Source of the DNA: Phycisphaera sp.
GTDB lineage: Bacteria; Planctomycetota; Phycisphaerae; Phycisphaerales; Phycisphaeraceae
Assembly (NCBI GenBank): GCA_028285385.1
Contig: JANQPR010000237.1
Location: 1-52,014 of the forward strand
Length of the DNA stretch: 52,014 nucleotides
Reading direction: 5' to 3'
Shown: positions 1-52,014 of the stretch, one piece after another
Layout of the letters: the number at the start of each line of letters is the position of its first letter
How positions within the stretch are numbered: the stretch's first letter is position 1
Program-made: the position numbers and the translations under genes
Notes under the pieces: model-generated
What the model was told of the DNA's origin: nothing
Databases searched by the model: none
The model's input: only the letters and a program-made list of their open reading frames with translations

Positions 1-257
1 CGCGACCGGCAGGCGTCGAGGTCGATGTTGTCGAGCCCGACGCCGGCCCGGCCGACGACCTTCAGACGCGGCGCGGCGTCGAGCAGCGCGCCGTTGACCT
101 GCGTGTACGTCCGCACAACGAGCCCGTCGGCGTCGGCCAGCGCATCCGTGATGCCCGGCGTGTCGAACCGGTGCCAGTCCACGTCGCAGCGCTCGGCCAG
201 CCAGTCGGCGCAGCGGTCGTCGAGGCGTTCGGTGATCACGACGCGGGGGCGTCTCAT
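1..257 (-). CDS. serA: D-3-phosphoglycerate dehydrogenase, N-terminal fragment (cut by window edge)
   Basis: The first 85 codons of a D-2-hydroxyacid dehydrogenase, read leftwards and running off the window. It starts MRRPRVVITERLDD and continues to LKVVGRAGVGLDNIDLDA, the hallmark of the substrate-binding domain of phosphoglycerate dehydrogenase, where G-R-A/H-G-V-G-x-D-N-I-D forms the substrate and hinge region. SerA oxidises 3-phosphoglycerate to 3-phosphohydroxypyruvate, the first step of serine synthesis, in the cytoplasm. The ATG at 257 is the only good start. The NAD-binding domain and any ACT domain lie outside, so another 2-hydroxyacid dehydrogenase cannot be excluded. The methyltransferase gene diverges 72 bases away. 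Confidence 0.8.
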   Translation of the reverse strand, partial: MRRPRVVITERLDDRCADWLAERCDVDWHRFDTPGITDALADADGLVVRTYTQVNGALLDAAPRLKVVGRAGVGLDNIDLDACRS

Positions 258-329
258 CCGGGCACTCTACCGCCGCGTTGCGCGCCGGGTCCCGTTGCGC
301 GACAACATGGCGTCCACTACGATGCCGCG

Positions 330-1289
330 ATGCCGTCCAGGAAGGGCTCCAACACCCGAAAGAAACCTGCGTCGCCCTCGTTGCCGACCGACACGATCGT
401 GCGCGGCGACTGCGTGGAGTTGATGAACGGGTGGCCCGCGGACACGATTGACCTGGTGTTCGCCGACCCGCCGTACAACATCGGCTTCGCTTACGACGGG
501 CACTACGAGGACGCCAAGCCCGACGACGAATACCTCGCCTGGACCTACCGCTGGATCGACGCCGCGACACGTCTGCTCAAACCGAGCGGGTCGATGTACA
601 TCCTGATCGGCGACGAGTACGCCGCCGAGACGCGCGTCCACCTCAAGCAGCTCCAGCGTGATGGCCAACTGCTGTTCCGCAACTGGATCGTCTGGCATTA
701 CACCTTCGGGCAGCGGTGTACGCTCAAGTTCAACCGCAGCCACGCGCACCTGTTCTACTGCGTCGGCTGCGCCGCGGTGAACCGGCGCACAGGCAAGCCC
801 AAAAGCAACCTGACCAAGTCGCCGCCGTTCACGTTTCATTACGACGAGGTCGCGGTGCCGAGCGCCCGGATGACGACGTACAACGACGCCCGACAGAACC
901 CGCGCGGCAAGCTGCCCGACGACACGTGGGTGATGAAGTTCCCGGCGATGGAGAACTGGCACGTCCGCCCGCAGGACGCCGCCGACGAAGGCAACTTCGA
1001 CGCGGGCTGGGACACCTGGTACCAGTCGCGCCTCGCGGGCACGTTCAAGGAGCGGCAGCAGTGGCACCCCTGCCAGCTGCCCGAGGCGTTGCTCGAGCGG
1101 ATCGTGCGCGTCAGCAGCAACGAGGGCGACCTGGTGTTCGACCCGTTCGCGGGCAGCGGCACGACGCTGGCGGTGGCGAAGCGGCTGGGTCGGCGGTATC
1201 TGGGCACAGAGCTGTCGCCGGACTACCGCAAGAAAGCGCTGGCGCGGCTGAAAGCCGTCAAGGCCGAGCCCGAAGCGGTGGGCGCGTAG
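330..1289 (+). CDS. Beta-class site-specific DNA methyltransferase (N4-cytosine or N6-adenine), no restriction partner
   Basis: A 319-residue S-adenosylmethionine-dependent DNA methylase. The catalytic motif IV D-P-P-Y is at residues 46-49 (FADPPYNIGF), and the AdoMet-binding motif DPFAGSGTT is near the C-terminus (about 271-279). Motif IV before motif I is the beta-class order used by CcrM- and HinfI-type enzymes. The central 200 residues would hold the target-recognition region. DPPY is compatible with N6-adenine or N4-cytosine methylation, and the target site cannot be read from sequence. ATG 330 is preferred because upstream in-frame codons give a low-complexity, Pro/Ala/Arg-rich stretch. 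No endonuclease gene adjoins it, so it may be an orphan regulatory or protective methylase. Confidence 0.88.
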   Translation: MPSRKGSNTRKKPASPSLPTDTIVRGDCVELMNGWPADTIDLVFADPPYNIGFAYDGHYEDAKPDDEYLAWTYRWIDAATRLLKPSGSMYILIGDEYAAETRVHLKQLQRDGQLLFRNWIVWHYTFGQRCTLKFNRSHAHLFYCVGCAAVNRRTGKPKSNLTKSPPFTFHYDEVAVPSARMTTYNDARQNPRGKLPDDTWVMKFPAMENWHVRPQDAADEGNFDAGWDTWYQSRLAGTFKERQQWHPCQLPEALLERIVRVSSNEGDLVFDPFAGSGTTLAVAKRLGRRYLGTELSPDYRKKALARLKAVKAEPEAVGA

Positions 1290-1342
1290 CCTCAAGCAAC
1301 CCGGGTTTCTGCGTCGCGCGGGCCGCCCGTTCGGGTCGGCCT

Positions 1343-1360
1343 GCCATCTCGACGGATGGC
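1343..1360. terminator. Weak hairpin between convergent methyltransferase and ftsK genes
   Basis: GCCATC-tcgacg-GATGGC forms a 6-bp stem in the short gap between two converging genes. No T-run follows on either strand, so a terminator role is only suggested by position. Confidence 0.25.
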
Positions 1361-1364
1361 GGGG

Positions 1365-4361
1365 TCAGCTTTCGTCGTCGTCTTCCTCTCCGTCGGCTTC
1401 CTCCCACTCCTCGTCGTCATACTCGGCGACTTCGATCGGGTTGCCGTCTTCGTCGCAGGGGTTGCCGTCTTCATCGACGTACTCGTACTCAACCTCCTGG
1501 TCGTCGTCCTCTTCCTCGGCGTCTTCCTCCTCTTCCTCCCACTCGCCGTCTTCGTCAACTTCTTCGTACTCGTCGCCGTCTTCGTGCTCGGCTTCGTCGT
1601 CCTCGACATCTTTCTCTTCCTCGACGAGGGCAGAGGCTTCGGTGTCGTCGGCGTCGCGCATCTCGCCTTCGTCGACCGGGTGGTGTTCATCGGTATCGAA
1701 TGGCGCAGCGGCTTCCGGGGACGCTGTGCTGGATTGCGGTGTTTCGTCGTCAGAGCCTTCACCGTCGCCCTGTGCGGCCTCGCGTCGCGCGAGTTCCTGC
1801 ATCGCCATCCACTCCTCGGCGCTGATGAGCACCTCGCGGGCCTGGGCGGTCTTGTGGCCGCCGATGATGCCGAAGCGCTCCATCTCTTCGATGATGCGGG
1901 ACGCGCGGGAGTAGCCGATAGTGAGCCGGCGTTGCAGCAGCGATACGCTGCCGCGCTGCGTGTCGAGCACGACCTCAACGGCGTTGTCGAACAGCTCGTC
2001 GCGCTCCCCGAAGCCCTCGCCGCCCGCTTCGCCGCTTCGCATCTGCACGAGCTGCGGCTCGAACGCCTGCCCGGACACGTCCTTGAGGAACTTAACGCTC
2101 TTGCGGATCTCCTGGTCGTCGACGAGCGTGCCCTGGGCGCGGATGAGTTCGCTGCTGCGGGGCGAGAGGAAGAGCATGTCGCCGTGGCCGAGCAAGAGCT
2201 CGCCGCCCTTGGCGTCGAGGACGATGCGTGAGTCCATGCCGGAGCTGACCTTCATGCAGATCCGGCAGGGCATGTTGGACTTGATCAGGCCGGTGACGAC
2301 GTTTGCGGAAGGGCGTTGCGTTGCGAGGATCAGGTGCATGCCGACCGCGCGGGCCTTCTGCGCGATGCGCACGATGTGCGACTCGACCTCCTTGTTCGTC
2401 ATCATGAGGTCTGCCAACTCGTCGATGATGAACACGAGGTACGGCAGCTTCCGGGGGATGCGCGCCTCTTCCTCCGGCGTCGAGGGCTCGATCCGTTCCT
2501 TGATCTCTTCCCACTCGAGCTGGTTGTACGAGGCGATGTCACGCACGCCCGCCTCGGCGAGCAGCTCGTAGCGCTCGTCCATCTTGGTCACGGCCCACTC
2601 GAGGATCGCCGCGGCCTTGGCCATCTCGGTGACGACCGGGCACATCAGGTGCGGGATCGATTTGAACTGAGACATCTCGACCATCTTGGGGTCGACGAGC
2701 ACGAGCTTCAGCTCGTCAGGCCGCTTCGTGTAGAGGAACGACATGATGATCGAGTTCATCGTCACCGACTTGCCCGAACCGGTGGTGCCGGCGATGAGCA
2801 TGTGCGGCATCGCGTTGAGGTCCTGCACCAGCGGGTTGCCCGACGCGTCCTTGCCCAGGAACATCGGGAGCTTCATCTTGGCCACCTTCTCGGGCTCGGC
2901 GGACATGAGCTCCTTCATGCGGACGCGTTCCTTCTCGAGGTTGGGGACCTCGATACCGACCGTGTCCTTGCCGGCCATGTTGGCGACGACGCGGATGTTC
3001 GGTGCCTTGAGCGCGCGGGCGATGTCGGAGTCGACGGCGTTGATGCGCGCGACCTTGGTCCCCGGGGCGAGGCGGACCTCGAACAGCGTGATGACCGGGC
3101 CGGAGTCGATGTTCACGACCTCGCCGTCGATCTTGTATTGCTGCAGCGCGGACTCGAGCGCGGCGGCCTGCTCGCGGACGAGGAACTCCATCTCCGTCTG
3201 GAAGCTGCCCTCGGGGTCCTCGAGCATTTCCAGGCCCGGGAACTTGTAGCCGGAAAGGTCGACCTCCGGGGCGCGGGGGACCTCGGTGGCGGTGACCTTG
3301 GGCGCGAAGTTGATGGGCATCTGCGCCATCTTTTCGCGCAGCGCGTCGGGGTCGAAGTCCTTCTTGTCGTCCTGCTTCGACTCGACGTATGCGGCGGGTG
3401 CGTCTTCCGCGTCGGCGCCGTCTTCGTCGTGGTGGTGGTCGTACTTGCCGCCGGCGTTGGCGAGCTTTTCGGTAGCGGAGCGGCGCCTGGTTCCGATGGA
3501 TTTGGTGCCGCCGAAGCCGCCCTCGGTCTCGTCGATGTGTTCCTCGAGTTCGCCGTCTTCGTCGTCGACGGGGCCGCGGCGCTTGGCGTGGCGTTTCCTG
3601 CCTGGGCTTGCCGTGTTTCGACCGCGTCGACTCCCGGGGGCGTCGTCGTCGATGTCGTTGGCGCGCACCGTGGCCTCCCGGCTGAACACCGGGAGCGAGA
3701 GGCGTGGTATCGACAGCGCGAGCTTCGGGAACGCCGGCATCTGGGGCACGCCCGGGAAGCGCTCCTTGGAGAGGTCGAGCAGGCGGAGCAGGCCCTCACC
3801 GGTCCATTTCGGCACGGCGAGCGCCCAGCGGTCGGCGGCGAGGACCGACCCGACCCAGAACACCGCGGCGAGGATCAGCAACGCCCCCAGCGACGCGAAC
3901 CGGGGGACCAACTCGTTGTGCAGGAACACGCCGAGCAACCCGCCGGGGCCCTCGGGCCGGGCGCTGTAGCCGGTGACGAAGCTGGTGGTGCCGACGGCGA
4001 GCAGCCCGGAACAGGCGGCGACCATGAGCAGCACGCCGGCGAGGCGGATGACCGGCTGGTCGATCTTCCGCGACGCGGCGGTCCACCCCAGCGCGACGCC
4101 GACGGCGACGAGCGCAATCCACACGCCCGGCCCGACGACCAGGAACGCCTTGTACGCGATGACGGCCCCGATGCTGCCGACCCAGTTCTTGGCCTCGGCG
4201 TTGGTCACGCCCACCGCGTGGGTCGGGGCGTCGGCCGGGTCGTAGCTCAGCAGCGACAACGCGCACAGCCCCCACAGCAGGGCGACGGCGGCCCAGGCGA
4301 CGGCCTTGAGCGCCGCGTAGGGGGGGCGTTCGGTCTCTTCGTCGTACTCGTAGCGGGCCAT
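1365..4361 (-). CDS. ftsK: FtsK/SpoIIIE-type DNA translocase with long acidic C-terminal tail
   Basis: A 998-residue septal DNA pump that moves chromosome ends through the closing septum. Residues about 15-175 hold several membrane helices. A charged linker follows to about 350. The RecA-like motor carries Walker A GTTGSGKS (about 521-528) and Walker B FIIDELADLM (about 640). A gamma winged-helix domain (about 785-850, with YSRASRIIEEMERFGIIG) would read polar KOPS-like sites. The ATG at 4361 has GAGGAG seven bases upstream and replaces a longer in-frame start at 4409. Unusually, the gamma domain is not the end: about 130 more residues follow (870-998), overwhelmingly Asp/Glu, with repeats such as DEDGNP. 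FtsK gamma is normally C-terminal, so this tail is odd. Confidence 0.95.
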   Translation of the reverse strand: MARYEYDEETERPPYAALKAVAWAAVALLWGLCALSLLSYDPADAPTHAVGVTNAEAKNWVGSIGAVIAYKAFLVVGPGVWIALVAVGVALGWTAASRKIDQPVIRLAGVLLMVAACSGLLAVGTTSFVTGYSARPEGPGGLLGVFLHNELVPRFASLGALLILAAVFWVGSVLAADRWALAVPKWTGEGLLRLLDLSKERFPGVPQMPAFPKLALSIPRLSLPVFSREATVRANDIDDDAPGSRRGRNTASPGRKRHAKRRGPVDDEDGELEEHIDETEGGFGGTKSIGTRRRSATEKLANAGGKYDHHHDEDGADAEDAPAAYVESKQDDKKDFDPDALREKMAQMPINFAPKVTATEVPRAPEVDLSGYKFPGLEMLEDPEGSFQTEMEFLVREQAAALESALQQYKIDGEVVNIDSGPVITLFEVRLAPGTKVARINAVDSDIARALKAPNIRVVANMAGKDTVGIEVPNLEKERVRMKELMSAEPEKVAKMKLPMFLGKDASGNPLVQDLNAMPHMLIAGTTGSGKSVTMNSIIMSFLYTKRPDELKLVLVDPKMVEMSQFKSIPHLMCPVVTEMAKAAAILEWAVTKMDERYELLAEAGVRDIASYNQLEWEEIKERIEPSTPEEEARIPRKLPYLVFIIDELADLMMTNKEVESHIVRIAQKARAVGMHLILATQRPSANVVTGLIKSNMPCRICMKVSSGMDSRIVLDAKGGELLLGHGDMLFLSPRSSELIRAQGTLVDDQEIRKSVKFLKDVSGQAFEPQLVQMRSGEAGGEGFGERDELFDNAVEVVLDTQRGSVSLLQRRLTIGYSRASRIIEEMERFGIIGGHKTAQAREVLISAEEWMAMQELARREAAQGDGEGSDDETPQSSTASPEAAAPFDTDEHHPVDEGEMRDADDTEASALVEEEKDVEDDEAEHEDGDEYEEVDEDGEWEEEEEDAEEEDDDQEVEYEYVDEDGNPCDEDGNPIEVAEYDDEEWEEADGEEDDDES

Positions 4362-4504
4362 GCGGGCTCCTCGGCAGGCAGAAACGACCGATAACGCGGC
4401 GCACACCAACCGCGCACGGAACCCTCAACATCGGCGGGGCGGGGGGCGAGGCGAGAAATCTTCCGCCGGCGAGCCGGTCCGGAATCAGCCCTCGTGAGCG
4501 TGCG

Positions 4505-4873
4505 TCATGCTCCGGCTTGCCGTACGTGCCAGCACACGCCCGCCGGGTCGATCAAGTGGACTTCCCGGCCCCAGGGGTAGTCCGTGGGTTCTTTCACCTT
4601 CACCCCCGCAAACTGCGACGGCAGGTTGAGGGGTTGCAGTTCGGCCCAATACCCGTCGAGGTCGGTCACTTCGAATGTGATCATTTGGTTTTCCTGCCAA
4701 GCCTGGACGCTGATGTCCTGCAGCATGAAGTACGCCCCGCCGAAACGCAGGCCCGCAAACCCCCCGTCGCTCCACTGCGTCTCGAAACCAATTGCGTTGA
4801 AGAACCGCAGCGCGGCGTTGAAGTCGTTGCCGGAGGGCACGAACGGGTAGAGCGTGGTGGCTTGGGTCTTCAT
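4505..4873 (-). CDS. VOC-superfamily (glyoxalase/bleomycin-resistance-like) protein
   Basis: A 122-residue single-repeat vicinal-oxygen-chelate fold protein. It shows the FVPSGNDFNAALRFFNAIGF opening, a middle F-x-L-Q-D strand, and the late E-V-H-L-I-D-P-A-G-V-C-W strand typical of the glyoxalase family, in which His and Glu side chains often bind a metal. The substrate cannot be assigned; many such small proteins are annotated only as bleomycin-resistance or glyoxalase-like. The start at 4873 (MKTQATTLY) begins the conserved fold. It lies between ftsK and dut on the same strand but separated from both by gaps, so it is probably transcribed alone. Confidence 0.8.
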   Translation of the reverse strand: MKTQATTLYPFVPSGNDFNAALRFFNAIGFETQWSDGGFAGLRFGGAYFMLQDISVQAWQENQMITFEVTDLDGYWAELQPLNLPSQFAGVKVKEPTDYPWGREVHLIDPAGVCWHVRQAGA

Positions 4874-4905
4874 CAATGTTGTCTCGGGTGTGCGGTTGGG
4901 TTCGT

Positions 4906-5385
<480 letters not shown>

Positions 5386-5482
5386 CGTGGCATGGTAAAC
5401 AGCGGCCCCGAGAGCGAATCCCGCCGCAGTTCCGCAGCGACGGGTGTTGGGGATGCCTGAAGTTGCGTCCAGGAGTGTCGCG

Positions 5483-6490
5483 ATGAGTCTGTTGACGACG
5501 ATCTCAGAAGCCCGCCGGGTCGAACGGCTGACGCCGCCCGACCCAGCGTTCGGGCCGGTGGACATGGTGCTGGACACGGACACGTTCAACGAGATCGACG
5601 ACCAGTTCGCGTTGGCGTACGCGTTGCTGTCGCCGCGGCGGATCAACCTGCAAGCGGTGTACGCCGCGCCCTTCGTGAACGAGCACCGCCGAGCGGCGAC
5701 GCCCGCTGAAGGCATGTCACAGAGCTACGACGAGGTCCTCCGCGTGTTCGAGCGGATGGGACGCAGCGACGGCGAGTCGGTGACGCTGCGCGGCAGTGAG
5801 TCGTGGATGACCGACGCGGGCGAGGCCCGCAGCGCAGCCGGCGACGACCTGATCGACCGGGCGATGGCCCGCGACCCGCGGGGGACGCCGTTGTACGTCG
5901 TGGCGATCGGCGCACCGACCAACGTGAGCTCGGCGTTGACGCTTCGGCCGGAGATCGCCGAGCGGGTCGTCGTCGTCTGGCTGGGCGGTCAGCCGCGGTA
6001 CTGGCCGCATTCCAACGACTTCAACCTCGTCCAGGACCGTGCCGCAAGTCGGGTCCTGCTGGACTCCGGCGTGCCGTTGGTCCGCGTGCCTTGCGTGAAC
6101 GTTGCCGAGCGACTGCGGACGACGGTGGCAGAACTGTCGCACCACTTGGCGGGCAGGAATGCGCTGTGTGACTTTTTGCTCGAGCGGTTCACCGCGTACG
6201 AAACGTTCGAGGTGAGCCCGGAAGGCTGGAAAGGACTGCGTTTCCCCGGGCAGCGGCTCGCGTACTGCAAAGAGCTATGGGACGTCGCGCCTGTGGCCTG
6301 GCTGGTCGACCCGCGGTGGTGCCCGAGCGCTTTGGTCAGCAGCCCGGTCTTGACCGAGTCGGTGGACGGTACGTGTCATTGGTCTATCGACGACGCTCGC
6401 CACCCGATCCGCGAGTTCACCGAGGCGCACCGCGACCCGGTGTTCGGCGACTTGTTCACGAAACTGGCGGCGCACCGACCCGGCGCGTAA
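5483..6490 (+). CDS. Inosine-uridine-preferring nucleoside hydrolase family protein
   Basis: A 335-residue member of the nucleoside hydrolase family, which cleaves the N-glycosidic bond of ribonucleosides for base salvage. The calcium-binding Asp cluster near the N-terminus reads [14 protein letters not shown] (residues 31-44). The spacing between DTD and DD is stretched compared with the classical DxDxGxDD, placing it in a divergent subgroup. A second conserved block, [16 protein letters not shown], matches the E-F-N-x-x-x-D-P-x-A-A region. ATG 5483 has AGGAG at 5471-5475. Substrate preference is not readable. A hairpin with a T-tail follows the stop. Confidence 0.82.
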
Positions 6491-6511
6491 AGGCGACAGG
6501 TCGAGCCCGAA

Positions 6512-6536
6512 AAAACTCAGGCTTGAACCGAGTTTT
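6512..6536 (+). terminator. Probable terminator after the nucleoside hydrolase gene
   Basis: AAAACTC (6512-6518) pairs with GAGTTTT (6530-6536), with two further G-C pairs (GG 6520-6521, CC 6528-6529) inside, and the 3' arm ends in TTTT. It lies 22 bases after the stop codon and just before a promoter for the next unit. Confidence 0.45.
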
Positions 6537-6541
6537 CCCGG

Positions 6542-6570
6542 TTGTTTCCCGCGCGGCGTGCCGCTAACGT
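6542..6570 (+). promoter_or_regulatory. Sigma-70-like promoter for the cobalamin-riboswitch transcript
   Basis: TTGTTT (6542-6547), a spacer of exactly 17 bases, and TAACGT (6565-6570). Transcription would begin near 6577, right at the 5' edge of the riboswitch, which supports the call. Confidence 0.45.
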
Positions 6571-6574
6571 GCTG

Positions 6575-6820
6575 GCTGACAACCCACGGGTGCCCGGCGT
6601 GGGTCGCAGGTCGATTCCTGCGACGCGTCGGGTGAAAAGGGAAGTGCCGTGACCCCCGGTAGTTCAGGACGTCAATCGTTCTGGATCACGGGGCATTCGG
6701 CCGCGGACGCGCCGCCGTGATGGGCCCGCGTCCGGTCCACGAGCCACTGCCGTCGGTGCAACGCCGGCGGTGGGAAGGCGGGCCGGACGGTCGCCCTAAG
6801 CCGGAAGACCTGCCCGAGGT
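6575..6820 (+). ncRNA. Cobalamin (B12) riboswitch
   Basis: Several conserved blocks of the cobalamin riboswitch family occur in order: GGGTGCC (6588-6594), GGTGAAAAGGGAA (6631-6643, matching the T-G-A-A-x-A-G-G-G-A-A core), GCCACTG (6743-6749), TGGGAAGGC (6771-6779) and AAGCCGGAAGACCTGCC (6798-6814). The usual CCCGCAACTGTAA block is not obvious; an enlarged peripheral stem seems to lie between GTGA (6649) and CCGCGGAC (about 6701). The leader then runs about 250 bases to the GAAGGAG ribosome site at 7055-7061, so the expression platform lies in 6821-7067. A strong hairpin (GAGGACG...CGTCCTC) near 6832-6859 could be part of it. Confidence 0.85.
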
Positions 6821-7067
6821 GCCGCCTGCGGCGAGGACGAGACGCAACGGGCGTCCTCACCGCAACGCCGTGATCGTGTCGCGGCGGTGGTGGCATCGAG
6901 TTGGGTTTGCCGAACGGGTCCTCGCGGAAAGGACGCCGGGCAGGTCGTCGTGTCGGCTCCCCCTGGGCCGGGCGACGTCTCCCGTAACGCCGCGCCGACT
7001 CCGACCCTCGTTGTACGTGATCACCAGGGGCGTCCCGCGCGACTCGGGGCGAGTTGAAGGAGAAGCG

Positions 7068-9185
7068 ATGTTGCATCGCACTTTTGATCGGGCCGCGGCT
7101 TCCGCCGCGGCGGGTGTCCTTTTTGGGACGTTGGGCACGGCAGGCGCGGTCGGGGCGCAGTCAATCGACGACTACGCCTTGACCCGGACGTTTACCTTGC
7201 CCGCGGGTTCGGTCAACGTCTGGTTCGATGACCTGCCCGACGGCCGACTGCTGGTGCTCAACGGCAATCAGGTGTCGGTCGAGAGCGCCGTGGGCAGCGG
7301 CGTGTTCGACGCGCTGGGCACGGTGCCGAACTACGACCCCGCCTTCGGTCCCACGTTCCTCAAGGTGTCCCCGGACGGCACTCGGGCCGTGGCGGGAACC
7401 AACGGCGAGGGCTTCGTCGCCGTCTTCGACACAGCCGACCCGAGCAGTTCGACCAACTTCAGCGTCGGCGACTTCGACGCGGCCTGGCTGGACGACGACC
7501 GCGTCGCGATCGCCAACTTCAGCAGCACCACCTTCGAGACCGGCGTCGAGCTGCTGGACACGACCGACGGCACGGTCACCCCGCTGATCGTCGGGCTGGG
7601 CGGGGCCTCCTCGGGGATCACGTTCGACGCGGCCGGGAATCTTTACACCGGCAACGGCTTCGACTTCACCCCCGGCGGCAGCGACACCGGTTCGATCAAA
7701 GCGTTCGCGGCCTCGGACATCCAGTCCGCGATCACCGGCGGCACGACGATTGATTTTGAGGCCTCCGGCATCGAGGTGGCTGACCTGCTGTCCGCGTCGA
7801 GCCTGGGCTTCGACGACCTGGGCAACCTGTTCGTCGGCGGTGCCGACTTCTTCGGCGGCTCGGGGGACCTGGGCTATGCCGCGCTGGTCGACGGCGACGC
7901 CATCGACGCCCGGCTGGCCGACCCGGTGGGCGCGCCCGTGGTGGACACCAACTCGCCCGCCGCGCTGCTCCGTCAGTTCCCCAGCCCGCAGGACACGATC
8001 GACGCGATGGAGCCGCCGCTGTGGGTGTTCAACGAGGCAACGTCTGAGTTGTACCTGAAGTATCGCAACTTCGATGAGGTGCAGGTGTTCCAGGTTCCCG
8101 AGCCGGGAGTTGCCGCGCTGTTGGGCGGGCTGGGTTTGTTGGCGCTGCGTCGCCGACGCCGGGTCGCCGGTTGCGTGGCTGCGGGTTCGCTCGTGTTGGC
8201 GGCGAGCGCATCGGCGAGCCCGTATGCCGATGCGGTGGTGAGCTACGACCCCGGGCTAAACGCGGCTCCGGGTTTCACGGACCCAGCCACCGCGCTCGGC
8301 GAGCCGACCCGCGCGACCGTGCCGACCAGCCCCTTCGGTGGAGCGACCACGCCGTTCCAGCCGGCGTTCGGGGCCGACGAGATTGTTTCGATCGGCGAGA
8401 GCGGGCAGCTCACGGTGTCGTTCGACGATCCGGTCACCGACGACCCGGCCAATCCGTTCGGGATTGATTTGCTGGTGTTCGGCAACGCCTTCTACACCGA
8501 CGCCGACTTCCCCAACGGTCTTGCGGGTGGGCTGTTCGGCGAAGGCGGTGTGATCGAGGTCAGCGCGGACGGCGTCGACTTTTTTGAAGTCACGGGGTTG
8601 GACGCCGATGGTGCCTTCCCGACGCTGGGTTATCTCGATCCAACGGGCGCCGTCACCGCCGGCGGTAATCAGGTGACCGGGACGGTTCCCAGTGATTTCC
8701 TCAAACCCGTCGACCCCGCGTTTGATCCGGCGGGCAAGACGTTGGCTGAGATCCTGACGGGCTACGACGGCTCGGGCGGCGGCGTGGGCGTGGACCTGGC
8801 GTCCGTCGGGCTCGGTGCCGTGTCGTACGTGCGGGTCAGCAACCCCTCGGGCTCGGGCGTCACGCCCGAGATCGATGGCTTCGCGGATGTCGCCGCGGCG
8901 GCCTCAGGCGTGGTCGGGGACTACAACGACAGCGGGCAGGTCGAGCAGGGCGACCTGGACCTCGTGCTCCAGAACTGGGGGCGGGACACCGGCGTCGAAG
9001 GCGTGCCCGCGGGTTGGCTTAGCGACTTACCGTCCGGTTCTGTCGAACAGTCCGAGTTGGACGGGGTGCTTCAGAACTGGGGCGGCACCGGTGCGCCCGA
9101 GATGAACGGCACCGTGGTCCCTGAGCCCGCATCCTTGTTCGTTCTGATCACCGCCGCCGTGGGTCTGGACCGGAGGTCGGCTTGA
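7068..9185 (+). CDS. Double PEP-CTERM surface protein: beta-propeller-like half fused to a second secreted half
   Basis: A 705-residue exported protein starting at ATG 7068 behind GAAGGAG. Residues 1-30 form a signal peptide ([20 protein letters not shown]). Residues 31-340 look like a beta-propeller (repeated SPDGTRA- and FDxLGNL-type strands). At 343-365 there is a complete PEP-CTERM signal, VPEP, then a hydrophobic helix, then RRRRR. Instead of ending, the frame continues at once into what reads as a second signal peptide ([25 protein letters not shown]), a second globular domain, a two-part dockerin-like module (from residue 617, [15 protein letters not shown]) and a second PEP-CTERM (684-705). 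A TTG at 8139 could start the second half separately. It is the first gene under the cobalamin riboswitch. Its ligand is unknown; a surface role in cobalamin or metal handling is inference from the riboswitch. Confidence 0.8.
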
Positions 9186-10024
9186 GCTTTCTGCCGCATG
9201 GCTCACCCGCCGCGTTCAAGCCCGGAGACGGCTGTCTCCGGGCTTTCGCCGCGGTCGGTACGACGCGGGTTGCGTGCGGCCGCGCGTTCACGCTGGTCGA
9301 GTTGCTCGTGGTCATGGCGGTCATCGCGCTGCTGGTCGGGCTGCTGCTGCCGGCGCTGGGCGCGTCGCGCGAAGCGGGGCGGTCGGCGGCATGCCTGAGC
9401 AACCTGCGGCAGTGTGGCATCGCGCTGGCGGCGTACGCGGCGGACGAGGCGGGGCGGCTGCCGTTGGCCTACGACTACAACCACCCGTCGGGGCGGTTCG
9501 TGGAGTGGGACTTCGCGACGGATTACTCGGGCCCGCAGCCGACGGTCAGGCCGGGGCTGTTGTGGCAGGGCCGCGGCGACGGAAGGGTCCAGCAGTGCCC
9601 CAGTTACGACGGGCGGTCCAACACCATCGCCGACCCGTACACCGGCTACAACTACAACACGAGTTACCTCGGCGGATTCCGCCAGTTCGGTCAGATCGAT
9701 TTCGTCGCCTCGGCGCAACTGGAGCGGGTCCGTGACCCCGCGGGAACCGCGGCGTTCGGCGACGGGCAATACGAAGCCGGCGCGAACAAGTTCATGCGGG
9801 CTCCGCGCGCCATGGTCGGGCAGCCCGACGCCCCGCTCGACGCGGGGTTTACCGGCCGGTGGGCCGGGACCCAGGGTTTCCGTCATCACGGCGGGGCCGT
9901 GACACAGACCGCCCACGTCGACGGCCACGCCACGCCTTACGTCGATCGTTGGCTAGCCAGCTACCCGCTCGTCGATGGGACCGGATTTCTCTCCGAGGAC
10001 AACGCGGCGTATGACCTGCGTTAA
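9182..10024 (+). CDS. Pseudopilin-like protein (prepilin N-methylation signal, H-x9-DG type)
   Basis: A 280-residue protein with the type IV prepilin/type II pseudopilin signal [29 protein letters not shown] prepilin peptidase would cut before the Phe of FTLVE and methylate it. After the helix come [22 protein letters not shown] and a C-terminal [16 protein letters not shown], resembling the large planctomycete prepilin family. The only in-frame start that fits is TTG 9182, overlapping the upstream stop (TTGA) and preceded by GGAGG at 9172-9176, so translation is probably coupled to the surface-protein gene. The leader before the signal is long (about 35 residues) and is encoded by a perfect 12-bp hairpin, so the N-terminus is uncertain. 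Confidence 0.8.
9216..9243 (+). terminator. Perfect 12-bp hairpin inside the pseudopilin leader (terminator- or attenuator-like)
   Basis: AAGCCCGGAGAC (9216-9227), loop GGCT, and GTCTCCGGGCTT (9232-9243) followed by only one more T. It looks like the terminator of the preceding surface-protein gene but falls inside the reading frame of the next one. It may partly end transcription between the two genes. Confidence 0.5.
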
Positions 10025-10071
10025 CCCGGGCCGGCGCTCGATTTCAGGCTACGCGATGGAAAGGACTCGCC

Positions 10072-10326
10072 GTGGTGATTGATCGTTGCATGCGAACCCG
10101 CCGGACGTTCTGTGACCTGATCGACGAGGCCCGGGCCGAGCGACTCAGCCTGTCGGAGTTGATCGCCCGCCTGGAGGCCTTGGGGTGTGATGGTGCCTGT
10201 CAGGTGTACCTGCGTCGCGCGTACCGCACGGGGCAGACCTGTTTCGGGTACCCGCTGGCCGAAGTCAGTGAACCTCCCCCCAATGAACTGGATACGGTGG
10301 CACACCGCCCCGTGATGCACGCGTAA
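10072..10326 (+). CDS. BFD-like small [2Fe-2S] protein, cysteine pattern altered
   Basis: An 84-residue protein starting at GTG 10072 (or GTG 10075) behind AAGGA. It is clearly paralogous to the next gene: both share V/Q-I-D-R-C, T-F-x-x-L, R-x-x-x-L-S-L-x-x-L-I, and R-A-Y-R-T-G. The bacterioferritin-associated-ferredoxin fold binds a [2Fe-2S] cluster with C-x-C and C-x2-C. Here the first pair is reduced to a single Cys (R-C-M-R), the second reads C-D-G-A-C, and an extra Cys sits at residue 14. Cluster binding may therefore be changed or lost. Its role near a cobalamin-controlled surface operon is unknown. Confidence 0.65.
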   Translation: MVIDRCMRTRRTFCDLIDEARAERLSLSELIARLEALGCDGACQVYLRRAYRTGQTCFGYPLAEVSEPPPNELDTVAHRPVMHA

Positions 10327-10347
10327 CATTTGTCCCCGGGAGCCCCG

Positions 10348-10602
10348 ATGCAAATTGACCGCTGCATCTGCACACAACAGACCTTCGGCGAGTTGCTCGT
10401 CCGCGCCCACGTGGACGGGCTGTCGCTGGACCAACTGATCGACGACACCCGGGCCGGGACCGCGTGCACGATGTGTCGGCCGTACGTCTGCCGGGCGTAC
10501 CGCACGGGCGCGACCGTGTTCCACGAGGTGCTGAACTACGACGACGAGCCGGCTCCGACGGCGGATGATTCGACGGTCGTGAGGCGGCTGCCGGGCGGGT
10601 GA
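10348..10602 (+). CDS. BFD-like [2Fe-2S]-binding protein
   Basis: An 84-residue paralogue of the preceding gene, with the intact cysteine pattern of the bacterioferritin-associated-ferredoxin fold: C-I-C at residues 6-8 and C-T-M-C at about 40-43, a spacing that suits one [2Fe-2S] cluster. The start is ATG 10348 (MQIDRCIC) with GGGAG upstream; a TTG 18 bases earlier is less likely. The C-terminal 20 residues are acidic and probably disordered. BFD proteins pass electrons to release iron from bacterioferritin, but no bacterioferritin gene is here, and similar domains occur as regulators or redox adaptors. Confidence 0.75.
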   Translation: MQIDRCICTQQTFGELLVRAHVDGLSLDQLIDDTRAGTACTMCRPYVCRAYRTGATVFHEVLNYDDEPAPTADDSTVVRRLPGG

Positions 10603-10611
10603 CGCCGGTCG

Positions 10612-10642
10612 TTGACGGTCGTCTCACACGGGCCGTTACACT
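10612..10642 (+). promoter_or_regulatory. Possible promoter before the small membrane protein
   Basis: TTGACG (10612-10617) and TACACT (10637-10642), separated by 19 bases, which is longer than ideal. It lies 55 bases before the next start codon. Confidence 0.3.
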
Positions 10643-10696
10643 ACGGGAGCAAGTAATGCCTTGCCCCGCCTGACACGCTGTTCCCGGAGGCCCGCG

Positions 10697-10888
10697 ATGA
10701 CCTGTCTCTCTCTGCTTGCCCATGTCGGCCACCACAGCCCGAGCGAAACCGGTCTGTTGCACTTCCTGACCGACCCCGCGCACATCGCCTGGTGGGCCGC
10801 CGGCGTGCTGTTGGCGGGCGGGTTGTGGTTCGGCTGGCGAAGCCTGCGGCGTCGGAGGGTGGGCACCCGATCTGAAGCGCGACGCTGA
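10697..10888 (+). CDS. Small single-helix membrane protein, function unknown
   Basis: A 63-residue protein with a textbook ribosome site, GGAGG (10686-10690) six bases before ATG 10697. A short N-terminal part contains HVGHH and GLLHFLTDPAHIAWW; one membrane helix (about 34-50) is followed by WRSLRRRR, which would keep the C-terminus in the cytoplasm. The clustered histidines hint at metal contact, but this is speculation. It follows the two BFD-like genes and precedes pilT with a gap of about 170 bases. I do not recognise the family. Confidence 0.6.
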   Translation: MTCLSLLAHVGHHSPSETGLLHFLTDPAHIAWWAAGVLLAGGLWFGWRSLRRRRVGTRSEARR

Positions 10889-11056
10889 ACGTGGCCAAGG
10901 GTCTTGACGGCAAGATGGCAAGTTGTCGCGCTGCTTGACGCTTCGGGCGGTCGCGGCGAAGATTCGTGACGCTCGGCAGGGAAGCCGCTCTCGGGGGAAA
11001 CCGGTGGGGATCGGGGGTGAGTTGTTCTATGTCCCCGTTTTTCGTCCATCGTTTGG

Positions 11057-12226
11057 ATGGACGGCCGAAAGGTGGCTGCCTTGTCGAACCCGAACGCCGA
11101 TTCCTTGATCGCCCACGACCCGCTGGAGTACCACGCGACGCTCGCCGACACGCCGTTGGCCAAGTACTTCAAGGCCGCGGTGAAGTTCGAGTCGTCCGAC
11201 CTGATCATGCGAGGCGGGCAGGTGCCCAAGCTCCGACTGCGCGGCGCGCTCAAAGGCCTGGACACCCGGCCGCCTACGGAGGACGAGTTCAACCAGTGGA
11301 TCCACGACGGGCTTTCGAAGGAACAGATCGAGCAATACCAAGTCAAGGGATCGCTCGACCTCGGCGTGGACTTCGACGTCGAAGGCGAGATGCACCGCTT
11401 CCGGGTGAACATCTTTATGACGCGCGGCCGGTCGGCGATCGCGGCGCGGCGCGTCAGCAACGAGATCCTGAACTTTTCGCAGCTCAGCCTGCCCCCGGCG
11501 ATGGAGAAGATTACGCACGCCAGCCAGGGCATCATCCTGCTCTGCGGCGTCACCGGCTCGGGCAAGTCGACGACGATCGCCGCGATGCTGGACGAGATCA
11601 ACCAGCGGGAGAGCGTGCACATCCTCACGATCGAAGACCCGATCGAGTACCTCTTCGAAGACAAAAAGAGCATGATCAACCAGCGGGAGATCGGGCTCGA
11701 CTGTCCCGACTTCCCCACCGCGTTGCGGGCGATGGTGCGTGAAAACCCGGACGTTGTTTTGGTCGGCGAGATGCGCGACCGCGAGACATTCGAGGCCGCG
11801 CTCCAGGCCGCCGAGACCGGGCACCTGGTGTTCGGGACGATCCACGCCAGCTCGGCGTCTCAGGCGTTCGGCCGGATCTACGACCTGTTCCCCGCCGAGG
11901 AGCGTGAGGCGATCCGCACGCTGCTGGCGTACCAGATGCAGGCCTTCGTGTACCAGAAGCTGCTGCCGACGATCCGTGAGGACATGGCCCGGGTGCCCGC
12001 GGTCGAGATCCTGCTCCAGAGCCCGCCGACGCGGAAGTACATCCTCGAGGGACGCGAGGCCGAACTGGAGAAGGTGATCAAGGACAGCCGGGAGATGGGC
12101 ATGCAGACCTACGTCGACTCGTTGGTCGACCTGGTGGAGAAGGAATACATCCACCCGCGGGTCGCGCAGGCCAACGCCCCGAGCCCCGAAGAGATCAAGA
12201 TGCGGCTGCGCGGCATCAGCGTCTGA
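11057..12226 (+). CDS. pilT: PilT-family twitching-motility ATPase
   Basis: A 389-residue hexameric secretion ATPase of the pilus-retraction type. The N-terminal PAS-like domain is followed by Walker A GVTGSGKST (about 164-172), the Asp box HILTIEDPIEYLF, Walker B VVLVGEMRD and the His box ETGHLVFGTIHASSA, then AIRTLLAYQMQAFVYQKLLP in the C-terminal part. All catalytic motifs are intact. PilT depolymerises type IV pili, pulling the cell or imported DNA. ATG 11057 has no ribosome site; TTG 11081 has AAAGGTGG at a good distance and may be the real start, shortening the protein by 8 residues. The next gene encodes a related but dead ATPase. Confidence 0.92.
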   Translation: MDGRKVAALSNPNADSLIAHDPLEYHATLADTPLAKYFKAAVKFESSDLIMRGGQVPKLRLRGALKGLDTRPPTEDEFNQWIHDGLSKEQIEQYQVKGSLDLGVDFDVEGEMHRFRVNIFMTRGRSAIAARRVSNEILNFSQLSLPPAMEKITHASQGIILLCGVTGSGKSTTIAAMLDEINQRESVHILTIEDPIEYLFEDKKSMINQREIGLDCPDFPTALRAMVRENPDVVLVGEMRDRETFEAALQAAETGHLVFGTIHASSASQAFGRIYDLFPAEEREAIRTLLAYQMQAFVYQKLLPTIREDMARVPAVEILLQSPPTRKYILEGREAELEKVIKDSREMGMQTYVDSLVDLVEKEYIHPRVAQANAPSPEEIKMRLRGISV

Positions 12227-12227
12227 C

Positions 12228-12243
12228 GCCTCGGCCGAGGCGG
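12228..12243 (+). terminator. Palindrome after pilT
   Basis: CGCCTCGGCCGAGGCG is a perfect 16-base palindrome starting two bases after the pilT stop. No T-run follows, so it may be an RNA-stabilising stem rather than a terminator. Confidence 0.35.
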
Positions 12244-12374
12244 TTCAACGCGTCCCGCAAGGCGGGGGTCGACCGGGTATATTCCGTGGTCCCGCGTCGG
12301 GGCGGTGTCGACGCCGTTGATGTGGCGCCCGGTTGGGGTGCCGACCGCTCGTTTCCTCCCGCGATTGCCTGCTC

Positions 12375-14006
12375 ATGAGCCTGCTCGCCCAAGCCGACGC
12401 CGCGTTCCAACTCTCACTGGTCAAGCCGCCGATCGTCGCCCTCGTGCTGGCCGGCTGGGCGTGGGTCGTCAGCCACCTCGACAAGGACGCCGGGTTCTTC
12501 TACCTCAAGCAGGGATTGTTCAGCCTGGCGCACCTCGTCGCGGCGATCGTGGGCTTCGGGCTGATGCTCGCCGTGCCCGCCTTCTGGGTCGGGCTGCCGC
12601 TGGGCCTGCTGGTCCTGCTCTCGTCGATCGCCGGCTACGTCGTCTACCGCAACAAGCAGGTCCCGCCCGGCAAGGAGTGGACGCTCGACCTCGAGTCGTT
12701 CAAGCAGAACCTCGAGCAGCGGCAGCAGCGTTCGGCGCAGAAGAGCGCCGCGGTACGCCTGCAGGACAGCAACGGCACCGAGCTCGAGGTCCCTCAGAGC
12801 AACGACCCGCGTTACGCGGCGCACCGCGCCGTCGAGAACCTGCTCGACTACGCCATCGCCCGAAGCGCCGGACAGGTCGACCTGGCCGTCGAGCCCGAGC
12901 AGACGAAGCTGTCGGTCAAGATCGACGGCGTGAGTTACAAGCAGGACCCGCTCGAGCCGAAGCTCGCGTTGCAGGTCATCGACTACCTCAAGGCCGCCGC
13001 GGGCCAGGACGTCGAGGACCGCCGCCGCAAACAGACCGGCCGGATCACCGCGATCGACGACGAGGGCACCCCGACCGACCTCGAGGTCGTGACCGCCGGG
13101 TCGACGCGCGGGCTCAAGCTGCAGGCCATCCTCGACCCCGACCGCGTCACCGAGATGCCACTGAGCATGCTCGGCCTGCTCCCGGCACAACTGGAGTACG
13201 TCGAGTCGCTGCTCTCGGAAAACAAGGGCGTCGTCATGGTGGCCGCCGACCGGCACCAGGGCGGCCCGACCACGATGTACGCGCTGGTCCACCACGTCGA
13301 CCCGTACATCAACAGCGTCGTGTCCGTTGAGGAATCCGACGCGATCGAGTTGGAGGGCGTCGACCGGCACATCATCGACCGGTCCACCCCGGCCGGCGAG
13401 TTCAACCAGAAGCTCGGCGTGATCATCCGGTCCGACCCGAACGTGGTGATGCTCGACCGCGTCGCCGACGCCGACACGCTCAAGGCCGTGGGCGAAGTCG
13501 GGGCGGACATGCGGTTCCTGCTGCCGCTCCCCGCCGAGAACGCGACCAAGGCGCTGTCGACGTACGTCAAAGCCGTGGGCGACCGCAAGCAGGCGGCCCG
13601 TTCATTGGCCACCGTGATCGCGCAGCGGTTGGTGCGGACACTGTGCCCGACGTGCCGCGTGCCGTACAAGCCCGACCCCTCGGCGATCAAGAAGCTCAAC
13701 CTCCCTGCCGACAAGGTCGGCACGCTGTACAAGGCCTCCGGGAAGGTGCTGGTGAAGGACCGCGAGCAGGAGTGCCCCGACTGCCACGGCATCGGTTACC
13801 GCGGGCGCACCGGCATCTTCGAGGTCATGCCGCTCGACGACACCGCCCGGCAGCTCATCACCGGCGGCGACCACGACCAGCTCCGCAACCACCTCCGCAA
13901 GCAGGGCATGGTCTACCTCCAGGAGGCCGCGCTGGCGAAGGTCGTCGAGGGCCACACCGACATCAAGGAAGTGCAGCGGGTGCTCTCGGGCAAAGGCAGC
14001 GATTAA
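12375..14006 (+). CDS. Membrane-anchored PilB/GspE-like pseudo-ATPase
   Basis: A 543-residue protein. Residues about 12-95 hold hydrophobic segments (two or three membrane helices), unusual for this soluble family. The rest aligns with GspE/PilB: an N2-like domain (about 160-270), a motor domain and the four-cysteine zinc site CPTC (424-427) with CPDCHGIGYRGRTGIFEV (467-484). The ATPase core is wrecked. Where Walker A should read G-P-T-G-S-G-K-T it has AADRHQGGPTT (about 290-300, no Lys); the Asp box has become VVSVEESDAIE; Walker B has LDRVAD in place of G-E-I-R-D. It cannot plausibly hydrolyse ATP, yet the zinc domain and length are intact, so it is a maintained pseudoenzyme, perhaps a structural or regulatory partner of pilus or secretion ATPases. 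Confidence 0.8.
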   Translation: MSLLAQADAAFQLSLVKPPIVALVLAGWAWVVSHLDKDAGFFYLKQGLFSLAHLVAAIVGFGLMLAVPAFWVGLPLGLLVLLSSIAGYVVYRNKQVPPGKEWTLDLESFKQNLEQRQQRSAQKSAAVRLQDSNGTELEVPQSNDPRYAAHRAVENLLDYAIARSAGQVDLAVEPEQTKLSVKIDGVSYKQDPLEPKLALQVIDYLKAAAGQDVEDRRRKQTGRITAIDDEGTPTDLEVVTAGSTRGLKLQAILDPDRVTEMPLSMLGLLPAQLEYVESLLSENKGVVMVAADRHQGGPTTMYALVHHVDPYINSVVSVEESDAIELEGVDRHIIDRSTPAGEFNQKLGVIIRSDPNVVMLDRVADADTLKAVGEVGADMRFLLPLPAENATKALSTYVKAVGDRKQAARSLATVIAQRLVRTLCPTCRVPYKPDPSAIKKLNLPADKVGTLYKASGKVLVKDREQECPDCHGIGYRGRTGIFEVMPLDDTARQLITGGDHDQLRNHLRKQGMVYLQEAALAKVVEGHTDIKEVQRVLSGKGSD

Positions 14007-14068
14007 ACCGGCGCAACGTCGGCGGTGGCACAACTCACAGCAGTGACGAACCGCGAAGTGATTGACTC

Positions 14069-15790
14069 ATGATCCTGAACATCATTGTCCTGCTCTTCGT
14101 CCTCGGCATGGCCGTCCTCTGGTCGACCTACGGGCTGTTCTCGGCGTTCATCCAACTGGTCCTGATGATCATCGCTGGCGCGATCGCGTTCGCGGTGTGG
14201 GAGCCGCTGACGGTCGGGCTGCTGCTGAACTACCTGCCGGACTACGCGTGGAGCGTCGGGCTGATCGGGCCGTTCTTCGCGGTGCTGCTGCTGCTGCGGG
14301 TCGGCGTGGACAAGTTCGTGCCGGGCAACATGAAGCTGCCGAAACTGGCGGACCAGATCCTAGGCGCGGGCGTCGGCGCGGTGTGCGGCGTCGTCGCCGC
14401 AGGAGTGACGCTGATCGGAGTCGCGTTCCTGCCGCTGCCGCAGTCGCTGCTGGGGTACCAGCCGTACGAAGTGAAGAGCAACGCGACGATCGGCGTGTCG
14501 GAGGGTGACGTAACCGCGTCACTGTGGGTCCCCGCGGACAAGTGGGCGGCGCAAATGTTCAGCTACCTCTCCCGGCAAGGCTTCGCCACCGCGACACCGT
14601 TGGCGGAACTGTACCCGGACCTGTTCCAGCACGCCGGCACGCACCGGATCGCGCGGTTCTTCGATCCGAATAGCTCGCTCGTCGCGCTGCCGGGCAACAT
14701 CGAGGTGACCGCGGCGCAGACGTTCACCGACGAACTACCCGGCCAACTCGGCGAGGAGCTCATCACGTTCCTCGGCTCGGCCCCGACGCGCAGCGGCGAC
14801 CAGATCGTCACCGTCACCACCGAGTGGACGCACCCGCGCGGCGAGATGACCCCCGACGGGATCCTCCGCGTCCCGCCGGCGCAGACGCAGCTCGTCGCCG
14901 AGGTCTCCGGGCAGAAGGGCCTGCAGCGATACCTGCCGATCGGTTGGACGAAGCTGTCGGATACCTCGGCCGACCGGGTGTTCTACTTCGTCGCCAACAA
15001 CCAGAGCATGGCGAGCAACCTCGCGTCGCCGGCGGACCTCGTGTTCGTCTACGCGATCCCGGACAACGCCGAGCCGAAGTTCTTCCAGGCCCGCGGCGTG
15101 CGGTTCGAGCTGCCGTCCGACATCGCGAGCAACGACGCCTCGGCGCTAGTCGCGGCGCTGGGCCTGCCGTTCCAGGAAGGGGAGGCCGGCGAGGACGAGC
15201 CGCGCGTCGTGGTGAGCAACCCCGACGCCGCGGCGCGGGTGAGCGAAGAGATCGTCGGCGGGTTCGCCAACCACAAGGCCGTCGCCCTCGAACAGACTGC
15301 GGGGCTGGCCCGGGCGATCTCCCCGAACGACGCGACCGGGCTGGACGTCCAGGACGGCGTCGTGGTCGGTGGCAAAGACCGCACCAGCAAGTCGGCCCGC
15401 GGCGGGGCGTCGGCCCGGAACATCGCCGTGCCCGGGTCGCTTCAGCCGATCCGCCTGACCGTCACGCCGACCGCGGCGTCGCAGTCGGCTGTTGGCAACA
15501 TGGTCCAGGGCGGCACCACCGACCCGGAGATCTGGCTCGAGGCCACCAACGGCAGGCGGTTCAACGGAGTGGCCTACAGCTGGCTCTCGGACCGTGAACA
15601 AGAAGTAAGCATCCAGACCATCGATCGCACCAGCGACCTGCCGCTCAACGCCTACAAGCAGGGCGACACGCTGTACGTCTACTTCCACGTCCCGCCAAAC
15701 TTTGTGCTCTCCAAGTACCACATCGGCGACCAGGCGTACCAAGAGATCACCTACACCGTCGAGGACCTGCCGCCGGCCCGGCGGCGCTGA
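14069..15790 (+). CDS. CvpA-like membrane protein with large extracytoplasmic domain
   Basis: A 573-residue protein. The first 140 residues contain four membrane helices (IIVLLFVLGMAVLWSTYGLF, FIQLVLMIIAGAIAFAVW, and two more around 65-85 and 105-130) in the arrangement of the CvpA/colicin V production family. From about 140 to the end is a long, soluble, beta-rich part with no motif I recognise; it lacks further helices and is probably outside the cytoplasm. It starts 62 bases after the pseudo-ATPase gene on the same strand, so the two may be co-transcribed. CvpA proteins affect envelope homeostasis and secretion in other bacteria; the exact role here is unknown. Confidence 0.6.
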   Translation: MILNIIVLLFVLGMAVLWSTYGLFSAFIQLVLMIIAGAIAFAVWEPLTVGLLLNYLPDYAWSVGLIGPFFAVLLLLRVGVDKFVPGNMKLPKLADQILGAGVGAVCGVVAAGVTLIGVAFLPLPQSLLGYQPYEVKSNATIGVSEGDVTASLWVPADKWAAQMFSYLSRQGFATATPLAELYPDLFQHAGTHRIARFFDPNSSLVALPGNIEVTAAQTFTDELPGQLGEELITFLGSAPTRSGDQIVTVTTEWTHPRGEMTPDGILRVPPAQTQLVAEVSGQKGLQRYLPIGWTKLSDTSADRVFYFVANNQSMASNLASPADLVFVYAIPDNAEPKFFQARGVRFELPSDIASNDASALVAALGLPFQEGEAGEDEPRVVVSNPDAAARVSEEIVGGFANHKAVALEQTAGLARAISPNDATGLDVQDGVVVGGKDRTSKSARGGASARNIAVPGSLQPIRLTVTPTAASQSAVGNMVQGGTTDPEIWLEATNGRRFNGVAYSWLSDREQEVSIQTIDRTSDLPLNAYKQGDTLYVYFHVPPNFVLSKYHIGDQAYQEITYTVEDLPPARRR

Positions 15791-15818
15791 GTCGCATCGT
15801 CGCCCGCGAGGTTTTGGG

Positions 15819-16172
15819 TTACGACGGTTCGGGCGGGTAGCGCTCACGCCAGTAGCGGCACGCGCGATCGCCGGGGTTGACGTCCTCCCGGCAACTGCGC
15901 GGGCGGCATTCGTACCACCGGCAGCGCCGGTTCTGGAGGTCGAGCCAGACGCAGGGGCCGGGCTCGCCGCGGCGGGGCGATCGCGTGTGCGCCCGGATCA
16001 GCGCGACGGCCTCTTCCGGGGCGGCGGCGAACCAGCGGGCCTGCTGCGGGTCGGCGCGGGCGGCGTCGGCCCGGTCCGGGCGTTCGGGCAGCAGGGCCGC
16101 GTAGCCGGGCGGGCTGCTCTGTTCGAGGCAGCAGCCGATGCAGCCGTCGCAGTTGAGGACCGGCAGCCGCAC
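15819..16172 (-). CDS. YkgJ-type cysteine-cluster (zinc/iron-chelating) protein
   Basis: A 117-residue protein with the C-x2-C-x2-C-C opening (CDGCIGCC, residues about 8-15) and later cysteines in GPCVWLD, CRWYECRPRSCRE and CRYW. This is the pattern of the YkgJ family, which binds zinc or an Fe-S cluster through about eight Cys. GTG 16172 is the only start that fits: it sits four bases after the hglS stop on the same strand, so the two genes are translated together. YkgJ family roles are poorly defined; the tight link to HglS, an Fe(II) enzyme, makes a metal-supply or maturation role conceivable but unproven. Confidence 0.75.
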   Translation of the reverse strand: MRLPVLNCDGCIGCCLEQSSPPGYAALLPERPDRADAARADPQQARWFAAAPEEAVALIRAHTRSPRRGEPGPCVWLDLQNRRCRWYECRPRSCREDVNPGDRACRYWRERYPPEPS

Positions 16173-16176
16173 GGGG

Positions 16177-17889
16177 TCAACGCGACGTCGCGGTGGGCTG
16201 TGACGCCGGATGCGCAGCGCGTTCGAGGCGTTCGCGTTCGTCGGCGTCGAGTCGGCCCAGCAGCCCGAGTTGCTCGTAGGTGTCGAGGATCGACGCGGCC
16301 TGCATGCCGAGGTACGCGGCGTCGGTGTCGATGATGTCGCGGCCAAGGATCTCTTCGAGCGTTTGGGGGGAATAGTCGGGCTTGACGGCGGCGGTCGACG
16401 CGGTGCCGTACTGGTTGAGGTTGGAGGCGAAGATGCCGGCGGCGCTGAAGGGCAGGAAGTCCTCGTAGCGCAGGCCGTCGACGCGGACGAACCCGCGGGC
16501 GACGAGTTGGTTGAGGTCCGTGGTGTCGATGCTCGCCGCGGCGCGCCCGGCGTCGGTCGGGCTGTACTTGCCGTAGGCCAGGCCTAGATCCAGCAGCGCC
16601 GCGAGCGTCTTGGGGAACGGGGCGAACGCCTCGGCCTGCTTCGCCTGGTACGCCGCGAAGTCGCGCTTCGCAAGGCCGGCGTCGGCGGCGCGGTTCGCTT
16701 CGTGGGCGGCTAGGCACTGGTCGTACAGCGCCCGGCCCTTCGGCGTCGTGGCGTAGAAGCGTTGCTCGATCTCGCCGAACCGCGCGGTGTGATCGGTGTC
16801 GGTCGTGGTGCCGTCGTCGTGACGGAACGTCACCGGCTCGGTCAGGGCCTTGTACGCGTCCTGCCGCAGCAGTACGGGTGTCGCCACGTCCGGCCCCTCC
16901 GTGAAGTCTTTGAACCCGTTGTGGTTCAAAGCTGACAGGTCGAGGTCGGCCGCGTGCAGGCGCTGGGTCAACTCGGCGACCAGGTTGTCGATGATGCTTG
17001 CCAACTCGGCGTCGGTGATCTCGCGCTCGCTCAGCGCGTCGATCTTGTCCCGGCTGAGGTGCTTGAAGTGAAGCGTCATCCAGTCCCGGTCGGCATGGTC
17101 GTGCAGCTGCCGCAACGCCGTCGATGCCCGTCGGGCAAAGGTGTCGTCGTCCAGCTCGCCCAGGCAGCGCTTCATGGCCGAGGTGTACAGGTCCATGCAG
17201 AACGTGTTGGGCGTGAGGTGGTTGAGGTGGTGCGATTCGAAGCACGCCACGTCGGCCGCGATCTTGAACCCGGCCTCGCACAGCCCCCGGTAGAGCTCGT
17301 GCCCGCGGGCCTGCCCGGTCCACTTGAAGATGCGTTGCGTCGCTTCGGTGATCAACGACTCGGCGTCCGCGTCGTCGAGCCCACCCTGTGCTTCGCACCT
17401 CTCGATCAGTTCTTTGGCCCGGTCGGAGAACACCCGTCGGCCCGCGAGCAGGGCGTCGATGCGTTGCTTCGTCGCCTCGTCGAAGTAATCGGTCATCAGT
17501 AGCGACGTGAACACCCGGTGCTCGGGGTTGATGCGCGACCGGAACGCCGTGGCGATCACCGGCTGGCTCTTGCCGCCCAGCGCGGTCATGTCGTAGAAGT
17601 TGTGTGGCTCCATCGCGAAGACAGCGAAGAATCGGCCGATCCAGCGGTACTCGTCCGGCCGGCCGATGCGGATCGCGCCGTGCCGCTCGGCGCTAGTCGC
17701 CTCGATCTGTTCGTCGCTGACCGCGAACCCGGGGTACCGACGCCCGAGCAGGGCGCACACGGTGCGGTTGCAGACGAGGTTGACCAGCAGCGACTTGTCG
17801 TAGAGCGGGACCTCCTGGCCGAACATCGCGGAAAGCTCGGCGAACAGGCGATGCTGCAGGGCGATCGGGTCGGCGAACGGGCCTGGCAT
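16177..17889 (-). CDS. hglS: 2-oxoadipate dioxygenase/decarboxylase (HglS/YdcJ family, DUF1338)
   Basis: A 570-residue member of the HglS family, Fe(II)-dependent enzymes that convert 2-oxoadipate to D-2-hydroxyglutarate during lysine breakdown. The recognisable core is HELYRGLCEAGFKIAADVACFE followed by SHHLNHLTPNTF, whose histidines include an iron ligand in characterised members. Better-known members are roughly 450 residues; this one is over 100 longer, with a Lys/Ala-rich C-terminal part ending in a long Glu/Arg stretch. ATG 17889 has GGGAG upstream. No other lysine-catabolism genes are nearby. Two near-identical palindromes before the start suggest a dedicated repressor. The substrate could differ in this longer version. 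Confidence 0.82.
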   Translation of the reverse strand: MPGPFADPIALQHRLFAELSAMFGQEVPLYDKSLLVNLVCNRTVCALLGRRYPGFAVSDEQIEATSAERHGAIRIGRPDEYRWIGRFFAVFAMEPHNFYDMTALGGKSQPVIATAFRSRINPEHRVFTSLLMTDYFDEATKQRIDALLAGRRVFSDRAKELIERCEAQGGLDDADAESLITEATQRIFKWTGQARGHELYRGLCEAGFKIAADVACFESHHLNHLTPNTFCMDLYTSAMKRCLGELDDDTFARRASTALRQLHDHADRDWMTLHFKHLSRDKIDALSEREITDAELASIIDNLVAELTQRLHAADLDLSALNHNGFKDFTEGPDVATPVLLRQDAYKALTEPVTFRHDDGTTTDTDHTARFGEIEQRFYATTPKGRALYDQCLAAHEANRAADAGLAKRDFAAYQAKQAEAFAPFPKTLAALLDLGLAYGKYSPTDAGRAAASIDTTDLNQLVARGFVRVDGLRYEDFLPFSAAGIFASNLNQYGTASTAAVKPDYSPQTLEEILGRDIIDTDAAYLGMQAASILDTYEQLGLLGRLDADERERLERAAHPASQPTATSR

Positions 17890-17923
17890 GGTCGGTCTCC
17901 CGAGAGGGGGCGGGTATCGGGCC

Positions 17924-17970
17924 GTCCATTGGCCCAGACTGTTATAGAATACGCGCCGCGTCCACTGGAC
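17924..17970 (-). promoter_or_regulatory. Paired palindromic operator candidate upstream of hglS
   Basis: GTCCATTGGCC (17924-17934) and GTCCACTGGAC (17960-17970; perfect palindrome GTCCA-C-TGGAC) are 36 bases apart, centre to centre. Between them, on the minus strand, is TATTCTATAAC, a plausible -10 region with TTGGTC as a weak -35. A regulator binding both sites would cover the hglS promoter, and the region also precedes divergent rmlA. Confidence 0.35.
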
Positions 17971-18141
17971 CAAGCCCAATAACCCCGGACGAAACGCGCT
18001 TTTTGCGCCGCAATAGCGGTTTCTACCGGGAAGCAGCGGGGCCGGGCGTGGAGGGCGTCGATACAGTCCCCAAGTCGGCGGCTCTGTGGCGAAGGTTTGC
18101 CCTTGCCGTCGGGACTTGATCCGAACGCTTGGAGGCACGCT

Positions 18142-19107
18142 TTGTCGCCCGGCTCGATTCTGACTGACGCCAACGCCGACGGTGACAGCGCCTCGACGTA
18201 CCGGGGCGTGCTGCTAGCCGGCGGGGACGGGACGCGGCTGTCGCCGTTGACCGGGGCGGTGAGCAAGCAACTCCTGCCGGTCTACAACAAGCCGATGGTG
18301 TACTACCCGCTGAGCGTGCTGATGCTCGCGGGGTTGCGTGAGGTGTTGGTGGTCACGACGCCCCGGCACCGCGCGTTGTTCGAGGCGACGCTGGGCGACG
18401 GCTCGGCCTGGGGCATGCGGTTTGTCTTCGCCGAGCAGCCGAAGCCCAACGGGCCGGCCGAGGCGTTGCGGCTGCAGCCCGCGTTTCACGACGGGTACCC
18501 GGTCGCGCTCGTGCTGGGCGACAACCTGATCTATGGGTCGGGGCTGCGGCAGACCTTGCGAAGCGCCGCACGGCGTGCCGAGGACGGCGGGGCGGTGATC
18601 TTCGGCCACCCGGTGCGCGACCCGCAGCGGTACGGCGTGGTCGAACTCGACGCGCGCGGTTGGCCGGTGTCGTTGGAGGAAAAGCCGGCGTCACCGCGCA
18701 GCGATGTCGCGGTGCCGGGGCTGTATTTCTACGACGCGGAAGTGACGAACCTGGCGGCTGAACTGCAGCCTTCATCGCGTGGCGAGTACGAAGTCACCGA
18801 CCTGAACCGTGCGTATCTGGAGCGTGGCGAGCTCCACGTTGAGTTGTGGGGCCGGGGCACCGCTTGGTTCGACGCCGGGACGCCCGAGTCGCTGCTGGAA
18901 GCGCAGAACTTCATCCACACGCTCGAGTCCCGCCAAGGCGTGATGATCGGCTGTCCCGAAGAGATCGCGTTCCTGCAGGGCTGGATCGATCGGGCGGCGC
19001 TGCTCCGCCAGGCAAACCGGTACGACAACGACTACGGCCGCTACTTGCGTGCGCTGGCCGATAACGCCACCTCGCCGCGGTCCGACAGCGTGAGGAACGC
19101 TTCGTGA
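18142..19107 (+). CDS. rmlA: Glucose-1-phosphate thymidylyltransferase
   Basis: A 321-residue nucleotidyltransferase joining dTTP and glucose 1-phosphate to give dTDP-glucose, the entry to dTDP-rhamnose and other deoxysugars of surface polysaccharide. The signature LLAGGDGTRLSPLT (about 24-37) and SKQLLPVYNKPMVYYPLS are those of RmlA, with Asp in place of the more usual Ser in G-G-x-G-T-R-L. LGDNLIYG and YGVVELD follow as expected. The start is TTG 18142, six bases after GGAGG (18131-18135); a TTG further upstream is not preferred. It overlaps rmlB by four bases (GTGA), so the two are coupled. rmlC and rmlD are not in this window. Confidence 0.92.
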   Translation: MSPGSILTDANADGDSASTYRGVLLAGGDGTRLSPLTGAVSKQLLPVYNKPMVYYPLSVLMLAGLREVLVVTTPRHRALFEATLGDGSAWGMRFVFAEQPKPNGPAEALRLQPAFHDGYPVALVLGDNLIYGSGLRQTLRSAARRAEDGGAVIFGHPVRDPQRYGVVELDARGWPVSLEEKPASPRSDVAVPGLYFYDAEVTNLAAELQPSSRGEYEVTDLNRAYLERGELHVELWGRGTAWFDAGTPESLLEAQNFIHTLESRQGVMIGCPEEIAFLQGWIDRAALLRQANRYDNDYGRYLRALADNATSPRSDSVRNAS

Positions 19108-20084
19108 GGCTGCTCGTCACCGGCGGGTGCGGGTTCATCGGGAGCCACTACGTACGGTATGCGCTCGACGCCGGCCACAACGTCGTCAACCTCGACGCGC
19201 TGACCTACTCCGGCAACCCGGCCAACCTCGCCGACGTGCAGAACCATCCGGGCTATCGTTTCGTCCACGGCGATGTGTGTACCGCGGCGATCGTTGAGCC
19301 ATTGGTTCACGAAGCCAACGCGGTTGTCCATATCGCCGCCGAATCGCACGTCGACCGCTCGATCGACGACGCTGCGTCGTTTGTGCGGACCAACGTGCTG
19401 GGTACGCAGGTGTTGCTCGACGCGTTGCGTCGTGACCCGGCCGGGCGGGACAAGCCTTGTGTCGCGGTTTCCACCGACGAAGTGTTCGGCGACCTGCCGT
19501 TCGATCGGCCGGACCAGAAGTTCAACGAACACAGCCCGTACGCCCCGTCGAGCCCATACGCGGCGAGCAAGGCGGCGGCCGACCACCTGGCGCTCGCGTA
19601 CCACCGAACCTTTGGTCTGGACGTCCGCATCACACACGGCACCAACACGCTCGGCCCCAACCAACACCCCGAGAAACTCGTCCCGCGTTTCGTGATCAAT
19701 CTGTTGCGTGGTGAGAAGGTGCCGCTCTACGGCGACGGCCAGAACGTGCGCGACTGGGTGCACGTCGCCGACCACTGCGCCGGAATCCACGCCGTGCTGA
19801 CGCGCGGACGTCCCGGCGAGCGCTACGGCATCGGCGCCGAGAACGAGCGCTCCAACCTTGAGCTCACCCGGGCCTTGCTCGAGTTGCTCGATCTGGACGA
19901 CGCGATGATCCAACGCGTCCCGGACCGCCCCGGGCACGACCGCCGCTACGCGATGAACGCCCAAAAGTCCCGGGAACAACTCGGATGGCAGCCGGCCCAT
20001 TCGGCTTGGCCCGGCGCACTAGCGGAGACCGTCGAGTGGTACCGACGCAACGAGACGTGGTGGCGGCAATCCGTCGTGCGCTAA
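19104..20084 (+). CDS. rmlB: dTDP-glucose 4,6-dehydratase
   Basis: A 326-residue short-chain dehydrogenase of the extended type. It removes water from dTDP-glucose to give dTDP-4-keto-6-deoxyglucose using bound NAD. Visible are the Rossmann motif GGCGFIGSH (7-15), AESHVDRSI, the STDEVFGDL active-site block with catalytic Asp-Glu, and Y-A-A-S-K. The block usually reading T-R-C-S-N-N-Y-G-P-x-Q-x-P-E-K is here T-H-G-T-N-T-L-G-P-N-Q-H-P-E-K, a notable divergence beside the sugar site, so the product might differ from the standard one. GTG 19104 overlaps the rmlA stop. Its own stop overlaps the stop of the converging S51 gene. Confidence 0.9.
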   Translation: MRLLVTGGCGFIGSHYVRYALDAGHNVVNLDALTYSGNPANLADVQNHPGYRFVHGDVCTAAIVEPLVHEANAVVHIAAESHVDRSIDDAASFVRTNVLGTQVLLDALRRDPAGRDKPCVAVSTDEVFGDLPFDRPDQKFNEHSPYAPSSPYAASKAAADHLALAYHRTFGLDVRITHGTNTLGPNQHPEKLVPRFVINLLRGEKVPLYGDGQNVRDWVHVADHCAGIHAVLTRGRPGERYGIGAENERSNLELTRALLELLDLDDAMIQRVPDRPGHDRRYAMNAQKSREQLGWQPAHSAWPGALAETVEWYRRNETWWRQSVVR

Positions 20085-21439
20085 CAGGCCGCGCTCCTGG
20101 CCCGACGGAATCGCGCCATACCACCGGCGATCCCGATCGCGAGGGCGATGCTGGGCTCGGGTACCGCGGCTCCAGCGGACGCGGGCGCCACCGTACCTCC
20201 CCAGTTCTGAAGCACGCGGTCGAGTTCCGCCTGGTCGATCACGCCGTCGGGGAGGTCGCTCAACCAACCCGCCGGGGCGTTGATGCCGGCGTCTTGCCCC
20301 CAGTTCTGCAGGACCAGGTCAAGGTCGCCCTGTTCGATCTGGCCGGACCCGTTGAAGTCGCCAGCTAGATCGACCGCGGGGTCGATCGCCGGGCCGACGC
20401 TAACCACGCCCTGCACCACGTCGAACGAGTACGCCTCGCCGATGCCGGTGTCGGCGTGAAACGTGTCGAAATCGAAGGTGTCTCCGGGCGCCAGTTCGAG
20501 CACGCGGACGCCGTGGAGGGTCAAGGGCTGGCCGGGCGCGAGCACCTCGGCGGATTCGGTGGTCTCGAGCGCGAACGCGGCAGACCCGGCCGATCCGTTG
20601 CCGAGGACGGTCGCAAGGCCGTCGGGCGTGACCGTGATGGCGGTCTGCTCGTTGATGCCCAGGCCACGAAACGGCGTGGTGCCGGTCTCGTCGAGGGACC
20701 GCGCCATCATCGTGAGCAGTCGCCCTTCGCGGCTGCGCTGCTCGAAGTGGCTGTCGGTGATGATGCCTTGCATCTGCGGCAGGCTGAAGAAGTCGTGGGT
20801 GATCGTGACGTCGCGGTGGTACGGGTTGGACAGCGCCCGGTCCGAGCGCAGGCTGCGGTTGAGCGCAACGTAAGCCGACGACCCCATAACGGCCAGCCCG
20901 GCAGACGTGCCGCCGACCACCGCGCCCGCCGATGCACGTTGGTTGACGGCGTCTTCCAGCGGCGTGCCCCGCCAGAAGTCGTAGTAGTCGCGCTGGTCGC
21001 CGCCGGCAAGAAAGATCGCCTCGGCGTTGTTGACCTTGTCGAGGATGAACGTGTCGGACGCTGCGCTGCGCTGATCAAACACGAACGTCTCGACGGAATC
21101 GATAGCCGGCCCGGGAAGCTCGGAGTACAGGTAGTCGTTGTATCCGTCGCTGCCCGAGGCGCGGAGGACGACGACGTCGCCGCCGTTGGCTTGAGACTTG
21201 AACCAGGACATCGCCGGGTCGACGTCGGTGGAACCGCCGGCGAGCAACAGCCCGCCGAGCGGATTTGACGTTGCCGCGTCCGCGGCATTGCCGGTGAGGT
21301 AATAGGTGTAGCCCGATTGCGCGGCGACGGGTATCGGGGTGAGCGAAAGCACGGCCCCGGCGATGACCGAGGCCGTGCAGCGAAGGGAGACAGTGGCCAG
21401 TTCACGGAGCATGGGTATGGTCAAGGGAAGTCGGGTCAC
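20081..21439 (-). CDS. PEP-CTERM-anchored S51 (cyanophycinase-like) peptidase
   Basis: A 452-residue exported protein. A signal peptide (to about residue 41, PIPVAAQS) is followed by an S51 domain with LFLAGGDQRDYYDFW, then GGTSAGLAVMG around residue 177 bearing the nucleophile Ser, and GIITDSHFEQRSREGRL in place of the usual D-Q-H-F-x-x-R-x-R-x-G-R-L. At about 359-425 comes the two-part dockerin-like module (GDFNGSGQIEQGDLD and VLQNWGG), then a PEP-CTERM signal (426-452). So this would be a cyanophycinase-like enzyme fixed at the cell surface. GTG 21439 overlaps the upstream stop (GTGA); ATG 21412 is an alternative. Cyanophycinases cut beta-Asp-Arg polymers; the true substrate is not proven. 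Confidence 0.8.
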   Translation of the reverse strand: MTRLPLTIPMLRELATVSLRCTASVIAGAVLSLTPIPVAAQSGYTYYLTGNAADAATSNPLGGLLLAGGSTDVDPAMSWFKSQANGGDVVVLRASGSDGYNDYLYSELPGPAIDSVETFVFDQRSAASDTFILDKVNNAEAIFLAGGDQRDYYDFWRGTPLEDAVNQRASAGAVVGGTSAGLAVMGSSAYVALNRSLRSDRALSNPYHRDVTITHDFFSLPQMQGIITDSHFEQRSREGRLLTMMARSLDETGTTPFRGLGINEQTAITVTPDGLATVLGNGSAGSAAFALETTESAEVLAPGQPLTLHGVRVLELAPGDTFDFDTFHADTGIGEAYSFDVVQGVVSVGPAIDPAVDLAGDFNGSGQIEQGDLDLVLQNWGQDAGINAPAGWLSDLPDGVIDQAELDRVLQNWGGTVAPASAGAAVPEPSIALAIGIAGGMARFRRARSAAC

Positions 21440-22485
21440 CGACGCCGGAGCATCGCCAGGCCGCCGACGCTCAGGAGCGCCAGGACCGTAGGCTCAGGCA
21501 CGGCGCTGCCCGCAAAGTCCGGGGCGCTGGTGCTGCCCCAGTTCTGGAGCACGCCGTCGAGCTCGTTCTGGTCGACGGTGCCGTCGAACGGGCCGCCGCC
21601 GACGAGGGCGTCTTCGTCACCCGTGAAGGTGCCGGTGCCCCAGTTCTGCAGGACGATGTCGAGGTCGCCCTGCTCGACCTGGCCGGACGTGTCGTAGTCG
21701 CCGGTGATGCCGATGGGCGTGAGCACCGTGCTGACCGACCAGTTGTCGAAGACGACCTCGGCGGCGGGGTCGAAGTGGCGGACGTACAAGCCGTAGTGCG
21801 TGCCGTCGATCGTGAGTTGTTCTTCGCCGACGGGGGGTTCGTCGGCGGGGATGGTGAAGCTGTAGCTCTGGTCGTAGCCGGTGCCGCCGGTCGCGGTGTC
21901 GACGACGTTGAAGTCGATCAGGTGGTCGCCGTTGCCCTCGAACGTAACGGTGGAGGTGAAGGTGTAGGTCACGTTCTCGGCGAGCGACGGGACGCCGGCG
22001 GCGGCGTCGTCGGTGTTGCTGATGCCGATCTGCGCGCCGGTTTCGTCGAAGGCGTTGGTGAAGAACCGCGCGGGGGCGAAGTCGCCGGACGGCTCGCGGA
22101 GGTAGGTGTAGATCGCGTCGGCGTCGCCCTCACCGGCCGCCTCGGGCGGGTTGGCGCCGAAGACGAACCCGAGCCGGGACACGCTGGTGAACACGTTGGT
22201 CATCGTGAAGTCGACCGACTGCGTCACCGCCAGGCCCGGCGTCGGGGCGGCGTTGGGCACGTCCAGGACCAGGCTGGTGCGGGTGCTGTCCGACACGACC
22301 ACCGAGAGTGCGTCGTTGGCGAGCGTGAGCGTCGCGGTCGAGGCAACACCGTCCTGGAGGATCGGCGCGGCGATGTCGTACGTGTTGCCGTTGTAGGTCT
22401 CCGTGAACGGGGCGTTGGCGGCGAGAACGGGCGTGCCGGCAAGCGCGGCGACGGCGGCGGCGGGTGAACTCCAGCGGGGTCTCAT
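21436..22485 (-). CDS. PEP-CTERM surface protein with dockerin-like module
   Basis: A 349-residue secreted protein: signal peptide (1-25), a beta-rich domain, a tandem dockerin-like module (from about residue 260, [15 protein letters not shown], then [13 protein letters not shown]) and a C-terminal VPEP, hydrophobic helix and RRR (329-349). The domain is clearly paralogous to the protein at 30399-31223: both share VTQSVDFT, SVSRLGF/NVSRLGF, LREPSGDFAP/LSEPAGDFAP and H-Y/H-G-L-Y-V/F-R. The function of this domain is unknown. ATG 22485 lies nine bases after GGAG and is preferred over a TTG at 22500. The stop overlaps the GTG of the S51 gene, so the two are coupled. Confidence 0.8.
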   Translation of the reverse strand: MRPRWSSPAAAVAALAGTPVLAANAPFTETYNGNTYDIAAPILQDGVASTATLTLANDALSVVVSDSTRTSLVLDVPNAAPTPGLAVTQSVDFTMTNVFTSVSRLGFVFGANPPEAAGEGDADAIYTYLREPSGDFAPARFFTNAFDETGAQIGISNTDDAAAGVPSLAENVTYTFTSTVTFEGNGDHLIDFNVVDTATGGTGYDQSYSFTIPADEPPVGEEQLTIDGTHYGLYVRHFDPAAEVVFDNWSVSTVLTPIGITGDYDTSGQVEQGDLDIVLQNWGTGTFTGDEDALVGGGPFDGTVDQNELDGVLQNWGSTSAPDFAGSAVPEPTVLALLSVGGLAMLRRR

Positions 22486-23036
22486 CTTTCGGGTCTCCAA
22501 GGGGCGGTCATTCGGGGCAGGCGGTAGTCGGCGGGGACGGGCGGCGTCGGCCTACGCCTGTGGCGTCGGCGCGACAGGGCTTAAGCGGTGCGACGACCGT
22601 TGCTGGACAACTCGGTATACGGGGCCTCAGGCCCCACGGCCTGAGTGAGGCACGCGAGGTCGCCGGGGGGTTGATCGCCGGCAGGACGCCGGGTCTTGTG
22701 CGGGGCGCGGTCCGTCCGCGTTGCCGCAACATACGACCCGGCACCGGATCGGTCAACGAGTTTCCAGGCCGGGTTGGGGCAAAACCCTTGACCTAACGCG
22801 AGACGACTCGGTATCGTCCGAGGGTCGAAAGACAGGCCGTCGGCCTCGATCACTCGCCCGATGACTCTCGGCTCGGATCGCGTTGCTTGCGTGATCTGCC
22901 GTGAGCCCCCAGCTTTACACGTCATTGCCGTCCTCGCGTCGTCGTTATGCCGGTCGCGGTGGTCGGCCGCGTTGGAGTTGCCAGAACTCGTTCGAGGTCA
23001 ATGCGAGATACCGCTCCGCCGGAGCCTGCCGCCGTT
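22486..23036. other. Gene-free divergent region with overlapping palindromes
   Basis: No supported gene lies in this 550-base gap between divergent genes. It contains two mutually exclusive stems: GGGGCCT-C-AGGCCCC (22621-22635) and CTCAGGCC-ccac-GGCCTGAG (22626-22645). On the right is a promoter-like pair at 22788-22817 facing the peptidase gene. The rest shows nothing I can name. Confidence 0.5.
22788..22817 (+). promoter_or_regulatory. Sigma-70-like promoter for the peptidase-cyanophycinase-transporter group
   Basis: TTGACC (22788-22793), an 18-base spacer and TATCGT (22812-22817). It lies about 220 bases before the first start codon, implying a long leader. Confidence 0.45.
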
Positions 23037-24401
23037 ATGAACGCCAACCCCCTGAATCTCAAGAACACCTCCGACCTCCGGCCGCCGCCGCCCAAGCCCC
23101 GGCTTTCGGTCCGCAAGTCGCGGGAGTTCCTGCCGCCGACGCGGTGGATCAAGCACGCGACGGAGTTGCTGCGTCTACCGACCAGCCCGTTCCATGAGCA
23201 CAACGTGCTGCTGTGGCTCTGGCGGTTTGCGCGGAACCGCGGCCTGCAGACTTATGTCGATGACGCGGGCAATCTCCAGATCGATTACATGCCCACCGAG
23301 CCGATGGCGGAACTCGCCGTGTTGCCCACGCTCATGTTCACCGCGCACGCGGACCACACCGGGTTCTGGGCGGTCGAGATGAGCGGGGCCAAGACGCTCC
23401 AGGCGCAGTGGATGGGGCGCTTCCCCGAGGAGTTGATCGAGGGAGGCCGGGTGCTGTTCTGGACGGGCGGGAAGCCGCTGGCGGAGGTCGAGCCCGAGTT
23501 CTGGCCGGACGCTCCCGAGGGCTTCCGGGTGGGCGGGCGACGCGTGGCCGGCCGTGTGACGCGTGTCGTTGGTCACAACACGGAGGGTGACGTCGCCGGC
23601 GTCGAGATCGAGGTCGACGAAACCGTGATGCCCGGTTCGATCGGGATGTGGGACCTGCCCGACCCCGAGCACGCGAACGGCCGGCTGTACGCCCGTGGCA
23701 TCGACGATGTCGCGGGTTGCGCCTCGCTCGCGTGTCTGCTCGACACGGTCGTCCGAGACGAATGCCCGTTCCCGGTGCGCTGCCTGTTCACCCGGGCAGA
23801 GGAGGGCGGCTTTTTTGGCGCCATACGGTACTGCCAACGCGTCTTCGGCCGTGACTCAGCTACGCGGCGCGATCGGGCACTCACCGGCGACGGCCGGGCG
23901 CCGGACGTCATCATCTCCGTCGAGACCAGCAAGGCCCTGCCGCACGCCCCGCACCACCACGGCCCCGTCGTGCGCGTCGGCGACCGCCGAACGCTCTTCA
24001 AGCCCGAGCTCGCCGACTGGGCGGCGGGCGTGTCCGCGGCACTGGCGGACGAAGACGAGACCTTCGTGTACCAGCGCGAGTTGATGGACGGCGGGACCTG
24101 CGAGTCGACCGTGTTCCAGGCGTGGATGGGCAACGCCGCGGCGCTGTGCGTGCCATTGGGCAACTACCACAACTACGACGCCGACACGAACACGATCGCT
24201 TCGGAGTTCATCACCACGGACGACTTCGGTAACCTCGTCCGGCTGATGCGTCGCCTCGTCGATCAGGCCGAGCTGGCCCGCGACACGTTCGCGCCGTTCA
24301 AGCGGTGGGCGAACGACTGGGAGCAGCGTCACGCCGAGCTGTTCTTCGAACCGGCGGGCGTCCCGGCCCGTGCGGCCGCGGCACCGAAGGACGCCGAGTG
24401 A
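23037..24401 (+). CDS. M42-type metallo-aminopeptidase
   Basis: A 454-residue di-zinc peptidase of the M42/M28 clan. Visible metal and catalytic blocks are TAHADHTGFW (first His and the catalytic Asp), ARGIDDVAGC (bridging Asp), FTRAEEGGFFGA (Glu base and Glu ligand), ISVETSKA (Asp/Glu ligand) and LGNYHNYD (last His). Such enzymes trim N-terminal residues from peptides, usually as large cytoplasmic assemblies; no signal peptide is seen. ATG 23037 is chosen; ATG 23001, with GAGG very close, is an alternative. The next gene, a cyanophycinase-like protein, starts within 63 bases, so a shared role in peptide breakdown is likely. Exact specificity is not readable. Confidence 0.82.
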   Translation: MNANPLNLKNTSDLRPPPPKPRLSVRKSREFLPPTRWIKHATELLRLPTSPFHEHNVLLWLWRFARNRGLQTYVDDAGNLQIDYMPTEPMAELAVLPTLMFTAHADHTGFWAVEMSGAKTLQAQWMGRFPEELIEGGRVLFWTGGKPLAEVEPEFWPDAPEGFRVGGRRVAGRVTRVVGHNTEGDVAGVEIEVDETVMPGSIGMWDLPDPEHANGRLYARGIDDVAGCASLACLLDTVVRDECPFPVRCLFTRAEEGGFFGAIRYCQRVFGRDSATRRDRALTGDGRAPDVIISVETSKALPHAPHHHGPVVRVGDRRTLFKPELADWAAGVSAALADEDETFVYQRELMDGGTCESTVFQAWMGNAAALCVPLGNYHNYDADTNTIASEFITTDDFGNLVRLMRRLVDQAELARDTFAPFKRWANDWEQRHAELFFEPAGVPARAAAAPKDAE

Positions 24402-24463
24402 CGCCGCACACCCCCGGAGCCTGCGCCGAAGACACTACCCATCGAGCCCCGTCCGTGAGCACC

Positions 24464-25663
24464 ATGAGCCACCTCTTTCGCGTTCTGTCTGTACTGTCGA
24501 TCGGGTTGGCGCTAACGACTGCCGCCTTTGCCGAATCCATCCCCGCCGAAGCGGCCGCCACCCAACCCATGTCGGTGAAGCGCGTGGCGACCAACGGCCA
24601 CCTTGTCATCGTCGGCGGCGGGCTCAAGCCCGACAACGAGCCGATCTACCGCGCCGTGCTCGACCGCATCGGCCCGGATGGCAGGCTCGGCGTCCTGCCC
24701 ACCGCGTCGGGCGTCCCCGAGAAGTCCGGCCCCGGCACCGTGGAAGACTTCCGGCAGTACGCCGGCCCGAACCAGAGCATCGAACTCATCGACCTCCGCA
24801 ACGGCGAGATCGACAAGGCCCGCGACCCCGAGTGGGTGCAGCGCATCGCCGACTGCGATGGCCTTTGGTTCACCGGCGGCGTTCAGTCGCGCATCGTCGA
24901 CACCTTCCGGCCGGAAGACGAAGCCGGCGATACCCCCGCCTACGACGCGATGTGGGGCCTGCTCGACCGCGGGGGCGTCATCGGCGGCACCTCCGCCGGC
25001 GCCGCGATGATGTCCGACCCGATGATCAAGTGGGGCAACTCGCACGACGCGCTGCTGGTGGGCGTGGTGAACGACGTCGAGGACCACGGGGTCGGTGTCG
25101 GGAAGGGGATGGGCTTTTTGCCGCCTGGGGGAATCGTTGATCAGCACTTCTTCCGTCGCGGCCGGCTTGGCCGCCTTCTGGTAGCGATGGTGAACCGTAA
25201 CGCGGGGAGCGGGATGGGGGTCGGTGAGAACACGGCTTGGGTTCTGGATATGGGCGGGCAAGGCGGGTTTGAAGTGATCGGGCCTAACGGGGTCTTGCTG
25301 GTTGCACGTGGAGGTTCGAACCTATACCCCGATGGACGAAAACTGCCCAACGAGCTCACGGCGGTCTTTCTGCGGGACGGATTTCGCTTGGAAGAACATG
25401 GCCCGGGAACGCAGGACAACGCGTACGCAAGCGCTCCGACCGTCGAGCAGATCGCGGAAGCAGCGAGTGGTGCGCCGCGAGACTACGACGGTCGATTACC
25501 GGTTTTAGTCGAGTTCGTTCGACACGACCGCACGTGGCCCGCGATGACAGAGTTTCGGCTCCGCAGCCACGATAGCGACGACCCCCAACAGAATGACCGC
25601 TTCTTTCGCCTTGAGCAGGATGCTCTTTCCGCCCTTGAAGCCAAACGCAACCCCGCGCCCTGA
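24464..25663 (+). CDS. Secreted cyanophycinase-like S51 peptidase
   Basis: A 399-residue protein with a signal peptide (MSHLFRVLSVLSIGLALTTAAFA). It has the full cyanophycinase pattern: HLVIVGGGLKPDN, FTGGVQSRIVDTF, GGTSAGAAMMSDPMI with the nucleophile Ser, and GGIVDQHFFRRGRLGRLLVAM with the catalytic His. CphB cleaves the Asp-Arg polymer cyanophycin to beta-Asp-Arg dipeptides; extracellular forms (CphE-type) let bacteria feed on cyanophycin from others. ATG 24464 is preferred because it begins the signal peptide; a GTG at 24398 overlaps the upstream stop. With the peptidase before it and the transporter after it, a pathway for degrading and importing cyanophycin-like peptides is a reasonable inference. 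Confidence 0.88.
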   Translation: MSHLFRVLSVLSIGLALTTAAFAESIPAEAAATQPMSVKRVATNGHLVIVGGGLKPDNEPIYRAVLDRIGPDGRLGVLPTASGVPEKSGPGTVEDFRQYAGPNQSIELIDLRNGEIDKARDPEWVQRIADCDGLWFTGGVQSRIVDTFRPEDEAGDTPAYDAMWGLLDRGGVIGGTSAGAAMMSDPMIKWGNSHDALLVGVVNDVEDHGVGVGKGMGFLPPGGIVDQHFFRRGRLGRLLVAMVNRNAGSGMGVGENTAWVLDMGGQGGFEVIGPNGVLLVARGGSNLYPDGRKLPNELTAVFLRDGFRLEEHGPGTQDNAYASAPTVEQIAEAASGAPRDYDGRLPVLVEFVRHDRTWPAMTEFRLRSHDSDDPQQNDRFFRLEQDALSALEAKRNPAP

Positions 25664-25717
25664 AGCCAGGGGATAATCACCCACGGGCTCCAGCCTGTGC
25701 CGCCGACCACGTATCAC

Positions 25718-27364
25718 ATGCCCGACCCACAATCCCTGGATACCACCGACCACACGAGTGAGCTGAAGATTCGGATGCCGCCGGCGCTCGTGATCGTTTC
25801 GATCATCGTCGTGCTTGCGGCGGGGGCGACGCTCGTGCTGCCGCGGGGGAGCTTCGAGCGCGAGACGCGGTTCTTCGGGAACTATGTGCTACACACCGTC
25901 GAAGCGGGGCAGACGCGTGCCGAGGTGGTCGCGGCGGTGGGTGTGGAACTTCCCGACGATGCGGTGCTGATCGACGACGCGACGGGGGAGCCGGCGGTCA
26001 ACCCGTTCCCGGCCGGCGTCACGCTGCGGGTCCCCACCGGCGGTGGCTTGACCCGCGAAGCGGTAATCCCCGGCTCGTACCCGGCCCCCGGCAGCGAGGC
26101 GAAGGGGCCGCTGCAAGATGAGGCACAAACCGCGTTCGGCAACGCGGCACTCGCCGCGATCGCCGGCTTCGAGGACAAGGCCGACATCATCGCGTTCGTG
26201 TTCCTGCTCGGCGGCGCGTTCGGCGTCATGCTCTCGACCGGGGCTCTCGACCGGCTCCTGACCTGGGCGGTTGTCCGCATGGGCGACGGAAAGGCCAAGT
26301 GGCTGGTCGTGCCCGTCTCGATGACGCTGTTCTCGCTGGGCGGGGCGATCTTCGGGCTGGGCGAGTCGACGATCGCGTTCGTGCTGATCACGGTGCCGCT
26401 GGCGATCCGGCTCGGGTTCGACACGATTACCGGCATCTGCATGTGCTACCTCGCGTCGCAGATCGGGTTCGGCGGGGCGTTCTTCAACCCGTTCACCGTC
26501 GGCATCGCGCAGGCCATCGCCGAGGTGCCGTACCTGTCGGGCAACGGCGTGCGATACGTGACGTGGGCGGTCGTCACGGCCGTGGGCATCGCGTTCGTGT
26601 CCTGGCACGCGGCGCGCGTGCACCGCGACCCGACGAAGTCGCCGACCTACGCGCTCGACGAGAAGCAGCGGCAACGCCTCGGAGCGAACGGCGCGCTGGA
26701 CATCCATGCGCCGAATCTCACCGACTCGCTGGTGCTCGCCTGCGTGCTCGGGTCGGTGCTGCTCACGGCCTACGGCGTGCAGGCGTTGAACTGGTGGATC
26801 CCGGAGATGGCGGGCTGCTTTGTTGTGCTCGGCATCGCCGCGGGATTGATCGCGCGGCAGTCGCTGCGGAAGATCGTGGCCGAGTTCGTCGACGGCGCGA
26901 AGCTGATGGTCGAGCCCTGCCTGATCATCGCGGTGTCGGCGGGGATCGTGTTCGTGCTGCGTGAGGGCCGGGTGCTGGACACGATCCTGCACGCGGTGTC
27001 CCAACCGCTCGAGGCGCTGGGCCCCGGGCTGGCGTCGGTGTGCATGATGGGCATGCAGGCGCTCATCAACTTCTTCGTGCCCTCGGGCTCTGGGCAGGCG
27101 GCGATGACCATGCCCATCACCGCGCCGCTGTGCGACCTGATCGGCATCGACCGGCAGGTCGGCGTGCTCGCGTACCAGTTCGGCGACGGTTTCGGGAACA
27201 TGATCATCCCCACCAGCGCCGTGCTGATGGGTGTGCTGGGCGTGGCCAAAGTGGACTGGTCGGTGTGGCTGAAGTGGGTCTGGCCGCTGATCGTCGTGCT
27301 GCACGTGATCGGCGCGGCGGTGCTGCTGATCGTGACCTACGGGCCGGAAGCCTGGCTGCGGTGA
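25718..27364 (+). CDS. YfcC/DcuC-family membrane transporter
   Basis: A 548-residue transporter with about 12 hydrophobic segments. The first helix (ALVIVSIIVVLAAGATLVL) is followed by an extracytoplasmic loop of about 100 residues with a LysM-like look (VEAGQTRAEVVAAVG). The core shows SLGGAIFGLGESTIAFVLI, LASQIGFGGAFFNPFTVGIAQ and NFFVPSGSGQAAMTMPI, repeated hairpin signatures of the C4-dicarboxylate/YfcC family. Members move dicarboxylates or act as basic-amino-acid exchangers. Downstream of a secreted cyanophycinase, uptake of aspartate, arginine or Asp-Arg dipeptide is plausible but not shown. ATG 25718 lacks a clear ribosome site; GTG 25697 is possible. The convergent M14 gene ends three bases after it. 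Confidence 0.82.
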   Translation: MPDPQSLDTTDHTSELKIRMPPALVIVSIIVVLAAGATLVLPRGSFERETRFFGNYVLHTVEAGQTRAEVVAAVGVELPDDAVLIDDATGEPAVNPFPAGVTLRVPTGGGLTREAVIPGSYPAPGSEAKGPLQDEAQTAFGNAALAAIAGFEDKADIIAFVFLLGGAFGVMLSTGALDRLLTWAVVRMGDGKAKWLVVPVSMTLFSLGGAIFGLGESTIAFVLITVPLAIRLGFDTITGICMCYLASQIGFGGAFFNPFTVGIAQAIAEVPYLSGNGVRYVTWAVVTAVGIAFVSWHAARVHRDPTKSPTYALDEKQRQRLGANGALDIHAPNLTDSLVLACVLGSVLLTAYGVQALNWWIPEMAGCFVVLGIAAGLIARQSLRKIVAEFVDGAKLMVEPCLIIAVSAGIVFVLREGRVLDTILHAVSQPLEALGPGLASVCMMGMQALINFFVPSGSGQAAMTMPITAPLCDLIGIDRQVGVLAYQFGDGFGNMIIPTSAVLMGVLGVAKVDWSVWLKWVWPLIVVLHVIGAAVLLIVTYGPEAWLR

Positions 27365-27367
27365 CGG

Positions 27368-28945
27368 TCAATCAGCGGCCATGACGCGGACGATCGGGAT
27401 CATGCCGTCGTCGTCGACGGTGTCGCGCCACTGAGGCCACTGGTACAGGCCGTACAGTTGTTGCGGCTCGAGCACCTTGATCGCCCGGCGGGCCATCATG
27501 GGTTCCTGCTCGGCGAGCTTGGCGAGGTCGATCCACAGCGAGCCGGCGAGGAGTTCGTAGGCTTCGTCCATTTCGACATTCACGATCTGGCGGCCTCCGT
27601 AGCGCTGATAGACCGGGTCGAAGTCTTCTTCGATGCGGTCAAGCGTCGCTAGCTCGGCCGACACGGTGCGCGGGGCGTCGAGGCGCTCATAGGTCACGGT
27701 GTGCTTGTCCAGCAGGTCGGCGTAGGCGTCGGCTTGTCGCGTTGGCACGGCATAGGCCGAAGGTATCGCGACCCGTCGCTTCACAGCGATCCGCTCGGCC
27801 AAGTTCCATGCCCAGGCCGAGATTGTTTCACCGCTGTCAAGGTCGATCACGGGATACGCGAGGACGCCTCGGTGTTTATGGACCCACAGCGCGTTGGTGA
27901 CGATATCGAATGGCTTAGATCGGTAAGGGCCGTCATTCAATGCCCCGAGCGTTGCTTCGCGGAGGTCGCCGTCGGTGAGAAATCCACGGAGCAGCAGCCG
28001 ATACGCCGCGACTCGCTCGGGCAGGTCGGTCTGGGGGGCGTCGGCCGATCGTTTGATGCCGGACTCGATGATGAAGCCCAGCCCGTCGTAGAAGCTCAAA
28101 CCGTTGCGGGCGTCGTCGGGGTCGAGGGTGCTGTAGCGCAGCTCCGCATCGGGGGGCGGACCGCCAACGGTGTACCGGCGGTAGTTGTGCCTCGCTCCCT
28201 GCATCGTGGGACCCGCCGACGTCACCCACGGGAGGCCGACGTCCAGCACGTTGTCGGGCAGCAACGGCGAGTTCGCGCTGTCCATCATGATCAACGGCCA
28301 CTCGCCCCAACCCTTGTCGGTGTAGCTCTTCGAATCCCGCGTGAACTCGTGGCAGTCGACGATCACTTGCGGGCGTTCGTGTTGGACCAGCTTGTGGAGC
28401 GCGACCGTCTCGGGCTGTGAGAGGATCAGGTGGTCGCGGTTGAGGTCGAAGTCGTTGGCGTTGCGACGCTGGTCCTTGTCGACACCGTCGGGGTTTGCCA
28501 TCGGGACGGCCCACAACTCCACGCCCTTTGGCAACTCGAACGTGCCGGCCGCGATGTCGTCGATCAGGTCGAGGATGGCTTCTTTACCCGCGTGTTCGTC
28601 GCCGTGCTGGGCGCCGATGAACAACACTTTCCACCGTGGCTCGGCATCGGGGTCGGGGTCGACGTGCACGGCGAGCAGGTCCTTGCCCTCGACGCTTCGG
28701 CCAACGCTCGAGACGGCGATTGCTGCGTGTCGTTTGGCGGCGGCGTCGAGCCGGTCGGCCATCTCTGCCGAGTTGGTTAGGACCGCGGGCAGCGGCGGGC
28801 CGGGTTCGTCGGCATGGCCGACGCTGCGTACCGTCGAAGCGGCCACGGCGACCACCATCGCGACACAGCGGGTCGTGCGGGAGGCGTAGAGCTGGCACGG
28901 CATCGAGACCGAACCGTACATCCGGCGGCGCTGTCTAGAAAACAT
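27368..28945 (-). CDS. Secreted M14-family zinc carboxypeptidase
   Basis: A 525-residue protein with a signal-like N-terminus (CVAMVVAVAASTVRSVGHA). It has the M14 zinc site: FIGAQHGDEHAGKEA supplies the H-x2-E pair, VDCHEFTR supplies the third ligand, and FIIESGIKR carries the general-base Glu. NPDGVDKDQRRNANDFDLNRDHL is the substrate-binding block of this family. It would remove C-terminal residues from peptides outside the cytoplasm. The last 200 residues form an additional domain I do not recognise. ATG 28945 has AGGAG seven bases upstream. It converges on the transporter gene, so it is separately expressed but metabolically consistent with the peptidase group. Confidence 0.88.
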   Translation of the reverse strand: MFSRQRRRMYGSVSMPCQLYASRTTRCVAMVVAVAASTVRSVGHADEPGPPLPAVLTNSAEMADRLDAAAKRHAAIAVSSVGRSVEGKDLLAVHVDPDPDAEPRWKVLFIGAQHGDEHAGKEAILDLIDDIAAGTFELPKGVELWAVPMANPDGVDKDQRRNANDFDLNRDHLILSQPETVALHKLVQHERPQVIVDCHEFTRDSKSYTDKGWGEWPLIMMDSANSPLLPDNVLDVGLPWVTSAGPTMQGARHNYRRYTVGGPPPDAELRYSTLDPDDARNGLSFYDGLGFIIESGIKRSADAPQTDLPERVAAYRLLLRGFLTDGDLREATLGALNDGPYRSKPFDIVTNALWVHKHRGVLAYPVIDLDSGETISAWAWNLAERIAVKRRVAIPSAYAVPTRQADAYADLLDKHTVTYERLDAPRTVSAELATLDRIEEDFDPVYQRYGGRQIVNVEMDEAYELLAGSLWIDLAKLAEQEPMMARRAIKVLEPQQLYGLYQWPQWRDTVDDDGMIPIVRVMAAD

Positions 28946-29326
28946 GCAGCGACTCCTGTTGGGGGAAATCCCGCTTGGTTTCTGGGCACCGGGGGTTAAG
29001 GAGCAGGCCCGCCCCAGCGGCTCCGAGGCGGTTTCACTCGGGGATTATGCACTTTTCTCTTGCCCCTGGCCCGGAGTTTGCGGTACGCTTTCGACACGAA
29101 AGACGCCGACCGGCTCCCCCGGCCCGCGGCTGATCACAACCGACTTGGTCGGCTCAGGCATCGCCACCAATGTCTGACCGGCCTCGGACCCATCCGTTGC
29201 TGTCGCGTACTTCCGTGGCTCGCATTTCCCTCCGGGTCCGTTTCTTCGGCGGTTCCGTGTCTTCGGAACGATCACCGTCGGCTGCCCCATGCGGGCCAAA
29301 CCCGCGGGTTGCCTTGGAGCCCTTGC
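28946..29326. other. Gene-free divergent region
   Basis: No supported gene. On the minus strand CATAAT near 29044-29049 is a possible -10 for the carboxypeptidase gene, without a good -35. Before the pseudopilin start, GCGGG-ccaaa-CCCGC (29291-29305) is a small stem about 10 bases before the GGAG ribosome site. I see no riboswitch or RNA gene. Confidence 0.4.
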
Positions 29327-30334
29327 ATGATTCCCATCACCCCCGACCGATCGATGACCTTGCGCTTGCTCACCCCGTCGCGCCGCGCTGAGACCAGCGC
29401 GTTCACCCTGATCGAACTGCTCGTGGTGATCTCGATCATCGCGCTGTTGATCGGGATCCTGCTGCCGGCACTGGGCGCGGCGCGGGACACCGCTCGCCGG
29501 ATGCAGTGCGGCGCCAATCAGCGGAGCATCCTGCAGGCGAGCTTCTTCTTTGCCGAAGACCAGCCCGATCGGCTCATGTTCCCTTACCAGCAGCGGATCA
29601 CGGGGTTCGACACGCTCTCACACCTCTTCCCGCATTTCAGGAAGAGCGGCCCTTCGGTCGCTGATCCGGCGACGCCATCGGCCGGTTACATTGGCTCGGC
29701 CTTCGACGCGGCCGTCTGCCCGAGTACGGACAACGTGATCCGTACCGATCCAGACGCCGGTACGAACGAGGATGGCGACGCGGTCCTGACGGGTTGGCAG
29801 CCGGTCATTGCCGACGATGCGGACGGGCCGCAACAGAACTTGTTCCTGGACCTTGAGCGGCGCGACCGTCGAGGTAAATCCGGCTCGTACGGTGGCCACA
29901 GCTTCCAGGTTTTCGGCTGGGCCGAGATCGGGATCTACCGGACCGGACGCGTCACCGGCACCGACGGCATCTCTCCCAAGTATTACCGCGGGAGCAGCAG
30001 CCCGCCTGGCCGTCTCAAGACCGACCTTTGGATCACCCAGCCGTCGGACGTCATGGTCTTGGCCGACAATGACCGTGTCGGGATATTCGGTATCGCCGAT
30101 GAGGGTGAGACTCGTAGCAGCACGAACTACAGCGGCGGTGAAGCCGGTGCGGACAATCACGGCGACCTTGGGCTCAACTTCGCGTTTCTCGACGGGCACG
30201 TTGCATTTGCGTCGGAAGCCCGCGAGCAGGTTGAGACCTATTTGGACGGCATGTACGCGATGCGATTCAATCCCGAAGCATTGCAGGAAGTCGGCATCTC
30301 TTACTCGGGCAACCCGACGGAGTATGACTATTGA
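29327..30334 (+). CDS. Pseudopilin-like protein (prepilin N-methylation signal)
   Basis: A 335-residue protein with [29 protein letters not shown] at about 23-51, a classic prepilin signal cut before Phe, then [20 protein letters not shown] and, near the end, [15 protein letters not shown], the H/F-x-D-G-H end motif of planctomycete pseudopilins. These proteins pass through a type II/type IV pilus-like machine; their role is largely unknown, and the C-terminal domain probably sits outside. ATG 29327 has GGAG eight bases upstream. The PEP-CTERM gene follows 64 bases later. This repeats the pairing of a pseudopilin with a PEP-CTERM protein seen at 7068-10024. Confidence 0.85.
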
Positions 30335-30398
30335 TCGGCTTCCAGTTTGTTTGTGTATTTGATTGACTTTTTTTTTTCATCCGGTGAGGAGAGATCAA

Positions 30399-31223
30399 AT
30401 GAACGAGACTTCGAAGTTCTGGATGCCTTGCTTGGCCTTGGCCGGCGTGGTCGTTTCGTCGCCGTCACACGCGGTGCTCGCCGACTTCGTCGAGACCTAC
30501 GACGGCGGCGCGCACAACGTCGCGACGCCCGTCACGAACACCGACGACGACGGCCCGCCGACGCTCGTCCTCGAGAACGACGCCCTGACCGCGTCGATCA
30601 TCAGCAGCGGCCGGGCGTCGGTGTTGGTGGATGTGACCAACGCGGCTCCGACGGTCGGGCTGACGGTGACGCAGTCGGTCGACTTCACCGTGCCCAGCAC
30701 CGCCGCCGACACGTTCATCAACAACGTGTCCCGGTTGGGCTTCCTGTTCGGTGTGACGGCGCCCGCCAACTCGACGCTCGGGCCGTCCGACGGGCTCTAC
30801 GTGTACCTCAGCGAACCCGCGGGTGACTTCGCGCCGCCGGACGTGGTGGTCGACTGGTTCGACGCGGACACCGGTTTCGTCAACGACAACGGGGGCGACC
30901 CCGCGGCAGGTTTCAACCCGCTCTCCGGCGACACGACCTATACCATGACCGCCAGCGCGACCTACAACGGCGACGGGTCGATCGACGTCACCATGGACGT
31001 GGTCGGCGGCGGGGGGCAGCAGGTGGACTACAGCGTGAACATCCCGGCCGTCGTCGGCGAGGGCACGCTGGAAGGCAGCTACCACGGGTTGTACTTCCGG
31101 AACTTCAATACGGATGCCGAGATCATCTTCGACAACTACGCCGTGACGGTCGTTCCTGAGCCAGCCGCCGCCGGATTGGTGGCCTTGGCTGGTCTGGTGA
31201 TGGTGCGGCGGCGTCGGGCGTAA
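30399..31223 (+). CDS. PEP-CTERM surface protein, paralogue of the 21436-22485 product
   Basis: A 274-residue exported protein with a signal peptide (FWMPCLALAGVVVSSPSHA), a beta-rich domain and a C-terminal VPEPAAAGLVALAGLVMVRRRR signal (252-274) for exosortase-type processing. The domain matches the 21436-22485 protein along its length (FVETYDGG, VTQSVDFT, NVSRLGFLFG, EPAGDFAP, GLYFRNF), but this copy lacks the dockerin-like module. ATG 30399 has GAGGAG upstream (30385-30390). The function of the domain is not known. A strong terminator follows. Confidence 0.82.
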   Translation: MNETSKFWMPCLALAGVVVSSPSHAVLADFVETYDGGAHNVATPVTNTDDDGPPTLVLENDALTASIISSGRASVLVDVTNAAPTVGLTVTQSVDFTVPSTAADTFINNVSRLGFLFGVTAPANSTLGPSDGLYVYLSEPAGDFAPPDVVVDWFDADTGFVNDNGGDPAAGFNPLSGDTTYTMTASATYNGDGSIDVTMDVVGGGGQQVDYSVNIPAVVGEGTLEGSYHGLYFRNFNTDAEIIFDNYAVTVVPEPAAAGLVALAGLVMVRRRRA

Positions 31224-31262
31224 CTGGGTAAGCCTCCCCGAACAACCAGAGGTATCTCTTGC

Positions 31263-31296
31263 CGCGGGGCTCTTTCGGGGGCCCCGCGTGCTTTTT
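31263..31296 (+). terminator. Rho-independent terminator after the PEP-CTERM gene
   Basis: CGCGGGGC (31263-31270) pairs perfectly with GCCCCGCG (31281-31288) across a 10-base loop, followed by TGCTTTTT. It is the clearest intrinsic terminator in the window. Confidence 0.8.
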
Positions 31297-31348
31297 GATT
31301 CGGCGTGCAGGCTTGAGTTGCTGGGCGGGGTTCCGGTAGCTTTCGGGG

Positions 31349-34300
31349 ATGGACGGAACGATCGCTCTGCCCGTAGACACCGCGCCCGAACCCACCGAGT
31401 CGGCGGCAACGCTGGACGGCCGGGCCGGTCACCTGATCCGGCACTACAACCGTATGGCCCCGTTTCTGATGAGCGTGGTCAGCGACAGCGACCTGTGGAT
31501 GTTCCTGTCGAGCCGTGGTGGGCTGACTTGCGGCCGGGGTGACGCGGGGCGGGCGCTGTTCCGCTACCAGACCGACGACCTGCTGCACGACGCACACCAC
31601 ACCATCGGGCCGTACACCCGGTTCCACGTGGATGTTGGGGGTGAGCGGGATGTCTGGGTGCCGTTCGAAAGCGAGGAACCCGGTCCGGCCCTGACGCGGA
31701 GCCTGTTCAAGAGCAAGCTCGGGAACCGCGTCACCTTCACCGAGCGGCACGACGAACACGGCCTGACGTTTTCCTACACCTGGTGCAACGCGCAGTGCTT
31801 CGGCTGGGTCCGTGAATGCGAGTTGCGACTCGACGGCGACGCGACGCCGGTGAGAGTGGATTGGCTGGATGGGCTGCGTTGTGTGCTGCCGGCCGGGGCG
31901 CACCGCGTGCTGCTCAGCGACTTCCAGTGCCTGGTCAACGCGTACCGCCGCAGCGAGGTCTTGCCGGAGACGGGGTTGGCGGTCTACCCGTTGCAGTCGC
32001 TGATCATGGACCAGGCGGTGCCCGGCGAAGCGCTCACGACGAACGTGGTCTGGTGCGACGGCGTCGAGCGACCACGCGTCGTGTTGAGTGAAGCGAGCCG
32101 GCGGCGTTTCGTCGAGACCGGTGAAGTCTTGCCCGAGCAGGAACTCAAAGGGCAGATGGCCCACTACCTCCTGCATCAACACGCGACGCTCGAGCCGGGC
32201 CAAACCCTGCGGTGGCGCACCGTGGCGGACGTCGGGCTGGACCAGTCGGACGTGGTGGCGTTGCGGTCACGTATGCGAGACGCGAGCTCGCTCGGCCGTG
32301 AGCTCGACGAGGCCATCCGGCAGAGCGATGACGAGCTCGAACGCCTGATCGCCGCCGCGGACGGCCTGCAGTGCTCGAATGACCGCGCCGCCGCCGACCA
32401 CCACCTCGCCAACGTGATGTTCAACATCATGCGCGGGGGCGTCTTCACCGACGGGTACGCGATCCAACGAGATGACCTCTCGAGCTTTGTCGCCGAGCGC
32501 AACGTCGCGGTGGCGCAAAAACACGCCGCGTCTCTGGCCGCCTGGCCAGAAAGAATGACGATCGACGACGTTCTCGATCGCGCGACGAGCCGCGGTGACG
32601 CCGACTTCGAACGCCTCTGCCTCGAATACCTCCCGTTGTACTTCGGGCGGCGCCACGGCGACCCGTCCCGGCCGTGGAATCAGTTCAGCATCCGCGTCCG
32701 CAAGGACGGCGGTTCTCGTGCGCTGGACTACCAGGGCAACTGGCGGGACATCTTCCAGAACTGGGAGGCGCTGACGCTGAGCTTCCCGTCGTTCATCGAG
32801 CCCGTGATCGCGAAGTTCGTGAACGCAACGACGCGCGACGGCTACAACCCCTACCGCGTGAGCCGGGCCGGCATCGACTGGGAGGTGCCCGAGCCCGAGA
32901 ACCCCTGGGCGGGCATCGGGTACTGGGGCGACCACCAGATCATCTACCTGTGCAAGCTCATCGAGTGGTCGCGGCGCGTGCACCCCGGCAAGCTCGCGGG
33001 CTGGCTCGGTCGCGCGGTGTTCAGCTTCGCCGACGTGCCCTATCGTCTCAAGCCGTATGACGACATCCTCGCCGACCCGGACGACACGATCGTGTTCGAC
33101 GCCGCGGCACACCGGACGTCGATGCATCGGGTGCAAGCGATGGGTGCCGACGGGCGCTTGGTCCCGGACGGAGCCGGTGGCGTGTTGCACGCGACGCTCG
33201 CCGAGAAGCTGCTGATCCCGGTGCTGGCCAAGCTCAGCAACTTCGTCGCCGACGGCGGCATCTGGATGAACACGCAGCGCCCCGAGTGGAACGACGCGAA
33301 CAACGCACTCGTCGGTCACGGCGTGTCGATGGTCACCCTGTGTTACCTGCGGCGTCACCTGCTCGAGGTCGGGGCGTTGTTCGACGAGGCCGGCGGCGAC
33401 GCGGTGGCGGTGTCGGAACCCGTTGCACACTGGTTGCGAGAAGTGGCCGACGCATTCGAGGCGTTCCAGCGGGGGGACGAGCGGGACGCGGCCCGGCCTC
33501 GCCGTCGGTTGCTCGACGCGCTGGGTCGGGCGTTCGACCGGTACCGGGATCAACTGGACAACGACGCGGGAGACAGGGTGTCGATCACGTGCCGCGGCGT
33601 CGCGGAGCGGCTGAGGGCGTTCGTCCCGGTGCTGGACGAGACTATCCGCGCGAACCGTCGGGAGGACGGGCTCTATCACTCGTACAACCTGTTGAAGGTC
33701 GTCGACGGTGCGATCGAAGTCGGCCACCTGTACCCGATGCTCGAGGGGCAAGTGGCCGTCTTGTCGTCCGGGCTCCTGACGGGCCGCGAAGTGCTCGGCG
33801 TGATCGACGCGTTGTACGCCAGCGAGTTGTACCGTGCGGACCAGCACAGCTTCATGCTCTACCCCCGGCGGGAACTCGCCGCGTTCCTCGATCGCAACGT
33901 CGCCCCACGCGCGGCCGTGGAGTCGAACCCGCTGCTTACCGCTGTGATCGACGCCGGGGACGCGACCGTGATCGCTCGGGACGCCGCCGGCGACTACCGG
34001 TTCCACGCGTCGCTGACGAACGGTCGCGCGCTCCGTGACGCTCTGGACCGACTCGCAAAAGATGACCGGTTCGGCGCGCTTGTGGCCCAGCACGGCGCGG
34101 CGGTGCGCGATGCCTACGAGCAAACGTTCAACCACCACGCGTTTACCGGGCGTTCGGGCGGGATGTACGCCTACGAGGGACTCGGCAGCATCTACTGGCA
34201 CATGGTCAGCAAGCTATGGCTGGCGATCCAGGAGAACGTCTCCTGGGCGCAGCGACATGGCGAATCGCCCGAGACGTTGAAACGGTTGATCGAGCGGTAC

Positions 34301-34804
34301 CACGACGTGCGGCGCGGGCTCAGCGCGGCCAAGACCCCGGCAGAGTATGGCGCGTTCCCGACGGACCCGTATTCGCACACGCCATACCACGCGGGTGCCC
34401 AGCAGCCGGGCATGACCGGGCAGGTCAAGGAAGAAGTGTTGACGCGTTTCGGTGAGTTGGGCGTGTCGCTCGAGGGCGGCTGTATCTGGTTCGGCCCGAC
34501 GATGCTTCGGCAGGCCGAGTTCCTCACCGAGCCGGACGAGTGGCAGTATGTCGACGTGTCGGGCGAGAGCCGCACCCTCGCGCTCGGAGCCAATCAGTTG
34601 GCGTTCACGTTGGCGCAGGTGCCGGTGGTCTACCGGCTGGCAGACGCGGGCGACGGCCAAGTGCACGTTGCGGTGACCGGCCGAGACGGCAACGTGGCCG
34701 AGTGCGGAGACACCGTCTCCGCGGAGTGGTCCGGCGAGGTCTTTGCCCGGTCCGGCCGGGTGGTTCGGCTGGACGTGACCCTGCCTCGGTCGGTGCTCAT
34801 TTAG
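31349..34804 (+). CDS. Large conserved-looking protein, probably (alpha/alpha)6 carbohydrate-active type; function unknown
   Basis: A 1151-residue protein without a signal peptide or membrane helix. The first 300 residues look beta-rich; the middle and end have blocks typical of catalytic toroids, such as DYQGNWRDIFQNWEAL, GYWGDHQIIYLCKLIEW, DGGIWMNTQRPEWNDANNAL, GHLYPMLEGQVAVLSSGLL and SHTPYHAGAQQPGMTGQVKEE. WND and E-W-N-D-A-N acids are good catalytic candidates, and the layout recalls GH94/GH36-like enzymes, but I cannot assign a family. ATG 31349 lacks a normally spaced ribosome site; the N-terminal 20 residues are uncertain. It has no close partner: a terminator precedes it and a stem follows. 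Confidence 0.6.
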   Translation: MDGTIALPVDTAPEPTESAATLDGRAGHLIRHYNRMAPFLMSVVSDSDLWMFLSSRGGLTCGRGDAGRALFRYQTDDLLHDAHHTIGPYTRFHVDVGGERDVWVPFESEEPGPALTRSLFKSKLGNRVTFTERHDEHGLTFSYTWCNAQCFGWVRECELRLDGDATPVRVDWLDGLRCVLPAGAHRVLLSDFQCLVNAYRRSEVLPETGLAVYPLQSLIMDQAVPGEALTTNVVWCDGVERPRVVLSEASRRRFVETGEVLPEQELKGQMAHYLLHQHATLEPGQTLRWRTVADVGLDQSDVVALRSRMRDASSLGRELDEAIRQSDDELERLIAAADGLQCSNDRAAADHHLANVMFNIMRGGVFTDGYAIQRDDLSSFVAERNVAVAQKHAASLAAWPERMTIDDVLDRATSRGDADFERLCLEYLPLYFGRRHGDPSRPWNQFSIRVRKDGGSRALDYQGNWRDIFQNWEALTLSFPSFIEPVIAKFVNATTRDGYNPYRVSRAGIDWEVPEPENPWAGIGYWGDHQIIYLCKLIEWSRRVHPGKLAGWLGRAVFSFADVPYRLKPYDDILADPDDTIVFDAAAHRTSMHRVQAMGADGRLVPDGAGGVLHATLAEKLLIPVLAKLSNFVADGGIWMNTQRPEWNDANNALVGHGVSMVTLCYLRRHLLEVGALFDEAGGDAVAVSEPVAHWLREVADAFEAFQRGDERDAARPRRRLLDALGRAFDRYRDQLDNDAGDRVSITCRGVAERLRAFVPVLDETIRANRREDGLYHSYNLLKVVDGAIEVGHLYPMLEGQVAVLSSGLLTGREVLGVIDALYASELYRADQHSFMLYPRRELAAFLDRNVAPRAAVESNPLLTAVIDAGDATVIARDAAGDYRFHASLTNGRALRDALDRLAKDDRFGALVAQHGAAVRDAYEQTFNHHAFTGRSGGMYAYEGLGSIYWHMVSKLWLAIQENVSWAQRHGESPETLKRLIERYHDVRRGLSAAKTPAEYGAFPTDPYSHTPYHAGAQQPGMTGQVKEEVLTRFGELGVSLEGGCIWFGPTMLRQAEFLTEPDEWQYVDVSGESRTLALGANQLAFTLAQVPVVYRLADAGDGQVHVAVTGRDGNVAECGDTVSAEWSGEVFARSGRVVRLDVTLPRSVLI

Positions 34805-34831
34805 GCCGCCAAGTGTGCCCAAGGTTGTGGG

Positions 34832-34853
34832 GCGAGACGATCACCCGTCTCGC
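34832..34853 (+). terminator. Stem-loop after the 1151-residue protein gene
   Basis: GCGAGACG (34832-34839), loop ATCACC, CGTCTCGC (34846-34853). A perfect 8-bp stem 27 bases after the stop, without a T-run, so termination is only possible. Confidence 0.4.
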
Positions 34854-34990
34854 GACGTTGCCACCGCCGCGTTGATCCGTCTCAGCCTTGCGGCGCGGCG
34901 GCCTCTATGCTGACATAAGGTAAGTGGGGGCGACTGTCCGGGGCAGCCGTCCGGGTGCGGAACGGCCACGCAGCAACGAAAGGCGGCGAG

Positions 34991-36829
34991 ATGTCAGCGC
35001 GACGACGGGTACGACAGGTTCTGATGTTTTGGTTCAGCCTCTGGCTGTTCTGCATCACGCCGGTTGTCCACGGCGAGAGCTTCCGCGAGATCGTCGGGCC
35101 GGTCAGTGTCGGCGGTGTGAAGCCCGGCGGGGCGGTCGAGGTGCCGTTCATCACGTGGGGCGGCGACGTCGCCACGTTCCACGCGAACGGCGGCCTGAAG
35201 ACCACGCCCGGCTCGCTCTACAACGAACTCGGCCTCGACCTCGCGCTGCGTCCGGGCGACGACTTCCCAGAACAGGTTCGGCGGTACCTCGCCGGCGAGT
35301 CGCCGTTCCTGCGCGGCACGCTGCGGATGATCGGGCAGGCCTCGGAAGTGATCGGCGCCGACCCGCGGACCAGGCCGGTGATCATTATGCAGATGACCTG
35401 GTCGGCCGGCGACCACATCGTCTCACGGGGCCGGCTCAAGACGCTGAGCGACCTCAAGGGCGCAAAGGTGGCGCTGCAACGCGGCGGCCCGCACGTCGGG
35501 ATGCTCGACGACGCGTTGCGCGCCGCGCGGTTGACCTGGGACGACATCGACGTGGTGTGGACGGACGACTTGACCGGGCCGAACGGCCCCGCGGAGTTGT
35601 TCCGGAAGGACGGTTCGATCGACGCGTGCTGCGTGATCTCGCCGGACATGCTCGGGCTGACGGGTGGCCTGGACGAGGCGGGCACGGGGGCCGAGGGGAC
35701 CGTGCGAGACGCGCGCGTGTTGGTGTCGACGGCGCAGATGAGCCGGTCGATCGCGGACGTGTACGCCTGCCGGAAAGACTGGTTCGACGCGAACCGGGCG
35801 TGGGTCGAGAAGTTTGTGGCCGGCTACTTCAAGGCGAGCGAAGTCGTGGCCGAACAGCGTGACAGCTTCGAGGCGACCGGCCGGGGCAAGGACTACCTCG
35901 CGCTGCTTCAGAAGGCGCAGGACATCTACGGCGAGGACGTGCTGCCGACGCTGGAGATCGATGCGCACGGGTTGTTGCTCGACTGCACGTTCGTCGGTCT
36001 GCCGGGCAACCGCGCGTTCTTTAACCAAGCGGGCAACCTCAGCGGCTTCGAGGCGAAACAACGGCAGGCGCTCGACCTCGCGGTGAGTCAGGGTTACGCG
36101 AAGAACCGCGCGGGCTTCTTCCCGCCAGGCTGGGACTACAACGCGATGATCGCGCTCGCCGACCTGAAGCGGACCAGCGGCGCTGGTGGCGGCCGCATCC
36201 AGGCCGAGGGCGTAGACATCTTCCCGGACCAGGCCGGCGGCGACGAGAACACGCTGCTGTCGTTCACGATCCAGTTCGACCCGAATCAGGACGAGTTCAG
36301 CGACGCGGTGTATGGCCCGGAGTTCCTCCGCGCGATCGAGACCGCCTCGACGTTCGGCAACGCGGTCGTTGCGATCCGCGGGCACTCCGACCCGACCAAG
36401 ACGCTGGTCGATCTGGTCCGAGCGGGCATGGCGCGGAGAGTGCTGACGCGCTCGGGTTCGTCGGGCAACTACCGGTACTTCCTCGAGGGCAAGCCGCTCT
36501 CGCTGGAGAACACCGATCGGTTGATCGAGTTGATCAAGGGCGGCGCCTTCGATGGCGTTTCCGACGCCAACCCTCGCGAGACGATGCAGGCGGCGCTGAA
36601 CCTGTCTCGGGCTCGTGCGGTGGCGGTGCGTAGCGCGATCGTGCGGTACGCAGACAACGCGGGTCTAGCCTTGGACGCGTCGCAGATCCAGCCGGTCGGG
36701 GTCGGCGTGAGCGAGCCGTTGATCGCCAAGCCGCGCAACCTCGACGAGGCCCGCGAGAACATGCGCGTTGAGTTCCGCCTGGTCAAGGTCCCCGCGGAGG
36801 TCGTGAACCCGTCGGACTTTGACTTCTGA
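34991..36829 (+). CDS. NMT1-like solute-binding domain fused to an OmpA-type peptidoglycan-binding domain (operon gene 1)
   Basis: A 612-residue exported protein with a signal peptide (LMFWFSLWLFCITPVVHGES). Residues about 35-400 resemble NMT1/NrtA-type periplasmic binding proteins: WGGDVATFHANGG at the start, LKTLSDLKGAKVALQRGG as the typical hinge, and VEKFVAGYFKASE. Residues about 420-605 form an OmpA-like domain (FTIQFDPNQDEF, AVVAIRGHSDPT, LNLSRARAVAVRSAIV, ENMRVEFRLV), which binds peptidoglycan. A cell-wall-tethered binding protein is unusual. ATG 34991 follows AAAGGCGGCGAG; another ATG lies 36 bases upstream. The vWA gene starts 13 bases after the stop. No ligand can be inferred. Confidence 0.75.
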   Translation: MSARRRVRQVLMFWFSLWLFCITPVVHGESFREIVGPVSVGGVKPGGAVEVPFITWGGDVATFHANGGLKTTPGSLYNELGLDLALRPGDDFPEQVRRYLAGESPFLRGTLRMIGQASEVIGADPRTRPVIIMQMTWSAGDHIVSRGRLKTLSDLKGAKVALQRGGPHVGMLDDALRAARLTWDDIDVVWTDDLTGPNGPAELFRKDGSIDACCVISPDMLGLTGGLDEAGTGAEGTVRDARVLVSTAQMSRSIADVYACRKDWFDANRAWVEKFVAGYFKASEVVAEQRDSFEATGRGKDYLALLQKAQDIYGEDVLPTLEIDAHGLLLDCTFVGLPGNRAFFNQAGNLSGFEAKQRQALDLAVSQGYAKNRAGFFPPGWDYNAMIALADLKRTSGAGGGRIQAEGVDIFPDQAGGDENTLLSFTIQFDPNQDEFSDAVYGPEFLRAIETASTFGNAVVAIRGHSDPTKTLVDLVRAGMARRVLTRSGSSGNYRYFLEGKPLSLENTDRLIELIKGGAFDGVSDANPRETMQAALNLSRARAVAVRSAIVRYADNAGLALDASQIQPVGVGVSEPLIAKPRNLDEARENMRVEFRLVKVPAEVVNPSDFDF

Positions 36830-36842
36830 ACCGAGGGTGCCG

Positions 36843-37811
36843 ATGTTGCGTCGCCGTTTCACACCCCGTGCCATACACGCCGGCCTGATCTGGGGCGCGT
36901 TCCTGGCTGTCGCGATCTGTTGGGCCGATGCCCGCGGGCAAGACGCGGTGATCGACGCCGACAACGTCGTCGTGGTTCTGGATGCATCGGGGTCGATGGC
37001 CGAGCGGATGCCCGGGACCTACGAGCCGAAGATGAAGGTGGCCAAGGCCGCGCTCTGGGAGGTTGTCCGGCAGGTGCCAACGAGCACGAACGTGGGGCTG
37101 CTCGTCTTCAGCGGCCGGGGGAAGCAGGGGGATTGGCTGCACCCACTCGCTCCGGTTGACCGGGAGCTATTCCAGCGCTCCCTCGCACGACTGGAGCCGG
37201 ACGGGGGCACGCCGCTGGGTCGGTACATCAAGACCGGGGCCGACCGTCTGCTCGAACAGCGCGACGCGCAGCGGGGCTACGGCACGTTCCGTCTGATCAT
37301 TGTCACCGACGGGGAGGCGACCGACCCGGAACTGGTGAGCCGGTACACGCCCGAGGTGTTGTCGCGCGGCTTCACCGTGGAGGCGATCGGCGTGGCGATG
37401 GCCTCGGAGCACGCCTTGGCGAATCGCGTGCACGTTTACCGCCGGGCGGACGACCCCGGCGCGTTGCGTGAGGCGCTCACGTCCGCGGTGGCGGAGATCG
37501 GAACCACGGCCCGAGATACCGTCGCCGATGCGTCAGAGTTTGACGTGATCGCGGCTTGGCCGCAGGAGGCCGCGGCGGAGGCGCTGGCCGCGTTACGGGT
37601 GTCGGGCAATGCGCCGATCGGCGAGAACCCGGCAAGTCCGGCCGTGGCCGGTGCCGCGTCAGACGCCGCATGGTCGGTTGGTGGGAACGCGGGCTCGGGG
37701 AAAGCGTCGGGAGGATTCAGCGTTAACGTCTCTTTCTTCGGGGTCGTGATTCTAGTGATCGTGTTCAGCGTGGTGTTGCGGGTGCTCAAGGCGTTGGTGC
37801 GGAAGGACTGA
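36843..37811 (+). CDS. Membrane-bound von Willebrand factor A protein (operon gene 2)
   Basis: A 322-residue protein: signal peptide (to about 33), a vWA domain and a C-terminal membrane helix (FFGVVILVIVFSVVLRVL, near 298-315). The metal-ion adhesion site is complete: DASGS at 47-51, the Thr in DGGTPLG, and TDGEATD. vWA domains mediate metal-dependent protein contacts. The domain would lie outside the cytoplasm, where gene 1 and gene 3 products also sit, so these are likely partners. ATG 36843 has GAGGG upstream; the next gene begins one base after the stop, implying coupled translation. Confidence 0.82.
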   Translation: MLRRRFTPRAIHAGLIWGAFLAVAICWADARGQDAVIDADNVVVVLDASGSMAERMPGTYEPKMKVAKAALWEVVRQVPTSTNVGLLVFSGRGKQGDWLHPLAPVDRELFQRSLARLEPDGGTPLGRYIKTGADRLLEQRDAQRGYGTFRLIIVTDGEATDPELVSRYTPEVLSRGFTVEAIGVAMASEHALANRVHVYRRADDPGALREALTSAVAEIGTTARDTVADASEFDVIAAWPQEAAAEALAALRVSGNAPIGENPASPAVAGAASDAAWSVGGNAGSGKASGGFSVNVSFFGVVILVIVFSVVLRVLKALVRKD

Positions 37812-37812
37812 G

Positions 37813-39501
37813 TTGAGCCGAGGCCGATCCAGCAAGCTCGTCGCGGTGGCCCTGGTGTGGGTGGTGATCGTCGTGCTGGGGGCGTTGGCCTATCGGATGA
37901 TCGTTGCGCCGCGGGTCGAGTCGGGCCGGGCGTACGACGAAGCGCGTGATGCGTATCGTGAACTCGCCGAAGAAGCCGAACGCCGCGGTGTGACGCCCGA
38001 CCCGTTGCCCGCCGACGCCGACGCGGCGACGCTCCGCGCGATGGTGGACGACCTGCGGGCCCGGCTCACCAGCAGCGCGGCGGCGGGCGTCGCGATCCGG
38101 CACCGCGTCGGGATCTCGCTGGACTCTTTCTCGGGTTATGCCGTGTTCCGCAGCGCCTCGTTGGCCGACGAACTGGCGGGCATGGGCATCGCGTTGGAAC
38201 TGGTTGACGATGGCGCGGATTACGGGGCGCGGCTTCGTTCGATTCGGAGCGGCCGAACCCCGCTCGCGGTATTCACGCTCGACGCGTTGATCAAGGCGGC
38301 GGCCGCGCTCGGCGAGAGCCCCGCGACGGTGGTCATGGTGATCGACGAGACGACGGGCGCCGACGCAATGATCGCGTATGAGACGGGGTTGCCGGACCTC
38401 GCGGCGCTCGACTCGCCGGATGCGCGGATCGTGACGACGCGTGACTCGCCGAGCGAGACGCTGGCTCGGGTGGTGATGTCGAACTTCTCGCTGCCCAAGC
38501 TCCCCGACGAGCCATGGGTGGACGCCGACGGTGCCGCCGACGTGTACCGCCGTTTTCGCGCGGCCGATCCGAGTTCGCCCCACGCGTTCGTGCTGTGGGA
38601 ACCGTTCCTGAGCCAGGCGCTCCGGGAGCCCGGGGCGCACGTGCTGATGGACAGCTCGAGGTTCCGTGGCTACATCGTCGACGTGCTCGTGGTTCAGCGC
38701 GACTACCTGCTCAAGCACGAGGCTGAGGTCCGGCAGTTGGTCGAGGCGTACCACCGCGTCGCGCACCGGCTTCAGCGGGAACCCAACGCTTGGCGTCGCA
38801 TGATCGCCGAGGACGCCGCGGCGACGGGTGAAACACTTTCCGATGACCAGATCGGTCGCTTGCTGGACGGCATCTGGTGGAAGAACACGCTGGAGAACTA
38901 CGCCCACTTCTCGCTGCTACCCGACGCGCGCGACGGTTCTGTGCAGCCGTTGACCCGGAGCGTCACGAACCTCGTCCGTGTATTGCAGCGCACCGGGTCC
39001 ATCTCGAACGACCCAACGCAAGGCGATCCCGGCCGGCTGCTCTACGACGCCGTGCTCCGCGAACTGCGGGAGGCCGGCTTCCATCCTGGCGATGCACAGA
39101 GCGAGACCGTCGAGGCGGTGCGTGAGGGTGCGGCGGTCCGCGCGTTGTCCGATGCTCAGTGGTCGGCGCTGGTGCCGGTTGGCACGCTCGACGTGAGCCG
39201 GCTGGTGTTTGCGCGCGGTAAGGCGGCGCTCACGAACCGGTCGCAGCAGACGCTCCGCGAACTGGCGGACACGCTGGACCACTGGCCCCGGTACTATCTC
39301 GTGGTCGAAGGCCAGGCGCGATCGATCGGCGACACCGACGCGAACCGTGCGTTGGCCGAGCAACGCGCGGCATCGGCGAGGGAGTTCCTGATCGCGCAGG
39401 GCGTCGACGCCCGACGCGTCCGCGCCCGGACCGGCGACGAGTTGGGCCGAGGCGGTGCCGCTCAATCCGTCACCTTTGCGTTGATGCAACCGCCGTACTG
39501 A
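37813..39501 (+). CDS. Membrane-anchored NMT1-like domain with OmpA-type C-terminus (operon gene 3)
   Basis: A 562-residue protein with one N-terminal membrane helix (LVAVALVWVVIVVLGALAY), a short helical linker, an NMT1/solute-binding-like domain (about 93-360; SGYAVFRSASLADELAGMGI, FVLWEPFLSQAL, GYIVDVLVVQRDYL) and an OmpA-like domain (about 460-560; LVFARGKAALTNRSQQTL, VVEGQARSIGDTDANR, LAEQRAASAREFLI). It would bridge the inner membrane and peptidoglycan. The start is TTG 37813 with GAAGGA upstream, one base after the vWA stop. WEPF resembles the WNPF of the lipoprotein encoded further down, so the binding domains are probably paralogous. Ligand unknown. Confidence 0.75.
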   Translation: MSRGRSSKLVAVALVWVVIVVLGALAYRMIVAPRVESGRAYDEARDAYRELAEEAERRGVTPDPLPADADAATLRAMVDDLRARLTSSAAAGVAIRHRVGISLDSFSGYAVFRSASLADELAGMGIALELVDDGADYGARLRSIRSGRTPLAVFTLDALIKAAAALGESPATVVMVIDETTGADAMIAYETGLPDLAALDSPDARIVTTRDSPSETLARVVMSNFSLPKLPDEPWVDADGAADVYRRFRAADPSSPHAFVLWEPFLSQALREPGAHVLMDSSRFRGYIVDVLVVQRDYLLKHEAEVRQLVEAYHRVAHRLQREPNAWRRMIAEDAAATGETLSDDQIGRLLDGIWWKNTLENYAHFSLLPDARDGSVQPLTRSVTNLVRVLQRTGSISNDPTQGDPGRLLYDAVLRELREAGFHPGDAQSETVEAVREGAAVRALSDAQWSALVPVGTLDVSRLVFARGKAALTNRSQQTLRELADTLDHWPRYYLVVEGQARSIGDTDANRALAEQRAASAREFLIAQGVDARRVRARTGDELGRGGAAQSVTFALMQPPY

Positions 39502-39507
39502 CGACCG

Positions 39508-40314
39508 ATGAACGATGCAGGCCGCGACCGACCGGGCTACGCCAAGCGGGTGCTGCTCGACCTCGTCGGCTCGGCGTGGGTCTTGGTTCCGACGGCGGCA
39601 GGGTTCACCGCGATCATGGCCGACTGGGCCGGGGGCGGCGGCGCGGGGTGGGGTGCGTGGCTTGGCGTGACCGGTTTGCTGGTCGGCGCGGGGGCGCTGG
39701 CGACGCGCTGGCTGACCGGGGCCGACCGCATCGCCGAGCGCGTCGCGGCCGAGGAACTCGAGCGCGAAGCGGCCGCTCGACGCGCACGGCTGCAGAATCT
39801 CGACCGGCGCCTCAAGGCCGACGACGACCGCACCACCAACCAGGCCCTCGCCGGGCTGGTCGACCTGGAACGCCGGCTCGAGGCGTTGACACGGCCGGCC
39901 AAAGGAAAGCCGTCAGCGCCGCCCGAGCTGGTCTCGAAGGCCCGCGAGTTGATCGAGTCGAGTTTGCACTCCCTTGAGCGTGCGGCCGACCTGCACGAGA
40001 TGCGGAGCCGGGTCATCACCGACGAGGCGCGGCAGCGCATCGAGACCGCGCGTCTCGACGTCATCGACGAGGTCGTCGCGTCCATCACGCAGATCATCCG
40101 CACCCTCGACGGGCTCCACACGCTGGGCCTGGACCGGAACCGGCCGGAGGGCGAACTCGCACGGATGCGGCGTGAACTGGACCAATCGCTCGAAGTCGCC
40201 CGCCGGGTCGAGCGGCGCATGGTCGACCTGGAGCACCGCCTCGACGGGCCGTCCCAAACATGGGAGGATGACGGGCGTGACGCCGCGTCCGCGGGAGGGC
40301 CGTCGGCGTCATGA
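39508..40314 (+). CDS. Membrane protein with long coiled coil, unknown (operon gene 4)
   Basis: A 268-residue protein with two membrane helices near the N-terminus (about 14-36 and 46-64), then a long helical, charged stretch (AERVAAEELEREAAARRARLQNLDRRL onwards, with two more heptad-rich blocks) lying in the cytoplasm if the two helices form a hairpin. I recognise no family. It begins six bases after gene 3 and precedes the PspA-like gene by 52 bases. A coiled coil at the inner membrane next to PspA suggests a membrane docking partner, by analogy with PspB/PspC; this is inference. Confidence 0.65.
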   Translation: MNDAGRDRPGYAKRVLLDLVGSAWVLVPTAAGFTAIMADWAGGGGAGWGAWLGVTGLLVGAGALATRWLTGADRIAERVAAEELEREAAARRARLQNLDRRLKADDDRTTNQALAGLVDLERRLEALTRPAKGKPSAPPELVSKARELIESSLHSLERAADLHEMRSRVITDEARQRIETARLDVIDEVVASITQIIRTLDGLHTLGLDRNRPEGELARMRRELDQSLEVARRVERRMVDLEHRLDGPSQTWEDDGRDAASAGGPSAS

Positions 40315-40366
40315 TCTGGGTGTGGACCCGGCGTCCGTTCTCCTCGACACGAAAGGATGAGAGGCC

Positions 40367-41197
40367 TTGTTCCGAGCCATCGGCAAATACTTCCGAGCGT
40401 TGGGCTACCTGATCACCGGCCGGATCGACCGCGCCCGGCAGGAGCTGAGCAAGAACCCGCACGTCGTCCAGGCGACCTACGACCGCGTGATCCGCGAGAA
40501 GAAGGACCGCATCCAGCAGTACAAGGACGCGGTCGCACGGATGATCGCACAGCAGGAAAAGAAGGCCGCTCGCGTCAAGTCGCTCACCGAAGACGTGAAC
40601 CGGCTCGAGCAGCTCAAGGAAGGCGCCGCCGCCAAAGCACGCACGCTGGTCAAGGACCTGCAGGGTCAGGGCATGTCGCTCGAGCAGATCAAGCAGCACC
40701 CCGAGTACGTCAAGTGCATGACCGCGTTCAACGACTTCACCTCGACCTCGAGCGAAAAGTCCGAACACATCGCCGAGCTCGAAGGCGATGTCAGCGAACT
40801 CGGCGAGACGATCGACGGCCACAAGGTCCAGTTGCAACAGCTGCTCCGCGACATCGACAAGCTGAAGCAAGAGGCGTCGCAGGCCGTGGCCGACATGATC
40901 ACCGCCAAGGAAGAAGAGGAGATCGCGGACATGATCTCCGGCATCAGCGAAGACCGCACCAGCCAGGAACTCGCCGAGCTGCGTGACTTAAGGCAGCAAC
41001 AGAAAGCCGAGGCTCGCATCGCTCGCGAGATGGCCGGCACCGACACGATGAAGCAGGAGGCCGAGTTCCTCGAGTACGCTCGGACCAGCAGCTCGACCGA
41101 CGAGTTCGATCGACTGATCGGCTTGGCCGAAGAAACCGACCGGACGGCGGCGCCGCCGGACGCGGCCCGGGCAGAGCCGAAGTTGCCCGAGTCTTGA
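40367..41197 (+). CDS. PspA/IM30-family (ESCRT-III-like) protein (operon gene 5)
   Basis: A 276-residue, almost wholly helical protein. The N-terminus MFRAIGKYFRALGYLITGRID gives the amphipathic helix that binds membranes; then long coiled-coil helices (NPHVVQATYDRVIREKKDRIQQYKDAV, EKKAARVKSLTEDVNRLEQL, and AELEGDVSELGETIDGHKVQLQQLL) as in PspA and Vipp1. These polymerise on stressed inner membranes and are relatives of eukaryotic ESCRT-III. Its operon also contains an AAA+ ATPase, as ESCRT-III works with Vps4. TTG 40367 is the start, with AAGGA upstream. The C-terminal 60 residues are acidic and less conserved-looking. A clear hairpin follows before the next gene. Confidence 0.72.
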   Translation: MFRAIGKYFRALGYLITGRIDRARQELSKNPHVVQATYDRVIREKKDRIQQYKDAVARMIAQQEKKAARVKSLTEDVNRLEQLKEGAAAKARTLVKDLQGQGMSLEQIKQHPEYVKCMTAFNDFTSTSSEKSEHIAELEGDVSELGETIDGHKVQLQQLLRDIDKLKQEASQAVADMITAKEEEEIADMISGISEDRTSQELAELRDLRQQQKAEARIAREMAGTDTMKQEAEFLEYARTSSSTDEFDRLIGLAEETDRTAAPPDAARAEPKLPES

Positions 41198-41200
41198 GCC

Positions 41201-41223
41201 GCCGCCGTACGGCGGCTTCTTCT
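41201..41223 (+). terminator. Hairpin between the PspA-like gene and the ABC transporter genes
   Basis: GCCGCC-gtac-GGCGGC (41201-41216) is a perfect palindrome followed by TTCTTCT (41217-41223), three bases after the PspA stop. It may be a partial terminator that lowers expression of the downstream half of the operon. Confidence 0.5.
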
Positions 41224-41259
41224 AGTACTGATCCTTCTCGATTCTGTAGGGGTTAAACC

Positions 41260-42348
41260 ATGAGGCGTAGCACCCAGAGTTTCGGAATCACCATTGCCGC
41301 GGCTGCCTTGTCTTTGGGCCTAGTTGGCTGCGGCGGCGGCGACACCGGCGTCACCACGTCGACCGGCGACCTGCCCGTGTTCAAGCTCGCGTGGAGCGAG
41401 TACCCGTCGTGGTCGGTGTTTGGCGTGGCGGACATGCACGGCCTTATCGACGGTGACGAGGGCAAACTCGGCCCGATTGAGACCGAGCATGGCGTCGACC
41501 TCGTTCTGCTGGAGACCGACTACGACACCTGCATCACGCTCTACGCGACCGGCGAGACCGACGCCGTGTGTATCACGAACATGGACATCCTGAACCCGGC
41601 AATGTCCCGCAAGGCGGTGGCGATCCTGCCGACCTCTACGAGCAACGGCGCCGACGCATTGATCGTGGCCGGCGTCGACGACGTCACGCAACTCCGCGGC
41701 CAGCCGGTCTACGGGCTCGAAGCCTCGGTGTCGCAGTACACGTTCGTCCGTAACCTCGAGTTACTCGGCGAAAACCCGTCCGATCACAACTTCACCAACA
41801 TGGACCCTGCCGCCGCTGCTCAGGCCATGATCACCGGGCAGGACGGCTACAACGCGATCGTCGTGTGGAACCCGTTCGTGCTCGAGACGCTCAAGAAGCG
41901 TCAGGACGCAAGGGTGCTGTTCGACAGCTCCGCCATCCCCGGCGAGATCGTGGACATGGTCGTGATGGCCGCGTCGTCGTTGGAACGCCCCGGCGGAGAG
42001 GCCGCCGCCCGCGCGATCTGCGACGCCTTCTACCAGCTCAACGCGAAGCTTGAAGACCCGGACGTCGGCGACGAAACACTCGTCGCGCTCGGCTCGAAGT
42101 TTTCTTCGCTTGGGCTGGAACAGATGAAACAGGTCGTGGTGCAGACCGACTTCTACGAATCCTCCGAACTCGGCGCGGCGCTGTTCGAAGGCGACGAGAT
42201 GAAGCAGACGATGGATAAGGTCGTCGGCTTCTGCAAGGCGTACGGAATTATCGAAACCGACCCGACAGTCTCGTTTGGGGCCGGCGACGGCGCAGACCTG
42301 ACCTTCACGACGCACTTCATGAAGGCCGTGGCCGAACCGACCCCGTGA
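41260..42348 (+). CDS. NMT1/NrtA-type solute-binding lipoprotein (operon gene 6)
   Basis: A 362-residue lipoprotein: signal peptide with lipobox LVG-C (Cys 25) and Gly-rich spacer, then a periplasmic binding fold of the nitrate/sulfonate/taurine type. Blocks: FKLAWSEYPSW, YDTCITLYATGETDAVCITNMD, NAIVVWNPFVLETLKK, PGEIVDMVVMAASSLERPGG. In this family such proteins deliver anions or organosulfur/nitrogen compounds. It is followed, with a four-base overlap (GTGA), by the permease gene, so an ABC importer is certain in outline; the substrate is not. ATG 41260 has AGGGG upstream. It is related to the binding domains of genes 1 and 3. Confidence 0.88.
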   Translation: MRRSTQSFGITIAAAALSLGLVGCGGGDTGVTTSTGDLPVFKLAWSEYPSWSVFGVADMHGLIDGDEGKLGPIETEHGVDLVLLETDYDTCITLYATGETDAVCITNMDILNPAMSRKAVAILPTSTSNGADALIVAGVDDVTQLRGQPVYGLEASVSQYTFVRNLELLGENPSDHNFTNMDPAAAAQAMITGQDGYNAIVVWNPFVLETLKKRQDARVLFDSSAIPGEIVDMVVMAASSLERPGGEAAARAICDAFYQLNAKLEDPDVGDETLVALGSKFSSLGLEQMKQVVVQTDFYESSELGAALFEGDEMKQTMDKVVGFCKAYGIIETDPTVSFGAGDGADLTFTTHFMKAVAEPTP

Positions 42349-43145
42349 TCTGTCGCCCCGTCGAGTGGCGGACCCGGCTGGCGCTCGGCGTGCTGTCCGT
42401 CGTACTGCTCGGGTTCGGCTACACCTGGCTCGCGCAACGGCAGCACGCAAACAATCCGGACGACCGCACAATCCCGACCTGGTCGCAACTCGGCGAAGGC
42501 GTGATGAAGACCGTCCGGCCCCACCCGATCAGCGGGGAGGTCTGGCTCGCGAGCGACGCGGCGGCAACGTTTGGCCGACTGGGGCTAGGCTTGCTCGCGG
42601 GTGTTGTGCTTGGAGTGACGCTGGGCCTGGGGATGGGGTGTTTCGGCCCGATCGAGGCGCTGTGCCTGCCGACGGTCGCAGCGATCGCGAAGGTGCCGCC
42701 GACGGCGATGCTCGCGGTGTTCTTCGTGTTGGTCGGGACCCAGACCGAGTTCTACGTGGCGATGATCGCGTTCGGCGTGACCCCGATCCTGGCCCAGACC
42801 CTATACCGGGCCGCCCGTGACGACGTCCCGGACGAGCTGCTGCAGAAGGCGGCGACGCTCGGCGCATCGACGTTCGAGCTGGTGTGGAACGTCGTGTTCA
42901 AGCAGGTTCTGCCACGGCTGATCGAGGTCGTTCGGCTGCAGATCGGCCCGGCGATGGTGTTCCTGATCGCCGCCGAGTACGCCGCGGCTGACCAGGGTTT
43001 CGGCTATCGGCTCCGGATCGAGGCACGGAAGGTGAACTTCGACGTGGTCTACTTTTACCTTGCGTTGTTGGCTGCTTCGGGCTTCCTGTTCGACTTTGCG
43101 CTCACGTCTTTGCGTCGTTGGTGGTGCCCGTGGTTCGAGAAATGA
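42345..43145 (+). CDS. ABC transporter permease, NrtB/SsuC-like (operon gene 7)
   Basis: A 266-residue inner-membrane permease with six or so helices (LALGVLSVVLLGFGYTWL, LGLGLLAGVVLGVTLGLGMGCFG, and others). The cytoplasmic coupling loop that contacts the ATPase reads DELLQKAATLGASTFELVWNV, then VLPRLIEVVRL, as in nitrate, sulfonate and taurine permeases. It starts at GTG 42345 within the previous gene's stop and overlaps the ATPase gene by four bases (ATGA), giving strict translational coupling. The homodimer would form the channel for the lipoprotein-bound substrate. Confidence 0.9.
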   Translation: MICRPVEWRTRLALGVLSVVLLGFGYTWLAQRQHANNPDDRTIPTWSQLGEGVMKTVRPHPISGEVWLASDAAATFGRLGLGLLAGVVLGVTLGLGMGCFGPIEALCLPTVAAIAKVPPTAMLAVFFVLVGTQTEFYVAMIAFGVTPILAQTLYRAARDDVPDELLQKAATLGASTFELVWNVVFKQVLPRLIEVVRLQIGPAMVFLIAAEYAAADQGFGYRLRIEARKVNFDVVYFYLALLAASGFLFDFALTSLRRWWCPWFEK

Positions 43146-44170
43146 GCTACGCCACCGCCGAGTCTGTAAGTATGACAACGGCCGGTGTCGATCCCGTGCT
43201 CGAACTCGACGGTGTCGGTCATTGGTTTGGTCGCAACCGGGTGCTGCGCGGTATCGACCTGCACATTGCTCGCGGGCAGATCGTCGCGCTCGTCGGCCCG
43301 AGCGGCTGTGGCAAGTCGACGCTGCTCCGCGCAATCCTCGGGACCGACCCGCCCAAAGCCGGGCAGGTCAGGATGAATGGCGTCGCCGTCGATCGGCCCG
43401 GCCGAGATCGCGGCATCGTGTATCAGCGGTACGGCCTGTACCCGTTCATGACCGCGCGGGAGAACGTGGCGTTCGGTCTAATGCTTGACCAGACCAGCCT
43501 GCCTCAACGGCTGCTGCGTTTCTATCCGTGGAGCCGCCAGCGCAAGCGTCACCTCGAGTTGGCCGACGCCTGGTTGCGAGACGTCGGCCTCAGCGCAGCC
43601 GCCGATCGCTACCCTCACGAGCTTTCGGGCGGCATGCGTCAGCGGGTCGCGTTCGCGGCGGCGAAGGTCATGAAGCCCGAACTGCTGCTTCTCGACGAGC
43701 CGTTCGGCGCGCTGGATGAAGCGACGCGTGAAGACCTGCAACAGATGCTGCTCACGCGTTACGCCGAGAACGTCGCGGCGGTTGCGGGGGGGCAGCCGGC
43801 GCCGCACACGATCCTGATCGTGACGCACGAGTTGAACGAAGCGATCTTCGTGGCCGACCGCGTCGTCGGGCTCAGCCAGTACTGGAACTGGCGCGAGTCG
43901 GGTTACGACGATTGCCCGGGCGCGACGATCGTCTACGACCAGCCGGCCCCGGTGTTTACGCCCGGCAGCGAGCGCCCGACCGACGCGTTCTTCAAGCAAC
44001 GCAGCGAGATCCGTCGCGTCGTCTTCGACACCACGGCCCGCACCAATCCGGCGGATTACGTTTCCTTCTGGCCGCATTGGGCCGGTCAAGCCACACCTCC
44101 GACGTTTGGCGGTTCGGTTCTCGGCGCGGCTTCGGCGGCACAGCGGGGATCGGGAGTAGACGATGAATGA
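43142..44170 (+). CDS. ABC transporter ATPase, NrtD/SsuB-like, with extended C-terminus (operon gene 8)
   Basis: A 342-residue ATPase. Walker A GPSGCGKST, the Q-loop region YQRYGLYPF, signature LSGGMRQRVAFA, Walker B LLLLDEPFGALD and the H-loop IVTHE are intact, so it is active. The domain ends near residue 245; about 95 extra residues follow (TPGSERPTDAFFKQRSEIRRV and onward). NrtC-type ATPases also carry C-terminal extensions, but this one shows no recognisable binding domain. ATG 43142 overlaps the permease stop; its own stop is overlapped by the AAA+ gene by eight bases. The extension could be a contact site for the AAA+ or PspA-like proteins; that is conjecture. Confidence 0.9.
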   Translation: MSYATAESVSMTTAGVDPVLELDGVGHWFGRNRVLRGIDLHIARGQIVALVGPSGCGKSTLLRAILGTDPPKAGQVRMNGVAVDRPGRDRGIVYQRYGLYPFMTARENVAFGLMLDQTSLPQRLLRFYPWSRQRKRHLELADAWLRDVGLSAAADRYPHELSGGMRQRVAFAAAKVMKPELLLLDEPFGALDEATREDLQQMLLTRYAENVAAVAGGQPAPHTILIVTHELNEAIFVADRVVGLSQYWNWRESGYDDCPGATIVYDQPAPVFTPGSERPTDAFFKQRSEIRRVVFDTTARTNPADYVSFWPHWAGQATPPTFGGSVLGAASAAQRGSGVDDE

Positions 44171-46115
44171 ATCCAGCCCCGACGCCCGGCTTGATCTATC
44201 CGAACCCAAGTCATCTTCCGATTCTCCGGGTAAACCCGAGTTTTTCGGGGAACTCGCCCGTGTCGTGAACGCCAGGCTTGCGCCGAGTGTGATCCTAGCC
44301 GGGCAGATCCACGACCTGTTCTTCTCCGACGATTCTCTCAAGCGCGAGGTCGGCGACGCAGGCTCTTTTGTCTCGCTGGTTGACTTCCTCGGCGACCACT
44401 GCCGTGTCGATGGTCTGATGCTGTTGGTGTACGAACTGAACGGGCCGATCCGCTTGCTGTGGAACGGGCCGACAGACGAAGGCTGGGACCGGCTGCGTCG
44501 GGCGTGGGTGTCGTGGAAGGCGGGGGTCGACCACGACCGGCTCGTGCTCAGAGCCCTCACCGATCGAGACGCCGCCCGTCAACGCGAAGCGCTCGACGCC
44601 GACTTCGACCGTCAAGTCAACGGGGTGATCGGCCAGCCCACGGTCGCGCTCGAGTTTCTGCGGCAACTCACGCTCTGCTCCCGAGAAAGCGAGGCAAACG
44701 GCGACGGGTTGCGTGAGCGGTTGCTCATGATCGTGGAGGCCGCCGACCTGATGTTGCCGGTGGGCCGAAGCGACATCAGTTCACTCAGCGCGGCGGATCG
44801 GCACCGGATCGCGGTCGTGCAGGACTGGTTTGCCGACCCGGGGTTTCTCGACGGAGGGGACACGGTGGTTTTGCTGGCAGAGTCGTCGGCGTTGATCCAT
44901 CCGCGGGTTTCCAAGCTGCCTTCGGTAGTGAGCATCGCCGTGGATTCGCCGGACCTGGCGACGCGGCGTCTCTATATCGAACGTTTCCTGGATGGACGCG
45001 AGCCGTTGTCACAGGGCTCTGGTCGTGAGGCGCTCGACGACGGCGTCACCCGGCCTGGGCTCGAACTGTGGTCTTCCGTCGACGAGCTCGCGCGTTTGAC
45101 TGCCGGGTTATCCATTCACGCGTTGCGACAGATGCTCCGCTCGGCGCAACATCGTGGCAACCGGCTTGAGCCCGGAGACGTGGTCGCTCAGGTCGAACGC
45201 CACATCGGGCCGATGCTGGGTGAGGATGTGGTCGAGTTCAAGAAACCGACGCACACGCTGGACGACGTCGTCGGCGCGACGCGCCTGAAGGCATTCCTCC
45301 GCGACGAGTTGATACCCCGGTTTCGTGCGAGCGACGATTCGGCGTTGCCCGGCGCGGCGGTGGCGGGGCCGATCGGCGGCGGCAAGACGTTCATTTTCGA
45401 GGCCGTCGCGGCCGAACTGGGCCTGCCCGTGCTGGTGCTGAAGAACATCCGTAGCCAGTGGTTCGGGCAGACGGATGTGGTGTTTGAACGCCTGCGTCGG
45501 GTGCTGATGTCGCTGGGCAAGGTCGTGATCTTCGTCGACGAGGCGGACACGCAGTTCGGCGGGGTCGGGGCCAACACGCACGAGACCGAGCGTCGGCTCA
45601 CCGGCAAGGTGCAGCAGATGATGTCCGACCCGGCGCTGCGAGGGAAGGTGATCTGGCTGCTGATGACGGCGCGGATCGAGCGGCTGTCGCCCGACATCCG
45701 TCGACCGGGACGCGTGGGGGACCTGATCATCCCCGTGCTGGACCCCGAGGCGGGCAGCAACGACCGCCTGGCGTTCCTGCGCTGGGCCGTGTCGCCGGCG
45801 TTCGGCGGAAACCCTGGCGATGAAGTTATGGCCGACCTCGATCCGGCCATCGCGGCGACCTCGGCGGCGGCGTTCGCGGCGCTACGCGCCCGGCTCAAAG
45901 CCGCATTCCCATACGGCGACGGCGACGTCTCGGGCGTCAAGCGGATCGTCCACGATCAACTGCCCCCCGACATCGGCCGGGCCCGCAGGTACCAGACGCT
46001 CCAAGCGATGCTCAACTGCACCCGTCGGTCGTTGCTCCCGTCGACGGACGTCGACGACGCGACGCGGCAAAGCTGGCAAGCAGAAATCCGACGGCTCGAA
46101 GTCGAAGGGCTGTGA
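44163..46115 (+). CDS. Two-module AAA+ ATPase, first module degenerate (operon gene 9)
   Basis: A 650-residue protein. The N-terminal module (about 25-330) has the AAA-like layout but no Walker A: where the P-loop should be it reads VILAGQIHDLF, and there is later VVLLAESSALIHPRV and an RRLYIERFL region, so it is probably inactive. The C-terminal module is intact: PIGGGKTF (Walker A, about 402-409), VIFVDEADTQF (Walker B, about 455-465), sensor LLMTARIE, and DIRRPGRV with arginine fingers. AAA+ proteins of this kind remodel protein assemblies; the gene partners PspA, as Vps4 does ESCRT-III. ATG 44163 overlaps the ABC ATPase stop by eight bases. Ends the operon. Confidence 0.85.
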   Translation: MNESSPDARLDLSEPKSSSDSPGKPEFFGELARVVNARLAPSVILAGQIHDLFFSDDSLKREVGDAGSFVSLVDFLGDHCRVDGLMLLVYELNGPIRLLWNGPTDEGWDRLRRAWVSWKAGVDHDRLVLRALTDRDAARQREALDADFDRQVNGVIGQPTVALEFLRQLTLCSRESEANGDGLRERLLMIVEAADLMLPVGRSDISSLSAADRHRIAVVQDWFADPGFLDGGDTVVLLAESSALIHPRVSKLPSVVSIAVDSPDLATRRLYIERFLDGREPLSQGSGREALDDGVTRPGLELWSSVDELARLTAGLSIHALRQMLRSAQHRGNRLEPGDVVAQVERHIGPMLGEDVVEFKKPTHTLDDVVGATRLKAFLRDELIPRFRASDDSALPGAAVAGPIGGGKTFIFEAVAAELGLPVLVLKNIRSQWFGQTDVVFERLRRVLMSLGKVVIFVDEADTQFGGVGANTHETERRLTGKVQQMMSDPALRGKVIWLLMTARIERLSPDIRRPGRVGDLIIPVLDPEAGSNDRLAFLRWAVSPAFGGNPGDEVMADLDPAIAATSAAAFAALRARLKAAFPYGDGDVSGVKRIVHDQLPPDIGRARRYQTLQAMLNCTRRSLLPSTDVDDATRQSWQAEIRRLEVEGL

Positions 46116-46158
46116 CCACGGAAACGGGAAACGCGTCGGATGCCCGAGCGCATTCGCG

Positions 46159-47259
46159 TTACGCCGGGTCGCTCCGCGCCGACAGCCAGTCGACCGCCTG
46201 CGGCCAGAGTTCGCGTTGCGCCCGGGAGCCGACGGCGAGCCCGATGTGACCCGCCTTGAGCTTGATCGCCTTGCGGTCAGTCGAGCCGACGAGGTCGTTG
46301 AACGGTTCAGACTGGGCGCACGGCACCAAGTCGTCATTGGCGGCCATCAGGTTGAGCACTGGGCACGTGATCTGCTTGAGGTCGACACGGTGTCCGCCAA
46401 TGGTGAGTTCGCCCTTGACCAGTTGGTTCTGCTGGTAGAGGAACTTGACGAACTCGCGGTAGACCTCGCCGGGCACGGGGATGTTGTCGTTCAGCCAGGT
46501 TTCCATCGTGAGGAACTCGTGGATGAACTTGTCGTCGTCCAAGCGGTCGAGCAGGCCCAGCGGTTTCTGCAGCAGGTTGCCGATCGGTTTTAGCATCAGG
46601 AACGACCACTGCAGGAACTCGGCAGGGCAGTTGCCGAACGCGTCGACAAAGGCGTCGACGTCGAACGCGTCGGCGTCGGCCCATTGATTCAGCAGGCCCT
46701 CGCGGGTCGAGAAGTCGATCCCCGCCGCCAGCAGCATCAGGTTGCGGATGCGTTGCGGGTGGATCGCGGAGAACATCGCGCTCATGCCGCCGCCCATGCA
46801 GTACCCCAGCACGCTGACTTCGTCCTGCCCGGACCGGTGCGCGGCGTGCTCGAGGAGGCGTGACATGTACCCGTTGACGTAGGTGTCGAGCGACTCACGC
46901 CGGTCGGCGTGCGTCGGCCGGCCCCAGTCGATCAGGTAGGTATCGAACCCCGCTTTGACGAAATGCTCCACTACGCTCTTGCCCGGCAGGAGGTCGAGGA
47001 TGTAGGGCCGGTTCACCAGCGCGAACACAAACACCAGCGGCTGCTTGAAGCGCGGCGGTTGGTCGGACAGGTAGTGCATCAGCTTCACCCGGCCGTCGTA
47101 GTGCACCACTTCCGACGGCGTCGCGCCTTTCCGGACGCTCTGAGCCTGCTGTGCGAGCAGCGGGAGCCGAGATAGCTTCCGCCATTGGGCGAAGCCTTCC
47201 TCGATCATGGCTTCGGCGGTCTGCGTCCACGCGTCGGGACCCGGGGCGGTCTGGACCAT
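46159..47259 (-). CDS. phaC: Class III polyhydroxyalkanoate synthase catalytic subunit
   Basis: A 366-residue alpha/beta hydrolase-fold enzyme that polymerises (R)-3-hydroxyacyl-CoA into PHA granules. The lipase-box-like GYCMGGG carries the nucleophile Cys at about residue 153; NDDLVP gives the Asp and KAGHIGLAVG the catalytic His. The length, about 360, and the lack of a long N-terminus mark the class III type, which works with PhaE rather than alone. ATG 47259 has AGGAG upstream. The PhaE-like gene lies directly before it, 17 bases away, so the two subunits are co-expressed. Confidence 0.95.
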   Translation of the reverse strand: MVQTAPGPDAWTQTAEAMIEEGFAQWRKLSRLPLLAQQAQSVRKGATPSEVVHYDGRVKLMHYLSDQPPRFKQPLVFVFALVNRPYILDLLPGKSVVEHFVKAGFDTYLIDWGRPTHADRRESLDTYVNGYMSRLLEHAAHRSGQDEVSVLGYCMGGGMSAMFSAIHPQRIRNLMLLAAGIDFSTREGLLNQWADADAFDVDAFVDAFGNCPAEFLQWSFLMLKPIGNLLQKPLGLLDRLDDDKFIHEFLTMETWLNDNIPVPGEVYREFVKFLYQQNQLVKGELTIGGHRVDLKQITCPVLNLMAANDDLVPCAQSEPFNDLVGSTDRKAIKLKAGHIGLAVGSRAQRELWPQAVDWLSARSDPA

Positions 47260-47276
47260 CCGTGTGCTCCTTGTGC

Positions 47277-47879
47277 TTAGCGCCGCTTCTTGCGGGTGTC
47301 TTTAGTTGACTTCTTGGGCTCCGATTTGCCGGAGGGCTTACGCGGTTTCTTGGTGGTCTGCTTCACCGCCTTGGACGATGCGGGCTGGGTACGGCGGGGC
47401 TTGCCGGCCGCGCGCGAGGCGTCCTCGAGTCGCGTCTCGAGGCTTTCCACCCGGCCGGTGAGCTCCTCGAACCGGTCGAGGAGTTGCTCGAACGTGTCGG
47501 TGACGCGGGCCTCGAGGTGGCTGACGCTGGTGAGGAGACGATCGATGTCCTGTCGGCTGGCACCCTGCATGGTGTGCTGGAACTCGCCGAGCTGGGAGTT
47601 GAGCTGTTTACGGAGCTCGACCGCGGCGGCCATCGATTCGCGCATCACCTGCCGGAACTCGTCCGATCGCATGTAGCGGTCACAGGCTTCGGACCAGTTC
47701 GCGAAGAAGGTGTCGCGCATCTGGCGGGCGACCTGCGGGCCGAGGCTGTCGGTTGGGCCCGATGTGCCGGACGCCGCCATGCGCGACGCGAAGTCGGTCC
47801 ACATCTTGGTGAAGAGGTCCCCGGCGGTGCCGAAGCCGCTGCCTTGACCGTTGGGGCCGTTCTGGTTGCTGGCGTTCAC
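47277..47879 (-). CDS. phaE: PhaE-like subunit of class III PHA synthase
   Basis: A 200-residue protein with a long helical middle (RQMRDTFFANWSEACDRYMRS, SEFRQVMRESMAAAVELRKQ-like, SQLGEFQHTMQGASRQDID, and a leucine/glutamate coiled coil) and a Lys/Pro/Ser-rich basic C-terminus (PKKSTKDTRKKRR). PhaE has no catalytic residues but is required for PhaC in class III enzymes. The call rests mainly on the helical pattern and the position directly before phaC; a phasin-like granule protein is the alternative. The start is GTG 47879 with GGAG upstream; a longer frame upstream overlaps phaA and is not used. Confidence 0.75.
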   Translation of the reverse strand: MNASNQNGPNGQGSGFGTAGDLFTKMWTDFASRMAASGTSGPTDSLGPQVARQMRDTFFANWSEACDRYMRSDEFRQVMRESMAAAVELRKQLNSQLGEFQHTMQGASRQDIDRLLTSVSHLEARVTDTFEQLLDRFEELTGRVESLETRLEDASRAAGKPRRTQPASSKAVKQTTKKPRKPSGKSEPKKSTKDTRKKRR

Positions 47880-47902
47880 GGGGCGAGTCTCCGTAGAGTG
47901 AA

Positions 47903-49081
<1,179 letters not shown>

Positions 49082-49190
49082 CGCAAGCCTCTCAAGCAGG
49101 AGAGAGACGCGGCGACACAGATGCCAACGTCGCAATGAAATCCCCGGAACGGGGAAGCGCCCGGAGACGCGTCAAGTTCGAGCGAGATCG

Positions 49191-49637
49191 TCACGGCGCG
49201 GCGGCTGCCTCGGACTTCCGTTGGGCCACCTCCATCCACGCCTTCGCGACCTTCTCGTTGGCGCTGAGCATCTCCTTGACGTTGTCTTGGGCGGTCTTGA
49301 TCGAGCTCTCCCACAACTCGTTGAGTTTCTTCTGGGCGGCCTGCAGGGAGTCGGTCTGCCCGACCTCAAACGCCCGGTTCAGCAGGTCGAGGCTCTTCTT
49401 CGCGCCCTGCTCCATCATCGCGATGGCGTCGTCGGAAGCGGCCTTCCACTTCGTGATTGCTTCGTCGGCCAGCGCCTTCGGGTCAAACCCGCCCGACGGG
49501 GCCTCGACGGCGGCGTGCTGGGCCCACCAGTCGGCGACCTCCTGCTGCAGCTTCATCCCGGACTTCACCGCCGAGAAGTAGCACTGCCCTGCCTCGTCCA
49601 TCAACTCGATCATGCGTTCGTGTGCGTTGCCGGTCAT
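49191..49637 (-). CDS. Phasin-like PHA granule protein
   Basis: A 148-residue, almost entirely helical protein rich in Ala, Lys, Glu and Gln (KSGMKLQQEVADWWAQ, SLDLLNRAFEVGQ, KLNELWESSIKTAQDNVKEML). Phasins coat PHA granules and keep them small. No catalytic motif is present. The start at ATG 49637 has AAGGA upstream, and before it lies the TTGTGC palindrome likely to be a PhaR site. Sequence alone does not separate it from other small helical granule proteins, but its position first in the phaA-phaE-phaC direction supports phasin. Confidence 0.7.
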   Translation of the reverse strand: MTGNAHERMIELMDEAGQCYFSAVKSGMKLQQEVADWWAQHAAVEAPSGGFDPKALADEAITKWKAASDDAIAMMEQGAKKSLDLLNRAFEVGQTDSLQAAQKKLNELWESSIKTAQDNVKEMLSANEKVAKAWMEVAQRKSEAAAAP

Positions 49638-49731
49638 GCGACACCGTCCTTTGTGGTTGGGCCCAGAACGGGCGGGTGAATTTCTTATCGCCCCCAACCT
49701 AGAGTCAAGCCGATCAAGGATCAATGGAAAA

Positions 49732-49747
49732 TTGTGCATTTGCACAA
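49732..49747 (-). promoter_or_regulatory. Candidate PhaR operator upstream of the phasin gene
   Basis: TTGTGC-ATTT-GCACAA, a perfect 16-base palindrome, 95 bases before the phasin start. PhaR-type repressors are known to bind short TGC-rich palindromes. Downstream on the minus strand, TTGACT about 15-16 bases before TAAGAA is a possible promoter. Confidence 0.6.
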
Positions 49748-49806
49748 AAAAAGTGACAAAGTTATCTATTTAACGATTTATTTACCGCTTCGCGGTGGGT
49801 TTTGGG

Positions 49807-50340
49807 TCAGTCGGCGCTCGGTGGTCGCAGCCGGTCCTGGAGGCCCTCGAGGCGCTTCGACAGCTGGTCCAGGCCGCGGCCGAGGTCTGGGCTGCTCGTC
49901 GGGGCCGGGGGCTCGTCTTCGGGGCTCGGCGCGTCGTCCGCGTTCGGAGGGTTGGGGGGATCTGTCCCGAGGCCCAGCGCCTGGCGGAACTGCCCCTCGA
50001 CGTAGCGTTTGGACCGGTCGAACCAGTCGGCGACGTCCGCGAAGTGCGTGTCGAGAAACTCCTGGGCGAGAGTGTCGTTGGCCCGGATGATCTGGTGCAG
50101 CAGATTGGTGGGGAAAGAGTCGAGCTTCAGCGTGTCGAGTTCAAGGATGATCTGGGCCAGGACCCGGGCGGTGATGTCGTCGCCGGTGCGGGAGTCGGTG
50201 ACCTCGACCCGGTGCCCTGCGCGGATCGCGCGGAAGATGTTTTCGAGCGTCACGTGCCGGCTCTGGGTCGTGTCGTAGAACCGCCGGTTGGGGTACTTCT
50301 TGATCCGCAGTTGCGTGGGCTCGGCTGGGGCTTCTGGCAT
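49807..50340 (-). CDS. phaR: PHA synthesis regulator
   Basis: A 177-residue protein. The N-terminal PHB/PHA accumulation domain is unmistakable: RIKKYPNRRFYDTTQSRHVTLENI (residues about 12-35), followed by V-T-D-S-R-T-G-D-D-I-T and the ILAQIILELD region. PhaR binds DNA and PHA granules: free PhaR represses phasin and its own gene, and released PhaR signals absence of polymer. The C-terminus is Pro/Glu-rich and ends in LGRGLDQLSKRLEGLQDRL, a short coiled coil. ATG 50340 has GGAG upstream. A second palindrome overlaps its promoter, which fits autoregulation. Confidence 0.92.
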   Translation of the reverse strand: MPEAPAEPTQLRIKKYPNRRFYDTTQSRHVTLENIFRAIRAGHRVEVTDSRTGDDITARVLAQIILELDTLKLDSFPTNLLHQIIRANDTLAQEFLDTHFADVADWFDRSKRYVEGQFRQALGLGTDPPNPPNADDAPSPEDEPPAPTSSPDLGRGLDQLSKRLEGLQDRLRPPSAD

Positions 50341-50388
50341 GGAACTACTCCGGATCGGCCTCGGCTCGGCGGCAACTGGATCTATCTC

Positions 50389-50418
50389 ACTATAGTCCAA
50401 AATTTCGCATTTGCACAA
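50389..50418 (-). promoter_or_regulatory. phaR promoter
   Basis: Read on the minus strand: TTGTGC (50413-50418), 18 bases, then TATAGT (50389-50394). The -35 box is itself the right half of the operator palindrome at 50403-50418. Confidence 0.5.
50403..50418. promoter_or_regulatory. Second candidate PhaR operator (phaR/phaB intergenic)
   Basis: TTTCGC-ATTT-GCACAA, two mismatches from the perfect copy at 49732-49747; the shared run is GCATTTGCACAAAAAA. It covers the phaR -35 box and lies upstream of the divergent phaB-like gene, so one site may control both. Confidence 0.55.
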
Positions 50419-50483
50419 AAAACTCTGGTAATCCGAGGGTAATGTCGCTATTTTGGCACTCACACTTGATCGGGAGGCCCGCT

Positions 50484-51302
50484 ATGAGAATCGACGGCGT
50501 AATCGCGGTGGTGACCGGTGCTGGCAGCGGGATCGGCAGGGCGGTGGCCGAGGCGCTGGCGCAGCGAGGGGCGGCGGCCGTGGCCTTGGTGGACTTGGCC
50601 GAGGCGGTCAATACGGTGGCAGACGAACTGGGCGCGGCGTCGACCGGAACCAAGTTCGCCGCCTGGGTGGGCGACACGACCGACGCGGGGTTCCGGGCTC
50701 GTGTGTTCGACGAAGCGGCCGAGCGTTTCGATGGCTTGGTCCGCGTGTGCGTCCCGGCCGCGGGCATCACCCGGGACCGGCTCGCGGTCAAGGTTGACCG
50801 CGAGACCGGTCAGCCCGACCTCTACTCCGACGCGGACTTCCGGCTCGTGCTCGATGTGAACCTCACCGCGCCGGTGTACTGGGCGATGGAGATGGTCGGG
50901 CGCATCGCCGCCGACCGGAAGAAGGCCGGCCTCAAGGCGTGGTCACCCGACGAAGGCGAGCAGGCGGCGACCGTGTTCATCGGCTCGGTCTCGTCGCGCG
51001 GCAACCGGGGGCAGGTCTCCTACGCCGCCACCAAGGCCGGCCTCGTCGGCGCGGCCGCGACCTTGACGCAGGAAGGCATGTTCCACGGTGCCCGGGCGGC
51101 CGTGGTGCACCCGGGTTTCACGGACACCCCCATGGTCCGCGCGTTGGGCGAAGACCTGATCAAGGACTTCGTGCTGCCCCACACACACCTCAAGCGTCTC
51201 ATCGCCACCGAAGAGATCGCCGACGCGGTCTGTTTCGCGATCGGCAACGCATCGGTCAGCGGATCGCTGTGGGCCGACGGAGGTTGGCAGCCAGCCCCGT
51301 GA
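50484..51302 (+). CDS. phaB: Acetoacetyl-CoA reductase-like short-chain dehydrogenase
   Basis: A 272-residue short-chain dehydrogenase. The nucleotide motif TGAGSGIG (11-18), catalytic Ser in GSVSSRG and Y-A-A-T-K (Tyr, Lys) are intact. PhaB reduces acetoacetyl-CoA to (R)-3-hydroxybutyryl-CoA with NADPH, the monomer for PhaC. It lies divergently from phaR and shares the candidate operator, which supports the call, but an insertion of about 20 residues before the catalytic Ser differs from standard PhaB/FabG, so another oxidoreductase is possible. ATG 50484 has GGGAGG upstream; an earlier in-frame start is weaker. Confidence 0.72.
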   Translation: MRIDGVIAVVTGAGSGIGRAVAEALAQRGAAAVALVDLAEAVNTVADELGAASTGTKFAAWVGDTTDAGFRARVFDEAAERFDGLVRVCVPAAGITRDRLAVKVDRETGQPDLYSDADFRLVLDVNLTAPVYWAMEMVGRIAADRKKAGLKAWSPDEGEQAATVFIGSVSSRGNRGQVSYAATKAGLVGAAATLTQEGMFHGARAAVVHPGFTDTPMVRALGEDLIKDFVLPHTHLKRLIATEEIADAVCFAIGNASVSGSLWADGGWQPAP

Positions 51303-51333
51303 ACCCTGCTGCGGATCAATTGAGGCCCGTCAA

Positions 51334-51345
51334 CGCCGATCGGCG
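51334..51345 (+). terminator. Weak terminator candidate after the phaB-like gene
   Basis: CGCCGATCGGCG palindrome followed by CTTTGGTTCT, in the short gap between converging genes. The T-run is interrupted. Confidence 0.3.
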
Positions 51346-51353
51346 CTTTGGTT

Positions 51354-51818
51354 CTACCGGAGTCGGATCACGTGAGCGTCCTGCAGGGCCCAAGCCCCGT
51401 TGAGCCACACCCAAGTCAGGGATTGCTCGGCAGCCCGTCTTGAAATCTCGCAACGAACCAACGCTCTCGCTTCCGCATCGCCATCGGCTCGGGTTTCGTC
51501 GGCAGACGCCCAAGTCAGCCACAACGCGGCAGTCTCGTCGAAGGCGTCGGGTAGGTCGATCGCGTGTGGGGTGGATTCGCGTTGAGCAATGCCCGGGCCG
51601 GCTTCGGTCAGCATGCGTTGCGCGGCATCTGCTCCGGCGCGGAGGAGTTCGGTCAGTTGTGCCTCGGCCTGCAGGTTCTGTGTGCGGTGGGCGTCGGCGC
51701 GGAACAATGCCGTCAGCGCCAGAGCGCCGGTGGCCAGCAGCCCCATGGAGAGGACGGCGATGAACGAACCGATGCCGCGTCGAACACGCCGGATCGGGGG
51801 TGGCGTTCGAGCGGTCAT
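51354..51818 (-). CDS. Small membrane-anchored protein, pilin/secretion-accessory-like, unknown
   Basis: A 154-residue protein. A basic N-terminus (TARTPPPIRRVRRG) is followed by one helix (IGSFIAVLSMGLLATGALALTALF), then a soluble, helix-rich domain of about 115 residues. The RRG-I-G-S-F-I-A-V-L arrangement resembles the PilX/GspK-type minor pilin N-terminus, without the usual F-T-L-I-E. It starts at ATG 51818, whose A-T-G overlaps the stop of the partial gene upstream (ATGA), so the two are coupled. Family not recognised. Confidence 0.6.
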   Translation of the reverse strand: MTARTPPPIRRVRRGIGSFIAVLSMGLLATGALALTALFRADAHRTQNLQAEAQLTELLRAGADAAQRMLTEAGPGIAQRESTPHAIDLPDAFDETAALWLTWASADETRADGDAEARALVRCEISRRAAEQSLTWVWLNGAWALQDAHVIRLR

Positions 51819-52014
51819 GGCGAGTCCTCCGGGGGCGGTTGGGCGAAGCGGAGGTACTCGCTCTGCAGCACGCGTTGATGGCCGTCAACCACCACGATCA
51901 GCGAACCAGGCGTCAACGGCTCGAACAGGAGAGGGCCACTGAGTTCGAATCGTCTGGCCCTTGGCGCATCCGCCTTGCCCGAGGTGTTTCGCTCTAGGTG
52001 ATGCAGCGTCGTTG
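51815..52014 (-). CDS. C-terminal end of an unknown protein (cut by window edge)
   Basis: The last 66 codons of a reading frame entering from the right edge. It reads through GKADAPRARRFELSG, PLTPGSLIVVVDG and HQRVLQSEYLRFAQPPP to a TGA that overlaps the start of the next gene (ATGA). The beta-strand-rich end is compatible with a minor pseudopilin such as PilW/GspJ, but this is only suggested by the neighbour; the diagnostic N-terminus is outside the window. Confidence 0.5.
   Translation of the reverse strand, partial: TTLHHLERNTSGKADAPRARRFELSGPLLFEPLTPGSLIVVVDGHQRVLQSEYLRFAQPPPEDSP

Follow-up and report, generated by a model that had tools for sequence, protein, structure and literature searches.

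We found that nine gene families, joining a diverged PspA-superfamily protein and an AAA+ ATPase to an ABC importer and to solute- and wall-binding proteins, cluster in bacterial genomes beyond chance. The cluster analysed here lies in a 52,014-nt stretch of DNA from Phycisphaera sp. (the window), and we read it as a transporter-coupled PspA/AAA+ membrane-remodelling system; for the full mechanism, our confidence is evenly balanced. The nine ORFs, all on the + strand between 34991 and 46115, lay where an initial annotation of the window had placed them, and their coordinates reproduced exactly every spacing it had given: gaps of 13, 1, 6, 52 and 62 bases, followed by overlaps of 4, 4 and 8 (Table 1).

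Table 1. Coordinates of the nine ORFs and of selected features within the window.
Feature	Description	Coordinates	Strand	Basis
g1	Signal peptide, NMT1/SsuA-type solute-binding domain and OmpA-like domain with insert	34991..36829	+	HMM and family alignment
g2	Apparently secreted vWA protein, complete MIDAS, C-terminal TM anchor	36843..37811	+	
g3	N-terminal TM anchor, solute-binding domain, OmpA domain	37813..39501	+	
g4	N-terminal hydrophobic helices and helical bundle; matches no recognised family	39508..40314	+	
g5	Diverged PspA/ESCRT-III-superfamily protein (assigned by fold and profile chain), TTG start	40367..41197	+	
g5 tail codons	LPE, residues 273-275, candidate AAA+ docking motif	41183..41191	+	
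Terminator-like hairpin	GCCGCCGTACGGCGGC, then TTCTTCT, at the g5-g6 junction	41201..41216	+	
g6	Lipoprotein-type solute-binding protein, TIGR03427-like (urea/taurine/sulfonate superfamily)	41260..42348	+	
g7	Importer permease, TauC/SsuC/NtrB type	42345..43145	+	
g8	Nitrate/taurine-type importer ATPase; intact motifs (Walker A, signature, Walker B)	43142..44170	+	
g9	Classical AAA ATPase, N-terminal AAA degenerate, C-terminal AAA intact	44163..46115	+	
g9 Walker A	GPIGGGKT of the active domain, residues 402-409	45366..45389	+	

The packing is as the initial annotation described it, but the single unit it inferred is doubtful. A terminator-like hairpin lies 3' of g5 in the window (shuffled sequence gave hits of this kind no less often), and at the same g5/g6 junction three other loci (L008, L013 and L029) have clearer terminators, each a hairpin with a T-run; g1-g5 and g6-g9 may therefore be two transcripts. 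No sigma-70 promoter was found in a scan that is uninformative at 67% GC. The sole match in an RNA family search was a distant cobalamin riboswitch.

The initial annotation had proposed searching other genomes for the nine families and scoring their co-occurrence and order. Among 40 fetched loci, all nine families were present together in 14 besides the window, mainly in Planctomycetota and Verrucomicrobiota, and 11 of the 14 had the window's gene order on a single strand; their clustering thus exceeds chance. In these 11 loci g5 sits between g4 and g6, and g9 follows g8, an arrangement that repeats in several phyla. The association of PspA, AAA+, importer and wall-binding proteins is therefore real and recurrent, with homologues beside such transporters elsewhere. 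Around other PspA proteins, sister systems show a looser grouping of genes of these kinds.

Close g5 proteins were found in just 7 of 148 Planctomycetota genomes, and close g9 proteins in those same 7, so the cluster is accessory and patchily distributed; one congener in this sample lacks it. Importer genes recur with g5/g9 across phyla. A bare g5-g9 pair, with the transporter genes missing, occurs in 11 of the 40 loci; contig ends truncate some of these. Coupling of g5-g9 to transport may be loose, as there are pairs with no transporter nearby (L007, L016, L102) and one genome (G092) splits the g1-g2-g3-g4-g6-g7-g8 importer set and g5-g9 between two contigs. Such separation in several genomes weakens the initial annotation's inference that the binding domains sense a signal which drives PspA turnover. 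Flotillin-type genes adjoin four of the pairs (L033, L036, L040 and L102; Pfam confirms Band_7 in L033 alone), and a sigma-54 activator with a Fis HTH (PspF-like) adjoins a fifth (L019); these are classic PspA neighbourhoods. We did not adopt a single-origin history of the cassette; a quick g5 tree required five changes between pair and cassette.

The label "PspA" given to g5 in the initial annotation proved right at the level of superfamily ancestry, but not as a Pfam PspA match: the Pfam search returned no PF04012 match at E<=0.1, placing g5 below the family cut-off, and PF04012 had no match across the whole genome of the window. The protein has helices at residues 3-29, 31-100, 112-194 and 198-251. 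Vipp1, a PspA-family protein, ranked first in a Foldseek comparison with the PDB (6zvr, E 3.7e-4) and accounted for nine of the ten highest-ranked rows, with several of the alignments spanning almost the entire chain. The direct match of g5 to the canonical PspA profile was weak (11%), and the relationship was bridged by sister PspAs, which hhalign joined to g5 at 96% probability (E 3e-9) and to canonical PspA at 98%, with reversed controls at 6% or less. One such sister (L086), adjoining a g9 relative, itself exceeds the PF04012 cut-off at 50.6 bits. On these fold matches and this profile bridge, we place g5 in the PspA/ESCRT-III superfamily. VIA-align Z scores of 11.2-11.6 were rejected as proof of a PspA fold, as unrelated helical hairpins score alike.

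Every one of the 40 aligned g5 proteins terminates in (L/I)PE, preceded by a linker that is itself variable; four more sequences do the same. This invariance is new here, and the tail is a candidate AAA+ docking tag. Among the sister PspAs found beside AAA+ proteins, the usual ending is (M/L/I)GP or some variant of it, and the canonical PspAs compared have neither motif at their ends.

The presumptive partner, g9, contains one intact AAA domain and one dead one, the N-terminal copy having no Walker A, and scores over the Pfam AAA cut-off (54 bits). Across 22 members, the GxxGxGKT Walker A, the VDEAD (DEAD-type) Walker B and the RRPGR arginine fingers are kept, and an aromatic pore loop is conserved as WFG, WYG or YYG. 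The nearest solved relatives are Cdc48 D1, then katanin/Mei-1 and Vps4. Judged by these motifs, g9 is a classical AAA protein of the Vps4/Cdc48 clade. It is not Vps4 proper, having a degenerate AAA-like N-terminal half and no MIT domain, and it scores 33 bits against a cut-off of 650 for the CdvC model.

In g1, the most conserved of seven aligned families (69% mean column identity, with a conserved C-terminus ...DFDF), the solute-binding and OmpA-like domains are weak by HMM and both traceable in the family alignment. Its D467 and R542, at the positions of the Asp and Arg that contact the diaminopimelate of peptidoglycan in OmpA, are invariant in 21 of 21 members. The OmpA domain of g3 is over cut-off (1.5e-12) and keeps the Arg (R518), with R or S at the contact Asp position in 23 of 23 members. 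The earlier description of these proteins as wall-anchored thus suits g1 but is doubtful for g3. The vWA domain of g2 is also over cut-off (PF00092, 1e-10), and its MIDAS is complete (DASGS, TP, TDGE), with D55, S57, S59, T131 and D164 (numbering from 36819) invariant in 23 members; with a signal-like N-terminus and a C-terminal TM, g2 looks exported. We did not adopt g4 as a second ESCRT-III protein (the "TM Snf7" of Ravi et al.), given a profile comparison with PspA below 2% and no ESCRT-III protein among the matches listed by either Foldseek or VIA-align.

The permease g7 and ABC ATPase g8 exceed their family cut-offs. The binding proteins g6, g1 and g3 resemble the NMT1/SsuA/TauA/TIGR03427 superfamily, all with scores far below family cut-offs; g6, for example, reaches 152.4 bits against TIGR03427 (urea-type), below the NCBIfam cut-off of 333.9. 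Because of these scores, and because g6 and g1 match solved solute-binding proteins weakly, we name no ligand.

A PspA/AAA+ turnover module is our best inference for g5-g9. We propose that g5 would polymerise on the cytoplasmic side of the inner membrane, with probable help from the membrane protein g4, and that g9 would be its dedicated unfoldase. The active AAA ring, with its Vps4-like aromatic pore loop, would grip the (L/I)PE tail on its flexible linker and extract g5 subunits, so that the polymer would turn over. While g6-g7-g8 would import a small solute, a periplasmic complex of g1 (peptidoglycan-binding), g3 (membrane-anchored) and the MIDAS-type vWA protein g2 would link solute binding and wall contact to the g5/g9 site, and g9 would turn over the g5 polymer at a site shared with the importer complex. 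Rather doubtful, in our judgement, is the broader view that the cluster is a bacterial equivalent of ESCRT-III/Vps4: an AAA+ ring would recognise a PspA-type polymer by its C-terminal (L/I)PE tag and dismantle it, and the periplasmic solute-binding/vWA/peptidoglycan-binding complex would set turnover, giving nutrient or wall state control of membrane remodelling.

Two separate modules might instead share a neighbourhood: an ordinary importer of nutrients, supplemented by further binding proteins, and a PspA/AAA+ pair that maintains the envelope independently as a local Psp response and simply travels with the importer. The 11 transporter-free loci (some contig-truncated), the pairs beside flotillin-type or PspF-like genes, the divided contigs of G092 and the terminators 3' of g5 in several loci all fit such an account. 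Chance neighbours would be expected to scatter, yet g5 and g9 hold their places in 11 complete loci and the order repeats in several phyla, making independent modules an unlikely explanation; sister systems, in which genes of these kinds accompany different PspA proteins, argue in the same direction.

AAA+ and vWA proteins frequently cooperate as chaperones, as in the metal chelatases and MoxR. With this precedent, and the 8-base overlap of g8 and g9 in the window, g9 might be an assembly or quality-control chaperone of a membrane complex (the importer, g2 and g4), leaving g5 as scaffold or adaptor. We consider this improbable: g2, which looks exported, would be beyond the reach of a cytoplasmic ATPase, g9 is of the classical Vps4/Cdc48 type and not MoxR, and g9 stays with g5 in pairs where g2, g7 and g8 are absent. 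The patchy spread of the cluster, including its absence from a congeneric species, and its AAA+ and vWA parts could also suggest an anti-phage or other conflict system; PADLOC, however, returned nothing specific to any defence system, only generic ABC/AAA and coiled-coil matches, and an importer, a solute-binding protein and OmpA domains are untypical of defence, so that we give this idea very little credence.

The initial annotation knew of no named system with this gene set, but the core set had already been reported, without a name, by Ravi et al. (2024, mSystems, PMC11237479; section 18, example OGG56892.1), who described longer operons that combine PspA, an ABC ATPase, a permease, an SBP-OmpA protein and an ATPase with two AAA domains, the N-terminal one dead, and drew the same functional inference. 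Their type comprises PspA or TM-Snf7, a two-AAA ATPase with an inactive N-terminal copy, an ABC ATPase, a permease and a PBPB-OmpA protein; by described parts these correspond to g5, g9, g8, g7 and g1/g3, and the window cluster is a larger version of that arrangement. Relative to their main text, in which neither "vWA" nor "von Willebrand" appears, the window cluster has three extra proteins: one with a vWA domain, another SBP-OmpA protein and an SBP that stands alone as a lipoprotein. Its g5 also differs, in falling outside Pfam PspA and in its fixed LPE tail. The same authors state that assembly control of PspA homologues without a linked AAA ATPase is unknown (PMC11237479), and PspA rods hydrolyse ATP slowly on their own (PMC11746142). 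With a linked AAA+ of its own and an invariant tag at the C-terminus, a bacterial PspA of this kind would open ATP-driven PspA disassembly to direct test. If our reading of a transporter-coupled remodelling system is true, ESCRT-III/Vps4-like logic is present in bacteria, and the importer and wall link constitute a new input to membrane remodelling.

Like archaeal CdvB/CdvC and eukaryotic Snf7/Vps4, the g5-g9 pair combines an ESCRT-III-superfamily protein with a classical AAA protein bearing an aromatic pore loop and Arg fingers, and the g5 tail recalls ESCRT-III MIM motifs, which are likewise short and borne at the tail on a flexible linker. It differs in the tail motif itself, in the degenerate AAA domain that replaces the Vps4 MIT domain, and in the low CdvC score. 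With classical Psp systems (PspA with PspF, PspBC or flotillin) the cluster shares the PspA superfamily and, for some g5-g9 pairs, a PspF-like or flotillin-type neighbour, whereas g5 lies under Pfam detection in the window and has a dedicated AAA+ protein and, as further partners, the importer and the wall-binding proteins. FtsZl1/vWA/OmpA/GTPase clusters (Biol Direct 2010, PMC2875224) similarly place vWA and OmpA proteins alongside an inferred membrane remodeller, which there is an FtsZ relative and in the window would be PspA/AAA+.

Re-reading of the window reproduced exactly the nine open reading frames of the initial annotation (here g1 to g9, numbered 5' to 3') and their spacings. When g5 was used to query the contigs of GTDB genomes, 40 loci were recovered, from Planctomycetota, Verrucomicrobiota, Lentisphaerota, Omnitrophota, Hydrogenedentota, Acidobacteriota, Myxococcota and Thermodesulfobacteriota. 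Profile searches found all nine families in 14 loci (13 of the 40, and L104, from a separate genome search). The window order is kept in 11 of these 14, and g9 precedes g1 in L027, L034 and L039, the last with its g8 match on the opposite strand at the locus edge; several further loci are truncated by contig ends. In a second arrangement (11 of the 40 loci, some stopping shortly after g5) the g5-g9 pair occurs without transporter genes, accompanied in two by a recognised g4. One genome (G092) has a transporter set including a g4 without g5 and g9, both of which are on another contig. Close g5 relatives occurred in 7 of 148 sampled Planctomycetota genomes, close g9 relatives in the same seven, and the cluster was absent from another species of the window's genus within that sample; the cluster is accessory. 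In four verrucomicrobial loci (L006, L008, L018, L029), ribosomal protein genes lie near it in the downstream flank.

Coordinates of the cluster genes and of other features in the window and in fetched loci (L-numbers)
Feature	Location	Strand	Description
g1	window 34991-36829	+	secreted; solute-binding domain and OmpA-like domain with insert
g1 C-terminus	window 36815-36826		conserved (S)DFDF
g2	window 36843-37811	+	vWA protein; signal-like N-terminus, complete MIDAS (metal site), C-terminal transmembrane segment
g3	window 37813-39501	+	membrane-anchored solute-binding (SBP)-OmpA protein
g3 C-terminus	window 39487-39498		aromatic ending PY/PF/AY
g4	window 39508-40314	+	membrane protein with helical part
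g5	window 40367-41197	+	'PspA' of the initial annotation
g6	window 41260-42348	+	lipoprotein SBP
g7		+	importer permease
g8		+	importer ATPase
g9	window 44163-46115	+	classical AAA ATPase
RF00174	window 6584-6820	+	cobalamin riboswitch, 55 bits; distant from cluster
Flotillin-type genes, very large coiled-coil/ATPase-like gene	L033 939-9613; L036 1-4012; L040 3-7673; L102 9740-17239		beside g5-g9 pairs
Sigma-54 activator	L019 8401-9387	-	PspF-like, Fis HTH; divergent from g5-g9 pair
Sister cluster	L086 4571-12219	-	PspA, AAA+, SBP-OmpA protein, permease, ATPase, TM-coil protein
Sister cluster	L089 4367-12319	+	vWA, PspA-like, SBP-OmpA, permease-type ORF, ATPase, AAA+

A single unit was proposed initially. 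At the junction after g5 the window has a hairpin followed by a T-rich stretch, with a fold that is not unusual (z -1.05), and L008, L013 and L029 carry clearer terminators. Separate g1-g5 and g6-g9 transcripts are just as likely as a joint one.

Pfam does not match g5 to the PspA family, and direct profile comparison with canonical PspA gave just 11%. Three lines nevertheless point to g5 as a diverged member. An AlphaFold2 model (40 sequences, mean pLDDT 77.5) has the helix layout expected for PspA/Vipp1, and Foldseek placed Vipp1 at rank 1 (E 3.7e-4) and in nine of the ten best rows, although VIA-align Z scores do not set these Vipp1 hits apart from other helical hairpins. Planctomycete sister clusters hold a PspA in the g5 position, adjoining a g9 relative, and that of L086, the sole sister scanned with Pfam, passes PF04012. 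Profile comparison linked g5 to the sister PspAs at 96% (E 3e-9), and the sisters in turn matched canonical PspA at 98%, against at most 6% for reversed-sequence controls. In addition, some g5-g9 pairs have neighbours that are classic for PspA, either flotillin-type genes or a Fis-HTH sigma-54 activator.

From about residue 258, g5 varies in length and letters, yet (L/I)PE stands within five residues of the terminus in 40 of 40 sequences, against about 0.4% per sequence expected from tail composition, related sequences being non-independent draws. The pattern was spotted on inspection, with no prior prediction; its sole later test used four additional g5 sequences retrieved by searching genomes (L043, L044, L046, L047), all of which carry it. 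In most sister PspAs adjoining a g9 relative the ending is (M/L/I)GP or something close to it, and the canonical PspAs examined have neither ending. Genome G029 encodes a distant PspA-like protein (L048, E 9e-23), which lacks the LPE tail, and, on a separate contig, a distant g9 (L103, E 3e-109). In g9 itself, conservation across 22 members covers both Walker motifs of the C-terminal AAA domain (Walker A being GxxGxGKT), its RRPGR fingers and an aromatic pore loop, which reads QWFGQTD in the window; the N-terminal half is without Walker A. The closest solved relatives of g9 are Cdc48 D1 and, more distantly, katanin and Vps4.

On the periplasmic side, OmpA domains grip diaminopimelate with an Asp and an Arg; g1 keeps both (21 of 21), whereas in g3 the Arg persists and the Asp is gone (0 of 23). 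Every MIDAS residue is present in g2. Given the conserved C-termini of g1 and g3 listed above, an acidic tail could serve this MIDAS as ligand. The SBP domains of g1, g3 and g6 belong to the NMT1/SsuA/TauA group, but in no case is the match close enough for the solute to be named.

The initial annotation knew of no named system with this gene set. The literature searched indeed yielded no name, but the type is already described by Ravi et al. (2024, mSystems, PMC11237479), whose main text makes no mention of vWA. Added here are the enlarged nine-gene form with its spread and linkage, the PspA ancestry of g5 missed by Pfam, the division of OmpA residues between g1 and g3, the terminators within the cluster, and, on g5, the (L/I)PE tail. 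We give an even chance to the whole of the favoured mechanism, in which g9 would pull a g5 polymer apart via the g5 tail and would do so at a site also used by the importer complex; the proposed g5-g9 part we rate above the proposed transport coupling. Because ESCRT-III proteins offer Vps4 a flexible tail bearing a short motif, we take the LPE of g5, which follows a variable stretch, for a candidate tag by which g9 would dock.
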